Positions 1-64,000 of a DNA stretch of 64,000 nucleotides are shown piece after piece. Origin of the DNA: Pseudomonadota bacterium. GTDB lineage: Bacteria > Pseudomonadota > Gammaproteobacteria > Acidiferrobacterales > Acidiferrobacteraceae. The position numbers were made by a program, and so were the translations under genes. A model generated the notes under the pieces. It ran no database searches. It worked only from the letters and a program-made list of their open reading frames with translations, and was not told the DNA's origin. Position 1 is the stretch's first letter, and each line of letters opens with the position of its first letter. The stretch is from contig JAJYGP010000018.1 of the NCBI GenBank assembly GCA_021785035.1, forward strand, positions 1 through 64,000, in the 5' to 3' direction.

Positions 1-60
1 GGGGCGACCATGTACGAGAGCCGGCGCACGCTTGCGCATGGCTTGAAGGGCCCATCGCAT

Positions 61-1218
61 TTAGAGAGACATCTGACCGAAGGGTACTGCCAGCGCAAGA
101 GCGTTATCCGTTCCCGGCATGCTCCTATGCAGCACGCCGTAGCGGATAGTCGAAAGCGCTGGTGCCAGCCGTGAGGTTTCGCGGCTCTCGAAGCGCGCGG
201 CCTCCAAGCGCCCCATTGGTTGGGTCGCACGAGCCATCGTTCCACCCATGGCGCTGTTCCTTTCCCGGGGCGGCATACCATGCAAAAGGGCCGCTGCCGC
301 AATCAGTACCGCCGTAAGAAAGACGGTCTCGATGGTCACAGAGCGGCGCAGACGGGATAGCGCCTGAGCGCCCGTTTTGTCGGTGGCCCCCGGAATGGCC
401 TTCTGTTTATCGCTTGCCGCACGGATCTGGGGCACGAATACGAAACGGTTAGTGGCGCCGAGAGCCACGGCTATGGCCACAAGCCCAAGCTTTACGAGCA
501 GAATATGGCCATAGGCTGAATGGAATAATGGGGCGAAGCCCCCCAGGTAGTGATAGGCGGAAAGAATACCTGTGACGAGAATAGCGGCCAGCGCGACCGC
601 CGCGACAAAGGACAGCCTTTCCACCAAGGCGCGGCGGATCGTTGGCGCAAGCGGCGCCTGGGGCAAGGAGGGGAAGATGGCAACGGTCGTTGCGAATAAC
701 CCACCAGCCCAGATCGAGGCAAAGATCAGGTGTACCCAATCCACCCATTCCGGAGCGGTCCATTGGCCTTGGTCGGCGGGATGGCCGGTCGCGCTGCGGG
801 TAAAGGCGATCACGGCGGTGGCCAGAAAGACCCCGTAGGCAGCGCGGTGATGGCTGGGCCTGCGGCTCATGAGCCACGCGACCCAAGCTACGATCAGCAT
901 CATGGGCCGTACCATCCAGATGTGACCGAACGAGGTTTCGTGTACGACCAAAGGTAGCCAGTGGCCAAGGTCGTGCAGCGGTTGGCGACTCATTTCCAGA
1001 GTGCGTCCAACGAGAAGCAACAGACTGCTCGCGGTCAGCACGCCGAGACTGGCCCCGGTCAGGCGCCAAAGGGGGCGATGAAAGCATTCGCGCGCCCCCT
1101 CGGGGATAATCCAAAGGCCGGCCGCTACGCTGCCGATTACGGCGGCAAGCGCTATGATGTCAAACGCGCTGATGGCGATATAGGGTAGGTGAGATGGCAC
1201 GGGTCTAGCCTCCGACAC
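61..1218 (-). CDS. copD: CopD-family copper resistance membrane protein
   Basis: Polytopic membrane protein with CopD-like segments (GHIWMVRPMMLIVAW, WVDWVHLIFASIWAGGLF); adjacent and overlapping a CopC-like gene. Confidence 0.8.
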   Translation of the reverse strand: MSEARPVPSHLPYIAISAFDIIALAAVIGSVAAGLWIIPEGARECFHRPLWRLTGASLGVLTASSLLLLVGRTLEMSRQPLHDLGHWLPLVVHETSFGHIWMVRPMMLIVAWVAWLMSRRPSHHRAAYGVFLATAVIAFTRSATGHPADQGQWTAPEWVDWVHLIFASIWAGGLFATTVAIFPSLPQAPLAPTIRRALVERLSFVAAVALAAILVTGILSAYHYLGGFAPLFHSAYGHILLVKLGLVAIAVALGATNRFVFVPQIRAASDKQKAIPGATDKTGAQALSRLRRSVTIETVFLTAVLIAAAALLHGMPPRERNSAMGGTMARATQPMGRLEAARFESRETSRLAPALSTIRYGVLHRSMPGTDNALALAVPFGQMSL

Positions 1219-1582
1219 GGAACATGTAATGACCTTCTGTATGGTGGCCGTCGACCGCCACCACGCTCCAGTAGACGCGGTATTTACCCGGTCCCAAGGG
1301 CTTTACGGTTGTTTCCAGCAGTCGATCATGGCTCCCGGACACGACATGGCCACGCCCCTGACTTACGAGTTGTCCGGCAGCGTTTTTGACGAGGAGCGAG
1401 CAAAAAAGCGCTTCAAGCCCGGCATCGAACCAAATACGGACATGATGGGGCGCGGTCTTCACGGTGGCGCCGACACGGGGCCGCGACCGATCGGGGAAGG
1501 CGTGCGCGGATGCGACCACTGGGAAAAGACACGCGAAAAGCGCGATCGAGCATACATGTCTTGTTGGTAATCTGAGCATCAT
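1205..1582 (-). CDS. copC: CopC-domain periplasmic copper-binding protein
   Basis: Signal peptide followed by HAFPDRSRPRVGATV...PHHVRIWFDAGLEALFCSLLVKN...GKYRVYWSVVAVDGHHTEGHYMFRV, typical CopC/YobA fold. Confidence 0.85.
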   Translation of the reverse strand: MMLRLPTRHVCSIALFACLFPVVASAHAFPDRSRPRVGATVKTAPHHVRIWFDAGLEALFCSLLVKNAAGQLVSQGRGHVVSGSHDRLLETTVKPLGPGKYRVYWSVVAVDGHHTEGHYMFRVGG

Positions 1583-2505
1583 GCGGGTGATCCTTGGGTG
1601 GTGGAAAAGAGCGGTGCCCCCAGCGTATGGGGAAAAATATCATCGAGATAGAAGCCGACGCCCACTATGACCCCAATCCCCCGGCCGCTCGCTCGATTGA
1701 TCGGAAGTGTCGCCTCGATGCCCACTTGCCCATAATGTCCGATCCAGATGAGGCCTGGATCGATTGTGCCGATCGTCTGCCCGGCATACGGTCCGCTCGT
1801 ATAGGTCTGCATCGGGAATTCCACGAGCGGCACGAGGTTATTGAAAGGCGCATGCAGGCCGATATCGCGCACGTAGGACTGAAGGTAGGGCAGGCTGTAT
1901 TGCACGGATAATCCCCAGTCGACGGATCTCGGGACATAGGCCGCGGAAGGGATATTCGCGGCCACCATGCCCGTTACGGCGAACGGGCGCAGTAGTTTGA
2001 TCGCGCTGGGGAGATCGCCAAGGCCGCGCCCAAACAACAGTGTCGGAGAAAAGACCGAGTAAGGTTCACCAACCCCGGGGCTGCCGGTGTCGTTAAGCGA
2101 TTCGTTCAGGGCCCCTGTGATCAACGTCTCTTCGCTGTCGCTCTTCCATAGGAGGCCGCTCAGGCCCACCAGCGCGTTGCCATAGCCCGCTGGCGCGCCC
2201 TGTCCGGTGGTGGCTTGGTAGCTGCCCCCGATACTCAATGCCAGCCCTTTGACGATGGTCTTGGATTCCGTGGCAGAGGTGATCGAGGTGTAGGGGGCCG
2301 GGCCACCTGGCGTGCCGCTCAAGGCCGCCCGACCATAATCGAGATCGAATTCGTCGGTCACCCCGGGGTCGGAAAAGGTGAGGGTCCCGGGAAAGACGCG
2401 CATGCCAGCGATGGCATGCGCCTGGGCATTTGCGATGAGTGCGCGCACAAAAAGTACCGCAACCAGGGCGGCGTATCGTCGGATCGACATAAAGTGATTC
2501 CCCAA
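1579..2505 (-). CDS. putative outer-membrane/transporter-like exported protein
   Basis: 308 aa ORF with N-terminal signal-like segment and beta-rich Gly/Ser/Thr sequence; stop overlaps copC start. Confidence 0.55.
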   Translation of the reverse strand: MGNHFMSIRRYAALVAVLFVRALIANAQAHAIAGMRVFPGTLTFSDPGVTDEFDLDYGRAALSGTPGGPAPYTSITSATESKTIVKGLALSIGGSYQATTGQGAPAGYGNALVGLSGLLWKSDSEETLITGALNESLNDTGSPGVGEPYSVFSPTLLFGRGLGDLPSAIKLLRPFAVTGMVAANIPSAAYVPRSVDWGLSVQYSLPYLQSYVRDIGLHAPFNNLVPLVEFPMQTYTSGPYAGQTIGTIDPGLIWIGHYGQVGIEATLPINRASGRGIGVIVGVGFYLDDIFPHTLGAPLFSTTQGSPA

Positions 2506-3193
2506 AGGTGGTATGAGCCTGTTTTTATCGGCTGTGCGACTTTATCGCCGGGACCTTCGACAGCGAGCTCGGCGATTTTGTTCCCGGGCCGAGAAAAGCG
2601 CAAATGCGGGGTTTGGGCGCGGCACGCGGTAATGATGGGGTAATGATAGGGGGCTGCTTCCTATGTCTCGACCAAGGTCACGGCATCTCCCGCCCTCCCC
2701 GGTCTCTGGAGGGGATTGCTCTGGGATTTTCCTCTCCACAGCCTGTGCAGCATGCCATCTATCAGTTTAATAGCGACACGTCTCTGGCGCGCCGCTGCCA
2801 TAATCTCACAAATTTCCTTAGTCGGGTACCTTGGGGCGTCCTGTTCCCACGTGCGTTAGATGGAAAAAAGCGATAGGTGTGTGCCTACCCGATTCTTTGC
2901 TCGGGGGCTGCGCATCTTCGGTGAGATGCAGGCTCTAGAGCAGCTGCCGGATACGTCTCCTGGTGATATTGGTCTTGGCGAATGGATGGGCGCTTACCTA
3001 AGCGCGTGGGCGGCAAGCCCGGCGGTTCCTCGGAAGCGTTTTGACCGGCATTTTCACGGGGCTCTGCTCCTTATGCCGATGCTCAAGATAGCCCTTGCTG
3101 GAGGGGTTGCTACCCAACTCGCCGTTCCGCCCGGGAAGCAGCAGGGATAGCCCTTTGGACGCCCGGGCGCATCCATAGTCGCGTCTCGATCTG

Positions 3194-3511
3194 TCAGTCG
3201 CAGTTGCACTGGGCTTGCCAGCGAATGATGTGGCCGGGCGGCACCATCTTCTGAAGCCGTGGCAGGATGGCGTCGATGGTCGCCGGTTCATCAAAAAATT
3301 CGAGAACAAGAGGGAGGTGCACAGCGACACGCAAGAGGTCCGCGGAGTGCACGGCCCCTTGGGCGCCAAACCCCGCGATACCCCGAAATACCGTCACGCC
3401 ATGGACTTTATGCTGGTCGTGCAAGAATTCGAATATTTCGTGCATGAGGCCATGCCCTTCAAATTTATCGCCTTCCTTTATGTAGATTCGAACGACCGAG
3501 ATATCTTTCAT
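3194..3511 (-). CDS. DUF190 family protein
   Basis: MKDISVVRIYIKEGDKFEGHGLMHEIFEFLHDQHKVHGVTVFRGIAGFGAQGAVHSADLLR is a typical DUF190 sequence; directly downstream of crcB. Confidence 0.9.
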   Translation of the reverse strand: MKDISVVRIYIKEGDKFEGHGLMHEIFEFLHDQHKVHGVTVFRGIAGFGAQGAVHSADLLRVAVHLPLVLEFFDEPATIDAILPRLQKMVPPGHIIRWQAQCNCD

Positions 3512-3519
3512 AGGTCACC

Positions 3520-3894
3520 TTAAATATTGCGAGCTATCCACGCGCCGCCGATCGCGGCCCCAATACCCAGTATATTCGACGCCCCGATGTATAATGCCGC
3601 TTTTAATGCCTCCCCATCTTGTAATAGCACCAAGTTCTCCAGGGCAAACGTCGAAAATGTCGTATAAGTTCCTATGCCGCCGACAAGGATTCCTGCGCGT
3701 AGGCTCGGAGCCATACTAATACGATCCAGCGTCTCAAAAAACAGGAATCCCATAAGAAAGGACCCCAGAACGTTAATCGATAATGTCGCCCAAGGAAACG
3801 CGCGGCCAAAAACTTCCTGGACCAAAATACTTTGGCCATAGCGTGCCCACGCCCCTAGGATCGCAAAACCCGCAATAGTTATCCATGTCCACAT
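3520..3894 (-). CDS. crcB: CrcB/Fluc fluoride channel (paralog 1, end of the riboswitch-led operon)
   Basis: ILGAWARYG, INVLGSFLMGFLF, GGIGTYTTFSTFALE motifs; 124 aa. Confidence 0.95.
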   Translation of the reverse strand: MWTWITIAGFAILGAWARYGQSILVQEVFGRAFPWATLSINVLGSFLMGFLFFETLDRISMAPSLRAGILVGGIGTYTTFSTFALENLVLLQDGEALKAALYIGASNILGIGAAIGGAWIARNI

Positions 3895-3924
3895 GGTCTC
3901 TTAACCCTCCTATTATGCACTGAG

Positions 3925-5910
3925 TTACCAAAAAACCGACATCAGAATAAGGAGTAATGCGACTCCGATATAGGCGAGATAGGCATTCATAGAACCCATC
4001 TGAAGAACGCTGATGCGTAAAGCGAGGGTGCGCACAAAGCGCGTCACCGGCTCAAAAATCGTCGGGCCAAAGAGTGGGGCTTGGCTGTATTCAAAGCGCA
4101 AGGCCTTGATGAAATACGGGCGCTTCTCTATCCGGCGCTCAGTTACGGTGCGCGATCGGTAGATGAAATCATAAAACTGGCGGAGCGCGTTTGAGTAGGC
4201 GAGTGCTGTGGTGGCGCTTGCGGCGGGTAAGGTCCGCAGGCCGTGGGCCCAGACTGGTGTGCGTTTATGTCCTGATCGTAAGCCCCATGCCAGGAGACCG
4301 AGAGGCAAAAGTGCCAAAAGTGGCCCCACGAAAACAAGAAGTGTCGGTGAGATAAAGGCAAACGACGGCGTAAGTGGTACAAGAATGACGCCGCGAACCA
4401 TGAGCGAAGCGACGCTTCGCAGGCCGTCCGAACTGCCGGTGGCAAGCGCCTGAAGCCACCAAGGCATGCCGACGGCATAGCCCAGAACCGCAAGACCGAG
4501 ACCGAGGATGGCGATCCTTCGCACGCCGTGGGTGGGTGTCCCGCTGATTCCATTTTTACCAAGCAACCCGACACCAAAGACCTTAGTCAGGGTCGCTAAA
4601 GCGATGGCCGCCGTCAGCGCCACACCCGCGCCGCCAAAGGCCAGAGCGAGCCGCGCACCGATGCCATGGAGCTGGAAATCCTGAAAGATGGTCTGAAAGA
4701 GATACCATTCACTTACAAACCCCGCTTGCGGCGGCAATGCGACAAGACTCATGGCCGCGCACAGCGCCCCGATTCCTATTGTCCATGGGCTCAGCGCCAG
4801 CAGCCGACTTTGGGCGATCTGGTAGTGACCACGAGCTTCGTAGACATGGTCTGCGGTCAGCATTAAGGCGCCCTTAGCGAGGCTGTGACCGCCCAGTTGG
4901 AGAAGGCCCACGGTAAACGCAAATCCCGCCAGCAGAGAGAGATGTTCGCTCCGGAACAGCACCGCGGCCCCTAAGGCGACGACCGCAAGTCCGCTATTTT
5001 CAGCCGAGGAGAACGCAAGCAGCCGCCGCCAGTCTTCCTGCTGGAACGCATAGAGAATGGCCAGGATGGCCGTGAGGGTGCCGCTTATCACTATCACTTC
5101 GCCAAAGGCGGTCAGGGCCGAGAAGTGTGGTACCCACCGTAAAACGGCGCGCGCCAGTGCAAGCCACGCGACGTTCAAGACGACACCGGACAAGATGGCA
5201 CCACTTGCTCCGCTACCACTGCCATAGGCGCCCGGGTACCACTCGTAGAACGGGAGGATCCCCAGTTTAGCGCCAAAACCTACGAGGAATAAAAGCCCTA
5301 CGAAAAAAATTAGGACCGGCGAAGCGTTTGCGAAGGCCCCGGGCCAGGTCGAAAATTCGGGATGGGAGGAGCCGACGATCAGGATTGCAGCCAAGATGGC
5401 GACCGCCCCCACTTCGAGTAAGGCCAACATAAAAAACACTGCCCGGCCGTTTCGGAGGATAGGGCTTAGTTGGTCGGCCAACAGCATGACGGCCCCGCCA
5501 AGGCTCATGACTTCCCAGGCGATCAAAAAGGACACGGCGTCTTGAAGCCCGGCGACACCCAAGGCCCCCAAGAGACAGAGTGCCGCCCCCGTCGTCCAGG
5601 TAGCGGGATGCCGGCCAGGTGGCCCTCCGACCACCGCCATAAAGGCGGGTATAAGCCCCCAGCCCAGTAACCAGATGGCGGCCGGGCTAAGGTGGAACCC
5701 GACGGCCAGATTGGCAGACAGGAAGAGGACATCGGTCCTTGGTGACGCGTGCCCCACCCCGGCTAAGAGGCCGATCAGGGCCGCGCCTATCCCGAGCGCC
5801 AAGAGCGTGCGGCCAAGGAGCGGTTTTGCGATGCTGATCCCGAGCACGGCGGCGACAATCCACAAAAGCGCGGCGAGACTAAGGAGATCACGTTCCATAT
5901 CGGCCCCCAT
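3925..5910 (-). CDS. hydrogenase-4/complex-I-like proton-translocating antiporter subunit (HyfB/NuoL-like)
   Basis: 661 aa; AWEVMSLGGAVMLLADQ and VGFGAKLGILPFYEWYPGAYGSGSGASGAILSGVVLN motifs with conserved Glu and Lys. Confidence 0.88.
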   Translation of the reverse strand: MGADMERDLLSLAALLWIVAAVLGISIAKPLLGRTLLALGIGAALIGLLAGVGHASPRTDVLFLSANLAVGFHLSPAAIWLLGWGLIPAFMAVVGGPPGRHPATWTTGAALCLLGALGVAGLQDAVSFLIAWEVMSLGGAVMLLADQLSPILRNGRAVFFMLALLEVGAVAILAAILIVGSSHPEFSTWPGAFANASPVLIFFVGLLFLVGFGAKLGILPFYEWYPGAYGSGSGASGAILSGVVLNVAWLALARAVLRWVPHFSALTAFGEVIVISGTLTAILAILYAFQQEDWRRLLAFSSAENSGLAVVALGAAVLFRSEHLSLLAGFAFTVGLLQLGGHSLAKGALMLTADHVYEARGHYQIAQSRLLALSPWTIGIGALCAAMSLVALPPQAGFVSEWYLFQTIFQDFQLHGIGARLALAFGGAGVALTAAIALATLTKVFGVGLLGKNGISGTPTHGVRRIAILGLGLAVLGYAVGMPWWLQALATGSSDGLRSVASLMVRGVILVPLTPSFAFISPTLLVFVGPLLALLPLGLLAWGLRSGHKRTPVWAHGLRTLPAASATTALAYSNALRQFYDFIYRSRTVTERRIEKRPYFIKALRFEYSQAPLFGPTIFEPVTRFVRTLALRISVLQMGSMNAYLAYIGVALLLILMSVFW

Positions 5911-6679
5911 GCACTCGTGCAGGCATGCGGTCGAGTAGGACGAGGAGGGCGTGGATCAGGGCGGCCGGGTTGGGCGGACAGCCCGGAAGCCAGATATCAA
6001 CCGGGACAAGTCCCCCAAGCCCATGCCCCCCCGCATAATCGCCGTCGACCGGCGCGCCCGATACGGCACAAGTCCCAGTCGCCATCACTAAGCGTGGTTC
6101 AGGCATGGCCGCATAAGCGGCGAGAAGCGGGTCGCGCATCGGGCTTGTCACGGGCCCCGTGACCAGCAAAAGATCGGCAAAGCGTGGCGAGGGAGTGAAA
6201 AAGATACCGAGACGGTGAAGGTTATAGAAGGGGCTATCGAGGGCGGAGAGCTCCGATTCGCAGCCATTGCATGATCCGGCATCGATGTGGCGGATATGTA
6301 GGCTTTTGCGCAAAGAGCGGTCGGCCCGACTTTCTGTACCCCGTTTCGCGAGCGCTTGGGTAGCGCCCCGCACGAGGTCCTCACGATCGCGCGTCGCAAA
6401 GGCCCAATCGCATGTGGATTGGAGCGCCCCTGCGGGGCATGCCTCGACACACAGTTGGCAGGCGATACAGCGACCGTAATCAAGGCCAACTCCCGTCAGG
6501 GCATTGGAGGAAAGGGCGCTCGTGGGACAACTCGTCACGCAGTTTTGGCACGACGACTCACAGCGCGCGGGATCCAAGCGGGGAAGGCCTAGCACTCCGT
6601 CCTGGCCATCCGGGCCCGAATTGGGCCATGAGGTCGCAACTCGCCCCGCTTTCAGTCCAAACCATGTCCATAAGGGCAT
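5888..6679 (-). CDS. fused ferredoxin-type (HyfH/NuoI-like) and small subunit (HyfI/NuoB-like) protein
   Basis: N-terminal Cys clusters CESSCQNCVTSCP and CIACQLCVEACP; C-terminal SCNGCESE, ATGTCAVSG and LPGCPPNP, matching NuoB/HyfI N2-cluster ligands. Confidence 0.88.
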   Translation of the reverse strand: MPLWTWFGLKAGRVATSWPNSGPDGQDGVLGLPRLDPARCESSCQNCVTSCPTSALSSNALTGVGLDYGRCIACQLCVEACPAGALQSTCDWAFATRDREDLVRGATQALAKRGTESRADRSLRKSLHIRHIDAGSCNGCESELSALDSPFYNLHRLGIFFTPSPRFADLLLVTGPVTSPMRDPLLAAYAAMPEPRLVMATGTCAVSGAPVDGDYAGGHGLGGLVPVDIWLPGCPPNPAALIHALLVLLDRMPARVHGGRYGT

Positions 6680-6689
6680 TGCGGCCTCC

Positions 6690-8162
6690 TTAACGATCCG
6701 CCCCGGCTATGGTAAGCCCGAAGCTTGCTTCGTTGATGGCGTAATCCATCATGTTGCTGTCGTGTACGGTAAACGGAAACACCCGCCAATTCGAAAACGA
6801 CGGCGACTTGATCTTGACGCGCGTAAGCCGGTCCGCTTCGATGTGCACCGCGTAGTAGAGAGACCCGCGTGGTGTCTCTACCCATCCCAGACCTTCGCCC
6901 GAGACGCTCTTCGCGGCCGTTGTGAGTACCGGCCCCGGCGCGATGAGTGCGGCTGTCTGAATGATCAGCGCGAGAGCCTCGCGCAGGGACTCGGCGCGCA
7001 CCTCGGCCCGAGCCTGCGCATCCCCTAGGGTGCGTACGGGGACTTCAAAACGGAGTTGCGAATAGCCGGCATAAGGGTGGTCCCGGCGCAGATCACGGTC
7101 GAGTCCGGAGGCGCGGGCAACGGGGCCCGTTGCCCCTTGATCAGAGGCCACGTCCCGAGACAGTATTCCTGTGCCTATGAGTCGATCGAGGTAACTTGCG
7201 GTCCGACTGAGACGGCCAAGATAATTGATGCCGTCTCGGCCTATCTTGGTGAGGGCATTACTGAGTCCGGTCACATCAAGATCGCGCCGCAATCCCCCGA
7301 TCGCGAGCACATTGCGTAAGAAGCGCGAGCCCGTGAGACGCCCGTTGATTTGCTTGATCTCTTCTTCGAGCAGGAGGCCTTCGGCGGCGCCGACCTTAAG
7401 GGTCGTGGTTTTGGCTAGCAGCGCAAAATAATGGAAGTGGTTGTAAAGCCTTTCGAGCTCGGCCAGCAAGACCCGCAGAAGGCGGGCGCGTTCCGGCACT
7501 TCTATTCCAAGTGCTGCCTCCACGGCCTGACAGTAGGCAAGTCCGTGGCTTACGCTGCCGACGCCTGAGACTCGCTCGGCCAAGTACACGCCGCGCTCGG
7601 GGGCCATATCTTGGAACCGCCTTTCTAGTCCCCGATGCTTATAGGCCAAGCGCGCGTGGTAATGAATGATGGCCTCGCCTATATACGAGAAATGAAACTC
7701 CCCAGTCTCAAGCACGTCCCCTCGGATCGGACCCCATATGAGGTCTTGGACCTGGTCGGCCTCGATCTCGGGCATGGTCGGGGGGAGGCTTTCCCCCGTC
7801 CAGCGCGGGCAGTCCTTGCCCGGCGCAAGAGGGGGTGCCGAGAGATGGAAGCCCTCGTGTATGAGGAGTGGGTAGGGTTCCGGATGGCCGGCCACGCCGA
7901 TACCTGAGAGCTCCGTCATCTCTCTTTCATACCAGCCCAGCAACGGGGCAATGGGGGCTAGCGATGGCAGGTCCGCGGCCGAAGAGACGCGCAAGAGCAG
8001 AAAAGGCAGGTGCCGGCCTCGATTCACGAGATAGAGGATCTCGGGATCGTTTTGCTGAAAGCGCGCATAGGCCATCTCAAAGCGGCAGCCCTCGGCCAGC
8101 AGTGTCTGGGCCGTGGTGAACAGCGCCGCAGCCGAGAGGCGACGATCCTCACAATCATTCAT
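6690..8162 (-). CDS. hydrogenase-4 large-subunit-like protein (HyfG/NuoCD-like) lacking NiFe cysteines
   Basis: NuoC-like N-terminus plus NuoD/HyfG-like C-terminus; L1 region reads ERVSGVGSVSHGLAYC and L2 region INEASFGLTIAGADR, without the CxxC pairs. ATG at 8162 overlaps the upstream stop (ATGA). Confidence 0.88.
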   Translation of the reverse strand: MNDCEDRRLSAAALFTTAQTLLAEGCRFEMAYARFQQNDPEILYLVNRGRHLPFLLLRVSSAADLPSLAPIAPLLGWYEREMTELSGIGVAGHPEPYPLLIHEGFHLSAPPLAPGKDCPRWTGESLPPTMPEIEADQVQDLIWGPIRGDVLETGEFHFSYIGEAIIHYHARLAYKHRGLERRFQDMAPERGVYLAERVSGVGSVSHGLAYCQAVEAALGIEVPERARLLRVLLAELERLYNHFHYFALLAKTTTLKVGAAEGLLLEEEIKQINGRLTGSRFLRNVLAIGGLRRDLDVTGLSNALTKIGRDGINYLGRLSRTASYLDRLIGTGILSRDVASDQGATGPVARASGLDRDLRRDHPYAGYSQLRFEVPVRTLGDAQARAEVRAESLREALALIIQTAALIAPGPVLTTAAKSVSGEGLGWVETPRGSLYYAVHIEADRLTRVKIKSPSFSNWRVFPFTVHDSNMMDYAINEASFGLTIAGADR

Positions 8163-9613
8163 CGGGTCACCTGCGCCGCTTGAACAAAGAAGTGCCATAA
8201 AAACGGCGGCCACCACAGACCCAAGACGGTCAGAGGAATCAGGGTAAGCCACATAGGGACCGTCATCCACGGACTAAGACGCATATCGGGCCGGTGGTCG
8301 TTGACCGGACCCGCGCCGAAAACCATTTGCCGAAAGTGTTGGAGGAAGCCGATAAAAATGACGATCAACAGCAAAACCATGACCGCTACCGCCCAGATGT
8401 TGGGGCTTGCCATCCCGGCCCGCAGAATGGCGATCTCGCTTTGGAAAAGGCCAAAGGGCGGGGCGCCGGTGATAGCGACCGCTCCGAGCAGCCAGATGAT
8501 TCCGGTCACAGGGTAGAATTTGAGAACGCGCCGCATCATTCTCATGTCCTTGCTGCGGTAGGCGCGCATCATATTTCCGGCGCCAAAAAACATCAGGGAT
8601 TTATTGAGGGCGTGGTTCAGCATGTGGTACATGGCGCCGGCGATACCGAGAATGCCCCCAAAACCAAAGCCAAGAGCGACGATACCCATATGCTCGACGC
8701 TGGAATAAGCCATGAGGCGCTTTGCACCGGTTTGCCGGACAATAAAAAGTCCCGCGATCACAAGCGAGAGTGCGCCCAGGACCACCAATGCGGTCTGACC
8801 CTCAAGGGCGGCACCCCCGGCCTTGAGGATGCCCAGGAATCGTACGATCCCGAGCATGGCGGTATTCAAGAGCGCGCCCGAGAGCATGGCGGAGACGGGC
8901 GCCGGGCCCTCGCTGTGAGCGTCGGGAAGCCAGGTGTGCATGGGGGCGAGACCGACCTTGGTCCCAAAGCCCACAAGGGTTAATAGGAAGGCAAGAAGCA
9001 GAAGTGGCTTAGGGCTTAAGGCCGCAATCGATCGCAGGTGGCCCCAGGTCATACTATATACCGGACCCAACTGCAACGTTCCCGCCCAGTAGAAAAATAC
9101 GATACCAAGGAGTGCCAGCGAAAGGCCGGCCGAGACGATGATGATGTACTTCCAGGCCGCCTCCGCACTCTCTGCCTCGCGTTCAAACCCGACCAGGAAG
9201 GCGCTTACGATGGTCGTGAGGTCGATCGCGATCCAGTAAATCCCGGGATTATTCATAAACGGCGCAATGAACATGGTCAGAGCAAATCCGCACAGGAGCG
9301 CATAGAAGCCCGGCAGACGGCGGGCCTCGTCGGTAAGAAGTCGCATGTAGCCGATCGCGTACAACGAGGCCAGCGCATAGACGATGGCGACGCACAGGAC
9401 TATCCAGAGACCAAGAGGCGTCAGGAGCAGGAAGTGGTCAGCTAGAACGATTTTGCGATGGGGCGCTGTGAGGATCAGGGCGAGGCTCGCGACCAAGGTC
9501 GCGCTAGCGGCCGCGAGGTTGAGGTACTCAGCGAAGCGGGGTCGGCCAATAAGCAGGATAAGACTGATCGCAAGTACCGGCACAAGCCACAGACAGAGAA
9601 TAAGGGCGCCCAT
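8159..9613 (-). CDS. hydrogenase-4-like antiporter subunit (HyfF/NuoM-like)
   Basis: LVGFGTKVGLAPMHTWLPDAHSEGPAPVSAMLSGALLNTAMLGIVR signature; 484 aa polytopic. Confidence 0.9.
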   Translation of the reverse strand: MGALILCLWLVPVLAISLILLIGRPRFAEYLNLAAASATLVASLALILTAPHRKIVLADHFLLLTPLGLWIVLCVAIVYALASLYAIGYMRLLTDEARRLPGFYALLCGFALTMFIAPFMNNPGIYWIAIDLTTIVSAFLVGFEREAESAEAAWKYIIIVSAGLSLALLGIVFFYWAGTLQLGPVYSMTWGHLRSIAALSPKPLLLLAFLLTLVGFGTKVGLAPMHTWLPDAHSEGPAPVSAMLSGALLNTAMLGIVRFLGILKAGGAALEGQTALVVLGALSLVIAGLFIVRQTGAKRLMAYSSVEHMGIVALGFGFGGILGIAGAMYHMLNHALNKSLMFFGAGNMMRAYRSKDMRMMRRVLKFYPVTGIIWLLGAVAITGAPPFGLFQSEIAILRAGMASPNIWAVAVMVLLLIVIFIGFLQHFRQMVFGAGPVNDHRPDMRLSPWMTVPMWLTLIPLTVLGLWWPPFLWHFFVQAAQVTR

Positions 9614-10293
9614 CAGCCCACCAACTTTTGGAGGTAGCGGCTACTGGTTGTCCCCGCATGCAGTTGTAGGTAGCGCATGAGCATCCCGAACGTGAGCACG
9701 ATGATGAGAAGATCGAAGAGAATCACCAGTTCAAGTAAAAGGGGCATCCCCGGAACGAGAATCTGCGAGCCGAGAAATATGCCGTTTTCGATAACGAGTA
9801 GCCCGAGGATGTGACTAATCGCCTCCGATCGTAGGATCATCATCAGAAAGCCGATCAACTTGAGGCTCAGCATACAGGTGAGGGCGAGCACAATGATGGT
9901 GTCGGCGGTGTGCAGGCTGTGGCCGATTCTGCGCCCCACGACAAAGGCGATGATCACAAGGATCGTGCCCAAGACCAGGCTCGACGAGGGTTTCAGGAAA
10001 GCGGTGAACTCGCGTTCCAGATGGAGCCTGTCGGCGAGCCGCAAAATGAGATAGGGCAGCAGGCTACCGCGGAAGAGCGCTGTTAGGATGGCGATGACGT
10101 AAAGCTCGGGGTAATGCCCAAAGTACCCCACTGCGGCGGACAGGCCGGCTATGGTCCAGGACTCGAGAGCAAAGGCATAGATGTGATTCTTGAGCCAATG
10201 CGAGCCCAGCATAACAAAGGAAAGAATGAGGCTAATGATGGCCAGCATACTAAAGAGAGAGGTGGCCAGCGGGTTGATGTGAAGGATAAACAT
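9613..10293 (-). CDS. hydrogenase-4-like HyfE membrane subunit (NuoK-related)
   Basis: 226 aa polytopic protein in HyfE position, LGLLVIENGIFLGSQILVPGMPLLLELVILFDLLIIVLTFGMLM. Confidence 0.85.
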   Translation of the reverse strand: MFILHINPLATSLFSMLAIISLILSFVMLGSHWLKNHIYAFALESWTIAGLSAAVGYFGHYPELYVIAILTALFRGSLLPYLILRLADRLHLEREFTAFLKPSSSLVLGTILVIIAFVVGRRIGHSLHTADTIIVLALTCMLSLKLIGFLMMILRSEAISHILGLLVIENGIFLGSQILVPGMPLLLELVILFDLLIIVLTFGMLMRYLQLHAGTTSSRYLQKLVG

Positions 10294-10299
10294 GCGCGC

Positions 10300-11244
10300 T
10301 TACACCTGGTACGCGACGATCGCGAGTACGGCAAAAAGGAAGGACGCGGCGAGAGGCTCCTGATATCGGTAGAAGCGCAGGCGCGACTGCATCGTGTCCA
10401 CTATGACCATAACAAGACCAAGGGCTGCATACTTCCCAACGATCCAGCCGATGGCTAGGAGTACGGCCCCCAGGTGACCCGAGTGCGCAAGTCCCCAGGG
10501 AAAAAGAAATACGTTTAGGAAGATGGTGTACAGGATGAACTGCTTCATCCAGCCGGCCCATCTCAGTAAGGCCAGCAAGGGCCCAGAATATTCGAGCACT
10601 CGGGCCTCGTCGATCATATATATCTCGTAGGGAATCGTTGAATGAATGGGCAGGCGATCCGTTTCGACGGTCAAAAGGATCAGAAAAGCGGCCACGAGAA
10701 AGACGTGCGCCGGGCTCCAGTAGGCGACGGGGCTCGTCGCGAGCAGGTGGTTTGCTACGAACGGCAACATGGCATGGTCAAGGAAGGTAATGCCAACGAA
10801 TACCAGAATCAGCGTAGGCTCAGCCAAGATCGCTAGCATAACCGCCCGGCTCGACCCAAGTCCCCCGAAGGGTTGTCCCGAATCCAAGCCCGCCAGGAGG
10901 ATCATGAAATTGCCGAGCGTCAGGATGAGCCCGCCGCCCAAGATGTCGCCCATGTCCGAGAGTGGCAGGGGGTAATTCGTCAAAACGGGAATCAAAAGCG
11001 GCACGGTCATCATGGCCGTAAAGGCGATAACGGGTGCGGCCCAAAATATCCACGACGCGGATTCGGGTACGAGTTGTTGTTTGTGGAACAGCTTCCAGAG
11101 ATCGCGATAGGGCTGCACGAGAGAGGGCCCGCGCCCGCGTTGTACGCGCTCCTCGGCCGTCGCGATAAAACCGTGAAGCAGGGGGGCGAGTGCGAGCGTG
11201 AGTAATACTTGCCCGCACTGGAGAATGATAGGGTTCAGAACCAT
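10300..11244 (-). CDS. hydrogenase-4-like HyfC/NuoH-like membrane subunit
   Basis: PSLVQPYRDLWKLFHKQQLVPESASWIFWAAP ... ILAEPTLILVFVGI; likely ATG at 11244 preceded by GGAAGAG (the ORF track extends to a TTG at 11265). Confidence 0.88.
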   Translation of the reverse strand: MVLNPIILQCGQVLLTLALAPLLHGFIATAEERVQRGRGPSLVQPYRDLWKLFHKQQLVPESASWIFWAAPVIAFTAMMTVPLLIPVLTNYPLPLSDMGDILGGGLILTLGNFMILLAGLDSGQPFGGLGSSRAVMLAILAEPTLILVFVGITFLDHAMLPFVANHLLATSPVAYWSPAHVFLVAAFLILLTVETDRLPIHSTIPYEIYMIDEARVLEYSGPLLALLRWAGWMKQFILYTIFLNVFLFPWGLAHSGHLGAVLLAIGWIVGKYAALGLVMVIVDTMQSRLRFYRYQEPLAASFLFAVLAIVAYQV

Positions 11245-11271
11245 CTGCTCTTCCATCGACGACAAGACGTT

Positions 11272-11286
11272 CCGCGCGTGGCGCGG
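11272..11286 (-). other. hairpin between aptamer and start codon (possible expression platform)
   Basis: CCGCGC-CAC-GCGCGG 6-bp stem on the minus strand just 3' of the aptamer; followed by a U-containing stretch but no strong U-run. Confidence 0.4.
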
Positions 11287-11289
11287 ACC

Positions 11290-11341
11290 ATGCAGGAGTC
11301 ATCAGCCTCACGGCAGTTTACGGCGAACCCCATCGCCATCT
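11290..11341 (-). ncRNA. fluoride riboswitch (crcB-motif) aptamer in the 5' leader of the Ehr-crcB operon
   Basis: Minus strand reads GATGGCGATGGGGTTCGCCGTAAACTGCCGTGAGGCTGATGACTCCTGC: P1 stem GGCG/CGCC, AAACTGCC...GGCTGATGA core, GCC/GGC hairpin, and pseudoknot pairing of loop GGGGUU with GACUCC (4 Watson-Crick, 2 G-U). Confidence 0.93.
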
Positions 11342-11347
11342 GGTGCA

Positions 11348-11375
11348 AGAATACAAGACCCATGGGTCTTGTCAA
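11348..11375 (-). promoter_or_regulatory. sigma70-like promoter of the Ehr-crcB operon with 20-bp perfect palindrome across the spacer
   Basis: Minus strand TTGACA-N16-TATTCT; palindrome ACAAGACCCATGGGTCTTGT at 11353-11372; predicted start about 11341, exactly at the aptamer 5' end. Confidence 0.75.
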
Positions 11376-11536
11376 GGTCCAGCCTTATCCAATTGGCAAT
11401 TCTCGATGGGACACCGGCTATAAGCATCCGGTAACGCTGGTCTATGTTGATAGCCGCCCAACATCCGGCACAGACGTACTCAGGCACGCAAATTCTTACA
11501 CCGTCACCGGGTGTTCCGGGCTCTATCGCTCCACAA

Positions 11537-12385
11537 TCAAACTGGCGTCGGACCTTGCTTGCGACGATCGACAGGTGGAGTTAGCTGCGGTTTTTGGATC
11601 TCCGATTGGAGGAACGGTTGGCACCCCAACCGTAGTGCGATCTCCGTATCGGCGCACAATACCGCAACGTAGAGCGTGTCGCCGTGCCAATACCGATCCT
11701 CCCGAAGAAGACGTGAGCACAGCGCCATCCAGCCCGGACGGCCATGGGCCGCTCGCAGGATCTGCCGCTCCTGGCCGGCCATCAGGTCGGGCATCGTCTC
11801 CGGGCCAGCCCCGCGCAGATACGCCCGAAGTTGCCTCGCCGAGGATCGCGGCATGGCGACCAATGGCAGGGCCGGACAGCGCGCGCGCAACGCCTCCCGC
11901 TCACGTTGTCCGTCGACATCCAGAACCAGGGCGACCCCCGCCAAACCGCCGCGCAGGCGATGCAGGAAGCCCACCGTCGCGGCATTGAGGTGTTCCACAT
12001 GATCAAAAAGCAGTACGCCTCTGCGCTGCTCGGCGGCGGCCGCCAGTCGTACCCGTATGCGGTGCTGCGTCAGACCGGCGATATCGATCTCCGGGTAGGC
12101 GCGCGCGAAGGTCCGCGTCATGTCGCCAAGGCAGGTGGTGGTGTCGGCAATCCCTGATGGGGTTCCTTCGCGCTGGAGGCGCGCATGCAAGGCGCGCAAG
12201 AGCGTGGATTTGCCGCTCCCCACGGGACCGTACAGAACGAGGTGCTCGCCGCGCGCAAGCCGCTCGGCGATCCTTGCCCGAAAGGGCCGCGCGCGCCGCT
12301 TGTTGAGCGTCACACCCGGATCGCGCAAAGACCGGGGCGTCGTAGTGTCGGTAACGCGGTCGCGCGAACAGCGCCCGGGGCTCAT
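11537..12385 (-). CDS. P-loop AAA-type ATPase
   Basis: Walker A GPVGSGKST, Walker B-like GVLLFDHVEH; ATG at 12385 overlaps the MFS gene stop (ATGA). Confidence 0.7.
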   Translation of the reverse strand: MSPGRCSRDRVTDTTTPRSLRDPGVTLNKRRARPFRARIAERLARGEHLVLYGPVGSGKSTLLRALHARLQREGTPSGIADTTTCLGDMTRTFARAYPEIDIAGLTQHRIRVRLAAAAEQRRGVLLFDHVEHLNAATVGFLHRLRGGLAGVALVLDVDGQREREALRARCPALPLVAMPRSSARQLRAYLRGAGPETMPDLMAGQERQILRAAHGRPGWMALCSRLLREDRYWHGDTLYVAVLCADTEIALRLGCQPFLQSEIQKPQLTPPVDRRKQGPTPV

Positions 12386-13605
12386 TGTTGCGACCGCGGC
12401 CAACGGGTCAGTAAACCCGCGCCCAGAACGGCCAGGATCGCGGCATAAATGAAGCCGCTGGCAAGCGACACATGCGCCCACAAGAGACCTACGACAAGAC
12501 TGCTTACCAGATCGCCGATGCCACTGATTGTCCCCAAAAGGCCGAATCCAGTGGCGCGGACATGATCGGGAAGGAGTTCTGCCGCCAAGGCACTCTCGAT
12601 CGTATCGACGATCGCGATGTAGACGCCGCCCAGCACGAACAGGGGGCCCAGGACGATCACATGGCGCGCCGACACCAGGAATCCGATACACATGAGCGCG
12701 AATAACAGATAGCCCAGTACCAACAGTGGCCGCTTGCCGGTCTGCTCGCTCAAAAGGCCGACAGGGTAAGAAAAGGCGGCATAGGCGATATTGAAAAGGA
12801 TGTAGAGGCCGATGGCCCAGCTGTCAGCCCGCTGCACACCCAGGCTCGCGACAAGAGACTGGCGCGCATAAAGGATGAGCAGCATGGGACCGAAATTGCC
12901 CAGCCCAAATACCCCGGCGGCGGCGACGAATCGCAAGAAGTCGCGGGGCAGCGAGATGAGGCTTTGGCGAAAGCCGATATTGTGCCCGGGACGCGGCGAG
13001 GGTTCGCGCACCATGAAAAGGACGATTAAGATCGTCAAACCACCTGGGATCAGCGCTACCAGAAAGATCCCGCGATACCCCCAGTGGATGGCAAGCAGAC
13101 CCAGAGCGATCAGTGGTCCTATGACGGCGCCTAGGGTATCGGCAGCACGATGCAGCCCAAAGGCGCGCCCCAGATAGGCGATGGGGACACTGTCGGCGAG
13201 CATCGCATCGCGTATCGGACCCCGCGCCCCACGCCCGACCCAGGCGACGACCCGCACGACCAGCACCTGTGCCCAGATTGTCGCGAAGGCCATGACGCCC
13301 TTGAGCGCGGTAAGCAGATACCCGGCCACCAGGAATGGCTTGCGGCGACCCGCGCGCTCGCTGTAATGCGGGAGCCAGATTTTTGCCAGGCTCGCGAACA
13401 AGTCGCTTACCCCCTCTATGGCTCCCACGGCGCCGGAGCCCCCGCCGAGCGCCACCACGAAAAACGGCATGATCGATGTCACCATTTCATGGCCCATGTC
13501 GGAAAACAGGCTCAGAAGGGCGATCGCTGCGACGTTCCTCGTCAACCAGCGTCTGCTGGTCGCGCCCCCTCGATTCGCCCTATCTCCCATGGTGTCTCTC
13601 GTCAT
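12382..13605 (-). CDS. MFS transporter
   Basis: About 12 hydrophobic segments; GRGARGPIRDAMLADSV and GRAFGLHRAADTLGAVIGP typical of MFS_1. Confidence 0.88.
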   Translation of the reverse strand: MTRDTMGDRANRGGATSRRWLTRNVAAIALLSLFSDMGHEMVTSIMPFFVVALGGGSGAVGAIEGVSDLFASLAKIWLPHYSERAGRRKPFLVAGYLLTALKGVMAFATIWAQVLVVRVVAWVGRGARGPIRDAMLADSVPIAYLGRAFGLHRAADTLGAVIGPLIALGLLAIHWGYRGIFLVALIPGGLTILIVLFMVREPSPRPGHNIGFRQSLISLPRDFLRFVAAAGVFGLGNFGPMLLILYARQSLVASLGVQRADSWAIGLYILFNIAYAAFSYPVGLLSEQTGKRPLLVLGYLLFALMCIGFLVSARHVIVLGPLFVLGGVYIAIVDTIESALAAELLPDHVRATGFGLLGTISGIGDLVSSLVVGLLWAHVSLASGFIYAAILAVLGAGLLTRWPRSQQ

Positions 13606-13779
13606 TTGCCGTTCCCATCGGCCGCCCCGAGCCCGGTTCGCGTCATGCCGTTATGTGCTATGCGGCGGGCGGGGGCCGATCACGAGCGCGGCCTTATCCG
13701 CAGTCCCCGCCGTACATCGAATGCATTCCCTAGGCCACGCACTGGGCATTGCACGCGGTCGTATGAATGGCATGCGCCC

Positions 13780-14072
13780 CGGCGAGTCATTAAGGATCTT
13801 CAACATACGAACAACTTTCAGCCCCACATTGACGTCGAGCGGATGCTGAAGAGCGCAGTCCGTGAGCCTTGCCGCGATCCCGGCTCATGACACATGCTGA
13901 GCGCGACGATGGCACACATACGCGCATAGTCCAAGGGATGTCCCAGGGACATAAAGGGGTTTGTCACAATAATTGCGGGTGTCGAGATCCTGCTGATCGG
14001 CGCCGCATGCGGGACCGACCGGCACGCCATCGGATATCCAGGCGAAACATCGAGGACAGTACACTTTCCCCA
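13780..14072 (-). pseudogene. decayed zinc-ribbon/HEAT-repeat protein
   Basis: Minus-strand pieces in different frames: YCPRCFAWISDGVPVGPACGADQQDLDTRNYCDK, then LGHPLDYARMCAIVAL, then LQHPLDVNVGLKVVRMLKIL, with frame changes between. Confidence 0.55.
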
Positions 14073-14234
14073 CGACCATTCCCCTTGCCGGCCCGGTTCC
14101 GCCGGCCGATCCATGATACCGCCCCTGGGGCCGATTCGTCGGCCTACCGGCCGGGGCCTGCGTGCCGTAACAGCCGGCCTTCCACGACAGGCTCACGCCG
14201 GATCTTGCGGCGACCGCGAGCTTCGGCGCCAATC

Positions 14235-15500
14235 TCAAGGACCAAACCCGGTGCCTCCGTCAAGCTCGTGCTCGATCTCGAGAAGACGGTTATATTTGGC
14301 TATCCGCTCGGAGCGGCACACCGAGCCGGTCTTGATTTGGCCACCGCCCATGGCGACCGCAAAGTCTGCGATAAAGTCATCCTCAGTGTCGCCGGAGCGG
14401 TGGGAAACGATGAACGCCCAGCCGGCCTTGCGGCACAACTGAATTGCCTCGATCGCCTCGCTGACGCTACCGATCTGATTGGGCTTGATCAAGGCGGCAT
14501 TACAGGTCTTTTCCTTGATCGCGCGCGCTATCAGGCCTGGGTTCGTGACCAGGATGTCATCCCCCACGATCTGGATCTTGTCCCCGAGCCGCGCGGTCAG
14601 ATCATGGAAGCCGCGCCAATCGTCCTCGGCAAGACCGTCCTCGATCGAAATGATCGGGTACTTTCCGACCCACTCCTCAAACAACGCCACCAGGGCCGTG
14701 GAATCGGTGATGCCTTGATCGCTTCGCGTGAGATGGTAAGCACCGTCCTCGCAAAAGGCGCTGGCCGCGGGATCGAGCGCCAGGGCGATGTCGACGCCCG
14801 GCTCGTAGCCGGCCGCGCTTATCGCCTCCACAATCACCGCGCAGCCCTCCTCATTATCGTCGAGAGGTACGGCAAACCCACCCTCATCTCCGACGTTTGT
14901 CGGGTAGCCTCGGGCCCTCAATATGCGTTTTAGGGCCGCAAAGGTCTCTACGCCATACCGCAAGGCCTCCCCGAAACTGTCGGCGCCCACGGGCACGATC
15001 ATGAACTCTTGAAAATCCAGGGTGGAGTCACTGTGGCTGCCGCCGTTTAGGATGTTGATCATGGGTCTGGGAAGCCGGTTTGCACCGACACCTCCCAGAT
15101 AGGCGTACAGCGGCATGCCAGAGGCTCGTGCTGCGGCGCGCGCCACGGCCTGCGAAACACCAAGGATCGCGTTGGCGCCGAGATACATCTTGTCGGGCGA
15201 GCCGTCGAGGTCGATCATGAGGCGATCGATCTTCGACTGATCGCGAGGATCCATGCCTCGTATCGCCGGGCCGATGATGGTATCGACATGACCCGCCGCC
15301 TTGAGGACGCCCTTGCCGCCATAACGGCCGGCATCCCCGTCCCGAAGCTCCAAGGCCTCGCGTTTTCCCGTGGACGCCCCGGACGGAACCGAGGCCGTGC
15401 CGACGATGCCGTTGTCCAACACCACATACATCCGGATGGTGGGCTGGCCGCGGGAATCGAGAATCTCCAGGGCACGCACCGATTCGATACGAAGAGTCAT
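14235..15500 (-). CDS. eno: enolase
   Basis: ALEILDSRGQPT, SVPSGASTGKREALELRDGD, NILNGGSHSD, GDDILVTNP, ALIKPNQIGSVSEAIEAI, SHRSGDTED. Confidence 0.97.
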   Translation of the reverse strand: MTLRIESVRALEILDSRGQPTIRMYVVLDNGIVGTASVPSGASTGKREALELRDGDAGRYGGKGVLKAAGHVDTIIGPAIRGMDPRDQSKIDRLMIDLDGSPDKMYLGANAILGVSQAVARAAARASGMPLYAYLGGVGANRLPRPMINILNGGSHSDSTLDFQEFMIVPVGADSFGEALRYGVETFAALKRILRARGYPTNVGDEGGFAVPLDDNEEGCAVIVEAISAAGYEPGVDIALALDPAASAFCEDGAYHLTRSDQGITDSTALVALFEEWVGKYPIISIEDGLAEDDWRGFHDLTARLGDKIQIVGDDILVTNPGLIARAIKEKTCNAALIKPNQIGSVSEAIEAIQLCRKAGWAFIVSHRSGDTEDDFIADFAVAMGGGQIKTGSVCRSERIAKYNRLLEIEHELDGGTGFGP

Positions 15501-15644
15501 AAGCCGATCTCCTTGCTACGCCAATGGGCCATCACATCATGAACGGCACCGGCCGCCGGCACTCGTCATGGCTTTCATGACCCGCATCGCCGCGACACGC
15601 CCGTGCTTGACGTATACCGGACTCCGGCGGAGCGAGCCGTGACC

Positions 15645-16856
15645 TTATCCCGCCGACTCGCCATACATGTAATCGCGCGTCAAAGGGAGCGGGCTTGTGA
15701 CCCTGGCGTGACTCTTGACGGCCAGAACCTGGTAGATGGAAAGCCAATTGTGCGCAAAGCTGTACGCGCAGCCAGCCAGATATGTGCGCCATATTCGCCA
15801 GCGTTTTTCGCCGGCCAAGGTTCGGCACTCCTGGGATGCAGCCTCGAAACGCTCCACCCAATGGTTCAAAGTGAACGCATAGTGACGGCGGAGGTTCTCT
15901 ACGTCGACGATCTCGAGGCCCGCGTGACTCATATTCTTGAGGACAAGGCCGATATGGGCCAATTCGCCGTGCGGAAAGACATAGTTTTCTATAAACTGGC
16001 CACCGCCAAACGGTGTTTCGCAGGAATCCGGATCGGTCGATGTAATGCCGTGGTTCATCGCAACGCCATCGATATCCAGAAGGATATGGACACGCGAGAA
16101 GTAGTCGCGCATGTTCTTGAGTCCGACATGCTCGAACATGCCCACGCTCGTTATGCGATCAAACTTCCCCGTTATGTCTCGATAGTCTGCGAGGATTACC
16201 TCGCAGCGGTCCTGCAGGCCTTCGCGTGCGATCCGCTCGCGGGCGTACTCGTGCTGGTTCTGGGACAAGGTGATGCCGAGAACCTTGGCCCCATACGTCC
16301 CCGCCGCCCGGCGCGCGAGCGCTCCCCATCCGCACCCGATGTCCAGCAGCCGGTCGCCGCGCCGGATCCTGAGTTTGCGAAGGATATGGTCGATCTTCTG
16401 GGTTTGGGCCGCCTCCAGACTGTCTGTCGGCGCGCGGAAATAGCCGCACGAGTAAATCATGTCCCGATCCAACCAGAGGCCATAGAATTCATTTGAGACA
16501 TCGTAATGGTAGGCTATGGCCTGGGCATCTATATTTTTGTCGTGCCAGGCAAGTCGCGGCTTGTGCCGGAACGGGCGCCGGGCATTGTCGGGATGGGCGG
16601 CCAACTCGGCGGCTATCGCCACGACGTCCATGATGCGGCCCTCGATATCGATACTTCCTTCTACGTAACCCTTTCCGAGGTTATCGAGGGTTGAATCGAG
16701 GAGGCAGCGGAGGCCGGCCATAGATGCCACATGGACTGTGACGGTAGGGGTGGCGCCGAGATCGATAACAATGCCGTTCCAGAGGCGAACCCTCAAGGGG
16801 ATCGGCTTGAGTTTCCACCGCGATTTAAGATGCTCTACGAGCGTCTGCCGGATCAT
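15645..16856 (-). CDS. cfa: cyclopropane-fatty-acyl-phospholipid synthase family protein
   Basis: IAYHYDVSNEFYGLWLDRDMIYSCGYF, LLDIGCGWGALARRAA, GMFEHVGLKNMRDYF, QFIENYVFPHGEL. Confidence 0.93.
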   Translation of the reverse strand: MIRQTLVEHLKSRWKLKPIPLRVRLWNGIVIDLGATPTVTVHVASMAGLRCLLDSTLDNLGKGYVEGSIDIEGRIMDVVAIAAELAAHPDNARRPFRHKPRLAWHDKNIDAQAIAYHYDVSNEFYGLWLDRDMIYSCGYFRAPTDSLEAAQTQKIDHILRKLRIRRGDRLLDIGCGWGALARRAAGTYGAKVLGITLSQNQHEYARERIAREGLQDRCEVILADYRDITGKFDRITSVGMFEHVGLKNMRDYFSRVHILLDIDGVAMNHGITSTDPDSCETPFGGGQFIENYVFPHGELAHIGLVLKNMSHAGLEIVDVENLRRHYAFTLNHWVERFEAASQECRTLAGEKRWRIWRTYLAGCAYSFAHNWLSIYQVLAVKSHARVTSPLPLTRDYMYGESAG

Positions 16857-17304
16857 GATGCCCTCAATGGATGCAGCGTCGTTGGGGTATCACGGAACAC
16901 GCGGGCGCCTTCCTTGACTGTCGAACCATGTGACCACGAAGCCCTCTTCGACGGTTTACGGAATCCGGACCACAGGGGAACTTGGGTCTTTGCAGAAAGG
17001 CCGACGCGGTCCCACATTTTCCTGTGTTCCAGGACTATGTAGGCATCATCAGCCGGTAGGGCGGTTATGAGGAGGAATGCCATCTCCTGATCTCGCCGAA
17101 AAGCCTACAGGAGCGATGTCCGTTACGCAAGACCCTGGCGTCAGGCGGAGGATAGAGCAGCACAATGGGTCATAACGGTCTTCTAATCATGAAAATGTGT
17201 CTGGTCCTTGGGGGCTGTAGCCCCCTCTGTGAGAACCGTGAGGCCGTTTACCGGGAAGGTTTTGTGAAAGAGGCCGTCATGGTGGGTCGGCGTAGGGCCT
17301 AGGC

Positions 17305-17334
17305 CAAAAAAAAGGCCCCCATCGGGGGCCTTTT
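17305..17334 (-). terminator. rho-independent terminator downstream of the cytochrome-porin gene
   Basis: ggccccc-atc-gggggcc stem with an 8-A run on the + strand (U-run for the minus transcript). Confidence 0.85.
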
Positions 17335-17350
17335 CGATCACCTCTGTGTC

Positions 17351-18745
17351 TTACCAGAGGAACCAAGCGAGGAGATAAAGACTATTGCTCTTCGAGGCAC
17401 CGTTCGTGGTACCGGCGAACTTATTGTAGGCCGTGTACTGGAGCGTGAACTGGGTGTTCTCCCAGGGCAAGTAGGTCGCACGAACGATCTCGCCCGCGTT
17501 GCCCGGACTTCCCGAGGCGTTCGGAATGCCCTGGTTGTACCAGCCGACGGCAGATGTGCCGCTGGTGTTGAAATAACTGGCGCCGACCTGGTAATGCAGT
17601 CCGAACTGGTAGGTGCCGGTGAACCGGAAATTATTGAGGTCGAGGTTCTGGACCGGGGTATTATGGGCCGCGTAGCTCGAAGCCAGGTCCTGGTACTCGT
17701 GCACATAGGTCGCATAGAGTGTCAAGAGGTCTGCGCCGAAGTGCCGGTCGTACTGACTATCGACCGCGGTATCTGTGTACTGGTCTGCAACCCCGGGGAC
17801 GCCGGTACCGTAAAATCCTCCCAGGAAGCTCGATTGCATCCCGAAGGTGCCGATCTCGAGATAGTTGCCGCCGAAGTTATGCTGCCAGGCGAATCGCCAG
17901 TAGGGGGCGACCCCGTTTATGACCCCGGTTTCACAGTTGTTGTTGATGGTGCACGTGCTGTTTGCGCCATAATTCGTGGTGGGGTTGACCTCGCCAAAGC
18001 CTTGAGCCGCGGTCCGGTACACGGCCAAGTCTTCGTACCAGGTGTTGTTCCACATCGAATACTCGCCGATGCCGGCGACGCTTTGCGCCAGGTTCTCGTT
18101 CACCATGGGTACGGTCATGGCCCCCGGCGCCGGGGCGATATTGGAATGGCCCCACGGGAACTCCCAGGCCGGGGTATCGTTCCAGAGGTCTTCGACCCCC
18201 GGGTTATTGTTGGCGTCTATACCCCAGGTGACCGACTGGCCGAACACAGTAGCTTGTCTCGCATACCGGAAATCGGTGTTGTCGAGCGAGAAATGGCTGG
18301 AGGCGTTATCGTAAGTGAACTGCATGAACGAACCGATGTGCGGCGTCACCTCGCCTGCGAAGAAAAAGCTTAGCTGCTGCGGAAACTCGATGTTGGTGTT
18401 TTGCGCCTTTGTGTCTGAAGTCGTTTTCGATGCCGGTTCGTTGGTCAGCGTCGTGGCCGAGATCTGCACCATGGCGGAAAGCGGCGGGATGCGGTTGATC
18501 GACAGATCCTTTCCGCCTTGGCCCACACCGACCTGCTTTAGGGTGGTGAGGACGTAGCCATCGAGCTTAAATTGTCGCCCGAAGGCGGTAAGCTGGGGTG
18601 GAACATCGTGACAGACGGCGCAGGGAAGCCCGGTCTGTCGTGCGAAACTCGGCACGGCGTACGCCTTGAAAGATAAAAGCCCGAGTGCCATCCCGAAGAC
18701 CGCCGCGATGGCATGAGTTGGTCTCGTGGTCCTGATTCTGCCCAT
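17351..18745 (-). CDS. Cyc2-like fused monoheme cytochrome c/outer-membrane porin candidate
   Basis: Signal peptide then YAVPSFARQTGLPCAVCHDVPPQLTAFGRQFKLDGY (single CxxCH) followed by about 400 aa of aromatic/Asn-rich beta-barrel-like sequence ending in LAWFLW. Confidence 0.7.
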   Translation of the reverse strand: MGRIRTTRPTHAIAAVFGMALGLLSFKAYAVPSFARQTGLPCAVCHDVPPQLTAFGRQFKLDGYVLTTLKQVGVGQGGKDLSINRIPPLSAMVQISATTLTNEPASKTTSDTKAQNTNIEFPQQLSFFFAGEVTPHIGSFMQFTYDNASSHFSLDNTDFRYARQATVFGQSVTWGIDANNNPGVEDLWNDTPAWEFPWGHSNIAPAPGAMTVPMVNENLAQSVAGIGEYSMWNNTWYEDLAVYRTAAQGFGEVNPTTNYGANSTCTINNNCETGVINGVAPYWRFAWQHNFGGNYLEIGTFGMQSSFLGGFYGTGVPGVADQYTDTAVDSQYDRHFGADLLTLYATYVHEYQDLASSYAAHNTPVQNLDLNNFRFTGTYQFGLHYQVGASYFNTSGTSAVGWYNQGIPNASGSPGNAGEIVRATYLPWENTQFTLQYTAYNKFAGTTNGASKSNSLYLLAWFLW

Positions 18746-18838
18746 ACCGCCCCCTTTTCTTGTGAACGTCCGATTGCCGCTGATCCTCAATAGGATCTTC
18801 TGGCAGTCTCATTAATTGACTCCTAAAGTCGCTTCCTA

Positions 18839-18880
18839 AAGATAGGCGGTCGGCAACGGGCTCACGTTGATGTATATCAA
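18839..18880 (-). promoter_or_regulatory. FNR/ANR box with class II promoter spacing toward the cytochrome-porin gene
   Basis: TTGATGTATATCAA at 18867-18880 matches TTGATN4ATCAA exactly; -10-like TATCTT at 18844-18839 puts the start near 18832, i.e. box centre at about -41.5. Confidence 0.7.
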
Positions 18881-18894
18881 AATCCTAATATACT
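18867..18894 (+). promoter_or_regulatory. candidate + strand promoter overlapping the FNR box
   Basis: TTGATG (18867-18872), 16 bp spacer, TATACT (18889-18894), upstream of the potassium channel gene. Confidence 0.45.
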
Positions 18895-18996
18895 AATTGG
18901 CACCTGAAAGAAGGCAGACTCTACCAAAAGATGGTCGCTCGTCTATAGGCCCCGCGGGGCCACCCTTTTCCGCGAATTCTGGGGCCTACCCCAAGG

Positions 18997-20397
18997 ATGT
19001 GGGGCGACCGGTCGCACGCGGCTCCCCGATCTATAGGCCTCATGCTGCGCAGGTGGCACCGGGTGTTCCCTTGGGACGGGTTTCGTGCCATGAATACGCA
19101 GATTGGGTATCCTGTGGGGGGGGGTGGCGTGAAGGGTTTCCGCTTCTTAAGGCGAGTGGGCGGTGAGCCCGGCCGGGTTAGGACGCCGGCTGACATGCTG
19201 CGTCTGGATCCTTGGGTGCGTGTGGCCCAGGGCCTTGAACAAATGCGCCGGCGTTTGCGTTTCCACTTGTGGTTCCCCCATGCCCCCTTGGCGCTGTTCG
19301 TCGCGCTTTTGGGGGCCGTCAATCTCCTGCCGACTCTCCATTTCCTGGCGGCGACTCATCATGGACCACTCCTTTCACGCCTTCTGACGGCGCGGGTCTT
19401 GCATGGTGTTCCCCAGGCTGTGGCCGGCCTGATGTTGTTGGCCATGGCCGGCGGTCTCTTGTGGCGGTCGCGACTCTCATGGGCCCTAGCCTTACTCCTG
19501 ACCGCCGCCACGCTCGCCATTGCTTGGCATCGGCCAGCGGGAGTCTCTTCGACCCTCACCGCGTTTAATGGGTTGACGCTTCTTGCGCTCTTGCTGTTTC
19601 AGCGTCGATTTGACCGTTCAAGCCTGGCGGCGGGGACCTTGTTTGCCGCGGTCAGCGTACTTTTGCTACTCGGCTATGCCGTTTGCGGCGCTCTTGTGCT
19701 GGGGCAGGGGTTTGCGCCACCCATAACAAAACTGACGACCGCCTTGTATTTTTCGGTGGTCACTATGTCGACCGTCGGTTACGGGGATATCGTACCGAAG
19801 ACTGCGGATGCCCGGTTTTTTGTGATCTCCGTGATCATTCTGGGGATTACGGTGTTTGCGACCTCGATATCGGCTGTTATTGTGCCGGCTGTGACGGGCC
19901 GCATGCAGCGACTCATGAAGGGAGAATCGACCCGTATGACGCGTAAAAATCATTACATCATCGTGGGTAACACCTCACTCTCCCGCAACACCTGTCGCGA
20001 GCTCCTGGCACGGCACCTGCCGGTGACCGTGGTCGTCACGTCCTCCGTCGATCCCACCGAGTTCGGGGACGCGGATGTGATTGTCGGAGATCCGAGCGAT
20101 TCGGAGACCCTGCAAAGGGCCGGTGTTTTGCAAGCGGCCGCCGTGCTGGCGCTCCGGGATGACGATTCGGAGAATGCCTTCACGGTGCTTGCGGTCAAGG
20201 AATTGAGCACCGATATTCGCACGGTCGCGGCGGTCAACCACAGCAAAAACATGACACGCGTCCGCAATGTCCATCCTGATATGGTGATAGCGCCCCAGGT
20301 TATGGGAGGTGAACTGTTGGCTATGGCCTTGAACAACGAGCCGATGGACAGTGATACCGTGATAACGAAGTTGTTTCATGGGGATACCAAGGCTTGA
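18997..20397 (+). CDS. kch: Kch-like potassium channel with TrkA-N (RCK) domain
   Basis: Selectivity filter TMSTVGYGDIVP; C-terminal NHYIIVGNTSLSRNTCRELLARHLPVTVVV Rossmann domain. True start may be downstream of 18997. Confidence 0.9.
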   Translation: MWGDRSHAAPRSIGLMLRRWHRVFPWDGFRAMNTQIGYPVGGGGVKGFRFLRRVGGEPGRVRTPADMLRLDPWVRVAQGLEQMRRRLRFHLWFPHAPLALFVALLGAVNLLPTLHFLAATHHGPLLSRLLTARVLHGVPQAVAGLMLLAMAGGLLWRSRLSWALALLLTAATLAIAWHRPAGVSSTLTAFNGLTLLALLLFQRRFDRSSLAAGTLFAAVSVLLLLGYAVCGALVLGQGFAPPITKLTTALYFSVVTMSTVGYGDIVPKTADARFFVISVIILGITVFATSISAVIVPAVTGRMQRLMKGESTRMTRKNHYIIVGNTSLSRNTCRELLARHLPVTVVVTSSVDPTEFGDADVIVGDPSDSETLQRAGVLQAAAVLALRDDDSENAFTVLAVKELSTDIRTVAAVNHSKNMTRVRNVHPDMVIAPQVMGGELLAMALNNEPMDSDTVITKLFHGDTKA

Positions 20398-20398
20398 G

Positions 20399-20436
20399 GC
20401 AGGGCGGGCAACAATACCCGCCCTGCACCCGGCGTT
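20399..20436 (+). terminator. putative rho-independent terminator after kch
   Basis: gcagggcggg-caacaata-cccgccctgc 10-bp stem followed shortly by ttttt. Confidence 0.6.
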
Positions 20437-20475
20437 TTTGCCCGGGCAGCCTCGCGCAAAACCTGTTCTGGCCCC

Positions 20476-21045
20476 TTAGGTTTTGCCAGCTTTTGCCGCC
20501 CTGCGGCGGGGAGAGGGGGCTAGGAGTACCCCTTCTGCCTCCGCCTTCTTCATCCGCGCTATGAGGTCGCGATCGTGTTCGTCGCGGTAGGGCTTCAGGT
20601 CAAGATCCGCGGGCACGTGGCTTAGGCGTTCGTCACCGACGGTCTTCACGTATTTTTGCATGAAGGCGTCATATGCTCTCCAGGAGATGCGGTCGGCTCG
20701 GACCGCGGATTCCTCGGCGCGCGTTGCGATTTGGTGGGCGTGGAGGTAGTGGAGATCGAGCTCGTCGATCAGGGATTTTTCGACTGTTTCGTGCAAGATA
20801 AGGTAGCGATCGATTTCCACGGTACGCCCCTTGTCGGTAAAAGATCGAGGCAAATGGCGATCGATATAAATAGTGCGCCCATCTTGGCTATAGCCGGCGA
20901 GATAGGGGATATCGTAGTCGCGTCGCAGCGAGACCCGGCGCAGAATGGCGTCGACTGTGCGCTCGAGCATGAGGGTCGACACGTACCAATCCGGTATTCG
21001 CAGTTTGCGATGCGGGGCGATCGGATGACAACTCGTGGTGGGCAT
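20476..21045 (-). CDS. conserved hypothetical protein
   Basis: 189 aa ORF with coherent charged composition; HETVEKSLIDELDLHYLHAHQIATRAEESAV segment. Confidence 0.6.
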   Translation of the reverse strand: MPTTSCHPIAPHRKLRIPDWYVSTLMLERTVDAILRRVSLRRDYDIPYLAGYSQDGRTIYIDRHLPRSFTDKGRTVEIDRYLILHETVEKSLIDELDLHYLHAHQIATRAEESAVRADRISWRAYDAFMQKYVKTVGDERLSHVPADLDLKPYRDEHDRDLIARMKKAEAEGVLLAPSPRRRAAKAGKT

Positions 21046-21224
21046 GGGGACTCCTTTCTTTTTGAGCAGGGCTGTTAGGGGATTGTAGCAGGACGTATCG
21101 CAAAGCTCGGTTTGGGCTGAGGAGCGCCCACGTTTCGTAGGCCTCTTGCGCAGTCCACGGCGCAGGCACGCGTTTCGGGACCGAAGGCCCGATTATCTGA
21201 AATCCGAGAGAGTCCCACTTCTTG

Positions 21225-21701
21225 CTAGGAGCGGACCAAGGCCGCTTGCCCGGGACGCGCCTCGATGCGCGCGGCCCGGGGGGGCTTGGCCGCCGCGCGG
21301 CGGACGAGCGGGTCGACATCGTTCAGAAGTTGTTGTCGAAAGTTTTCGGGTAGGCGGGCGTTGCGGGCGATAAAATACCGAACGTTGGGGTCGCGGTCGG
21401 TGACACATTGCGCGATCTGTTCTAGGGTGAGGTCGTCACGTTTGGCGAGGCAAAGGCGGATGACATGATCCTGATCGGCTAAAAGACACGCGATTTCATG
21501 GGGTCGTAGGTCTGCACGTCTTGCGAAGTAGACACGGACTTGCATCCACTGCTCACGGAGGAGGATCAGTTCGCGTTCCTTCTCTGTGAGGTGCTGGCGC
21601 AAGGCGAGCGCCAAACGCTCCTCTAAAGGCCGTGCTTTGTAGGCCCTCTCGGCCTCGCTGTCGTGGCGGTTGTGATCCGAATGGTGGCTGGCGCTAGGCA
21701 T
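21225..21701 (-). CDS. leucine-rich-repeat-variant (LRV/HEAT-like) protein
   Basis: Repeats: VRVYFARRADLRPHEIACLLADQDHVIRLCLAKRDDLTLEQIAQCVTDRDPNVRYFIARNARLPENFRQQLLNDVDPLVRRAAA. Confidence 0.7.
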   Translation of the reverse strand: MPSASHHSDHNRHDSEAERAYKARPLEERLALALRQHLTEKERELILLREQWMQVRVYFARRADLRPHEIACLLADQDHVIRLCLAKRDDLTLEQIAQCVTDRDPNVRYFIARNARLPENFRQQLLNDVDPLVRRAAAKPPRAARIEARPGQAALVRS

Positions 21702-22339
21702 GAGCGGGAGTCTACTTTACTCGCTCCCAATGGAGAATCCCCGGCGGCCGTTTGGCCTGTGTTTGTACGCAAGATCCGGGCCTAGTAGCGCGTGGGGGCG
21801 TATAGCGCCTTCTTAGTCGCGCCCATTGAATTTGTATTTCCAGTCCTCATATGAGGAAGGCTATGCGTACTGCCCTTTTGTTGAGATTTGGGAATTATGT
21901 GTTGATAGGCGGACTGGTCTTTCGCTGCGTCTTTTTTACCGGCGTACGCGCGGCGATCGGCGGCGATGTGACGCGCAGCATCAATTCTTGCGTGGCCCGG
22001 GTGCTGGCCAAGCCGCGCCGTCCCTTGCTTGCGGTATTGAACCCGCCTCATCACAAGCCGCGGAAGAACTCTACCCAGGCCAAGAGTCAGGGCGGCGCGC
22101 TAAAAAGTCTTTCCCAGGCATTGGTCTTTAAGCCGGATCTTGGGGCCTGTCAGTCGTTTAAGAATGGGTGCCACGAGGGAGCTATCGTCACTATGCCGAC
22201 CAATAATCCCATGCAGACTCTCGGCGCCGGCCTCGGTATGCGCATAGGCGGGATCCGGTTTGAATACGCCTACGGTCTTCACACCGGTGCGAATTTTATC
22301 GGTATTAGGAGCCCTATTCCCTAAGCGCTACGACAGTCT

Positions 22340-22705
22340 TCCCTTACATTGCAGACGGCACATCCGAAAACTTTTTCCGGGTTGTGCTTGAAAATTTGCG
22401 GCACGGGCCGGTTGTCGTCCACTTGTGGCCGCCACGGTCTGGCCCCTGCTTTGGGCTATGCCGCGCCTGATTCGGGTAGCAAGTGAATATGGGGTTGGTT
22501 TCTTGTCGTGATGCTCAAAACGGATAAGTATGCGGAATTGGCGCATTGTCTCGCAGTTCGGTCCTTGCCTCTGCGGAAGATCTTTCGTAACGACGCGGTG
22601 ATCGATTGCCTGCAGAACGTCGATTCCGATACCGAACTGCGGACGTTTTTGAATAAGTTCCGCAATTCTGCGATGGCTTGGCCGAGCAGACGGTCTTTGC
22701 GGTAG
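22340..22705 (+). pseudogene. decayed thioredoxin-like gene
   Basis: Frame pieces: ADGTSENFFRVVLENLRHGPVVVHLWPPRSGPCFGL, later VVMLKTDKYAELAHCLAVRSLPLRKIFRNDAVIDCLQNVDSDTELRTFLNKF; frame change/stop between and no CxxC active site. Confidence 0.6.
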
Positions 22706-22767
22706 CAGGTATCCCGATGACGGCAGACGTCAAGACTCGCCTGGACGCGGTGTTTTGCGGCCCCGTG

Positions 22768-23730
22768 CTAGTTGCTGGGCTCGTGGGTGCGGCGGGGGGC
22801 GAGACGCCGTTCCGTGAGCACCGCATGGCGGTGCTCATCGTGAGGTTTCTCGGTGTTTTTTTCGACCCCCTCCCCGGACGCTTTGAGTACCGCGTTGATC
22901 TGTCCGCCGACGAGCAGCACAAGGCCGCTCAGGTACATCCATGTCAATAGCACGATAACGGCGCCGATCGACCCATAGGTCTTGTTGTACGACCCGAAGT
23001 TATTGACGTAGAAGGCGAACAACAGTGACGTACCGATCCAGCCTATTACCGCGAATACCGAGCCGGGCGTGAGCCAGCGCCAGCTTTGCCGGATGTTGGG
23101 CGCAAAGTGATAGATCATAGCGGTCGCCAAGACGATTGCGAGTACGATTATGGGCCAACGAATGATGGCAAGCGTGACGGGCAAAAGCCGCATGCCGAAA
23201 TGTTGGGCAACAAGTTTGGCCGCCAACGGACCAAAAAAGAAAATCGCGGACCCCATCGTAAGGATCAGCGCGAGCGCCAGCGCCAGTAGGACCGACATGA
23301 GAAGCACGCGCCAATAGGGGCGATCCTCAGAAACGTTGTAGGTTTGGTTTAATCCGCTCGTGATGGCGGTGATGGCGTTGCTCGCGGAATAGAAAGCGAA
23401 CAGCACGCTAAACGAGAGAAGCCCACCCTGGTGATGGTGGAGAATGCCCTCGAATGTTCCCTTGACGAGAGTGAGAGCTTGGGTTGGCAGGGCGCGAGCC
23501 AATATCCCGAGGACCATGTGGGTGCGGTGATGGATCGGGAGAAAGGCCAGCAGGGTTGTCAGAAAAAGAAGCGATGGAAATAACGATAGAAAAAAGTAGT
23601 AAGCAAGTTGCGCGCTATAGCCCGTGAGCCGATTGTCGCTTAAGCCTACCGCAACCCGTTTGGCCAAAGTCCACGTCCCCAGATCGGAGAACGTCGATAG
23701 GGAAGATTTGCAAGAGCGCCGAGGGGTCAT
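22768..23730 (-). CDS. YihY/BrkB family inner-membrane protein
   Basis: LAYYFFLSLFPSLLFLTTLLAF, YNVSEDRPYWRVLLMSVLLAL, LLTWMYLSGLVLLVGGQINAVL. Confidence 0.92.
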   Translation of the reverse strand: MTPRRSCKSSLSTFSDLGTWTLAKRVAVGLSDNRLTGYSAQLAYYFFLSLFPSLLFLTTLLAFLPIHHRTHMVLGILARALPTQALTLVKGTFEGILHHHQGGLLSFSVLFAFYSASNAITAITSGLNQTYNVSEDRPYWRVLLMSVLLALALALILTMGSAIFFFGPLAAKLVAQHFGMRLLPVTLAIIRWPIIVLAIVLATAMIYHFAPNIRQSWRWLTPGSVFAVIGWIGTSLLFAFYVNNFGSYNKTYGSIGAVIVLLTWMYLSGLVLLVGGQINAVLKASGEGVEKNTEKPHDEHRHAVLTERRLAPRRTHEPSN

Positions 23731-23796
23731 GGGCTCACGGTATCGGACTCGCGTTATGGGCGCGAGCGTCCATTGGTCTGACTTTCTAAACCAAGC

Positions 23797-24846
23797 CTAG
23801 GCGTTTCCGAGACCAAGCACGGCGGTCTTTTCCGAGGCCGCGAAGTTCAGCATACGTTCGACCGGCCGGAGGGCGCGCACGCGTATCGGCTCTTCTATAT
23901 GAATTTCGTTGTGCCCCTTGAGCAGGGTTTCTTCTAGATTAGCGAGGGTATTCATGGCCATCCACGGACAATGGGCGCACGATTTGCAGGTCGCTCCGTG
24001 GCCGCCGGTCGGGGCCTCTATGAACTCCTTATGCGGAGCGGCCTGGCGCATTTTATAAAGGATGCCATTATCGGTTGCGACGATGAAGGATTTTGCGGGC
24101 CTTGTTCTGGCGGCCTCGATCATGGCGCTTGTCGAGCCGACCATGTCGGCCTCCGCGATGACCGAGGCCGGTGACTCCGGATGCACCAAGACATCGGCCT
24201 CTGGGTGTTGGCGCTTCAGTTCTACCAAGGCCTGGGCCCGAAACTCGTCATGAACGATACAAGAGGCTTGCCACAACAGCATGTCGGCGCCGCTTTCGCG
24301 CCGCACATAGTCCCCGAGATGGCGGTCCGGGGCCCACAGTATCTTTTCGCCGCGACTCTTTAAATGGCGCACAAGCCGCAGAGCGATGCTCGACGTGACG
24401 ACCCAATCTGCGCGCGCCTTCACCGCCGCGCTCGTATTGGCGTAGACGACAACAGTTCGGTCCGGATGGGCATCACAAAACGCGCTAAATTGATCATTGG
24501 GGCACCCCTCGTCCAGGGAGCAGGTGGCATCCAGCGTGGGCATCAAGACGCGCTTCTCGGGGTTCAATATTTTGGCGGTCTCGCCCATGAAGCGCACGCC
24601 CGCAACAACGAGCGTTTGGGCTTTATGAGTATGCCCGAAGCGGGCCATGTCGAGTGAGTCCGACACATAGCCGCCGGTCTCTTCGGCCAACGCCTGGAGG
24701 TCTGCGTCGGTGTAATAGTGTGCGACCAACACCGCATCCTCCTTTTTGAGGAGCGCCTTGATCCTTTGGATTCTTTGAGCCCGGTCTAAATCCAATACCG
24801 AACCGAAATGCGAAAGCCGTGTGGCGGAAGCAGTTGTGGCTGTCAT
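23797..24846 (-). CDS. nadA: quinolinate synthase
   Basis: [79 protein letters not shown]; likely ATG at 24846. Confidence 0.96.
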
Positions 24847-24856
24847 GACGAACCCC

Positions 24857-25474
24857 TTACCCTCGAATTGAGGGTTCAGTCTCGCGTAAGCGATAGGGCC
24901 GGGTGGGCCTATGGTGGCTACCGTGGCGCGCATCGTAGGTCTTGAGCAGGTGTTGAGAGGCGCGTATGCGCCGCCTAAAGTTCCGCCTATCTAGCGGCCG
25001 ACGACCGATGATCTCACAGACCGATGGCGATTCCCCGAGTGTAAACTGGTCAGTCAGGAACTGATTCGCAATCGGCGCATACTCGCGTTTGGCGACGAGT
25101 CGTTCCGCTGCCCAGTCGATAATGTGTCGCAGCCCCGGCGCTGTCGGGCGCGAATACGCCGGGTTGACCCATTCGCCGCCCTCTGCGTAGATTTGGGTGC
25201 GGTCGTAGGGAATGAGAGTGTAGTCGCTCACCACCACCTCGGGCGCTGGGTCTGGCGCGGTAAACGTGTGGAGTGGTTCAAGACATACGTCACCCGCACC
25301 CGTTGCTTCACCGACTGCGCGCTGGGCGCCGGCGTCAAGGTCCTCGTTCTCTTCCAGGTGAGCTACCGGCAAGCGCCATGGTTCTCCCCGTAGAAGCCGG
25401 GGCTTCAAGGTCCGTTGGATGGTAAACGGTGCCACCGCCGTGTGAGCGGGCGCTGAAGGGTTTGTGTCGCGCAT
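24857..25474 (-). CDS. nrtR: NrtR-like Nudix-related transcriptional regulator of NAD biosynthesis
   Basis: Degenerate Nudix region ([26 protein letters not shown]) plus C-terminal winged helix [39 protein letters not shown]; immediately upstream of nadA. Confidence 0.82.
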
Positions 25475-25482
25475 ACACAAAC
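25460..25482. promoter_or_regulatory. inverted repeat overlapping the nrtR start (candidate operator)
   Basis: GTTTGTGT-N7-ACACAAAC, 8-bp perfect arms. Confidence 0.5.
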
Positions 25483-25617
25483 GCTACGCCGGGCCGAACA
25501 GAGCGTCAAGCGACCTTATCGTGGGGGAGGCGATCGAAGGCAGCGCCCTCGCGTGCGGGCGGCGATCGGGGCCAAACAACACCCATCTTTAAAGGATCGT
25601 TTTTGCAAAATGAGTTT

Positions 25618-26222
25618 TCAAAAGCGGTCGATAAGGACGACCTCATCGAAGGCCAGCTGACCGCCGCGCGGTCGGGGTTCTTGACGTCCTTTGCCGAGCA
25701 CCACAAAGAGCCCGATGGCGTGGTCGGGCGGCAAATGGATAAGGCGCGGGACGGCTTCAAAGTCGGCGAGATCCATGGGGTAAGAGTCGTAGTCCATGGC
25801 ATGGGCTACGAGTATCATGGTTTGAGCGGCGATACCACAGGAACGCATGGCTTCGTCGCGCTGAACTTGTTCGCGTCCATCGTAATATTCCGTGATAGCT
25901 CCGACGATGCCGTCCCGTGTTTCGGGGTCGGCGTTCCGCCAGTATCGGTGCGGTTGTTTCTTCCATGCGCTGATATCCGCGCACACTATCACCAGAAGCG
26001 AGGCCTCAGTAATCTGGGCCTGCATCCACGAGACGGCACGGATCGCTTCGCGCAGAGCCGGGTCGCGCACCAGGACAAAACGCCAATGCTGGATGTTGAA
26101 GGCCGTTGGCGAAAGTAGAACCAAGGACATGATCTCTTGGATCTCCTGCTCTGTGATCGCGTGTTGCGGATCGAAATGTTTCACGGCGCGACGACCTCTT
26201 ACCGCGGCTTGTAGGTCCAAGG
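25618..26222 (-). CDS. nitroreductase family protein
   Basis: LDLQAAVRGRRAVKHFDPQHAITEQEIQEIMSLVLLSPTAFNIQHWRFVLVRD; likely TTG start at 26222 with ggag 6 bp upstream (the ORF-track extension overlaps the divergent gene). Confidence 0.88.
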
Positions 26223-26293
26223 TGGTCTCCTTATCTGTAGGGAGAGAGGAGGCTAGGCTACCGAAGGACTTCTCGATGCGATAGAATGCACAT

Positions 26294-26322
26294 TTACTGC
26301 AGGTAGTGACGGGAAGTATACT
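26294..26322. promoter_or_regulatory. candidate HxlR operator(s)
   Basis: Imperfect palindrome TTACTGCAGGTAGTGA (26294-26309) and perfect AGTATACT (26315-26322) just upstream of the HxlR start codon. Confidence 0.4.
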
Positions 26323-26709
26323 ATGAATTCGACTCGACGCCCGCGGTACAAACGCTACGATTGCGATTTCGGTTGTCCCATGGAGGCCTGCGTCGAAATT
26401 ATCGGCGGTAAGTGGAAGGGGGTGATTTTGTTCCACCTGCTGGGTGGCACGAAGCGCTTCAACGAGCTTTTGCGGCTGATGCCGGCTGTGACCCAGCGCA
26501 TGCTGATTCGCCAACTCCGCGAGCTTGAAGCAGATGAAATAGTCGAGCGCAAGGTTTTTGCCGAGGTCCCTCCGCATGTGGAATATTCGCTGTCGCCTTT
26601 TGGGAGAACGCTCGAACCGGTTCTCCAGACGCTACAGACCTGGGGCAGTCGGTATCTAGAAAAAATCTCTGATCTGCGTAAATGCTCGGCCGGTGAAGGG
26701 ACAGGGTAA
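26323..26709 (+). CDS. HxlR-family transcriptional regulator
   Basis: CDFGCPMEACVEIIGGKWKGVILFHLLGGTKRFNELLRLMPAVTQRMLIRQLRELEADEIVER. Confidence 0.93.
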   Translation: MNSTRRPRYKRYDCDFGCPMEACVEIIGGKWKGVILFHLLGGTKRFNELLRLMPAVTQRMLIRQLRELEADEIVERKVFAEVPPHVEYSLSPFGRTLEPVLQTLQTWGSRYLEKISDLRKCSAGEGTG

Positions 26710-26851
26710 GGCGCTTCAGGGCGCGGCTCCCGATCGATTGAAGGGTAAGTCGATATGATGGCCATGGGCCGTTTGCGAACCCGCCCCGCAGGTCTGTCCT
26801 TCGTTGGTAGTCGGCTACTCTGTCGGCCTGAAGTGGCGTTAGAATACGGCC

Positions 26852-27427
26852 ATGAACTATTGCGGCAATTGTGGCGGCCCATTAGCGCAACGGATCCCCG
26901 AGGGGGATACGAGGTTTCGCGATGTCTGTGACTCGTGTCTCACTATTCACTATGAGAATCCGAAGATGGTCGCTGGGTGCTTGGCCTTGTGGGAAGACCG
27001 TGTGCTCTTGTGCCGGCGTGCGATAGAGCCGCGCTACGGACTTTGGACCCTGCCTGCCGGGTTCATGGAGAACGAGGAAACCACGAACGAGGCCGCAGCT
27101 CGCGAGACGTGGGAGGAGGCCCATGCGCGCGTAGAGATCGAGGGTCTCTATACGCTGTTCAATTTGCCGCATATCAACCAAGTCTATCTGATGTTCCGGG
27201 CGCGGCTGTGCGATCTCGATTTTGGGCCGGGTACCGAAAGCCTCGAGGTCGCCTTGTTTCATGAAAACGACATCCCCTGGGATCTGATCGCCTTTCCGGC
27301 GGTGAGGGAGACCCTTAAGCTCTATTTTGCAGACCGCGTGCGTGGACATTACCCCTTCCGGGCTGGCGACATCCTCAAAGACGCCGACTCCCAGGATGGC
27401 CGGGTGCGCCTGCTGTTCATCCCTTGA
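26852..27427 (+). CDS. Nudix hydrolase with N-terminal zinc ribbon
   Basis: YCGNCGGPL...DVCDSC zinc ribbon; Nudix box GFMENEETTNEAAARETWEEAHA. Confidence 0.92.
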   Translation: MNYCGNCGGPLAQRIPEGDTRFRDVCDSCLTIHYENPKMVAGCLALWEDRVLLCRRAIEPRYGLWTLPAGFMENEETTNEAAARETWEEAHARVEIEGLYTLFNLPHINQVYLMFRARLCDLDFGPGTESLEVALFHENDIPWDLIAFPAVRETLKLYFADRVRGHYPFRAGDILKDADSQDGRVRLLFIP

Positions 27428-27717
27428 AATCCCGAGGCTCGATCCCCATAACCCTCGTTCGGCGAGGTTGCTCGGGAGTCTTGGGGCGAGCGCGGCCTTG
27501 TCCTTGACGGATCGGTGCGGTAGGGCCGAGATCGACTGAGCTGACATACGAATTGTCGTTGCCGCAGCAGAATGCGTTGATGATCGTGCGAGCCGCTGGT
27601 ATCCCCCTTCGTCTTATAGTCTCGGCGAGTCTGGCGGTGGCCCTGGGAGGGGAGTTTAAAATAGATCCGAGTCAAGAAGGCTTTTGTTTTTCACCCATAG
27701 CTTAGAGGAGAATTCCC

Positions 27718-28368
27718 TTGGAAAAATATGTCTTGCCCGACCTAGATTACGACTACGGTGCGCTCGAGCCCCATATCTCCGCAAAGATCATGGAGTTGCA
27801 TCACAGCAAGCACCACTTGGCCTATGTCAATGGCGCCAATCAGGCCCTGGAAGGCCTCAAAGAGGCACAGGAAACCAAGAACTTCGCGCGTGTCGCGGCC
27901 TTGGAACATGCACTGGCTTTCAATCTCTCAGGGCACATCCTGCATTCGCTGTTCTGGAAAAACCTGTCTCCGAACGGCGGCGGCAAGCCAGACGGCGACC
28001 TAGCCAAGGCCATCGACCGCGATTTCGGTTCCTTTGAGGGATTGAAGGGCCAATTCGTGAACGCCGCTATGACGACTATGGGCTCCGGGTGGGCGGTCCT
28101 CGCCTGGGATCCGGCCGGCCAGCGTTTGATCACGACCGAGATTCACGATCATCAATCCGAGATGACGCCCGGTGCTACGCCGATCATGGTCCTTGACGCT
28201 TGGGAGCATGCCTACTATCTCCAGTATCAAAACGATAAGGCGCGTTTCTTCGAGAGCATTTGGAACGTGTGGAACTGGAAGGACATAGGTGAGCGCTACA
28301 AGAAGGCGAAGGTCGCTGATGGCGGCTTAGCGAGTGCTGTCACTTCCAAGAAAAATGCCAAAGCCTAA
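27718..28368 (+). CDS. sod: Fe/Mn superoxide dismutase
   Basis: KIMELHHSKHHLAYVNGANQAL, NLSGHILHSLFWKNLSP, VLDAWEHAYYLQYQNDKARFFESIWNVWNW; TTG start at 27718. Confidence 0.95.
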   Translation: MEKYVLPDLDYDYGALEPHISAKIMELHHSKHHLAYVNGANQALEGLKEAQETKNFARVAALEHALAFNLSGHILHSLFWKNLSPNGGGKPDGDLAKAIDRDFGSFEGLKGQFVNAAMTTMGSGWAVLAWDPAGQRLITTEIHDHQSEMTPGATPIMVLDAWEHAYYLQYQNDKARFFESIWNVWNWKDIGERYKKAKVADGGLASAVTSKKNAKA

Positions 28369-28395
28369 GGGCAAGCCATTCCGGTCATGAAGCCA

Positions 28396-28423
28396 GGGTC
28401 CACAGGGTAAGCCTTGTGGACCC
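28396..28423 (+). terminator. putative terminator hairpin after sod
   Basis: gggtccaca...tgtggaccc 9-bp stem, 10-nt loop, weak U tract. Confidence 0.5.
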
Positions 28424-28529
28424 CTATCACTTTGCCGAAGACCTCGATACACTAAACCAGCTGTTTCGGCTGCGAAAGCTGAAAGGCGTAAGGTCCCACT
28501 AAACGGTTTTCTAGAACTTAGGAGCTTCC

Positions 28530-29210
28530 ATGCGTAAAGGCTACGCCGCGTTGGCGGCTATTGGCTGCCTATTGGCGGCACCGGTCATGGCCGAGGGGTT
28601 GTCGCCACAGGCCCAGTTGAGTTACAGCTTGGGGTATCAGTTCGGCGAGAACGTTCGTCACGATGGCGTGCCGGTGCAGGCGCCGATTTTTACCCGCGCG
28701 ATTCGAGACGCTCTATCCGGCGCCAAGCCGCTGTTGCCGCCCGCGCAAATGGCGGCCGTCGTGGAAAAATTCCAGCGGCAGATGCAGATCCGCAATATCG
28801 CCATGCTGAAGGCGCTTGGCAAAAAGGAGCAGGCCCAGGGACGCATGTTTCGCGCCAAGAACGCGAAACAGCCCGGGGTGAGGATGTTGCCAGGTGGTGT
28901 CGAATACAAGGTTTTGAAGGTGGGCCACGGTGTGCGCCCGACCTTGACCGACACGATCAGGGCGGACTATACAGGCCGCTTCATCAACGGCCAGATCTTT
29001 GCGAGCAGTAAGAAGGCCGGAAAACCCGCGGAGCTTCCTCTAGACGGCCTTATCGCCGGATTGAAGGAAACCCTGGTCCACATGCCATCGGGTTCGACAT
29101 GGCAGATCGTGGTCCCCGGCCACTTGGCCTATGGCCCCCAGGGTCAGCCGACGATACCGCCCAATGCGACCTTGGTCTTTACCGTGCACCTTATCGGTGT
29201 GGTCAAATAG
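28530..29210 (+). CDS. FKBP-type peptidyl-prolyl cis-trans isomerase (FkpA/Mip-like)
   Basis: Signal peptide, N-terminal dimerisation-like helix region, ADYTGRFINGQIFASS...GLKETLVHMPSGSTWQIVVPGHLAYGPQG. Confidence 0.93.
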   Translation: MRKGYAALAAIGCLLAAPVMAEGLSPQAQLSYSLGYQFGENVRHDGVPVQAPIFTRAIRDALSGAKPLLPPAQMAAVVEKFQRQMQIRNIAMLKALGKKEQAQGRMFRAKNAKQPGVRMLPGGVEYKVLKVGHGVRPTLTDTIRADYTGRFINGQIFASSKKAGKPAELPLDGLIAGLKETLVHMPSGSTWQIVVPGHLAYGPQGQPTIPPNATLVFTVHLIGVVK

Positions 29211-29250
29211 GACGAATCGGCCGAAAGAAATAAAAAGACCGGGACTAGTA

Positions 29251-29278
29251 AAAATAGGGGCCGTAAGGCCCCTATTTT
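29251..29278. terminator. bidirectional terminator between fkp and csp
   Basis: aaaataggggcc-gtaa-ggcccctatttt, 12-bp stem with A/T flanks, between convergent genes. Confidence 0.9.
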
Positions 29279-29294
29279 ATGATCCGAGCGGGTT

Positions 29295-29501
29295 CTACCG
29301 CATCGGTCGTACATGAGTGGCTTGCATGCCCTTCTGGCTTCTGGCGCTTTCAAACTCAACTGCTTGTCCTTCCGCCAAGTTACGAAACCCCTCGCCTTGA
29401 ATTGCGGAATAATGAACAAAGACATCGGGGCTGCCATCCTGAGGCGAGATGAAGCCAAACCCCTTCGCTTCGTTAAACCATTTCACGGTTCCCATTCGCA
29501 T
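29295..29501 (-). CDS. cold-shock protein (CspA family)
   Basis: [49 protein letters not shown]. Confidence 0.96.
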
Positions 29502-29743
29502 CTGCGCTTATCCTTTTTTGCATGGAGATAGAAATATCAGAAGCATATGCCTCTGATGTCCCACTTTAGCGTCCCGGTTCAGGGCCAGATACCAGCGAAA
29601 GTCCGAGGGACCTCGATCGGGAGGGTGGATAAACGAGCGGGCGTCAGGGCACACGGTGTGACAGGATTCACGATCTCCGGGTGACGGGAATCTGGCGTGC
29701 CCCGGGCTTGCTGCTTTGACTTTTGCTCGGCAGTATAGGACCT

Positions 29744-31225
29744 ATGAAAGAGTTCACAGAACAGAAGGCCACCACCTTGCCCACTGCGTTTTGGCGTAGC
29801 CTAAGACGCATCTTGCCAGCTGACGGGTTGCTCACCAAGCCGACCCAGGTCGCGGTGTATGAGTGCGATGGCCTCCCCGTTTACCGCGCAAGACCTCTGG
29901 CCGTGGCGCTTCCGCGCACTCGGGCTCAGGTGGGTCTCGTGCTTGCGCTCTGTTCGCGCTACGGCGTGCCTGTGGTGGCGCGGGGGGCCGGTACGGGCTT
30001 GTCGGGCGGCGCCTTGCCCCATGCCCACGGTATAGTCCTGAGCCTCGCGCGCCTTAACCGGATTGTCGCTATCGACCCCCATAACCGCACGGCTCGATTG
30101 GAGCCCGGGGTTCGGAATATAGCGGTATCTGAGGCCGCGGCGCCCTACGGCCTTTTTTATGCCCCCGACCCGTCTTCGCAGATTGCCTGCACCATCGGCG
30201 GGAATGTGGCGGAAAACGCCGGTGGCGTTCATTGCTTGAAATATGGCCTCACCACCCACAACGTGCTTGCCGTCCAATTCTTTACCGCCGACGGGGTCCT
30301 GCATGAGGTGGGCGGAGTGACCGGCGAGGGCCCGCTCGATCTGTTGGCACTGTTGGTGGGGTCCGAGGGTTTGCTTGGGGTGGTGGTCGAAGTGATGGTG
30401 CGCCTGACGCCGAAGCCGCCGGCCACGGTGGCCTTGCTGGCGGCTTTTCGCTCGCTCGGGGAGGCCGCAGCGAGTGTCAGCGCGGTGATCGGTGAGGGGA
30501 TCATACCCGCCGGGCTTGAACTCATGGATGCGCTCGCCCTGTCCGCGGCCCAGGACTATATCGGTATCCCCTATCCGCCGGATTCCCAGGCCGTGGTGTT
30601 GGCCGAAGTCGACGGGGATCTGGCCACAATAGAACTTGATGTCGCCCATGTGCGACGACTGCTTTTGGGGCATGGCGCTTTTGCGATAGAGGAGGCGCGC
30701 AGCGAGGAAGATCGGCGTCGGCTATGGTTAGGAAGAAAGTCCGCGTTTCCGGCCGTGGGCCGTTTGGCGCCCGACTACTACTGTATGGACGGTACAATCC
30801 CGCGAAGTGCCCTCGTTTCGGTGTTGGCGGAGATTGGCGAACGGTCCCGTCATTATGGGTTGCCGGTCGCCAACGTGTTTCATGCGGGCGACGGGAATCT
30901 CCACCCGCTTATTTTGTATGACGCCAAGATCCCCGGGGAGCTCGAGCGGGTGGAGGAGCTCGGTGCCGAGATCCTGCGGCTTTGCCTTGCGTATGGCGGC
31001 ACCATAAGCGGCGAGCATGGCGTGGGGGTCGAGAAGCTCGACGGTATGTGTGCGCAGTTTACGGCGGCGGAACTCGCTACCTTCCATGCCCTGAAGTCGG
31101 CCTTCGACCCCCATCACCTACTGAATCCGGGCAAGGCCGTGCCCACACCGGCCCGCTGTGTCGAACCCGGGGGCATGCATGTTCACGGCGGCCGCCTGCC
31201 GTTTTCAAGCCTAGAACGTTTTTGA
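29744..31225 (+). CDS. glcD: glycolate oxidase subunit GlcD (FAD-linked oxidase)
   Basis: VARGAGTGLSGGALPHAHGIVLSLARLNRI, CTIGGNVAENAGGVHCLKYGLTTHNVLAV, NVFHAGDGNLHPLILYD, GEHGVGVEK. Confidence 0.95.
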   Translation: MKEFTEQKATTLPTAFWRSLRRILPADGLLTKPTQVAVYECDGLPVYRARPLAVALPRTRAQVGLVLALCSRYGVPVVARGAGTGLSGGALPHAHGIVLSLARLNRIVAIDPHNRTARLEPGVRNIAVSEAAAPYGLFYAPDPSSQIACTIGGNVAENAGGVHCLKYGLTTHNVLAVQFFTADGVLHEVGGVTGEGPLDLLALLVGSEGLLGVVVEVMVRLTPKPPATVALLAAFRSLGEAAASVSAVIGEGIIPAGLELMDALALSAAQDYIGIPYPPDSQAVVLAEVDGDLATIELDVAHVRRLLLGHGAFAIEEARSEEDRRRLWLGRKSAFPAVGRLAPDYYCMDGTIPRSALVSVLAEIGERSRHYGLPVANVFHAGDGNLHPLILYDAKIPGELERVEELGAEILRLCLAYGGTISGEHGVGVEKLDGMCAQFTAAELATFHALKSAFDPHHLLNPGKAVPTPARCVEPGGMHVHGGRLPFSSLERF

Positions 31226-31234
31226 GGGGATGGG

Positions 31235-32284
31235 GTGATGACTCACGATGACACCGCCACTTTGGCTGCGATCGTGCGCGAGGCCTATGACAGACAAACG
31301 CCGCTCGAGATCGTGGGCGGCGGGACGCGCCGGCATCTGGGTCGCGCCCCGGACGGCCAGCCCTTGCCCTTGGCGAGCCACTCCGGGGTCGTGGAGTACG
31401 AACCCTCGGGTTTTGTCGTCACGGTTCGTGCGGGCACGACACTTCATGATCTTGATGCCGTCTTGTCCCGCGAGGGGCAGAAAGTGACGGTCGATATCCC
31501 TCGTTTCTCGTCGACCTCGACCGTCGGGGGCGCGATCGCGGCGGGCTTTACCGGACCGGGCCGGCCTTACACGGGGGCCTTACGCGATAGCGTCCTCGGC
31601 ACCCGGATCATTTCCGGGACCGGCCAGGTGCTGACGTTCGGCGGCAAGGTCTTGAAGAATGTGGCGGGTTTTGATGTCTCTCGGCTCATGGTCGGCGCTT
31701 TCGGGACTCTGGGCGTCATTCTCGACGTGACCTTGCGCGTCAGCCGCTGCCCGGAAGACGTGCAAGTGATAGAGTTTGAGATGTCGTGGTCGGATGCTCG
31801 TGAGCGCTTGAAGCGGTGGGAGGGCGACCTTCCCCTGACGGGGGCCTTTTATCATCGTGGCGTCTTGTCCGTCCGGCTAGCCGGACGAGCGGCCCGCGTG
31901 ACCGCCGCGGTTCGCGAGCTTGGTGGTGAGAGAGGCCGCCCCGAGGTGTTCACCGAGTTGCGCGATCTCGCTCTCGAATTCTTTCGAGCCCCGGGAAGTC
32001 TGTGGCGTCTCCTCGTCCCTCCCGACTCGCCCTGGGACCCTCAGGAGACCTTGATCGATTGGGCGGGTGCTCAACGATTTTGGGTGACTCTGGCCCCGGC
32101 GCAGAAAGTTCGCGAGAAGGCGCTCCAATATGGTGGGCAAGCGGTCTGGGTGTGGGGTCCCGACCGCAGCGAGGGGCCCTGGGCAGCGCCTCCCGCCGCG
32201 ACCATGGCACTACTCACGCGAGTCAAGGCGGCGCTTGATCCGCAGGCCATTCTTAATCGTGGACGGTTATATCCCGACTGGTAA
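31235..32284 (+). CDS. glcE: glycolate oxidase FAD-binding subunit GlcE
   Basis: IVGGGTRRHLGRAPDGQPL, AGTTLHDLDAVLSREGQ, STVGGAIAAGFTGPGRPYTGALRDSVLG, KVLKNVAGFDVSRLMVGAFGTLGV. Confidence 0.94.
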   Translation: MMTHDDTATLAAIVREAYDRQTPLEIVGGGTRRHLGRAPDGQPLPLASHSGVVEYEPSGFVVTVRAGTTLHDLDAVLSREGQKVTVDIPRFSSTSTVGGAIAAGFTGPGRPYTGALRDSVLGTRIISGTGQVLTFGGKVLKNVAGFDVSRLMVGAFGTLGVILDVTLRVSRCPEDVQVIEFEMSWSDARERLKRWEGDLPLTGAFYHRGVLSVRLAGRAARVTAAVRELGGERGRPEVFTELRDLALEFFRAPGSLWRLLVPPDSPWDPQETLIDWAGAQRFWVTLAPAQKVREKALQYGGQAVWVWGPDRSEGPWAAPPAATMALLTRVKAALDPQAILNRGRLYPDW

Positions 32285-32322
32285 TCAAGCGTGGTACGGC
32301 CCTAGGGCCGTACCACGCTTGA
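32285..32322. repeat. 38-bp perfect palindrome between convergent glcE and glcF
   Basis: tcaagcgtggtacggccctagggccgtaccacgcttga equals its own reverse complement; begins 1 bp after the glcE stop. Confidence 0.9.
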
Positions 32323-32339
32323 GCTCATGTCGCACGTCC

Positions 32340-33539
32340 CTACAGCGAGCGCATATCGTGGTAGACGACATCCACCCAGTGACGTATGGGCCGATCGCTG
32401 AAGCCGGCCAGATGTTGTAGGCAGCCAATGTTGGCGCTGACGACCTCGGTGGGGTCGGCGTGGGTCAGGGCTTGCCATTTGCGGTGCCCCAGGGCCTGTG
32501 CCCACCGTGGGTGGCGTAGGGAGTAGGGGCCGGCCGAGCCGCAGCACAAAGCACTGTCGTGAATGGGAACGAGGGTATGGCCGAGGGCTTTTAAGATGGC
32601 CTCAATGCGCCCCTGGCCATGGAGTCCATGTTGCAGGCTACAGGGGGCGTGCCAGGCTATGCGCCGCCGTTTTAGCGGGGGGAGGGCGTTTAAGCGGGTC
32701 GGATCAATCCAGGTCGCGATATCGGCGACCCGGGGCGAAAAGGCTTGGGCGGGCTCGGCGTCCGGCTGGCCGCTAAAAAGCCGCGGGTAGTCGCGCAGGA
32801 ATGCCGTGCAGCCCGTTGCCGTGCTCGTAAACCCCTCCCATTCCGGCCTGTCCCAAGCCATGGTCGTGTGTGCGATCGTCCGGGCCTTCTCGTAACTATG
32901 AAGGTGATAGGGCAGGGCCCCGCAACACCCAGGTCCCACCGGTATGGCACTGATACCGAGCCGGTCCAGCACGATAGCGGCCTTGGTGTCGAGGTCAGGC
33001 GCTAATGCCGGTTGCACGCATCCGAGCAATAGCCCCACTTGTCGAGCATGCTGGGCCGCGGGCCAGACGAGCCCCGGTTCCGCGAGGGCTATCCGCCGTT
33101 GGAGCGACTCGCTCGCGAGCGGCCGGACCCGGCGCGCTACCCGCATCAGCGCGTTAACGGCAGTCTGGGAACTGAGCGCGGTCTCGGTCAGTTGATCCAT
33201 GGCGCGCTGGACGACGCTGCGGGTTTCCCCCGTCGCCTCGCGCACGGTATCCAGGATTTCCGTATAGTGGACCCCGGCTGGGCAAGTCGTCTCGCACGAG
33301 CGACAGCTTAGGCAGTGGTCGAGTGGCGCGAGATCTAGGGCCTTATCCGGGCCCGTCAGCCAATCTTTCATCAAGTAGAGGCGGCCGCGTGGGCCCTCGC
33401 GCTCATCACCGCTCAGGATGTAGGTAGGGCAGGTGGCGTTGCAAAAGCCGCAGTGGACGCAGGCCTGGAGCAGAGTCTCGGCCCGGAGCCGGGATTCTTT
33501 CTTTTGCGCGCTCGTCGTATCGTGTGATGGATTGCTCAT
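32340..33539 (-). CDS. glcF: glycolate oxidase iron-sulfur subunit GlcF
   Basis: CVHCGFCNATCPTY, CLSCRSCETTCPAGV, two CCG-type domains (GPGCCGALPYHL, SALCCGSAGPYSL). Confidence 0.95.
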   Translation of the reverse strand: MSNPSHDTTSAQKKESRLRAETLLQACVHCGFCNATCPTYILSGDEREGPRGRLYLMKDWLTGPDKALDLAPLDHCLSCRSCETTCPAGVHYTEILDTVREATGETRSVVQRAMDQLTETALSSQTAVNALMRVARRVRPLASESLQRRIALAEPGLVWPAAQHARQVGLLLGCVQPALAPDLDTKAAIVLDRLGISAIPVGPGCCGALPYHLHSYEKARTIAHTTMAWDRPEWEGFTSTATGCTAFLRDYPRLFSGQPDAEPAQAFSPRVADIATWIDPTRLNALPPLKRRRIAWHAPCSLQHGLHGQGRIEAILKALGHTLVPIHDSALCCGSAGPYSLRHPRWAQALGHRKWQALTHADPTEVVSANIGCLQHLAGFSDRPIRHWVDVVYHDMRSL

Positions 33540-33724
33540 GCGGAGGGGCGACCGTATACTTTCGCTGCATACTAAAGGGCTCAGGTACAGAGGTCAAAGA
33601 CCGTCTTGAGTTTGGCTCGCGTGATGGAGTGGCGTTTTAGCCGTGTCGCCCCGCCGTGTAGCGGAGCCATCTTGATTCGACTCCCCAATGCCCGCGGTCT
33701 GGGTCTTTTCTTCGGGATGTATTG

Positions 33725-34309
33725 ATGACCACGATTGTTGTTGTTCGTAAAGGCAATACGGCCGTGATCGGCGCCGATACGCTCGGCACCTACGGAGATC
33801 AGCGGGAGTCGGCCGCGTTTATCAAGAACGCGAGCAAACTGATCGCGGTGGACGACACGTGGCTTGCTGCCACCGGTCATGCCGCGATGGATATGGCCTT
33901 ACGTAACATCTTTATCGAGACTCGTTGCCGTCGTTCGTTTAAGGACGTCAATGACATCTACAAGACCGCCCTCCAGCTGCATGCCATGCTCAAAGAAAAC
34001 TATTTTCTAAAGCAAGACAGTGATAGTGGCGAAGACACCTTCGAATCCATGCAGGTGAGCCTTTTGGTCGCCAACGCCCATGGCATCTTCGGCGTGTGTT
34101 CGAAGCGCACCGTCCTTGAGTACACAAAATTCTATGCCTTTGGTTCGGGGGAGCAATACGCGCTCGGCGCCATGCATGCCCTGTACGACAAGGAGGAAGA
34201 CCCCGAAAAGATCGCGCGCGCTGGTCTTGAGGCCTCGGTTGCGTTTGATACTGGGACCGGAGCGCCTGTGGAAGTGCGGCGGGTGACTTTGCTTGCCCCG
34301 GATCGTTGA
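33725..34309 (+). CDS. orphan HslV-like Ntn hydrolase (proteasome-type beta fold)
   Basis: M-TTIVVVRKGNTAVIGADTLGTYGDQRESAAFIKNASK: after Met removal Thr1, Asp17 and Lys33 align by position with proteasome/HslV catalytic residues; AFGSGEQYALGAMHAL motif. Confidence 0.82.
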   Translation: MTTIVVVRKGNTAVIGADTLGTYGDQRESAAFIKNASKLIAVDDTWLAATGHAAMDMALRNIFIETRCRRSFKDVNDIYKTALQLHAMLKENYFLKQDSDSGEDTFESMQVSLLVANAHGIFGVCSKRTVLEYTKFYAFGSGEQYALGAMHALYDKEEDPEKIARAGLEASVAFDTGTGAPVEVRRVTLLAPDR

Positions 34310-34379
34310 TTGGGTTGCGCGCTCGGGTCGTTACGGCCTTAAGCGCCCGGCCGACGCGGGGTCCCGCTTTGGTCGCTCG

Positions 34380-34757
34380 CTACAGTCTTCGTCCTAAGGT
34401 TGCCCCGATAAACGCGGCCGACAACCCCAGGAAAACGGATAGGGTGACGTAGGTGATGGCCCGTGCGACGCGCCCCTCCTCGGCCAGGAGAAGCGCTTCC
34501 ATGGCGAATGTCGAGAAGGTCGTAAAGCCCCCGATACCGCCGACTAGGATGCCGAGCCGTAGGGAGGCCGAGACATCGGAGGTCCGTTCCAAGGTGACGA
34601 TGAACAAAAAGCCCATCAAAAAACTGCCCAGGACGTTGATGAGCAAGGTGGCGTAGGGGAACTCTTTGCCGACCAGGGCCTGGATACCGACCGAAACGCC
34701 GTAACGCGCCCAACACCCCAGGATGCCGCCGATCGCTATGGCAAGAAGATTGTTCAT
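34380..34757 (-). CDS. crcB: CrcB/Fluc fluoride channel (paralog 2)
   Basis: ILGCWARYG, LINVLGSFLMGFLF, GGIGGFTTFSTFAMEA. Confidence 0.95.
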   Translation of the reverse strand: MNNLLAIAIGGILGCWARYGVSVGIQALVGKEFPYATLLINVLGSFLMGFLFIVTLERTSDVSASLRLGILVGGIGGFTTFSTFAMEALLLAEEGRVARAITYVTLSVFLGLSAAFIGATLGRRL

Positions 34758-34887
34758 AAGGGCGTAAGGTCTTGAGTTTCTGGTACGTTATAAGCAAAGC
34801 CGCGAGGGGTCAAGTGTGGGCGCGCGCCGAGGCTCGTAACCCGCGCCGGTTGCAGGTCGGTCGGGGTCTGACGCATACTCGCAGATC

Positions 34888-36048
34888 ATGACCATAAGCG
34901 CCTTTAACCCGCCTGCACGCGTCTTGCTGGGACCTGGTCCTTCGGAGGTTCCGGCACGGGTTCTGTTGGCCATGGCAAAGCCTACGATTGGCCATATGGA
35001 CCCGGCCTTCATCGGTATGATGGAGGAGGTCAAAACCTTGCTTCAGTATGCTTTCCAAACCACCAATGCTGCGACTTTGCCGATTTCCGCGCCGGGGTCA
35101 GCGGGCATGGAGGCCTGCCTTGCCAATCTGATCGAGCCGGGAGATAAGGTCGCTGTGTGCCGCAACGGCGTATTCGGTGGTCGGATGGGGGATATCGTCG
35201 AGCGCCTCGGTGGGGTCCCCTTGTGGGTTGATAACGCCTTTGGTGAGGCGGTCGATCCCGATAAGCTCGCCGATGCGCTGAAGAAGACCCGGGATGTGCG
35301 CTTGGTGGCCTTCGTGCACGCCGAAACCTCCACTGGGGTTTTGTCGGATGCCCGAGCTATTGCCGAGGTGGCGCATAGGTTCGGGGCTTTGGTCTTGGCC
35401 GACACCGTGACCGCGATCGGTGGGGTGCCCTTGTATGTCGATAAGTGGGAGCTGGACGTTGCCTACGCCGGTACCCAGAAGTGTCTGTCCTGCCCACCGG
35501 GGCTTGCGCCCCTGACGTTGAGCGAGCGCGCGCTGCACCGTATTCGCAATCGTCGTGATAAACCCAGGACCTGGTTTTTGGACTTGAGTCTGTTGTTGGG
35601 GTATTGGGGGACTGGTAAGCGCGTCTATCACCACACAGCGCCCATCAATCTTCTCTACGGCTTGCACGAGGCCCTGCGGATGCTCGAGGAAGAGGGGATC
35701 GAGAACGCCTGGCAGCGCCACCGGCGGATCCATGAGGCCTTGGTTGTCGGTCTTGAGCCCTTGGGCCTTGGCATATCGGTGGCCCCGGATATTCGTCTAC
35801 CGCAGTTAAATAGCGTTTCGATACCGGCGGGAGTGGATGACGCCCAGGTGCGAGCCCGGCTCTTGGAGGAGTGGGGTATCGAGATCGGGGGTGGTCTCGG
35901 GGAGCTTGCCGGGCGGATCTGGCGTATCGGACTCATGGGACAGGGGAGCAATATTCGCAATGTGACATTGTGTCTTGATGCCCTCAAGGTGGCTCTCGGG
36001 ACAGCCTTGATAGAGAAAGATCTCGACGCTAAAGCCGTCCCGACATAA
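34888..36048 (+). CDS. alanine/serine-glyoxylate aminotransferase family protein
   Basis: LGPGPSEVPARVLLAMAKPTIGHMDPAF, HAETSTGVLSDARAIAEVAHRFGALVLADTVTAIGGVPLYVDKWELDVAYAGTQKCLSCPPGLAPLTLSERAL. Confidence 0.94.
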   Translation: MTISAFNPPARVLLGPGPSEVPARVLLAMAKPTIGHMDPAFIGMMEEVKTLLQYAFQTTNAATLPISAPGSAGMEACLANLIEPGDKVAVCRNGVFGGRMGDIVERLGGVPLWVDNAFGEAVDPDKLADALKKTRDVRLVAFVHAETSTGVLSDARAIAEVAHRFGALVLADTVTAIGGVPLYVDKWELDVAYAGTQKCLSCPPGLAPLTLSERALHRIRNRRDKPRTWFLDLSLLLGYWGTGKRVYHHTAPINLLYGLHEALRMLEEEGIENAWQRHRRIHEALVVGLEPLGLGISVAPDIRLPQLNSVSIPAGVDDAQVRARLLEEWGIEIGGGLGELAGRIWRIGLMGQGSNIRNVTLCLDALKVALGTALIEKDLDAKAVPT

Positions 36049-36569
36049 GCCCGCTTCGACGCCTTCTGCGCCATCGCCTGCCTCGCTGTTTTTCTGGGGT
36101 TCTTGTGTTCAGCATGACCCCCATTACCATTGGGAAGACTGAGTTCGCCATGAGAGCCACAAATCGATTTTGTCCCCAGCGGCTCTTCGACAAAAGCTAC
36201 GAGGCCCTGTCTTCGCGTGTTCTCGGCCGTTTTTGGTGGGTGTTAGGAAGGAATCGGGTCAGAAGAGGATCGGGTTTAGCCTCGGTCTGTTTGCGGGCGG
36301 GGCGTTTTGGCTCTCAGACGGTATTTTCAATACATAGCTGTTTTTAGAAAGTGAGGCAGCGCCGTAAGCGGCGAAGATGGGGTTTTAGAGCTTTAGATTG
36401 CCGCCGTAGGTCTATTTGATTGCAGATTCCCAATCGCGATCGAGCGCGTGGCGGGCCTTGTGGTGATGGCGGGAACCTAAGAGAATCGCTTTTATGCAAC
36501 GAGTCTCGTGTCCGCGGCAGGCGAGCGAGTGGACTTTAGGCAGGAGTGAACCGATTTTTATGAGCCTTT

Positions 36570-37472
36570 ATGTGTAACGGTCCTTTGCCGACACAAGGCA
36601 CGTCCCCGAAAGTACCGGAAGGGTGCGATGATGCGATAGCGGATGCGCGTCGTTTTCAGCGTGATGCCCTGCTTACGAATGCACTTTTGTATCTGGGATT
36701 GTTTTTAGTCGTGTCTGGCTGGATGCCGGGCTTTGTCCTGGCGATGGCAGCCCCTATTCTTATTGTGCGCTGGCTTTTTGCCTTGCACGAACTCTTTCAT
36801 TTGCGTAGCGCGCAAGAAGTCGACCCTATTACGCGCCTCCTCCCGCTCGCTCAGACTCCCTTAGCCCTCGGTTACCGAGAATATCGCGCTATACACGGGG
36901 GCCATCACCGCCATATGGCAACTCCAGCAGACCCCGAGTGGTATCAGCTACGCGGCTCCCCGTTATGGGGGCTTGTGAATGCTATGACAGTCCCCGAGCA
37001 GGCGTTCTTCCGTTGGGTACAGGCACACGGTTTTGATGGGCCGCTTGTGCGCGGCACGGTCCTGCGTTTCGCTCTTTTTGTGGGACTTATTATGCTAAGC
37101 GGCCCGGCCTTCTTTTGGTATTGGATACCGGTGCGGCTATCGGAAGGGCTCGGATACTTTAGCTTTTTCTACCGCTTGCATAGACAGGGCGAGAGTTACG
37201 GGGTCTACGCATTTCCTCTGACGTCACGGGCGCGCCAAGTCTTTCGTCTGCTCTTTGGCCGCGATGCCTGTGCGGCGACCTGCCATCATGATATCCATCA
37301 TGCCTATCCTCACGCGCCTGCGCGCATCCTCGCCTCTTTGCAGGAGGATGGCGTATGGTCCGATACCAGTATCTCAATACAGGCCGCAGGGAATACTTCA
37401 TGTCCCAATCTGTCTATTACACACATCTTTTCAACGGCAACACGTGAGATGTCGATGGATGTCGATAAATAA
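36570..37472 (+). CDS. fatty acid desaturase family protein
   Basis: His boxes HELFHLR, HGGHHRH and HHDIHH in a polytopic protein. Confidence 0.85.
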   Translation: MCNGPLPTQGTSPKVPEGCDDAIADARRFQRDALLTNALLYLGLFLVVSGWMPGFVLAMAAPILIVRWLFALHELFHLRSAQEVDPITRLLPLAQTPLALGYREYRAIHGGHHRHMATPADPEWYQLRGSPLWGLVNAMTVPEQAFFRWVQAHGFDGPLVRGTVLRFALFVGLIMLSGPAFFWYWIPVRLSEGLGYFSFFYRLHRQGESYGVYAFPLTSRARQVFRLLFGRDACAATCHHDIHHAYPHAPARILASLQEDGVWSDTSISIQAAGNTSCPNLSITHIFSTATREMSMDVDK

Positions 37473-37479
37473 TCAGATG

Positions 37480-37735
37480 TCGGGTCCTATTCGTTGCGGA
37501 GATGTCGACGAAAGTCCCACGCAAGCGGGTAGGCCCAGATGCTTTTGATGGGCTGGTCGCGGCGGTGGAGCGTATCGAGTTTGCCGCGACCTTGCGTATC
37601 GCGAGATATGGCCAGTCGGCGGCTTTGTAGCGGGTGCCGGTAAACGCGGCTTCTCGACGAAGGTTTCCCGCAATACGTGGCAATAGGCATAGCGGGCGTG
37701 TCAATCAACGGCCAAGCGCCGGCTGACCAGAGAGG
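37480..37735 (-). pseudogene. remnant of a DUF4338 (DruA-like/transposase-associated) gene
   Basis: Minus-strand pieces in shifted frames combine to ETFVEKPR-FTGTRYKAADWPYLA-ISRDTQGRGKLDTLHRRDQPIKSIWAYPLAWDFRRHLRN, resembling the DUF4338 C-terminus. Confidence 0.55.
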
Positions 37736-37850
37736 GACTCGGGAAGCCGGGGTGTTACAACGAATCGACGGCAGGGTGAGGGTGCATTTTCCACGCTGAC
37801 TGCGGGATGTAGGGTTATTGCCGCTGACGCACCGCGATGCGCGGGCCTAT

Positions 37851-37915
37851 GATTTGCTAAAGGGATTTGCTAAAGGGATTTGCTAAAGGGATTTGCTAAA
37901 GGGATTTGCTAAAGG
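37851..37915. repeat. 13-bp tandem repeat, 5 copies
   Basis: gatttgctaaagg unit repeated at 37851, 37864, 37877, 37890 and 37903. Confidence 0.95.
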
Positions 37916-38595
37916 CCTTTGATTTTGCGCAAAAGCCGCGCGACCCGGCGGCGATTCGGGCGTCGGGGGTCTGGCACGGTGTCGGTGGCGGGAGGCTATG
38001 GGGGCTCCCGAAGGAGGGGGCCGCTTCCCGAAAATTTGGTCCTCTTGCCCCCAAGACCCCCTATGGGGCGCTTCTCATCAGTACCTTTGTCAGAGACGGT
38101 CCGATCCTCGTCCCCCCAGGCTTGGTTGGGCAATCGAGTCGCGCTATGCCTCCTGACGGCCATAGCATGGTCGCCTCGTGGGATGCGGGTTTAATCCGAG
38201 CGACCTTCCTGGCCTGCCTTTTGCGCCGCTTGTGAGTGCGGCACCCATGCTGCACCCAAGGTAAAAAATGTAGCCGCAGGCTCGGTGGTTGTTGCGGACT
38301 GTGCTGACCGAGGGGCGTCAGCCTGTGGGAAAACGGCTTTGTGTGCGCGCGCGCAGGAGAGCTCGGTTGACGGGGGTTATCAAGGTCACACTTACGGGTC
38401 GGGCTTGCAGGGCGATGATCGTGGCCCCTCCGGGCTGCGCGACGGATCGGGCGGAGGAACCTGACGCCGCTTAGGCGCGTTCGGTCTTAGCGACTCGGAG
38501 CGCGGCCTAAAGCCCCGGGGCGAGGCGCTTTTGGCGGCCACGCCGTGGTGGATATTCGGCGCCAAGGTCGGTATCGTTACCCCTTAGGAGCGTGT

Positions 38596-39954
38596 ATGGC
38601 AGGCACTGTCTATATCAAGACGTATGGCTGTCAGATGAATGAGTATGATTCGACGCGCCTCGCGGACCTCTTGTCTGCGACCCACCAACTGGTTCGCGTC
38701 GATGACCCCTCTTCCGCTGATGTGCTGCTGATCAATAGCTGTTCGGTGCGCGAAAAGGCGCAGGAAAAGCTCTTTTCGGATCTCGGGCGATTGAACGAGT
38801 GGAAGCTCCTGCGTCCACACGTCGTTATCGGCGTGGGCGGCTGCGTGGCGAGCCAGGAAGGGGAAGATATCCTGCGGCGCGCGCCCTACGTCGATTTGGT
38901 GTTTGGGCCCCAGACCATTCATCGTGTCCCGGCCCTGTTGACCGATGCCCTCGCCAAAAAGCCCGGGGTGGATATCGCGTTTGTCGAGATGGAGAAGTTC
39001 GACAACCTGCCCGAGCCGCGTGCCGATGGCCCCCGAGCGTTCGTATCGATCATGGAGGGCTGTAGCAAGTATTGTAGCTTCTGCGTCGTTCCTTATACGC
39101 GCGGCCAAGAGTTCAGCCGGCCCTTTGATGATGTTCTGGCCGAAGTGGCGGCCTTGGCCGAACAAGGCGTGCGAGAAGTGACGCTGCTAGGACAGAACGT
39201 CAATGCCTACAGAGGGGTGCGCCACAACGGCCAGACTGTGGACCTTGCGACCCTGATTAGCTATATCGCGGAGATGGACGGCATAGGGCGGATTCGTTTT
39301 ACGACGTCTCATCCGGTGGAGTTTCAAGATAGTCTGTTGGACGCCTTCGCCCGCGTGGAAAAGCTCGTGAATCATTTGCACTTACCCGTACAAAGCGGGT
39401 CTGACCGCATTCTTGCGCGTATGAAGCGCGGACACACGATAGCGGAATACAAAGAGAAGATTGCGCGTTTGCGTTCCATACGGCCGGATATCAGCATATC
39501 GACCGATATCATCGTCGGATTCCCAGGGGAGACGGACGCCGATTTCGAGGCTACGCTTGCCTTGATGGAAGAGATCCGCTTCGACCTCTCTTATAGTTTT
39601 GCCTATAGCCCGCGCCCGGGAACTCCAGCAGCGGGTTTTGAAGACAGTGTTGAGAAGTCGGTCAAGGATGAGCGCTTGGCGCGCTTACAGCGCCTTAACT
39701 TGGGTCATGCGGCGGACATTAGCCGGGCCATGGTGGGGCAGATGCAGCGGATTCTGATCGACAGGGAGGCGCCACGCGGCCGCGGCGATATGTCGGGCCG
39801 CACCGAGAATAACCGGGTCGTGAATTTTCCGGCACAGGACGTAGATCTGATAGGTCGTTTTGCCACGGTCGAGATTACCGAGGTGAGACCCAATTCCCTC
39901 AGGGGACGACTCGTGGCGGTCGAAGCCGACGTATTCTCGTCTATACTGGAATAA
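38596..39954 (+). CDS. miaB: tRNA-2-methylthio-N6-dimethylallyladenosine synthase
   Basis: [66 protein letters not shown]. Confidence 0.97.
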
Positions 39955-39973
39955 AAAGAGGCCGCCTATCCCT

Positions 39974-40933
39974 TTGAGCAGCAAACCCCAAGCCATTCAG
40001 TTCAGTGTCCAGCCCCCAGACAGCGAGAGACTGTCCCGCCTTTGTGGTCAATTAGATGAACACCTTCGTCAGATCGAGGGTAGTCTCGAGGTAGAGATCG
40101 CCAATCGCGGCAATCAGTTCCGTATTACCGGCCGCCAAGATCGTGTGCGCCATGCGCAGCGCTTGATTACGGCCCTTTATGATGTTACGGGGGAATCCCA
40201 AACCATTACACCTTCGGGGGTTAATATGGCGCTAAAGGAAGCTTCCAGAGTGCGCGACGACAAGGAGCCACCGATCGAGCTGCGCACGCCGAAACAACGC
40301 GTGTATGGGCGTACCGACGGTCAGAAGGACTATATTCGCAAGATATTGACCCATGACGTGACGTTCGGGGTGGGCCCGGCCGGGACCGGAAAGACCTATC
40401 TCGCGGTCGCGTGTGCGGTTGAGGCCCTCGAGACCGGGCGCGCTCAGCGCTTGGTCTTGGTGCGCCCGGCGGTTGAGGCGGGCGAGCGGCTGGGGTTTTT
40501 GCCCGGGGATCTCGAGCAGAAAGTCGACCCCTATCTGCGGCCGCTCTATGACGCCTTGCACGATATGCTCGGGCCGGAACGAGTTGCCAAATTGATCGAA
40601 AAGAGTGTGATCGAGGTGGCGCCGCTTGCGTTTATGAGGGGGCGCACCTTGAATGAATCTTTCATCATCTTGGACGAGGCGCAAAACACCACCGCCGAGC
40701 AGATGAAGATGTTTCTCACGCGCCTTGGGTTTGGCGCAACCGCTGTCATCACTGGGGATGCCACCCAAATCGACCTACCGCGCCCCGAGCTTTCGGGTTT
40801 GCGTCAGGCTTTAAATGTACTGAAGGGTGTTGACGGTATTGCGGTCACGCTCTTTGCGAGCTCAGATGTGGTGCGCCATCCCCTGGTTCAGCGCATTGTC
40901 GAGGCTTACGAGGCGCACGAGAAGGGCGTGTAG
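39974..40933 (+). CDS. ybeZ: PhoH-family ATPase (YbeZ)
   Basis: GPAGTGKTYLAVACAVEAL, RPAVEAGERLGFLPGDLEQKVDPYLRPLYDAL, FIILDEAQNTTAEQMKMFLTRLG. Confidence 0.95.
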   Translation: MSSKPQAIQFSVQPPDSERLSRLCGQLDEHLRQIEGSLEVEIANRGNQFRITGRQDRVRHAQRLITALYDVTGESQTITPSGVNMALKEASRVRDDKEPPIELRTPKQRVYGRTDGQKDYIRKILTHDVTFGVGPAGTGKTYLAVACAVEALETGRAQRLVLVRPAVEAGERLGFLPGDLEQKVDPYLRPLYDALHDMLGPERVAKLIEKSVIEVAPLAFMRGRTLNESFIILDEAQNTTAEQMKMFLTRLGFGATAVITGDATQIDLPRPELSGLRQALNVLKGVDGIAVTLFASSDVVRHPLVQRIVEAYEAHEKGV

Positions 40934-40934
40934 G

Positions 40935-41387
40935 GTGCCACGTCTGCATCTCGATCTCGTTCTTGCGTGCGTGGGATATATTCCCCCGCCACGCCCGATG
41001 TTGGTGCGCTGGTCGAAGGCCGCCCTCGCCGATCTTCGCGGGACCGTGCGCTTAGGTGTGCGGGTGGTGGGTGAGTCCGAGGGCGCTGAGCTGAATCAGC
41101 GCTACCGTGGCCGGGTTGGGCCCACGAACGTCCTTTCGTTTCCCTACGAAGAGCAAGACCGCGGTAAAACGCGGTTTCTAGGGGATATCGTCCTATGCGC
41201 GCCGGTGGTGGTGGCCGAGGAGGTGGCGGCAGGCTGCCCGGAAAACGCTCATTGGGCCCATCTCCTGATTCACGGTATACTGCACCTACGCGGTTTTGAC
41301 CACCACACTGATCAGGATGCACGCATTATGGAAGGACGGGAAACGCAGCTGCTGCAAGGTCTAGGATTTACAGACCCTTACCGTTGA
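40935..41387 (+). CDS. ybeY: rRNA maturation endoribonuclease YbeY
   Basis: GPTNVLSFPYE, LGDIVLCAPVV, HLLIHGILHLRGFDHHTDQDARIME; GTG start at 40935. Confidence 0.95.
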   Translation: MPRLHLDLVLACVGYIPPPRPMLVRWSKAALADLRGTVRLGVRVVGESEGAELNQRYRGRVGPTNVLSFPYEEQDRGKTRFLGDIVLCAPVVVAEEVAAGCPENAHWAHLLIHGILHLRGFDHHTDQDARIMEGRETQLLQGLGFTDPYR

Positions 41388-41391
41388 TTTT

Positions 41392-42255
41392 ATGAGTCAA
41401 GACGAGCATACCCACGGACCGGGGCGGTCCTTCCTGGATCGACTCGGCCACGTCCTGTGGGGGGCCCCCGAGGATCGGGATGCGCTCCGGGAGACCTTAC
41501 GCGAGGCGCATGATCGCGGCCTGATTGGAAGCGACGCCCTGGATATGATAGAGGGTGTTTTTCAAGTCGCCGAGATGCGGGTCCGCGACATCATGGTCCC
41601 ACGCGCCCAGATGGACGTGATCGACCGTGATGATCCGCCTGAGCGGTACCTTCCGCGCGTCATCGAAACCGGCCACTCCCGTTTCCCTGTGGTTGATGGC
41701 GACAAAGACAAGGTTGTTGGGATTATGTTGGCCAAGGACTTGCTGCGCTATTTCGACGAGGAGCGGCGCGCGACCTTCAATGTGTACGATCTCTTGCGAC
41801 CCGCTGTATTCGTCCCGGAAAGCAAGCGTCTCGATGTGTTGCTTCGAGACTTTAGGGCGAGTCGCAACCACATGGCGATCGTGGTCGATGAGTATGGCGG
41901 CGTCGCCGGTCTTGTGACGATCGAGGATGTCCTGGAACAGATCGTCGGGGAAATCGAAGACGAGCACGATCTCGACGTCGATGATGTAATGATCATGCAG
42001 CGAGCCGAACACGAGTTTGTGGCTAAGGCGCTTACGCCGATCAAGGAATTCAACGAGTACTTCGGTACCCATTACCCCAGCGAAGAGGTCGACACGATCG
42101 GCGGCTTGGTCATGACGACGCTTGGGCGTGTCCCGAAGCGTGGCGAGCGTTTGGAGGTGGGGGGCCTTCGGTTTGAGGTGCTCCGTTCGGATTCGCGCCG
42201 CGTCCACCTTCTTAAAGTGGTTCCCGTTGCCCAAGAAAGCCAAGTGGCCAGTTAG
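41392..42255 (+). CDS. ybeX: CorC/HlyC family transporter-associated protein (YbeX)
   Basis: VRDIMVPRAQMDVIDRDD CBS pair and C-terminal CorC_HlyC domain TIGGLVMTTLGRVPKRGE. Confidence 0.93.
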   Translation: MSQDEHTHGPGRSFLDRLGHVLWGAPEDRDALRETLREAHDRGLIGSDALDMIEGVFQVAEMRVRDIMVPRAQMDVIDRDDPPERYLPRVIETGHSRFPVVDGDKDKVVGIMLAKDLLRYFDEERRATFNVYDLLRPAVFVPESKRLDVLLRDFRASRNHMAIVVDEYGGVAGLVTIEDVLEQIVGEIEDEHDLDVDDVMIMQRAEHEFVAKALTPIKEFNEYFGTHYPSEEVDTIGGLVMTTLGRVPKRGERLEVGGLRFEVLRSDSRRVHLLKVVPVAQESQVAS

Positions 42256-43750
42256 CGCGAGCCTAAACTCCTGGGGCGGCGAGGTCCTGGCCTTAGCCTC
42301 CGGCGCGACGCTCAATCTCGCTTTTGCCCCATACCGCCATCTGGCGGTGGTCCCGCTTGTGCTGGCTCTATGCTATGGCCTTGTCCGCGCCGTGTCGCGG
42401 TTACGTGCGGCCCTGCGCGGCTTTCTTTTGGGGGTCGGGCTTTTTGCCTTTGGCGTCCCCTGGATTTATCTGACTTTGGCTCGTTTCGGCGGCATGCCGT
42501 CCCCGGTAGCCGTTATTGCTTGTGGTCTTTTTGTGGCCGTGTTGTCCGCCTATATCGCCCTCGTAGCCGCGGTGTTTGCCGTGTTACGGCGGGGTGACGG
42601 TTTCGATCCATGGCTCTTCGCCGCCCTTTGGGTGATGGGTGAGTGGGTACGCAATGTGTTTCTGACCGGGTTTCCTTGGTTTGATCTTGGTTATGCGGCG
42701 AGTGCCGCGCCGTGGGTGTCTTGGGCGCCGATCGCCGGGGTTCTGGGTTTATCGTTTATTCTGGCATTGGCGGGAGCGCTGCTCTTTGAGGCGGCATGCG
42801 GACGCTGGCGAGGCCTTTGGCCGCTTGTCCTGTTCTTGATTGCAACCCCGTTCGTGGCCCGAATCCGCTTTGTGCGGAGGACAGAAACGCCAGTCACGGC
42901 ATCGCTCGTCCAGGGCGATATCTCGCCGTACGCCAAATGGGACCCGCGCGAGCGCCGAGCGATCATCCATCGTTATTTACGCTTGACGAGACAAGGCGAC
43001 GGGCGGCTCGTCATTTGGCCGGAGACCGCGGTCCCCGGCTATTCGCACAGTCTCCGACGGCGGTTCATCCCGTTTTTGCGGCATCTGGCGCGGATCGACC
43101 ATCGCCACTTTCTTTTTGGTCTCGTCGAAGGCAATCCCGATCGCGTCAATGAGCCCATCTACAACGCGGTCATGAGTGTTGGTCGCCACGATGGCGTTTA
43201 CCGCAAACGTCATCTCGTACCGTTTGGGGAATATTTGCCGTGGCCAAGCCTCTTCGATCCGATTTTGCGAGTTCTCCATATCCCCATGTCCGGGTTCACC
43301 CCGTGGCGCGGGCGAGAGGCCCCCTTGGTGGTTTCGGGGGCCGATCTGGGAATGTCCATTTGTTATGAAATCGCTTACGGGTCCATCGTGACCCAAGCCT
43401 TGCCGTCCGCTACCCTTCTTGTGAACGTAAGCGACGACTCCTGGTATGGCCACTCCCATGAGGCGAGTCAGCAGCTGCAGATCGCGCAACTGCGCGCGGC
43501 TGAGGCTGGGCGCGATCTGCTCATTGCGACTAATGATGGAATGACGGCCTTGGTGACCCATCGTGGCCACATTAGTGTGCGTTTGCCGCCCTTCCGGCCT
43601 GGGGTGCTTACGGTCGTGGCCGAGCCTTACCGTGGCCTGACGCCTTATGATCGCATCGGAAACGATGGGGTCTTGGCTTTTGTGTCCCTGATCGGGCTCA
43701 TCGCCGCGCGCCGCTGGACCAGGGATCGTCACCGCCGAAGAGGCAGCTAG
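42227..43750 (+). CDS. lnt: apolipoprotein N-acyltransferase
   Basis: LAFAPYRH, GEWVRNVFLTGFPWFDLGYA, VIWPETAVPGY, KRHLVPFGEYLPW, CYEIAYGSIV; likely TTG start near 42227. Confidence 0.93.
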   Translation: MPKKAKWPVSASLNSWGGEVLALASGATLNLAFAPYRHLAVVPLVLALCYGLVRAVSRLRAALRGFLLGVGLFAFGVPWIYLTLARFGGMPSPVAVIACGLFVAVLSAYIALVAAVFAVLRRGDGFDPWLFAALWVMGEWVRNVFLTGFPWFDLGYAASAAPWVSWAPIAGVLGLSFILALAGALLFEAACGRWRGLWPLVLFLIATPFVARIRFVRRTETPVTASLVQGDISPYAKWDPRERRAIIHRYLRLTRQGDGRLVIWPETAVPGYSHSLRRRFIPFLRHLARIDHRHFLFGLVEGNPDRVNEPIYNAVMSVGRHDGVYRKRHLVPFGEYLPWPSLFDPILRVLHIPMSGFTPWRGREAPLVVSGADLGMSICYEIAYGSIVTQALPSATLLVNVSDDSWYGHSHEASQQLQIAQLRAAEAGRDLLIATNDGMTALVTHRGHISVRLPPFRPGVLTVVAEPYRGLTPYDRIGNDGVLAFVSLIGLIAARRWTRDRHRRRGS

Positions 43751-43799
43751 GGCCGACTCTGTGACAAGAAGTTGGCGCTGGGTCAACGAGAAGGGGCGG

Positions 43800-43937
43800 G
43801 AATTTTGGGCGACGGCATGAACGGGTTTTTCGTGACGAAAACGGTAAGACCAAGCCGTCCTTGGCGCCGGTGAAGCTCTTGAAGGTCTTGGGTCATCACC
43901 CGGACCTCTTAGACGAGATTTGGGACGCGGTCTGACG
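43800..43937 (+). pseudogene. possible remnant of a HigA/NadS-type antitoxin C-terminus
   Basis: + strand frame reads DENGKTKPSLAPVKLLKVLGHHPDLLDEIWDAV*, without an intact upstream ORF. Confidence 0.35.
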
Positions 43938-43978
43938 AAATCAACAGCGTCGCAACTCCAGACCCTCAATGCTCGTTT

Positions 43979-44365
43979 TTAGGCAAGCCGTACCAAGTCG
44001 TGATACTGCGCGACTACGCGGTCGTTGGTGAGCAAGACCATGTCTTCTACTATGGCCTGGGCGACGAGCAGTCGGTCAAAAGGGTCTTTGTGGATAGGCG
44101 GTAACGTATCGATAGCCACGACATGCGCACCCAGTATCGCCAACTCGTGATAGCCATTATCGATGAGGCCACGACGGAGCAGCCGGGCATTAACGCGAAA
44201 ATCAGCACGGTTGAGTCCACTCTTTGTGGCAATCTCCCATAGGCTTGCCACACTGAAGAATAGCGCGTTTTCCGGATCGGCTATTAAAGCGCGTGCTGGG
44301 GGCGGTAAACGCGCCGCGTTATCGGCTACCCAAATCAACAGATGTGTGTCGATGAGCAGTTTCAC
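43979..44365 (-). CDS. PIN-domain toxin (VapC-like)
   Basis: MKLLIDTHLLIWVADN...SVASLWEIATKSGL...DPFDRLLVAQAIVEDMVLLTND. Confidence 0.93.
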   Translation of the reverse strand: MKLLIDTHLLIWVADNAARLPPPARALIADPENALFFSVASLWEIATKSGLNRADFRVNARLLRRGLIDNGYHELAILGAHVVAIDTLPPIHKDPFDRLLVAQAIVEDMVLLTNDRVVAQYHDLVRLA

Positions 44366-44619
44366 TCATTGCCCCGAAAGAGCGGGTCGATCTCGGTCTC
44401 GCCCATGGTATTGAAGTCGTCTGGCACCTGAATCTGACCGGCCATGAAGCCGAAACGCCGCTGCTGTGACGATTCGGGGGCCGAGAGCGCGATCACTTTG
44501 ACAAGGGGCTTACCAGCCTTGGCGATCACGAACGACTCCCCTCGGGCGGCCTGATCGACCAGCCTGGACAGCTGCGTCTTTGCCTCGTGAATGTTGTAGG
44601 TTTGCATCGTTGTCTCCAT
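44362..44619 (-). CDS. Phd/YefM-family antitoxin
   Basis: MQTYNIHEAKTQLSRLVDQAARGESFVIAKAGKPLVKVIAL; 4-bp overlap with the PIN toxin. Confidence 0.93.
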   Translation of the reverse strand: METTMQTYNIHEAKTQLSRLVDQAARGESFVIAKAGKPLVKVIALSAPESSQQRRFGFMAGQIQVPDDFNTMGETEIDPLFRGNE

Positions 44620-45335
44620 AGAACCTAGTTCATTGGACTAAGTTTATCAAAAATGACCGAGAGCGTAAACGGTAGGCCCTAGTGTTGCGTCCCGCGCTCA
44701 TTGCGGCTCAGCATTCCGACCTATTTTAGGGTGAAATAAGGGAGGGATCTCGGGGTTTAGGGCGGCGGGATCGAGCCCGGAGGTGGAGGATGGGCTGCAT
44801 CTGATGGGGGGGTGACGAGCCGATCGAGCTGGAGGTGTTCGCGATGCAGGATGGCCAGCAGCGCCAGGGGCCCGTGGAAGGGTCCCGGGTCGAGGTATAG
44901 AGATCCTGCAGACCGACGGAGAGCGTCGCCCCATCTCAGAGGCCCAGGAGCGCGCGATCCGCCCGCTCCCGACGTGTCGCGCGCGGCGAGATCCCAAAGT
45001 CGTTCTCAGTCCAGAAGGAAGAGTTCCTGTGGCAGGGTCGGCGCCATGACCAGAATGGCTCGTCGTCGGTGCGCCCGGGCGGCGACTCGCCCGCACCGGC
45101 GTTCCGGCTGAACAGACGCGCAATGGGGACCCGATCGGGGTCGTAGCCCTCAGTCCGGAGCAGGAGAGGCTGACCCAAGCCGCTCGCGGTCCGTTCAACG
45201 AGAGACGCAAAAGCGCATAACGCAGGCGACAACTATCCTGGCAGCTGGGGGTTGCCGGTCCCGCAACGGAGCGCTTCGCTTGAAAGGGTGAGCCGCTGCC
45301 CGCATAGAGAATGCATGTAGCGCGAGGAGTGGCCG

Positions 45336-46085
45336 ATGATCTTCCGACAATGGGTGGAGCCTCTGTCCAGTACCTACACCTATCTGCTTGGGTGCGAGGA
45401 GACGGGCGAGGCGCTCTTGATCGATCCAGTTCTGCCCGTCTGGGAGCGCGATCTTGCGGCGGTGAAGGGGCTTGGCCTGCGGCTAACCTATACCGTCGAG
45501 ACCCATATCCACGCTGATCATATTACCTCGGCCCTGAGACTAAAGCGCGAGGTGGCTAGTCGGATCGCGGTGTCTGGGGTCGACAAACTCCCGTGCGCAG
45601 ATGTTGCGCTCTGGGATGGGCAGCCCCTACTCATGGGTTCTGTCACCTTGGTCCCGCTACACACCCCGGGCCACACCGAGGGTCACTTGGCCTTTGTCGC
45701 GGGCGATAAGGTGTTTACCGGAGACGCCCTGCTCATAGACGGCTGTGGTCGAACGGACTTTCAAAACGGGGACGCCGCCACCTTATACGCGAGCGTTCAC
45801 AAAAAACTCTTCTCTTTGCCGAGCGATCAATTGGTTTACCCAGGACACGATTATAACGGCAGGCGGGTCTCGACTATCGGTCAGGAACGTGACCGCAATC
45901 CCCGCTTGGGCGGCGAGCGGACCCTGGCGCAGTTCTTGGCCATCATGAATGATCTTCATCTGCCGTACCCGAAATTTATTGACTATGCGGTGCCGGGCAA
46001 CACCGCTTGCGGGGCATGTCCGCCCGAATTGCCGAGTCATTTGCAGCCGTACTGTGATGAGATTCAGCAGAGCAAGCAAGGTTAA
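45336..46085 (+). CDS. MBL-fold sulfur/persulfide dioxygenase (ETHE1-like)
   Basis: STYTYLLG, TVETHIHADHITSALRLK, LHTPGHTEGHLAFV, FTGDALLIDGCGRTDFQNGDAATLY, VYPGHDYNGR. Confidence 0.92.
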   Translation: MIFRQWVEPLSSTYTYLLGCEETGEALLIDPVLPVWERDLAAVKGLGLRLTYTVETHIHADHITSALRLKREVASRIAVSGVDKLPCADVALWDGQPLLMGSVTLVPLHTPGHTEGHLAFVAGDKVFTGDALLIDGCGRTDFQNGDAATLYASVHKKLFSLPSDQLVYPGHDYNGRRVSTIGQERDRNPRLGGERTLAQFLAIMNDLHLPYPKFIDYAVPGNTACGACPPELPSHLQPYCDEIQQSKQG

Positions 46086-46120
46086 TCATTGACCTACAAG
46101 AGGCGGTATGAGTTTTTAAA

Positions 46121-46580
46121 ATGACGTCCGATGTATATGTGGGTCCGGCTCCCAGCGAAAAGGATTTGCGGCGTTTCGCAAGCGAAGGTGTGCGCACGGT
46201 TGTGGACTGTCGCGATTCCTCGGAACGCAAGGGCCCCTCGGACACCCCGGCGCTGGCAGCGCCGGCCGGAGTCTGCACGGTGTCGTATGTCAACATTCCG
46301 GTCCGCGCCTCTCAGCTTTCCGAGGGCGAACTCGAAGAGCTGGGACAGGCTTTGGCCAAGGAGCCCGGACGTTATTTATTACACTGTGCCAATGGTCTGC
46401 GCGCCGAGGTCATGTCTATCGCAAAGACCGCGATTGATCACCGCTGGGGCCCTTGCAAGCGGCCGAAGAGGCGGTTCGTCTGGGTCTCCGCTTCGGCGGT
46501 CTCCCGCAGCTGAAAGCCGGTGTGGTGCACATGGCGGCCCGTCACGGGGCTACCTGCTCACGAGACCCAATCATGAGGGG
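46121..46580 (+). pseudogene. DUF442-type phosphatase/sulfur-transferase-like gene with apparent frameshift
   Basis: SDVYVGPAPSEKDLRRFASEGVRTVVDCR...RYLLHCANGLRAEVMSIAKTAIDHRWG in one frame, then LQAAEEAVRLGLRFGGLPQLKAGVVHMAARHG in another; switch near 46450. Confidence 0.55.
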
Positions 46581-46739
46581 GCAAGTTCCCGGTCCTTCGC
46601 CATGAACGGCGTCCCAGCTTTATAGGCCCGGGTCGTAGCGGGCCCGGGGGCGGGTCGCTTTTTGGCGTGACCCGAGACGCGCCAGGCTAATCTGTGGATA
46701 ATGAGGGACCTTACCTCGTCTTACATTACTAGGTTTCGC

Positions 46740-49223
46740 ATGTCGATGGATGAACGCTACATGGCAGAACAGGTAGAGCGGGAGGCGCAGCGCTTTTGGG
46801 AGCAGGCGCAGAGCTTCCGGGCTACCGAGGACTCGAGCCGCCCCAAGTTTTACTGCCTGTCAATGTTTCCTTATCCGTCCGGACGCCTGCATATGGGACA
46901 TGTCCGCAATTACACCCTGGGCGATGTCATCAGCCGCTGTCGGCGCATGCAGGGCTTTAACGTTCTACAGCCCATGGGTTGGGATGCGTTCGGTTTGCCG
47001 GCCGAGAACGCCGCGGTTCAGAACGGTGTCGCTCCGGCGCAGTGGACCTACGCCAATATCAGCTACATGCGCGATCAATTGAAGCGCCTCGGATTCGCCT
47101 ATGACTGGAGCCGAGAGATCGCGACCTGCCGCCCCGAGTATTATCGATGGGAGCAATGGTTTTTTACCCGGCTTTACCGCAAGGGTCTTGCCTACCGGGC
47201 GACGGCGCCCGTGAACTGGTGTCCCAAAGACCAAACGGTGCTCGCCAACGAACAGGTGATAGATGGTCGCTGTTGGCGCTGCGACACCGTGGTCGAGCGC
47301 CGGGAAATCCCTCAATGGTTTTTGCGGATCACGCAGTACGCAGATGAGTTGCTGGCAGACCTCTCGAATTTGCCAGGTTGGCCGGAACGCGTGGCGACCA
47401 TGCAAAAAAATTGGATCGGGCGTTCGGAAGGGGTCGAGATCCGATTCGAGGTCAATGGCTACGGTCCGCTTACGGTGTTTACCACCCGACCAGATACCCT
47501 AATGGGTGTCACGTATCTCGCCGTGGCCGCTGAACATCCCTTGGCTACAGCGGCCACGGCCGGGCGCGCGGAACTGCTTCGCTTTCGGGACGAATGTCGC
47601 TTGAGTCAGACTGCCGAAGCGGCGTTTGAAACCATGGAGAAGCGTGGCGTCGACACGGGCTTACGCGCTACTCACCCCTTGACCGGGGCCGAGTTACCCG
47701 TTTACGCCGCCAATTTCGTTTTGATGTCCTATGGCGAGGGCGCGGTCATGGCGGTGCCGGCCCACGACGAACGGGATTTCGCGTTTGCGCGGCGCTATGC
47801 CTTACCGGTTTCTCCTGTGATTATGCCTCTGGATTTCGCGGGTGATCCTGAGGCCCTCGTGACGGATGCGGCCTATACTGGCCCCGGCCGCATGGTGAAT
47901 TCGGGGGCCTTTACGGGGCTTCCCTCGGAGGAGGCACGGGCGCGCATCACCGAGGTCTTGGAGCGGAAGGGAGTAGGGACCCGGCGGGTCCATTTTCGGC
48001 TCCGGGATTGGGGTGTGTCGCGCCAGCGTTACTGGGGTACCCCCATCCCGATGATTCATTGTCCCCATTGCGGTATCGTTCCGGTCCCGGATCGGGATCT
48101 CCCGGTGCGTTTGCCCGAAGACGTCGTGATCACTCAGAGTGCGTCGCCGCTCAAGGGCCGGCCAGATTTTTTGCACGCCACTTGCCCAGACTGCGGCGGG
48201 CCCGCCGAGCGCGAGACCGATACCTTCGACACCTTCATGGAGTCTTCCTGGTACTACGCCCGCTATTGTGCGCAAGACAACGACCACGCGATGCTAGATG
48301 CGCGCGTCGGCCATTGGCTGCCGGTCGATCAGTATATTGGGGGCATCGAACACGCCATCCTGCACTTGTTGTATGCCCGATTTTTTAACAAGCTTTTGCG
48401 CGATGAGGGATTGGTGAGTGGCGGGGAACCCTTTGTCCGACTCCTGACGCAGGGCATGGTCTTAAAAGACGGCAGCAAGATGTCGAAATCCAAGGGCAAT
48501 ACCGTTGATCCGCAAGCTCTCATCGATCAGTATGGCGCCGACACCGCCCGGCTTTTCATGATGTTCGCGGCCCCGCCCGAGCAGTCGCTCGAGTGGAACG
48601 ATGAGGCGGTGGCCGGCGCCCATCGATTCTTGAAGCGTTTGTGGGCATTGGCCAAATCCATAGAAGGCCTCCCGAAACCCGCGACCAAGACCGCGAGCGC
48701 GGACCATACGGCCGTCCGTGGCCAAATCCACATCCTAGTCGACCAAGCCGTGCGCGACTACGAGCGTTATCACTTCAATACCGTTGTCGCCGCGTGCATG
48801 AGCGTGGTGAACCTACTCCAGAAGCTTCTGGAAGAGCCGGCCTCGGAGTCGTCCGTCGGGCTCTTACGCGAAGGCCTGAGCTTCGTGCTCCGTTTGTTGG
48901 CGCCCATTGTCCCGCACATTACTCATGTTCTTTGGGGTACGCTCGGGCTTGGGGACGGTGCGGTGATCGACGCCCCCTGGCCGGAGGTGGATCCGGCGGC
49001 CTTGCGCCAGGACGTGGTGCGTCTGGTGGTGCAGGTCAACGGTAAGCGCCGCGGCGAGATCGTAGTCCCCGTGCATAGCGACACAGCGGAGATTGAAGAA
49101 CGCGCTCTGCGCGATGAGGCGGTGTCGAGGTCCCTCGAAGGCAAGTCGGTGACTAAGGTTGTGGTGGTGCCGGGCCGTCTCATTAATATCGTGGCGGCCA
49201 CGACCACCACCACACTGCCGTGA
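46740..49223 (+). CDS. leuS: leucyl-tRNA synthetase
   Basis: [50 protein letters not shown]. Confidence 0.98.
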
Positions 49224-49867
49224 CGCGCGCCGACGCCTGGTCGGATAAGAAAGAGGCCAGTTATGAGCCACGCGATGTCGGAACAGAGGGGTTGGCCCTG
49301 ATGCGCGGCCTTCTTCGGTCACAGCCGTCGCAAGCGCGCCTTAATCGCCGCTCGCTCGTTTTTGTGGCGCTCTCCCTGATATTGGGCGGCTGCGGTTTTC
49401 ATTTGCGCACCGCCTCCGAGTTTGCCCTGCCGCCGGCTTTATCAGTCGTGCGGGTGACCATGCCGGCAAACAGCCTCAAGTATCCCGGCTTGGTTCTGGC
49501 GGTGAGGCGGGCCCTTCTTGATCGCGGCGTCACAGTTGTTGACAAGGGTAACGTGCCTTCGGTCACCTTGTTGAGCGAAACCTTGACGCCCCTCATCGTT
49601 ACCATCAATAGCAATGGCGGGGCGACCGCCTATCTGCTCGACTACGAGGCCACCTTTAGTCTCCAGGGTCCGCATGGGCGGACGCTTATCTCGCCTAGCA
49701 CCGTACGGGTACAGCGCGAGTATAGCTTTGACCCCCTGAACATCCTGGCCATGGCGCGCGAGCAGACCTATTTAGAAAAGCGGATGCGCATTGCCGCCGC
49801 TCGCCAGATCGTCTGGCGACTCTCGACCTTTAGGCCAGCGGCTCAGACGGCTCGCCATGCGCCTTAA
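49220..49867 (+). CDS. lptE: LPS assembly lipoprotein LptE
   Basis: [22 protein letters not shown]; position between leuS and holA. True start probably ATG inside the ORF. Confidence 0.9.
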
Positions 49868-50858
49868 ATTTGAGGACTTAAGCGCCCGCGCCCGCGATCT
49901 CCGAAAGGCTTACCTTATCTGCGGGGACGAACCATTTTTAGTCGAGGAGGCCGTGACCCACATCGTTCGCGTGGCTGAGGCGCACGGGGTGTCTGATCGC
50001 CAACGTTTTTCCCTTGAGGCGGGCTTTTCTTGGCCACAGTTTCGCCAGACCCTGGCGTCGCCTTCGCTTTTCGCGCCCCGCAGCCTCTATGAACTGCGGG
50101 TGCGAGAGGGACGCGAGGCCTTGGGACGCGAGTTGCTGGCCTGCTTGCCGCTCCTGAGCGTCGATGCCATTTTATTGGTCGTGACCGGGGCCTTGGAGCG
50201 CTCAAGCCTCAAGGCGGAATGGGTGGAGACCTTCGCCGAACAAGGCCATGTCGTGACGCTCACGGCATTCGAGGGTGAGCGCTTAGTGGGCTGGGTGCGG
50301 CAACGATTACGGGAGGCGGGGATCCGGGACGAAGACATCGCCGCGCGTATCGCCTACTACGCCGAAGGAAATATGGGCGCCGCCTCGGATGCTATTATGC
50401 GTCTTAAGGACGATCCGAAGCGGGATTTGGCAGCCCTGTCCGACATTATGGGTGACGAGGCCCGATTTGATGTTTTTGCCGTGACCGATGCCGCTCTTAA
50501 GGGGGATTTGGCCTTGACTCACCGCTATGTGCGCCGCTTGCGTGCCGAAGCGCGAGATCCGATACTGATGTCATGGGCTTTGGCTCGTGAGGTACGGGTG
50601 TTGGTGAAAGTGGTGGCGGCGCAAGCCAAGAACGGGGCTTTGACGGAGATCTTCCGGCGCGAGCGGGTGTGGGCGGCCCGCCAAGGTTTGCTCACCTCGG
50701 CCGCGAAGCGTCTCTCGCAAGCCACATTGCGGCGTCTGCTTTTGGGTTGCGCGCGACTTGATCGCGTCAATAAGGGGCGCGCCGATGGCGATTCCTGGTT
50801 GCTTATCGAGACAATTGCATTAGCGCTCGCCGGAATGCCGGCTGAGGGTGGTTTATGA
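49857..50858 (+). CDS. holA: DNA polymerase III delta subunit
   Basis: [32 protein letters not shown]; synteny leuS-lptE-holA. Confidence 0.93.
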
Positions 50859-52135
50859 AGGCTGGGTTGACGCCGGTTGTCGATGTGGGCGTGTCTTTGG
50901 AGGGATTGGGCAGGGAGGCGCGAGCCGCCGCTCCGGCGCTTGCGCGCGCGACCACCGGGACCAAGAACGCAGCCTTACTGGCCGCCGCCCGATTCGTGCG
51001 CGAACGCGCCGAAGACATCAAGCGCGCGAACGAGGGCGACGTCCGAGCCGCCCGCGCAGCCGGCCTCGAGGCCTCCTTGATCGACCGCCTGATCCTAACC
51101 GATCAGCGCATAGACCAGATGGTCCAAGGACTTTTGGAGATCGCGGCCCTGCCCGATCCGGTGGGCGAGATCTCAGGCCTTGCTATGCGCCCTTCGGGCA
51201 TCCAGGTAGGACGCATGCGGGTGCCGCTCGGGGTCATCGGGATCATCTATGAGTCGCGGCCCAATGTCACAGCCGATGCCGCGGGTCTGTGTTTGAAGTC
51301 GGGGAACGCCGTGATTCTGCGCGGTGGTTCCGAGGCAGCGCTCTCCAATAGCGCGATCGGGGCGTGTCTGCGCGATGGCCTGGCCCACGCGGGCCTACCG
51401 AGGGGTGCTTTGGGGCTTGTTGAAACGACGGATCGGGCCGCCGTCTCCTATATGCTGGGTATGAATCACGTTCTCGATTTATTGATTCCGCGCGGCGGCA
51501 AGGGTCTCGTGGAACTTGTCAGTGCCCAGGCGCGCATGCCGGTCCTAAAGCACCTGCATGGCATTTGCCACGTCTATATCGATACCGAGGCGGACGCCGA
51601 AAAGGCGGTGGCGGTGGCGGTCAATGCCAAAACCCAGCGTTACGGCACCTGCAATACCATGGAGACCTTACTGATGGCCGAGTCGCGGGCCGAGGAACTT
51701 TTGCCACGCTTGGCAAAGGCGTACCGCGAGCATGGCGTGGAATTACGGGGCTGTGCAGAGACTCGGAAGTGGATATCCGACGCCACTGTGGCTACGGACA
51801 AGGACTGGGATACCGAGTATCTGGCGCCCATCCTTTCGATTCGTGTGGTGGCGGGGCTCGATGAGGCCATGGACCATATCGCCCGTTACGGTTCCCATCA
51901 CACGGATGCGATCGTGACCGAGAACTGGACCCATGCCCAGCGCTTTTTGCGCGAAGTGGATTCGAGCTCGGTGATGGTGAATGCCTCGACGCGGTTTGCC
52001 GATGGTTTCGAATACGGTTTGGGTGCTGAGATCGGCATTAGTACCGATAAGCTCCATGCCCGCGGACCGGTGGGACTTGAGGGTCTCACCTCACAGAAAT
52101 TCATTGTGTGGGGTGACGGGCATATCCGCGCCTAG
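50855..52135 (+). CDS. proA: gamma-glutamyl phosphate reductase
   Basis: [92 protein letters not shown]. Confidence 0.97.
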
Positions 52136-52142
52136 GAAGACC

Positions 52143-52778
52143 ATGGTGGGGGTATTCGGGGGCACCTTTGATCCCGTGCACTGCGGCCATCTCGCGGTTG
52201 CCCAGGCCCTGATGGAGGCCTTGCCGCTTGCGCGCATGGTGTTCGTTCCGGCGGCCCGCCCGCCCCATCGGCCGCCGCCATCGGCCGCGGCCGACCATAG
52301 GCTCGCTATGTTGCGTCTGGCTGTGGGTTCTGATCCACGCTTTGTTGTAGATGAGTGCGAGTATGAGCGCGAAGGCCCGTCCTACATGGTCGACACGCTG
52401 GCGACTCTCCGTACCCGTTATGGAGCGCCGCTCGCGCTGGTTTTGGGGATGGACGCCTTTCTCGGTTTACCGACTTGGCATAGGTGGCGACGAGTCCTCG
52501 GTCTTGCCCATGTCATCATTGTCAAACGCCCCGGCTGGGATGTTCCTTTGCCCGCGTGGGTCAGGCCCCATGTGCAGGAACGGGGAGAGCTTTTGCTTCG
52601 GGCCGACGCCGGCCTTGCGTTCATCTTAGCGACTACCGAGCGCCCAGAATCGGCAACCGCGCTGCGCCAGGCCTTGGAGGAGGGCTCGGTCCCCAGAGCT
52701 TGGTTGCCCCCAGAAATTCCGCCTTATATTCAGAGCCACGGGCTCTACCGGAGATCAGCGGGACATGACGAAGTGTGA
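52143..52778 (+). CDS. nadD: nicotinate-nucleotide adenylyltransferase
   Basis: MVGVFGGTFDPVHCGHLAVAQAL, PSYMVDTLATLR, LGMDAFLGLPTWHRW. Confidence 0.96.
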   Translation: MVGVFGGTFDPVHCGHLAVAQALMEALPLARMVFVPAARPPHRPPPSAAADHRLAMLRLAVGSDPRFVVDECEYEREGPSYMVDTLATLRTRYGAPLALVLGMDAFLGLPTWHRWRRVLGLAHVIIVKRPGWDVPLPAWVRPHVQERGELLLRADAGLAFILATTERPESATALRQALEEGSVPRAWLPPEIPPYIQSHGLYRRSAGHDEV

Positions 52779-53124
52779 TTTGATACGAGATGCGTTAGAT
52801 GAGGCCAAGGCCGAAGACGTCGTGGTGCTCGACGTTCGGATGCTGACCGATATCGCCGATTATATGATCATTGCAAGCGGGACCTCGACGCGGCATGTCG
52901 CCTCGACCGGCCGCAAGGTCGACGATCTTCTCCGCGAGCATGGTCATAAGTCGCAAGGGATGGAAGGCCTGGGTGGTGGGGAGTGGGTTTTGATCGATTT
53001 TGGCGATGTGATCGTGCATGTCATGCACCCCACGACACGCGCCTTTTACGCCCTTGAGAAGTTGTGGTCGGAAGAATTCGGCAGCCAAGGTGCACAAAGG
53101 CGCGAAAGTCGGCCGCGTCGCTGA
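52765..53124 (+). CDS. rsfS: ribosome silencing factor
   Basis: DVRMLTDIADYMIIASGTSTRHVAS, GGEWVLIDFGDVIVHVMHPTTRAFYALEKLW. Confidence 0.96.
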   Translation: MTKCDLIRDALDEAKAEDVVVLDVRMLTDIADYMIIASGTSTRHVASTGRKVDDLLREHGHKSQGMEGLGGGEWVLIDFGDVIVHVMHPTTRAFYALEKLWSEEFGSQGAQRRESRPRR

Positions 53125-53600
53125 TGGCGATGCGGCTCTTGGCGGTGGGCACACGCATGCCGGCCTGGGTGACTGCCGGCTATCAGGAGTACGCGCGCCG
53201 ACTTTCTGGTCCCTATCGGTTGGATTTGACCGAGATCGTCCCGTCGCGGTGGACGAAGTCTGCAGACTTCGGGCGCTTAAAGCGGGAGGAGGGGGAGCGC
53301 TTGCTTGCGGCATTACCGAGCACGCCGTTCGTGGTGGCTCTCGATGCCCGGGGGCGCATGCGTTCGAGCGAGGCCCTGGCGCGGGATTTGGGTACTTGGC
53401 TTGCGACCGGGCAGTCAGTGGCTTTCCTGGTGGGTGGCGCTGAGGGCCTTGCCGATGCCTGCCTGGAGGCGGCGGCCGAACGCTGGTCGCTGTCCCCTCT
53501 GATCCTCCCGCACGCCCTCGTACGAGTGGTGGTGGCCGAGCAGCTCTATCGCGCGTACAGCTTTTTGACAGGACAACCCTACCACCGAGGTTCCGATTGA
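53124..53600 (+). CDS. rlmH: 23S rRNA (pseudouridine1915-N3)-methyltransferase
   Basis: VALDARGRMRSSEALAR, SVAFLVGGAEGL, ALVRVVVAEQLYRAYSFLTGQPYHR. Confidence 0.96.
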   Translation: MAMRLLAVGTRMPAWVTAGYQEYARRLSGPYRLDLTEIVPSRWTKSADFGRLKREEGERLLAALPSTPFVVALDARGRMRSSEALARDLGTWLATGQSVAFLVGGAEGLADACLEAAAERWSLSPLILPHALVRVVVAEQLYRAYSFLTGQPYHRGSD

Positions 53601-54166
53601 TCTATCTCGCGTCCACATCACCGCGCCGATCCGCGCTTCTTACGCAGATCGGGGTTTCGTTCATGGTCCTCTCGCCGGATATCGACGAGGCCATGGCGGC
53701 GGACGAGGGAATTTTTCCCTATGTACGGCGCATGGCGCGAGAGAAGGTTTTGGCGGGACAGGCCGAATGTCGGCAGCGAGCCTTGCCGGCTGCCCCGCTT
53801 TTGGGCGCTGACACGGTTGTGGTGATCGACGGGGATATCCTTCCTAAGCCTTTGAATCTCGACGAAGCACGTTCCCAGCTCCAGCGCTTATCGGGGCGCG
53901 CGCATCTTGTGCATACTGCTGTGTGTCTCATGGGGCGTTCCTTGCATGAGACGGTGTCGACCACTGTTGTGACCTTTAAGGTTGTGAGCGATGCTGAGAT
54001 TGAGGCCTATTGCACCACGGGCGAGCCTTTGGGAAAGGCCGGCAGTTACGCCATTCAGGGGCAAGGGGCGCTCTTCGTAAGTGGGCTCGTCGGCAGCTAT
54101 TCGGGGGTGGTCGGCTTGCCGCTTTATGAGTGCGGACAAGTCTTGCGTGCCGAGGGGGTATTGTGA
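53597..54166 (+). CDS. maf: Maf-family nucleoside triphosphate pyrophosphatase
   Basis: IYLASTSPRRSALLTQIGV, LLGADTVVVIDGDILPKP, GKAGSYAIQGQGALFV. Confidence 0.95.
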   Translation: MIYLASTSPRRSALLTQIGVSFMVLSPDIDEAMAADEGIFPYVRRMAREKVLAGQAECRQRALPAAPLLGADTVVVIDGDILPKPLNLDEARSQLQRLSGRAHLVHTAVCLMGRSLHETVSTTVVTFKVVSDAEIEAYCTTGEPLGKAGSYAIQGQGALFVSGLVGSYSGVVGLPLYECGQVLRAEGVL

Positions 54167-55596
54167 GCGAGGAAATACTGATTAATGTGACCCCGCAAGA
54201 AACCCGCGTCGCCGTAGTCGAGAACGGTGTGTTGCAGGAGGTCCATATCGAACGAGCCACCCACCGAGGTCTCGTGGGTAACATTTACAAGGGCCGAGTG
54301 TCGCGTTTCCTGCCGGGCATGCAGGCGGCCTTTGTCGATATCGGGCTCGACCGGGCGGCGTTTTTGCAAACGGCGGAGATGAAGGGTGCGGAGGGCGGCG
54401 CCTCGGCAGCGCTTGTCGAGGGTCAGGATATTGTCGTGCAGGTGGTCAAGGATCCGATCGGCAGCAAGGGCGCGCGGCTGACCACGCAAATCAGCTTACC
54501 GGCCCGCTACGTCGTGTACATGCCTGGCAGCGACCATATCGGTATCTCACAAAAGATTGATAACGAAGAGGAACGCGAACGACTGCGCGCCGCTGTGCGG
54601 GCTGCGATGGGCGAGGAGCCGGGCGGACTGATTTTGCGGACCATGGCCGAGCAGGTCAGCGAAGAGGAACTCAAAAGGGATATCCGCTATCTGCGTAAGC
54701 TCTGGCTGCGGCTTTCCGAGCGTCTCGCCCGGGCCGAGAGCCGTGGGCTTATGCATGAGGACTTTTCCTTGGCCCTGCGCGCCATGCGCGACCTGGTGCG
54801 CGATAACGTCGAGACGGTGCGCATCGACTCGCGAGAGACCTATTACAAGGCCTTTGAGTTTGCCTCTGAGTTCGTCCCCGAGGTCGCTCCGCGGATCGAG
54901 TACTATCCGGGAGAGCGCCCGATTTTTGATCTCTACTCGGTCGAGGATGAGATTAAGCGTGCTCTCGAGGCCCGCGTTTTGCTCAAATCTGGCGGCTATC
55001 TTGTGATCGACCAGACCGAGGCCATGACGACCGTCGACGTCAATACCGGAACCTACGTTGGCCGCCGCAACCTCGAAGAGACGCTCTTTAAGACCAACCT
55101 CGAGGCGGCTCATGCGATCGCGCGCCAACTTCGTTTGCGCAATCTCGGTGGGATGATCATCGTCGATTTTATTGACATGGTGGATGCGGAACATAAGCGC
55201 CAAGTGCTGCGCGCCCTAGAGCGCGCCTTGGCCCACGATCGTGTGAAGGTCTCGGTGGCCGATATGTCGTCTTTAGGCTTGGTTGAGATTACGCGCAAGA
55301 GGACCCGGGAAAGCCTCGAGCATTTACTGTGCGAGCCCTGCCCGGCGTGTAAGGGGCGGGGTATGTTAAAGACCGCCGAGACCGTGAGCTATGAGATTTT
55401 TCGCGAGATCCTGCGCGAGGCTAGGCAGTTCGGCACGGACCAGTATCTCGTTGTCGCCTCCCAGGCGGTGGTCGACCGGCTTTTAGATGACCAGGCCCAA
55501 AGCCTCGCCAACCTTCAGAAGTTTATCGGCAAGCCGATCCATTTGCAGGTGGAGCCGTTCTACAATCAAGAAGAATTCGACGTTGTTTTGATTTAG
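54163..55596 (+). CDS. rng: ribonuclease G
   Basis: EILINVTPQETRVAVVENGVLQEVHIER, GNIYKGRVSRFLPGMQAAFVDIG, GGMIIVDFIDMVDAEHKR; GTG start at 54163. Confidence 0.96.
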   Translation: MSEEILINVTPQETRVAVVENGVLQEVHIERATHRGLVGNIYKGRVSRFLPGMQAAFVDIGLDRAAFLQTAEMKGAEGGASAALVEGQDIVVQVVKDPIGSKGARLTTQISLPARYVVYMPGSDHIGISQKIDNEEERERLRAAVRAAMGEEPGGLILRTMAEQVSEEELKRDIRYLRKLWLRLSERLARAESRGLMHEDFSLALRAMRDLVRDNVETVRIDSRETYYKAFEFASEFVPEVAPRIEYYPGERPIFDLYSVEDEIKRALEARVLLKSGGYLVIDQTEAMTTVDVNTGTYVGRRNLEETLFKTNLEAAHAIARQLRLRNLGGMIIVDFIDMVDAEHKRQVLRALERALAHDRVKVSVADMSSLGLVEITRKRTRESLEHLLCEPCPACKGRGMLKTAETVSYEIFREILREARQFGTDQYLVVASQAVVDRLLDDQAQSLANLQKFIGKPIHLQVEPFYNQEEFDVVLI

Positions 55597-55667
55597 ATGG
55601 TGACTTACAGGCAAGGGATCGCGGGTTACTCGAGACTGCCAAAGCGGCTCTGTTTAGCTGGCTTCTC

Positions 55668-58600
55668 TTGCGGCACAATGCCCATATGGTGAACGGCACA
55701 CAGAGGGTACTGAGGTGGTGGCGGACGCGCAGTCGGGGCACACGCTATGCACTGGCCTCGATGGCCGTGGCCGGCAGCTTGGCGGCGACAGTCGTTTTGA
55801 CGAGCCCCTTATGGCTTACCCCTATACTCCAAAGCGAAAAGCCAGTCTTGGAGGCCAAGATCGCGGCGGCGGTGGGCGCCCCGGTCCATATGGCCGGGCT
55901 CGGTGCGCGCCTGGGTTGGCGTTTGGGGTTTGCGGTTCGAGGTCTCGTTATCGGCGTTCGGTCGAAGCCCGCGGTGTCGATTCGGCGCGTCCATCTTGAA
56001 CTGTCCTGGCTACATTTATTGCGCGGAGAGCTGCGACCCGCTTTGTGGGCGGTGGACGGACTGCGCCTGAATCTGCGTAAGACGGCCTTGGGGTTTCACG
56101 TAGAAGGTTTGCCCCACCATAAAGCCCCGCCGTTTCACTGGCAATCGTTTTTGCGCGGACAGTCGGCCCTCAGTCTGGTCGATACCCATATCGATATCGC
56201 CTTGTCGCCCCACCGGCGCCTAGCCATCCACCACTTGGACGCCTCCTGGGTCAATGGGATTCGCGGGCGCGTATTGCGGGTCGCGGCCGCGGTTCCGGGG
56301 GTATGCGGTCTTTGTGCCCTGCGTACGGAGTTTGATGGCCGCTCATTTCGGCCGGCGCGATTTCGTGGGTCATTGGAGGCCTCGGTCCGTGGGCTTAGGC
56401 TGAGCGCGCTTGCCCGCCTTGTCCACCGACCCGGGCTTCGGCTATTGGCCGGTTCTGTGAGTGGACAGGTTTGGACGACCTGGCGGTATGGGTCCTTGGG
56501 GTTTGCCGGCGGCGAGGTTCACATTCAAAAGCTCATTGTTCCAGGCAACCGCGTGAGTCGGCTGATGTCGGTCCCGCGCCTTTCGGGAAAGTTTAGCTTC
56601 AAGGCGGCCGGGCCTGGCCGCTTTCGGTTCTATGCCGCCGACGTGCGGAGCACTCTCGGCGTGATGGCTGCGCGGACCGGTACTCTCTATGTCGGCCGGC
56701 ACGGTAGCCGCTGGCGCGTCCAGGCTCACAGTATTGATGTGAAGCAGGCCGGTTATGTGGCTGCTCATCTTCGCCACCTAGCTCCTGCGCTTAAGCGTCT
56801 TCTTTCGTGGCGCCCTCGGGGCCGCCTTCTCCATTTTCAGTTGCGCCTGCGCTCGGGCTCGTCCTGGCATTATCATGCCCAGACCCGATTCGTCGGCTTG
56901 GGCTTAAAGGGACCCACTGGCTCCCCGCGTTTCTCTCAGGCCTCCGGCACCTTGTCCGTGACCACCACCGAAGGCCGCCTGGTCCTGACTGGCCTCCATG
57001 GCCCGGTACTCGTGCCAAAGGTCATGCCGGGGTCGCTTACGGTTCAGGATGCTGCGGCCAAAGTGACTTGGCAAATTGCCAGGAACGGATTTTCGACAGA
57101 AGTCCCGGCCTTTCATCTGGCAACCACGGATGGCACGGTCGATGCCACCATGAGCGCCGTGGTTGTTAAGGGACAGAGCCCCCAGGTGCTTGTGGCCGTG
57201 GCCCTCCATGACGTCAATGTCGGGGCCTTAGGGTCCTTGTATCCCCGCTCCCTGCGGCCGCATTTGCGCCACTGGCTGCGGCGTACGATACGGGGTGGGG
57301 TTATTACCACCGGACAATTGATATTGAAGGGGCCGCTTGCGCGCTTTCCGTTTCGCAAAGGTGGTGGCCTCTTTAGGGTCAAGCTCCATGTCGTGAATGG
57401 ACGTTACCGTTTTTTACCGCGCTGGCCGGAGGCGCGCGCACTGAAGGTCACGGTCGGTCAGCGCGACGCCCTGCTATCGGTGAAAGGTTCGGGCCGACTC
57501 TCGGGCATGGCCGCGCATTTCTCCGTGCATGCCGGGCCGCTCGGTACCCCCGGTGGAGTCGCCTTGGTACGTGTCCAGGGGCGCGGTAACTTGACCCATG
57601 TGCTTGCCATCGTCTTGCCACACGTGCACAAACGATTGCGCCGTTTTCTGCCGCGTACGATCACGGGACAAGGGCCCTCGCGACTTTTGTTGGCCTTCCA
57701 TATTCCGTTTCGGCACAAGATCCCTTTAACTCTACAAGGGAGTATCGGGCTAAACGAGGCGCGCCTCAATTATCCGATACCCCAAGCTATTCTCCACTTC
57801 CGTGAATTGACGGGCCGCATCGGCTTTACGCAAACAGGGCCAGCCGCAGGACGGCTTAGCGGAACGGTGCTCGGGGGGCCATTCGAGCTTCGGTTAAAGA
57901 CCCTTGGCCGGACCTTGGTGGCCCGCGCGCACGGTGTCATGAGCGCCGCCGGCGTGGGTACGGTCGCCGGCGCCGCACGACCTTATGTGCACGGACCTTT
58001 GTCCTGGCGCTTTCGGCTCACCAACGACCGCAGATTTCGGGTAGTGGCCCGCGCGAATCTCCGGAACGTGGCCTTGTCTCTTCCTTATCCGGCCGGTAAG
58101 GCAAAGGGTATCTCAGCGGTCGCGCAGGCCGCTTTCATATCTGGCTCAGGCGGGACCTTCTTTAACGCCACTGTCGCCCGCCATCTCAGCGTCGCCTATC
58201 GGGCTCCCAAGGGGATAGGTCCCGCGACTTGGGTGGGAATCGGTTCGGCCTTAGCGCCCAAGCTTCTTTATCCGGGTCTTGCGGTGGCGGTCCGGAGCGC
58301 TTATGTGAATACTGGCGCCTGGATCTATTTTGTCGACCGTCTCACCCAAAAGGGTGCTCTCTCCTCCGCGCCTCTAGCGGCGCAAGGCGGGGCGCTGCGG
58401 TCGTTACATCTCTCTGTGGGTTCGCTCGTTTTGGGTGGCCGACCCATGGGTCGGGTGCACGCCCTCTTCGAGCGTGTGGGGAGGCGCTGGCAGGGGGTGG
58501 TACACGGGCCCAATATGGCTGGGACCGTGGGCTGGAAACCGGGCCCCAAGCCCGCGCTTTTATTGCGGCTTTCGCGACTCGTGATTGCGCCCTCTGCGCT

Positions 58601-59456
58601 ATCTTATCGTCGGCTCTCCCCCCTGAAGCCGATCGACCCTCGCAGCGTGCCGGCGGTTCAGTTCGTGGCCAATAGCGTGAAGGTGGATGGCCGAAATTTG
58701 GGCCATGTCGCTATCGATGGCGCGCCCTTTCCGGACGGTTTTCGGTTCGGGCGGATATTACTTGTTCATAAACATACGACGGTCACGGGGCACGGGCGTT
58801 GGACGCTCCACGCGGGGCAGCAAGAGTCGATCTTCGCGCTCATCTTGCATAGCAGTAATCTCGGCGACACCTTGACGACCTGGGGGCTTCCCCATCAAGT
58901 CGCAGGCGGCCGCGCCCTAGTCCATGCGGTCGTCAACTGGCCCGGCGACCCTACCCACTTCTCTCTCAATAGGCTCGAGGCCAAGGTCCGATTCCTGGTC
59001 CGCGATGGGCGTTTCGTTCAGGTTCGCCAGGGCGTCGGCAAGCTTTTGGGGATATTTAACGTAGACTCGATCACGCGTTACCTCACATTGGACTTTAGTA
59101 ACATCTTTGGGCGTGGTTTTAGCTTTAGCAGCATCGATGGCAAGGTGTTGGCCGAACAGGGGGTGGCTATCATTACCCATCCCATTCATATTCAGGGGGC
59201 TTCCGCCAATATCGTGGTCTTGGGACGCGCAGGACTCGTTAAGAAAACGTTCGATTTGACGCTCCATGTGAATCCGCATCTGCAAAATAATGTGACCCTG
59301 GCGAGCGGTCTTCTTGGGGGACCTATCGCCGGCGCGGCTGTTTTGGTGATGCAGAAAATTTTTGCGCGCGAGATCAATCAAGGGACCCGCCTTACCTATT
59401 TTATCAAGGGACCATGGAGCAAGCCGATCATTCGTAAGAAGACCGATAAGGATTAG
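55668..59456 (+). CDS. yhdP: YhdP/AsmA-like large membrane-anchored protein (TIGR02099-type)
   Basis: 1262 aa, one N-terminal TM, C-terminal VGKLLGIFNVDSITRYLTLDFSNIFGRGFSFSSIDGKV; position after rng. Confidence 0.88.
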   Translation: MRHNAHMVNGTQRVLRWWRTRSRGTRYALASMAVAGSLAATVVLTSPLWLTPILQSEKPVLEAKIAAAVGAPVHMAGLGARLGWRLGFAVRGLVIGVRSKPAVSIRRVHLELSWLHLLRGELRPALWAVDGLRLNLRKTALGFHVEGLPHHKAPPFHWQSFLRGQSALSLVDTHIDIALSPHRRLAIHHLDASWVNGIRGRVLRVAAAVPGVCGLCALRTEFDGRSFRPARFRGSLEASVRGLRLSALARLVHRPGLRLLAGSVSGQVWTTWRYGSLGFAGGEVHIQKLIVPGNRVSRLMSVPRLSGKFSFKAAGPGRFRFYAADVRSTLGVMAARTGTLYVGRHGSRWRVQAHSIDVKQAGYVAAHLRHLAPALKRLLSWRPRGRLLHFQLRLRSGSSWHYHAQTRFVGLGLKGPTGSPRFSQASGTLSVTTTEGRLVLTGLHGPVLVPKVMPGSLTVQDAAAKVTWQIARNGFSTEVPAFHLATTDGTVDATMSAVVVKGQSPQVLVAVALHDVNVGALGSLYPRSLRPHLRHWLRRTIRGGVITTGQLILKGPLARFPFRKGGGLFRVKLHVVNGRYRFLPRWPEARALKVTVGQRDALLSVKGSGRLSGMAAHFSVHAGPLGTPGGVALVRVQGRGNLTHVLAIVLPHVHKRLRRFLPRTITGQGPSRLLLAFHIPFRHKIPLTLQGSIGLNEARLNYPIPQAILHFRELTGRIGFTQTGPAAGRLSGTVLGGPFELRLKTLGRTLVARAHGVMSAAGVGTVAGAARPYVHGPLSWRFRLTNDRRFRVVARANLRNVALSLPYPAGKAKGISAVAQAAFISGSGGTFFNATVARHLSVAYRAPKGIGPATWVGIGSALAPKLLYPGLAVAVRSAYVNTGAWIYFVDRLTQKGALSSAPLAAQGGALRSLHLSVGSLVLGGRPMGRVHALFERVGRRWQGVVHGPNMAGTVGWKPGPKPALLLRLSRLVIAPSALSYRRLSPLKPIDPRSVPAVQFVANSVKVDGRNLGHVAIDGAPFPDGFRFGRILLVHKHTTVTGHGRWTLHAGQQESIFALILHSSNLGDTLTTWGLPHQVAGGRALVHAVVNWPGDPTHFSLNRLEAKVRFLVRDGRFVQVRQGVGKLLGIFNVDSITRYLTLDFSNIFGRGFSFSSIDGKVLAEQGVAIITHPIHIQGASANIVVLGRAGLVKKTFDLTLHVNPHLQNNVTLASGLLGGPIAGAAVLVMQKIFAREINQGTRLTYFIKGPWSKPIIRKKTDKD

Positions 59457-59461
59457 AGCCC

Positions 59462-60262
59462 TTGATAGCCGCTATTCAGATGTGTTCAGGGGTGGATGTG
59501 GAGGCGAACCTGGTGGCTGCCGGCCGCTTGCTGCGCGAGGCCCGTGAAGCCGGCTGCCAGCTTGCGGTGCTTCCCGAAAATTTTGCGCTTATGGCCCGCG
59601 TGCCGGCCGATCGGCTCCGCCATGCCGAAGATGAGAGAAGAGGACCGATCCAGGAGGGCCTAAGCCGCTTGTGTCGGGAGCTCGGCTTGTGGGTCGTGGC
59701 CGGAACTATCCCCATGCGTTGTGGGTCACCGGACAAGGTTCGGGCCGCCTGCCTTGTGTACGATAGTCACGGCGAACAGGTCGCGCGGTATGATAAGATC
59801 CACCTATTCGACGTCAATCTCGGGGCCGGGGAGCGCTATGCCGAATCCGACAGTTTCGAACCGGGTAATGCCCCGGTCGTTGTGGCCACGCCTTATGGGA
59901 CGCTTGGACTTGCCGTGTGCTATGACCTCCGTTTCCCCGAGCTATTTCGCGCTCTTCTCGCTCAAGGAGCTGAGCTCATAAGCCTACCGGCGGCGTTTAC
60001 GGTGCCGACGGGCGAGGCGCACTGGGACGTGTTGCTGCGTGCCCGAGCGATCGAGAATAGTTGTTATGTCGTGGCCGCGGCCCAGGTTGGCCACCACGAC
60101 AACGGCCGCACAACATATGGCCATAGTTTGATAGTGGATCCCTGGGGCACGGTCCTCAACTGTCAGCCCGCAGGGACCGGAGTGGTCCTTGCGCCCTATG
60201 AACATGAACGATTGGATGCGGTACGGCGCCGCCTTCCCAGCATCAAGCACCGGAGACTTTAA
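59462..60262 (+). CDS. carbon-nitrogen hydrolase (nitrilase superfamily)
   Basis: [38 protein letters not shown]. Confidence 0.95.
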
Positions 60263-61725
60263 TGGCAACCGACATCTCGCACGCGCAGAATCTTGAGAAG
60301 GCCCAAGAATTCCTGTTGACGCCAGCCGGCATAGGGGCGGCCGAGCTCGAACAAGTCATGGGTCGCATACTGAGCAGTAAGCTCGATTATGCGGATTTGT
60401 ACTTTCAGTATAGCCGCCAGGAATCCTGGTCTTTGGAAGAGGGCCAAGTGAAGTCCGGCAGTCGCCATATCGAGCAGGGCGTAGGCGTGCGTGCGATAGC
60501 CGGCGAAAAGACTGGGTTCGCCTACTCCGACGAGATCGTCATGCCAGCCTTATTGGATGCCGCCCAGGCGGCGCGCGCCATAGCCCGCAGCGGGCAAGAT
60601 AAGCAACAGGCGATCACGATCCATAGCGGGCACAGCCTCGCTTTGTATGCGCCCTGCGATCCGCTTTCGAGCCTCGAGGATACCGCAAAGGTGGCACTCC
60701 TCGAAAAGGTCGAGCAGGAGGCGCGGCGGCAGGATCCCCGCGTGAAGCAGGTTATGGCGAGCCTCGGTGGCTCCCAGGAGACTGTCCTTGTGATGCGCAG
60801 CGATGGGGTCATGGCGGCAGATATCCGCCCGCTTGTGCGTCTCAATGTCTCTGTGATCGTGGAACAAGACGGTCGTCGCGAGCACGGGTCTTCGGGTGGC
60901 GGCGGACGAACAGATTACGGCTATTTTCTGACTGAAGAGCGGGCCTTAGGGTATGCGCGCGAGGCCGTGCGCCAAGCCCTTGTGAACCTGGAAGCGGCAC
61001 CCGCCCCGGCTGGGACGATGCAGGTGGTGCTGGGCCCGGGCTGGCCTGGCATCTTGCTTCATGAGGCGATTGGTCACGGCCTAGAGGGTGACTTTAACCG
61101 CAAGGGGACATCGGCGTTCGCCGGGCGGTTAGGGGAGAAGATTGCGTCCTCCGCTTGTACCGTGGTCGATGATGGGGCCCTCCCGGGCCGACGGGGGTCT
61201 TTGAATGTCGACGACGAAGGCACGCCTACCCAAAAAACCGTCCTGATCGAGCGTGGCATATTGAAGGGTTATCTACAGGATCGCATGAACGCACGGCTTA
61301 TGGGGATGGCGCCGACCGGCAACGGCCGCCGCGAATCGTACGCGCACCTGCCTATGCCACGCATGACCAATACCTACATGTTGGCGGGGGAGACGCCGCC
61401 CGAAGAGATTATCGCGTCGGTTAAAAAGGGCCTCTATGCCGTGAATTTCGGCGGCGGACAAGTCGATATCACGTCTGGCAAGTTTGTGTTTTCGGCGAGC
61501 GAGGCCTATCTCATCGAGAACGGCCGCATAGGCCGGCCGGTGCGTGGGGCCACGCTTATTGGCAGCGGACCCGAGGTGTTGACGCGTGTGACCATGGTGG
61601 GTAACGATCTGGCCTTGGATTCCGGGGTCGGGACTTGTGGTAAAGACGGCCAGAGCGTGCCGGTGGGCGTAGGTCAGCCCACCTTGCGCATCGATGGCCT
61701 CACTGTCGGCGGTACGGAGGAATAG
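60262..61725 (+). CDS. tldD: metalloprotease TldD
   Basis: [59 protein letters not shown]. Confidence 0.97.
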
Positions 61726-63071
61726 TGGGCGCAATCAGTGTAGACACGAAAGGGACGCCGTCGCTTGAAGATCTTGCCGCCCAAGCCTTGGATCTCGCTC
61801 AACGCCACGGTGCGACCGCGGCCGAGGTTAATAGCGGTCTCGGGAAGGGTTTGTCGGTCACGGTCCGCCGCGGGGAGGTCGAAACCGTGGAACACCACCG
61901 CGACAAAAGCCTTTCTATCACCGTGTATTTCGGTGTTCGCAGCGGTTCGGCCAGCACTTCGGATTTCCGCCCCGAGGCCTTGTTGGAAGCGGTGCGCGGC
62001 GCCTGCGCTATCGCCCGATACACGGCCGAGGACCCCTTCAACGGCTTGGCCGATCCTGCCGATCTCGCGAAGTCGATCCCGGATCTTGATCTCCATCATC
62101 CCTGGGATTTGACCGTCGATGACGCTATCGGTCTTGCCCAAAGATGCGAAAGTGCAGCGTTCACCACCGATCCCCGTATTCACAACTCCGAAGGGGCGAC
62201 GGTGACGACCCATGAAGGCGTCGATCTTTATGCGACCAGTGCTGGCTTTATGGGCACGGTGCGTTCGAGTCGTCATGGGTTGAGTTGTGCGGTGTTGGGG
62301 GAAGACGACCAAGGCCGCATGCAGCGTGATTATGACTACGCCTCGACCCGCGATGCCCGCGACCTCCCTGATCCGGAATCGGTGGGTCGCGAAGCGGCGC
62401 GCCGCGCCGTGCGCCGGTTGGGGTCTCGCCAAATCAAGACCTGCCAGGTGCCGGTTCTCTACGAGGCTCCTGTTGCTCGCAGTTTGTTGTCGCATCTCGT
62501 GTCGGCCATCACCGGGCCCAGCCTTTATCGGCGTTCCTCGTTTTTAGTCGACAGCGTTGGGACCCAGCTTTTTCCCGAGACCGTCCACCTCTACGAGGAT
62601 CCGCACCGGCTGAAGGGGATCGGCAGCGCGCCTTTTGATAACGAGGGCGTCGCGACGCGTCATAGCGATCTCGTGGCCGATGGCGTTTTGCGCCGTTATT
62701 GCCTCGACAGCTACTCGGCTCGCAAGCTTAAGCTCGTTACGACGGGCAACTCCGGCGGTGTTCATAACCTCATGATCAAACCGGGCTCCGAGGATCTCGC
62801 GGGTCTTTTGCGGAAAATGGGGCGCGGACTTTTGGTGACGGAACTCATTGGTTTTGGCATCAATAGCGTGACCGGCGACTACTCGCGGGGCGCGGCCGGC
62901 TTCTGGGTGGAGGGCGGAGAACTCGCCTATCCGGTCGAGGAGATCACGATCGCCTCGAATCTTCGGGATATGTATCGAGGGCTCGTGGCCGTGGGTCGGG
63001 ACGTCGATCGGCGCCACAATATCTGTACCGGGTCTTGGCTTATAGATCGGATGACCGTGGCCGGCAGTTAG
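61725..63071 (+). CDS. pmbA: metalloprotease PmbA/TldE
   Basis: Paired with tldD; LAQRHGATAAEV, SHLVSAITGPSLYRRSSFLVD, ELIGFGINSVTGDYSRGAAGFWVEGGELAYPVEEITIA. Confidence 0.96.
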   Translation: MGAISVDTKGTPSLEDLAAQALDLAQRHGATAAEVNSGLGKGLSVTVRRGEVETVEHHRDKSLSITVYFGVRSGSASTSDFRPEALLEAVRGACAIARYTAEDPFNGLADPADLAKSIPDLDLHHPWDLTVDDAIGLAQRCESAAFTTDPRIHNSEGATVTTHEGVDLYATSAGFMGTVRSSRHGLSCAVLGEDDQGRMQRDYDYASTRDARDLPDPESVGREAARRAVRRLGSRQIKTCQVPVLYEAPVARSLLSHLVSAITGPSLYRRSSFLVDSVGTQLFPETVHLYEDPHRLKGIGSAPFDNEGVATRHSDLVADGVLRRYCLDSYSARKLKLVTTGNSGGVHNLMIKPGSEDLAGLLRKMGRGLLVTELIGFGINSVTGDYSRGAAGFWVEGGELAYPVEEITIASNLRDMYRGLVAVGRDVDRRHNICTGSWLIDRMTVAGS

Positions 63072-63529
63072 TCGCCGAAGTCCCATTCGAAGGCGTTGTC
63101 GTCGGGCGGGAGTTCACGCTGGACTATGAGTCGCCCTCCGGTCTTGATGAGCAGCGCATGGCGACGTGATTTCTGGCGCATGTCGTCCAAGATCCAGCCG
63201 ATGTCTGCGGGATGGCCCAGTCGCCCCTGAGACCGCAGATGGCGGACCCCTATGCAGTCTTTGCCGATATCACAAAGGAGTGGCAAAGGCAGTTCAAGCG
63301 GGAGGATGAACCGGTGCGTGATCCACAAGACCGGGCTTTTGCGGTCGGCTGCTTGGCGCGCATCGATACGGAAGTGACCCGCAGCGCCCCCGAGTTTCAG
63401 GAGCTCCTCGAGCCAATCCATTGTTAGTCCTTTATGGATGATGAGCGTGCGGCCCGTATAGCGAGCAAAGAACTGCTGCAGGGTTTTTTGGTCGCGATGG
63501 GCCGCGAGCGCGCGCGAAACGGAAATCAT
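63068..63529 (-). CDS. hypothetical protein
   Basis: 153 aa ORF convergent with pmbA (4-bp overlap). Confidence 0.5.
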   Translation of the reverse strand: MISVSRALAAHRDQKTLQQFFARYTGRTLIIHKGLTMDWLEELLKLGGAAGHFRIDARQAADRKSPVLWITHRFILPLELPLPLLCDIGKDCIGVRHLRSQGRLGHPADIGWILDDMRQKSRRHALLIKTGGRLIVQRELPPDDNAFEWDFGD

Positions 63530-63584
63530 GGGCTGATAATGCCAAAGTCGCCAGGATCAGGACAAGACGAGCAGGGGAGGATTT

Positions 63585-64000
63585 ATGGAATGTGACGTAT
63601 TGGTCATCGGCTCAGGCCCCGGAGGCTATCGCGCCGCGGTATTGGCGGCCCTTCAGGGCCGTGAGACCGTGATCGTCGAAAGGGCAATATGGGGAGGCTG
63701 CTGCCTTAATCGTGGGTGCGTGCCGAAGAAGGACTGGTACCACAGCGCGCGTTTACTCGCCCAGGCGGGCCGTTTGGAAGATCGGGGAATCGCCGGGACC
63801 CTCGTGGCGAATCTGGCGCAAGCCTGGCGCCACCAGCACGAGGTCGTTCAGACGGTTCGCGAGAGCTACCAGTCCTACCTCAAGCGCTTGGGCGTGCGCG
63901 CCTTGGCGGGACAGGCCACGTTCACGGCTGCCCGCACGGTCCGTGTTGAGCCCTTAGGGGAATCGGTGACCGCGAAGGCGGTCATTATCGCCACCGGCTC
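63585..64000 (+). CDS. FAD-dependent pyridine nucleotide-disulfide oxidoreductase (lipoamide dehydrogenase-like), truncated by window end
   Basis: MECDVLVIGSGPGGYRAAVLAALQGRETVIVERAIWGGCCLNRGCVPKK redox-disulfide motif; open at the window edge. Confidence 0.9.
   Translation, partial: MECDVLVIGSGPGGYRAAVLAALQGRETVIVERAIWGGCCLNRGCVPKKDWYHSARLLAQAGRLEDRGIAGTLVANLAQAWRHQHEVVQTVRESYQSYLKRLGVRALAGQATFTAARTVRVEPLGESVTAKAVIIATG

Follow-up and report, generated by a model that had tools for sequence, protein, structure and literature searches.

A fluoride riboswitch heads an operon of eight genes on the minus strand of the stretch of DNA analyzed here (64,000 nucleotides; "the window"). With very high confidence, its first six genes are predicted to encode an energy-converting hydrogenase-related (Ehr) complex and not a hydrogenase (Table 1). 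The riboswitch-linked complex, for which the label Ehr-F is used in this analysis, may be a redox-driven proton pump that serves fluoride export and is co-induced by fluoride; the probability of this reading is put at roughly 0.5.

Table 1. Location of the fluoride-linked features in the window.
Feature	Position	Strand	Evidence or remark
Sigma-70-like promoter, TTGACA-16 nt-TATTCT	11348..11375	-	10/12 consensus matches
Fluoride riboswitch aptamer (RF01734), operon head	11286..11346	-	Rfam match and covariation
Short leader with GC hairpin CCGCGC-CAC-GCGCGG and Shine-Dalgarno-like GGAAGAG before ATG	11245..11285	-	without U-run terminator
Gene 1, NuoH/HyfC/HycD-like membrane subunit	10300..11244	-	PF00146, 2e-31; closest solved structure formate hydrogenlyase (FHL) 7z0s_D, 120 bits
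Gene 2, HyfE-like membrane subunit	9613..10293	-	hydrogenase 4 membrane subunit match, 6e-12; synteny
Gene 3, HyfF/NuoN-like antiporter subunit	8159..9613	-	PF00361, 1e-54
Gene 4, HyfG/HycE-like large subunit, 30 kDa and 49 kDa fused	6690..8162	-	without [NiFe] cysteine motifs and without complex-I quinone ligands
Gene 5, NuoB/HyfI-like subunit fused to 2x[4Fe-4S] ferredoxin domain; 12 ligand cysteines	5888..6679	-	profile match
Gene 6, HyfB-like antiporter subunit	3925..5910	-	profile/homology matches
Gene 7, CrcB/Fluc fluoride channel subunit	3520..3894	-	PF02537, 85.5 bits (cut-off 32.9)
Gene 8, DUF190 protein (PF02641)	3194..3511	-	92.5 bits
Second fluoride riboswitch (RF01734), heads cfa-enolase-MFS	17033..17096	-	55.5 bits, E=1.2e-12; absent from the initial annotation
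Cyclopropane-fatty-acid synthase (cfa), first gene after riboswitch 2	15645..16856	-	PF02353, 2e-98
Enolase, second gene after riboswitch 2	14235..15500	-	PF00113, 1e-108
MFS transporter, third gene after riboswitch 2	12382..13605	-	PF07690
Second CrcB gene, without riboswitch in front	34380..34757	-	homology; no RF01734 match there

When the whole window was searched with Rfam 15, the fluoride riboswitch model RF01734 matched at 11346..11286(-) over its full length (1-64) with 56.7 bits (E=4.7e-13), the curated gathering score being 34 bits. As far as sequence can show, it is essentially certain that this leader is a fluoride riboswitch. The initial annotation had proposed one at 11290-11341 and had suggested comparison with RF01734; the significant match bears the proposal out, and the minus-strand leader that had been quoted was found where it had been placed. 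P1 (GGCG/CGCC), P2 (GCC-GUGA-GGC), the pseudoknot (GGGGU/ACUCC), and the other elements recognized by eye are all there. Thus, the location stood, but the proposed interval misses several bases of the whole aptamer (11286-11346). In an alignment of 113 riboswitches from related loci, pairing was retained in 97.9% of the cells, and two-sided changes were found in 10 of the 12 base pairs; for the pseudoknot, the corresponding figure was four out of five. The covariation score (0.251) was not reached in any of 500 shuffles (0.091), and registers slid against each other gave 0.051 at most. P1, P2, and the pseudoknot are therefore supported by covariation, which shows that the RNA has been maintained. 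With its stems, pseudoknot, and core sequence, the aptamer does not differ from the class (crcB motif, RF01734); what sets it apart is that it mainly controls genes for an Ehr complex, CrcB being encoded late in the operon. The same search of the whole genome returned two RF01734 matches and no others.

The 3' end of the predicted promoter lies two bases ahead of the aptamer, and TTGAC(A/C) boxes occupy the equivalent position in most relatives; the RNA should thus begin at the aptamer. How the aptamer might act on expression was considered for two mechanisms. Control via an intrinsic terminator is unlikely: no terminator with a U-run was scored 3' of the aptamer in the window leader, and just 5 of the 59 related leaders contained a run of five T. 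Pairing that masks the Shine-Dalgarno sequence seems doubtful as a general mechanism: the longest helix averaged 6.1 bp across the 59 leaders, compared with 5.6 in shuffles (6 bp in the window leader), and a convincing switch (p<=0.01) was seen in only five of them. By analogy with the characterized members of this RNA class, the operon would be turned on by fluoride binding.

The eight minus-strand genes behind the riboswitch overlap or are separated by at most 31 bases. Judged by related loci, gene 1 begins with the ATG at 11244, although its ORF is open from a TTG at 11265. That a complex-I/hydrogenase-4-like operon follows the riboswitch, as initially annotated, agrees with the family matches of the subunits. 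The first gene is indeed NuoH/HyfC-like (PF00146, 2e-31) and not crcB; CrcB had been overlooked, however, being encoded by gene 7 of the same operon and followed by DUF190. Membrane subunits of the NuoH/HyfC, HyfE, and antiporter-like types together with HyfG/HyfI-like soluble subunits are features of Ehr complexes, which in evolutionary terms stand between hydrogenases and complex I.

Among solved structures, the large subunit is most closely related to HycE of Escherichia coli formate hydrogenlyase. The RVCGIC motif of HycE reads RVSGVG in gene 4, and the C-terminus of gene 4, ASFGLTIAGADR (pattern ASFGLTxAGxDR), is complex-I-like, DPCxxC/CxxC being absent. The motifs with the four [NiFe]-binding cysteines are absent from the large subunit of every relative checked; among the 77 aligned sequences, both N-terminal cysteines are missing, the first position being occupied by Ser throughout and the second by Gly or Asp. 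The quinone ligands of complex I (Tyr87 and His38 in Thermus Nqo4) align with Gly and Leu, respectively, in gene 4. No genes for an NADH dehydrogenase module (NuoEFG) were found in the operon, and none of its eight genes encodes a formate dehydrogenase. A true formate hydrogenlyase or [NiFe] hydrogenase was consequently rejected on account of the missing nickel ligands, and complex I proper on account of the missing quinone ligands and NADH module. The predicted structure of the large subunit (AlphaFold) had a mean pLDDT of 63.8, confidence being low where the active site would be expected.

Compared with formate hydrogenlyase and hydrogenase-4 (E. coli HycBCDEFG, Hyf), the subunit set and the closest solved structures (7z0s) are alike, but Ehr-F lacks the [NiFe] ligands and the operon-borne formate dehydrogenase. 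With respiratory complex I, it shares homologous 49/30 kDa, NuoB, NuoH, and antiporter subunits and a similar large-subunit C-terminus, whereas the NADH module and the Nqo4-type quinone ligands are not shared. The HyfF-like and large subunits also match the membrane-bound sulfane reductase Mbs (6u8y), a relative of complex I and hydrogenases that is not itself a hydrogenase; the large subunit matches formate hydrogenlyase better, and Mbs is linked to sulfur metabolism, not to fluoride. NuoH-, HyfE-, HyfF-, and HyfB-like membrane subunits and a large subunit free of [NiFe] motifs are common to Ehr-F and the other Ehr complexes. Ehr-F differs from the latter in forming a clade of its own, in the fusion of a ferredoxin domain to the NuoB-like subunit, and in being governed by a fluoride riboswitch and linked to CrcB/DUF190. 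An Ehr paralogue that shares genomes with Ehr-F lacks the riboswitch.

All 12 Fe-S cysteines of gene 5 are invariant among 76 sequences, including those of the proximal cluster (C137, C140, C204, and C234). Also conserved in relatives are K155, K219, K298, K338, H226, and H334 of gene 3 and E133, K215, K346, and K443 of gene 6. Electron transfer and ion movement by the complex are thus both probable. No report on activity, electron donor or acceptor, or pumped ion of the closest Ehr relatives was found in the literature.

Large subunits in 96 genomes around the window fell into two groups, one sharing >=55% identity and the other about 35% or less. In the former, a riboswitch preceded the genes and CrcB and/or DUF190 followed them wherever the contig was long enough. 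An alignment of large subunits from this group, and thus a query blind to the RNA, retrieved 255 relatives from 85,462 species genomes. The best 80 of these 255 included Acidiferrobacter, Acidithiobacillus, Thiomonas, Rhizobiales, Acetobacteraceae, Acidobacteriota, and Actinomycetota (Acidithrix). In 58 of the 64 loci among them with readable upstream sequence, gene 1 was preceded by a riboswitch at a distance of 19-150 nt (median 50); in the other six it was farther upstream (in locus L156 by ~340 nt, where only Rfam found it). Paralogue loci of the second group, encoding Ehr complexes of 30-35% identity in the same order and class, had a riboswitch in 0 of 23 cases, although some of these contigs were short upstream. 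With Rfam alone, riboswitches were detected ahead of gene 1 in nine of nine dedicated loci versus none of nine paralogue loci. The riboswitch-linked large subunits form one clade (SH-aLRT 100), and there is hardly any doubt that Ehr-F is a dedicated fluoride-linked clade. Its members occur in acidophiles of the Pseudomonadota, Acidobacteriota, and Actinomycetota and on plasmids of Burkholderia and Caballeronia; presumed non-acidophiles (Martelella, Ancylobacter, and Burkholderia) are also represented. Among 398 evenly drawn Pseudomonadota genomes, ~65 fluoride riboswitch loci preceded CrcB, enolase, or MFS genes where profiles matched, and no HyfC/HyfG homologue was found behind such a riboswitch; a second even sample of 399 Pseudomonadota genomes contained no other genome with the clade. 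This rarity indicates that the association of riboswitch and Ehr is specialized.

Within the best 80 of the 255 relatives, the gene directly behind gene 6 encoded CrcB in 33 of the 56 loci that could be tested; DUF190 followed in 36 of the 56. As CrcB is missing from the operon in the remaining 23, its coupling to Ehr can be functional at most, not physical. Genomes of the genus lacking CrcB in the Ehr operon contain a riboswitch-CrcB-DUF190-CrcB operon elsewhere. In Acidithiobacillus (loci L087, L088, L090, L091, and L114 near 12410), a further fluoride riboswitch is situated just past DUF190, followed first by a small ORF and next by a second, divergent set of Hyf-like genes (36% identity). 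A zinc-ribbon/HEAT protein follows DUF190 in this genus (L087 11931-12341); by eye only, a similar cysteine-rich stretch was noticed in the window ORF 13885-14238(-), between the genes for enolase and the MFS transporter.

On plasmids of Burkholderia (L245 and L247) and Caballeronia (L246), one of them conjugative, the operon (~50% identity) is accompanied by fluoride riboswitches at a density of three to six in 17 kb. In the annotated Burkholderia records, a pyrophosphatase gene is near the operon; the B. cenocepacia plasmid also has genes for CrcB and a HAD hydrolase there, and that of B. multivorans has MFS and cfa genes. These regions are apparently fluoride-resistance islands. One of their riboswitches precedes a pair of genes for a hypothetical and a dynamin-family protein. 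In one plasmid record, the large subunit bears the RefSeq label "nickel-dependent hydrogenase," which its sequence contradicts.

The second riboswitch of the window heads cfa, enolase, and MFS genes. Pairing of a riboswitch with cfa was also seen in loci L008, L009, L129, L145, and L154; the literature search yielded nothing on a fluoride-controlled cfa. Homologues of the window MFS family directly follow fluoride riboswitches, with CrcB next, in loci L196, L197, L199, L204, L205, L209, and L221, and in that one genus of large genomes the family is possibly a further fluoride-linked transporter. Between the two riboswitch operons lies an AAA-ATPase ORF (12691-11537(-)), a 39% identical homologue of which (L147 1383-649(-)) directly follows a fluoride riboswitch. 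A potassium-channel-like gene (Ion_trans_2 and TrkA_N; 18997-20397(+)) beside the fluoride cluster is near the operon in several relatives, too. Two CrcB genes are expected for a two-subunit channel, here split between loci; exactly two were present in 16 of 16 members of the order checked, and the CrcB encoded at 34380..34757 is possibly the partner subunit of the operon CrcB.

Formate hydrogenlyase genes downstream of crcB-motif RNAs had been mentioned in the initial annotation, and "formate hydrogen lyase" is in fact listed among the genes following this RNA (Weinberg et al, 2010; PMC2864571). A review from 2024 (PMC11139923) reads the association as formate oxidation in fermentation and connects genes of this class with shifts in metabolism. 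At the operon described here, the formate-metabolism reading fails. An extra hyf cluster of Acidithiobacillus caldus, its role "less obvious," was treated as a hydrogenase (PMC3826726), and the function of Ehr complexes in Sulfobacillus was described as unknown (PMC4378227). A literature search that had most subscription papers outside its reach revealed no published connection of Ehr with fluoride or CrcB.

Fluoride export depends on the proton-motive force, fluoride acidifies the cytoplasm, and Na+/H+ antiporters are, after exporters, the next commonest genes under the fluoride riboswitch (PMC11139923). In an acidic environment, HF would diffuse into the cell and dissociate, and CrcB would let F- out. 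The net HF/F- cycle would import protons and move charge, lowering both cytoplasmic pH and membrane potential, at a cost that would rise with fluoride and acidity. As fluoride export would import protons in this way, fluoride would co-induce a proton pump. Low-potential electrons would enter Ehr-F via the ferredoxin-NuoB-like subunit and pass to an acceptor at the large subunit, which would be neither protons reduced via [NiFe] nor quinone in its usual site; the energy would drive proton export via the NuoH-like and the two antiporter-like subunits. An electrogenic proton pump encoded on the transcript of CrcB itself would close the cycle and pay the proton cost of fluoride export. Against this proposal stand the 23 of 56 loci whose operon has no CrcB and the members of the clade in presumed non-acidophiles. 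The second riboswitch operon may belong to the same program: cyclopropane-fatty-acid synthase might make the membrane tighter, and enolase, a known fluoride target, would fit as the fluoride-sensitive enzyme.

Other roles of the complex have to be weighed against this proposal. Fluoride hits enolase and other enzymes and might thereby upset the ferredoxin/NAD(P)H balance; Ehr-F could then be a route for electron disposal or redox rebalancing that reoxidizes low-potential carriers, or makes them in reverse, with ion pumping being secondary. Such a role would agree with the presence of enolase in the linked riboswitch operon of the window and beside many relatives, with the strict conservation of the electron-input subunit, and with the metabolic shifts to which a review ties the gene class (PMC11139923). 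It is nevertheless unlikely, as it explains neither the company of CrcB and DUF190, rather than of metabolic genes, nor the concentration in acidophiles. The tight riboswitch link even in the 23 of 56 loci without CrcB in the operon would also suit a complex that expels fluoride itself, an antiporter-like subunit moving F- or HF at the expense of electron transfer instead of helping CrcB. This seems improbable, given that residues associated with the proton path are kept in the antiporter subunits and that two CrcB genes are also present in every genus genome checked; furthermore, no precedent is known for anion transport by this protein family. Also improbable is that Ehr-F constitutes a separate complex-I-like class for fluoride resistance, catalyzing a new redox reaction at a metal-free, quinone-free site and either expelling fluoride itself or being physically joined with CrcB and DUF190.

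E. coli formate hydrogenlyase is the closest solved relative of several subunits, and its name is used in the literature, so that removal of protons as H2 under fluoride stress by a true formate hydrogenlyase or hydrogenase-4 might come to mind. Barring an unprecedented mode of nickel binding, this is refuted by the missing ligands (both N-terminal cysteines in 77 of 77 large subunits, and a C-terminus that is not DPCxxC), and the operon is devoid of a formate dehydrogenase gene, which makes it very improbable. That the riboswitch is there by chance, or as a passenger arrangement without meaning for the complex, is scarcely credible in view of the 58 of 64 relatives (best 80 of 255) from several classes and three phyla, as opposed to none of 23 paralogue loci, and of the covariation by which the RNA is seen to be maintained.

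As the pairing of riboswitch and Ehr-F recurs in three phyla and on plasmids, the putative pump probably serves specifically in resistance to fluoride and acid. Those Ehr complexes found described carry no assigned function. The Ehr-F clade brings its own predicted inducer, fluoride. "Formate hydrogenlyase" genes behind fluoride riboswitches need not imply formate metabolism, which corrects a reading current in the literature, and Ehr-F suggests how acidophiles may meet the cost in protons of exporting fluoride through a passive channel.
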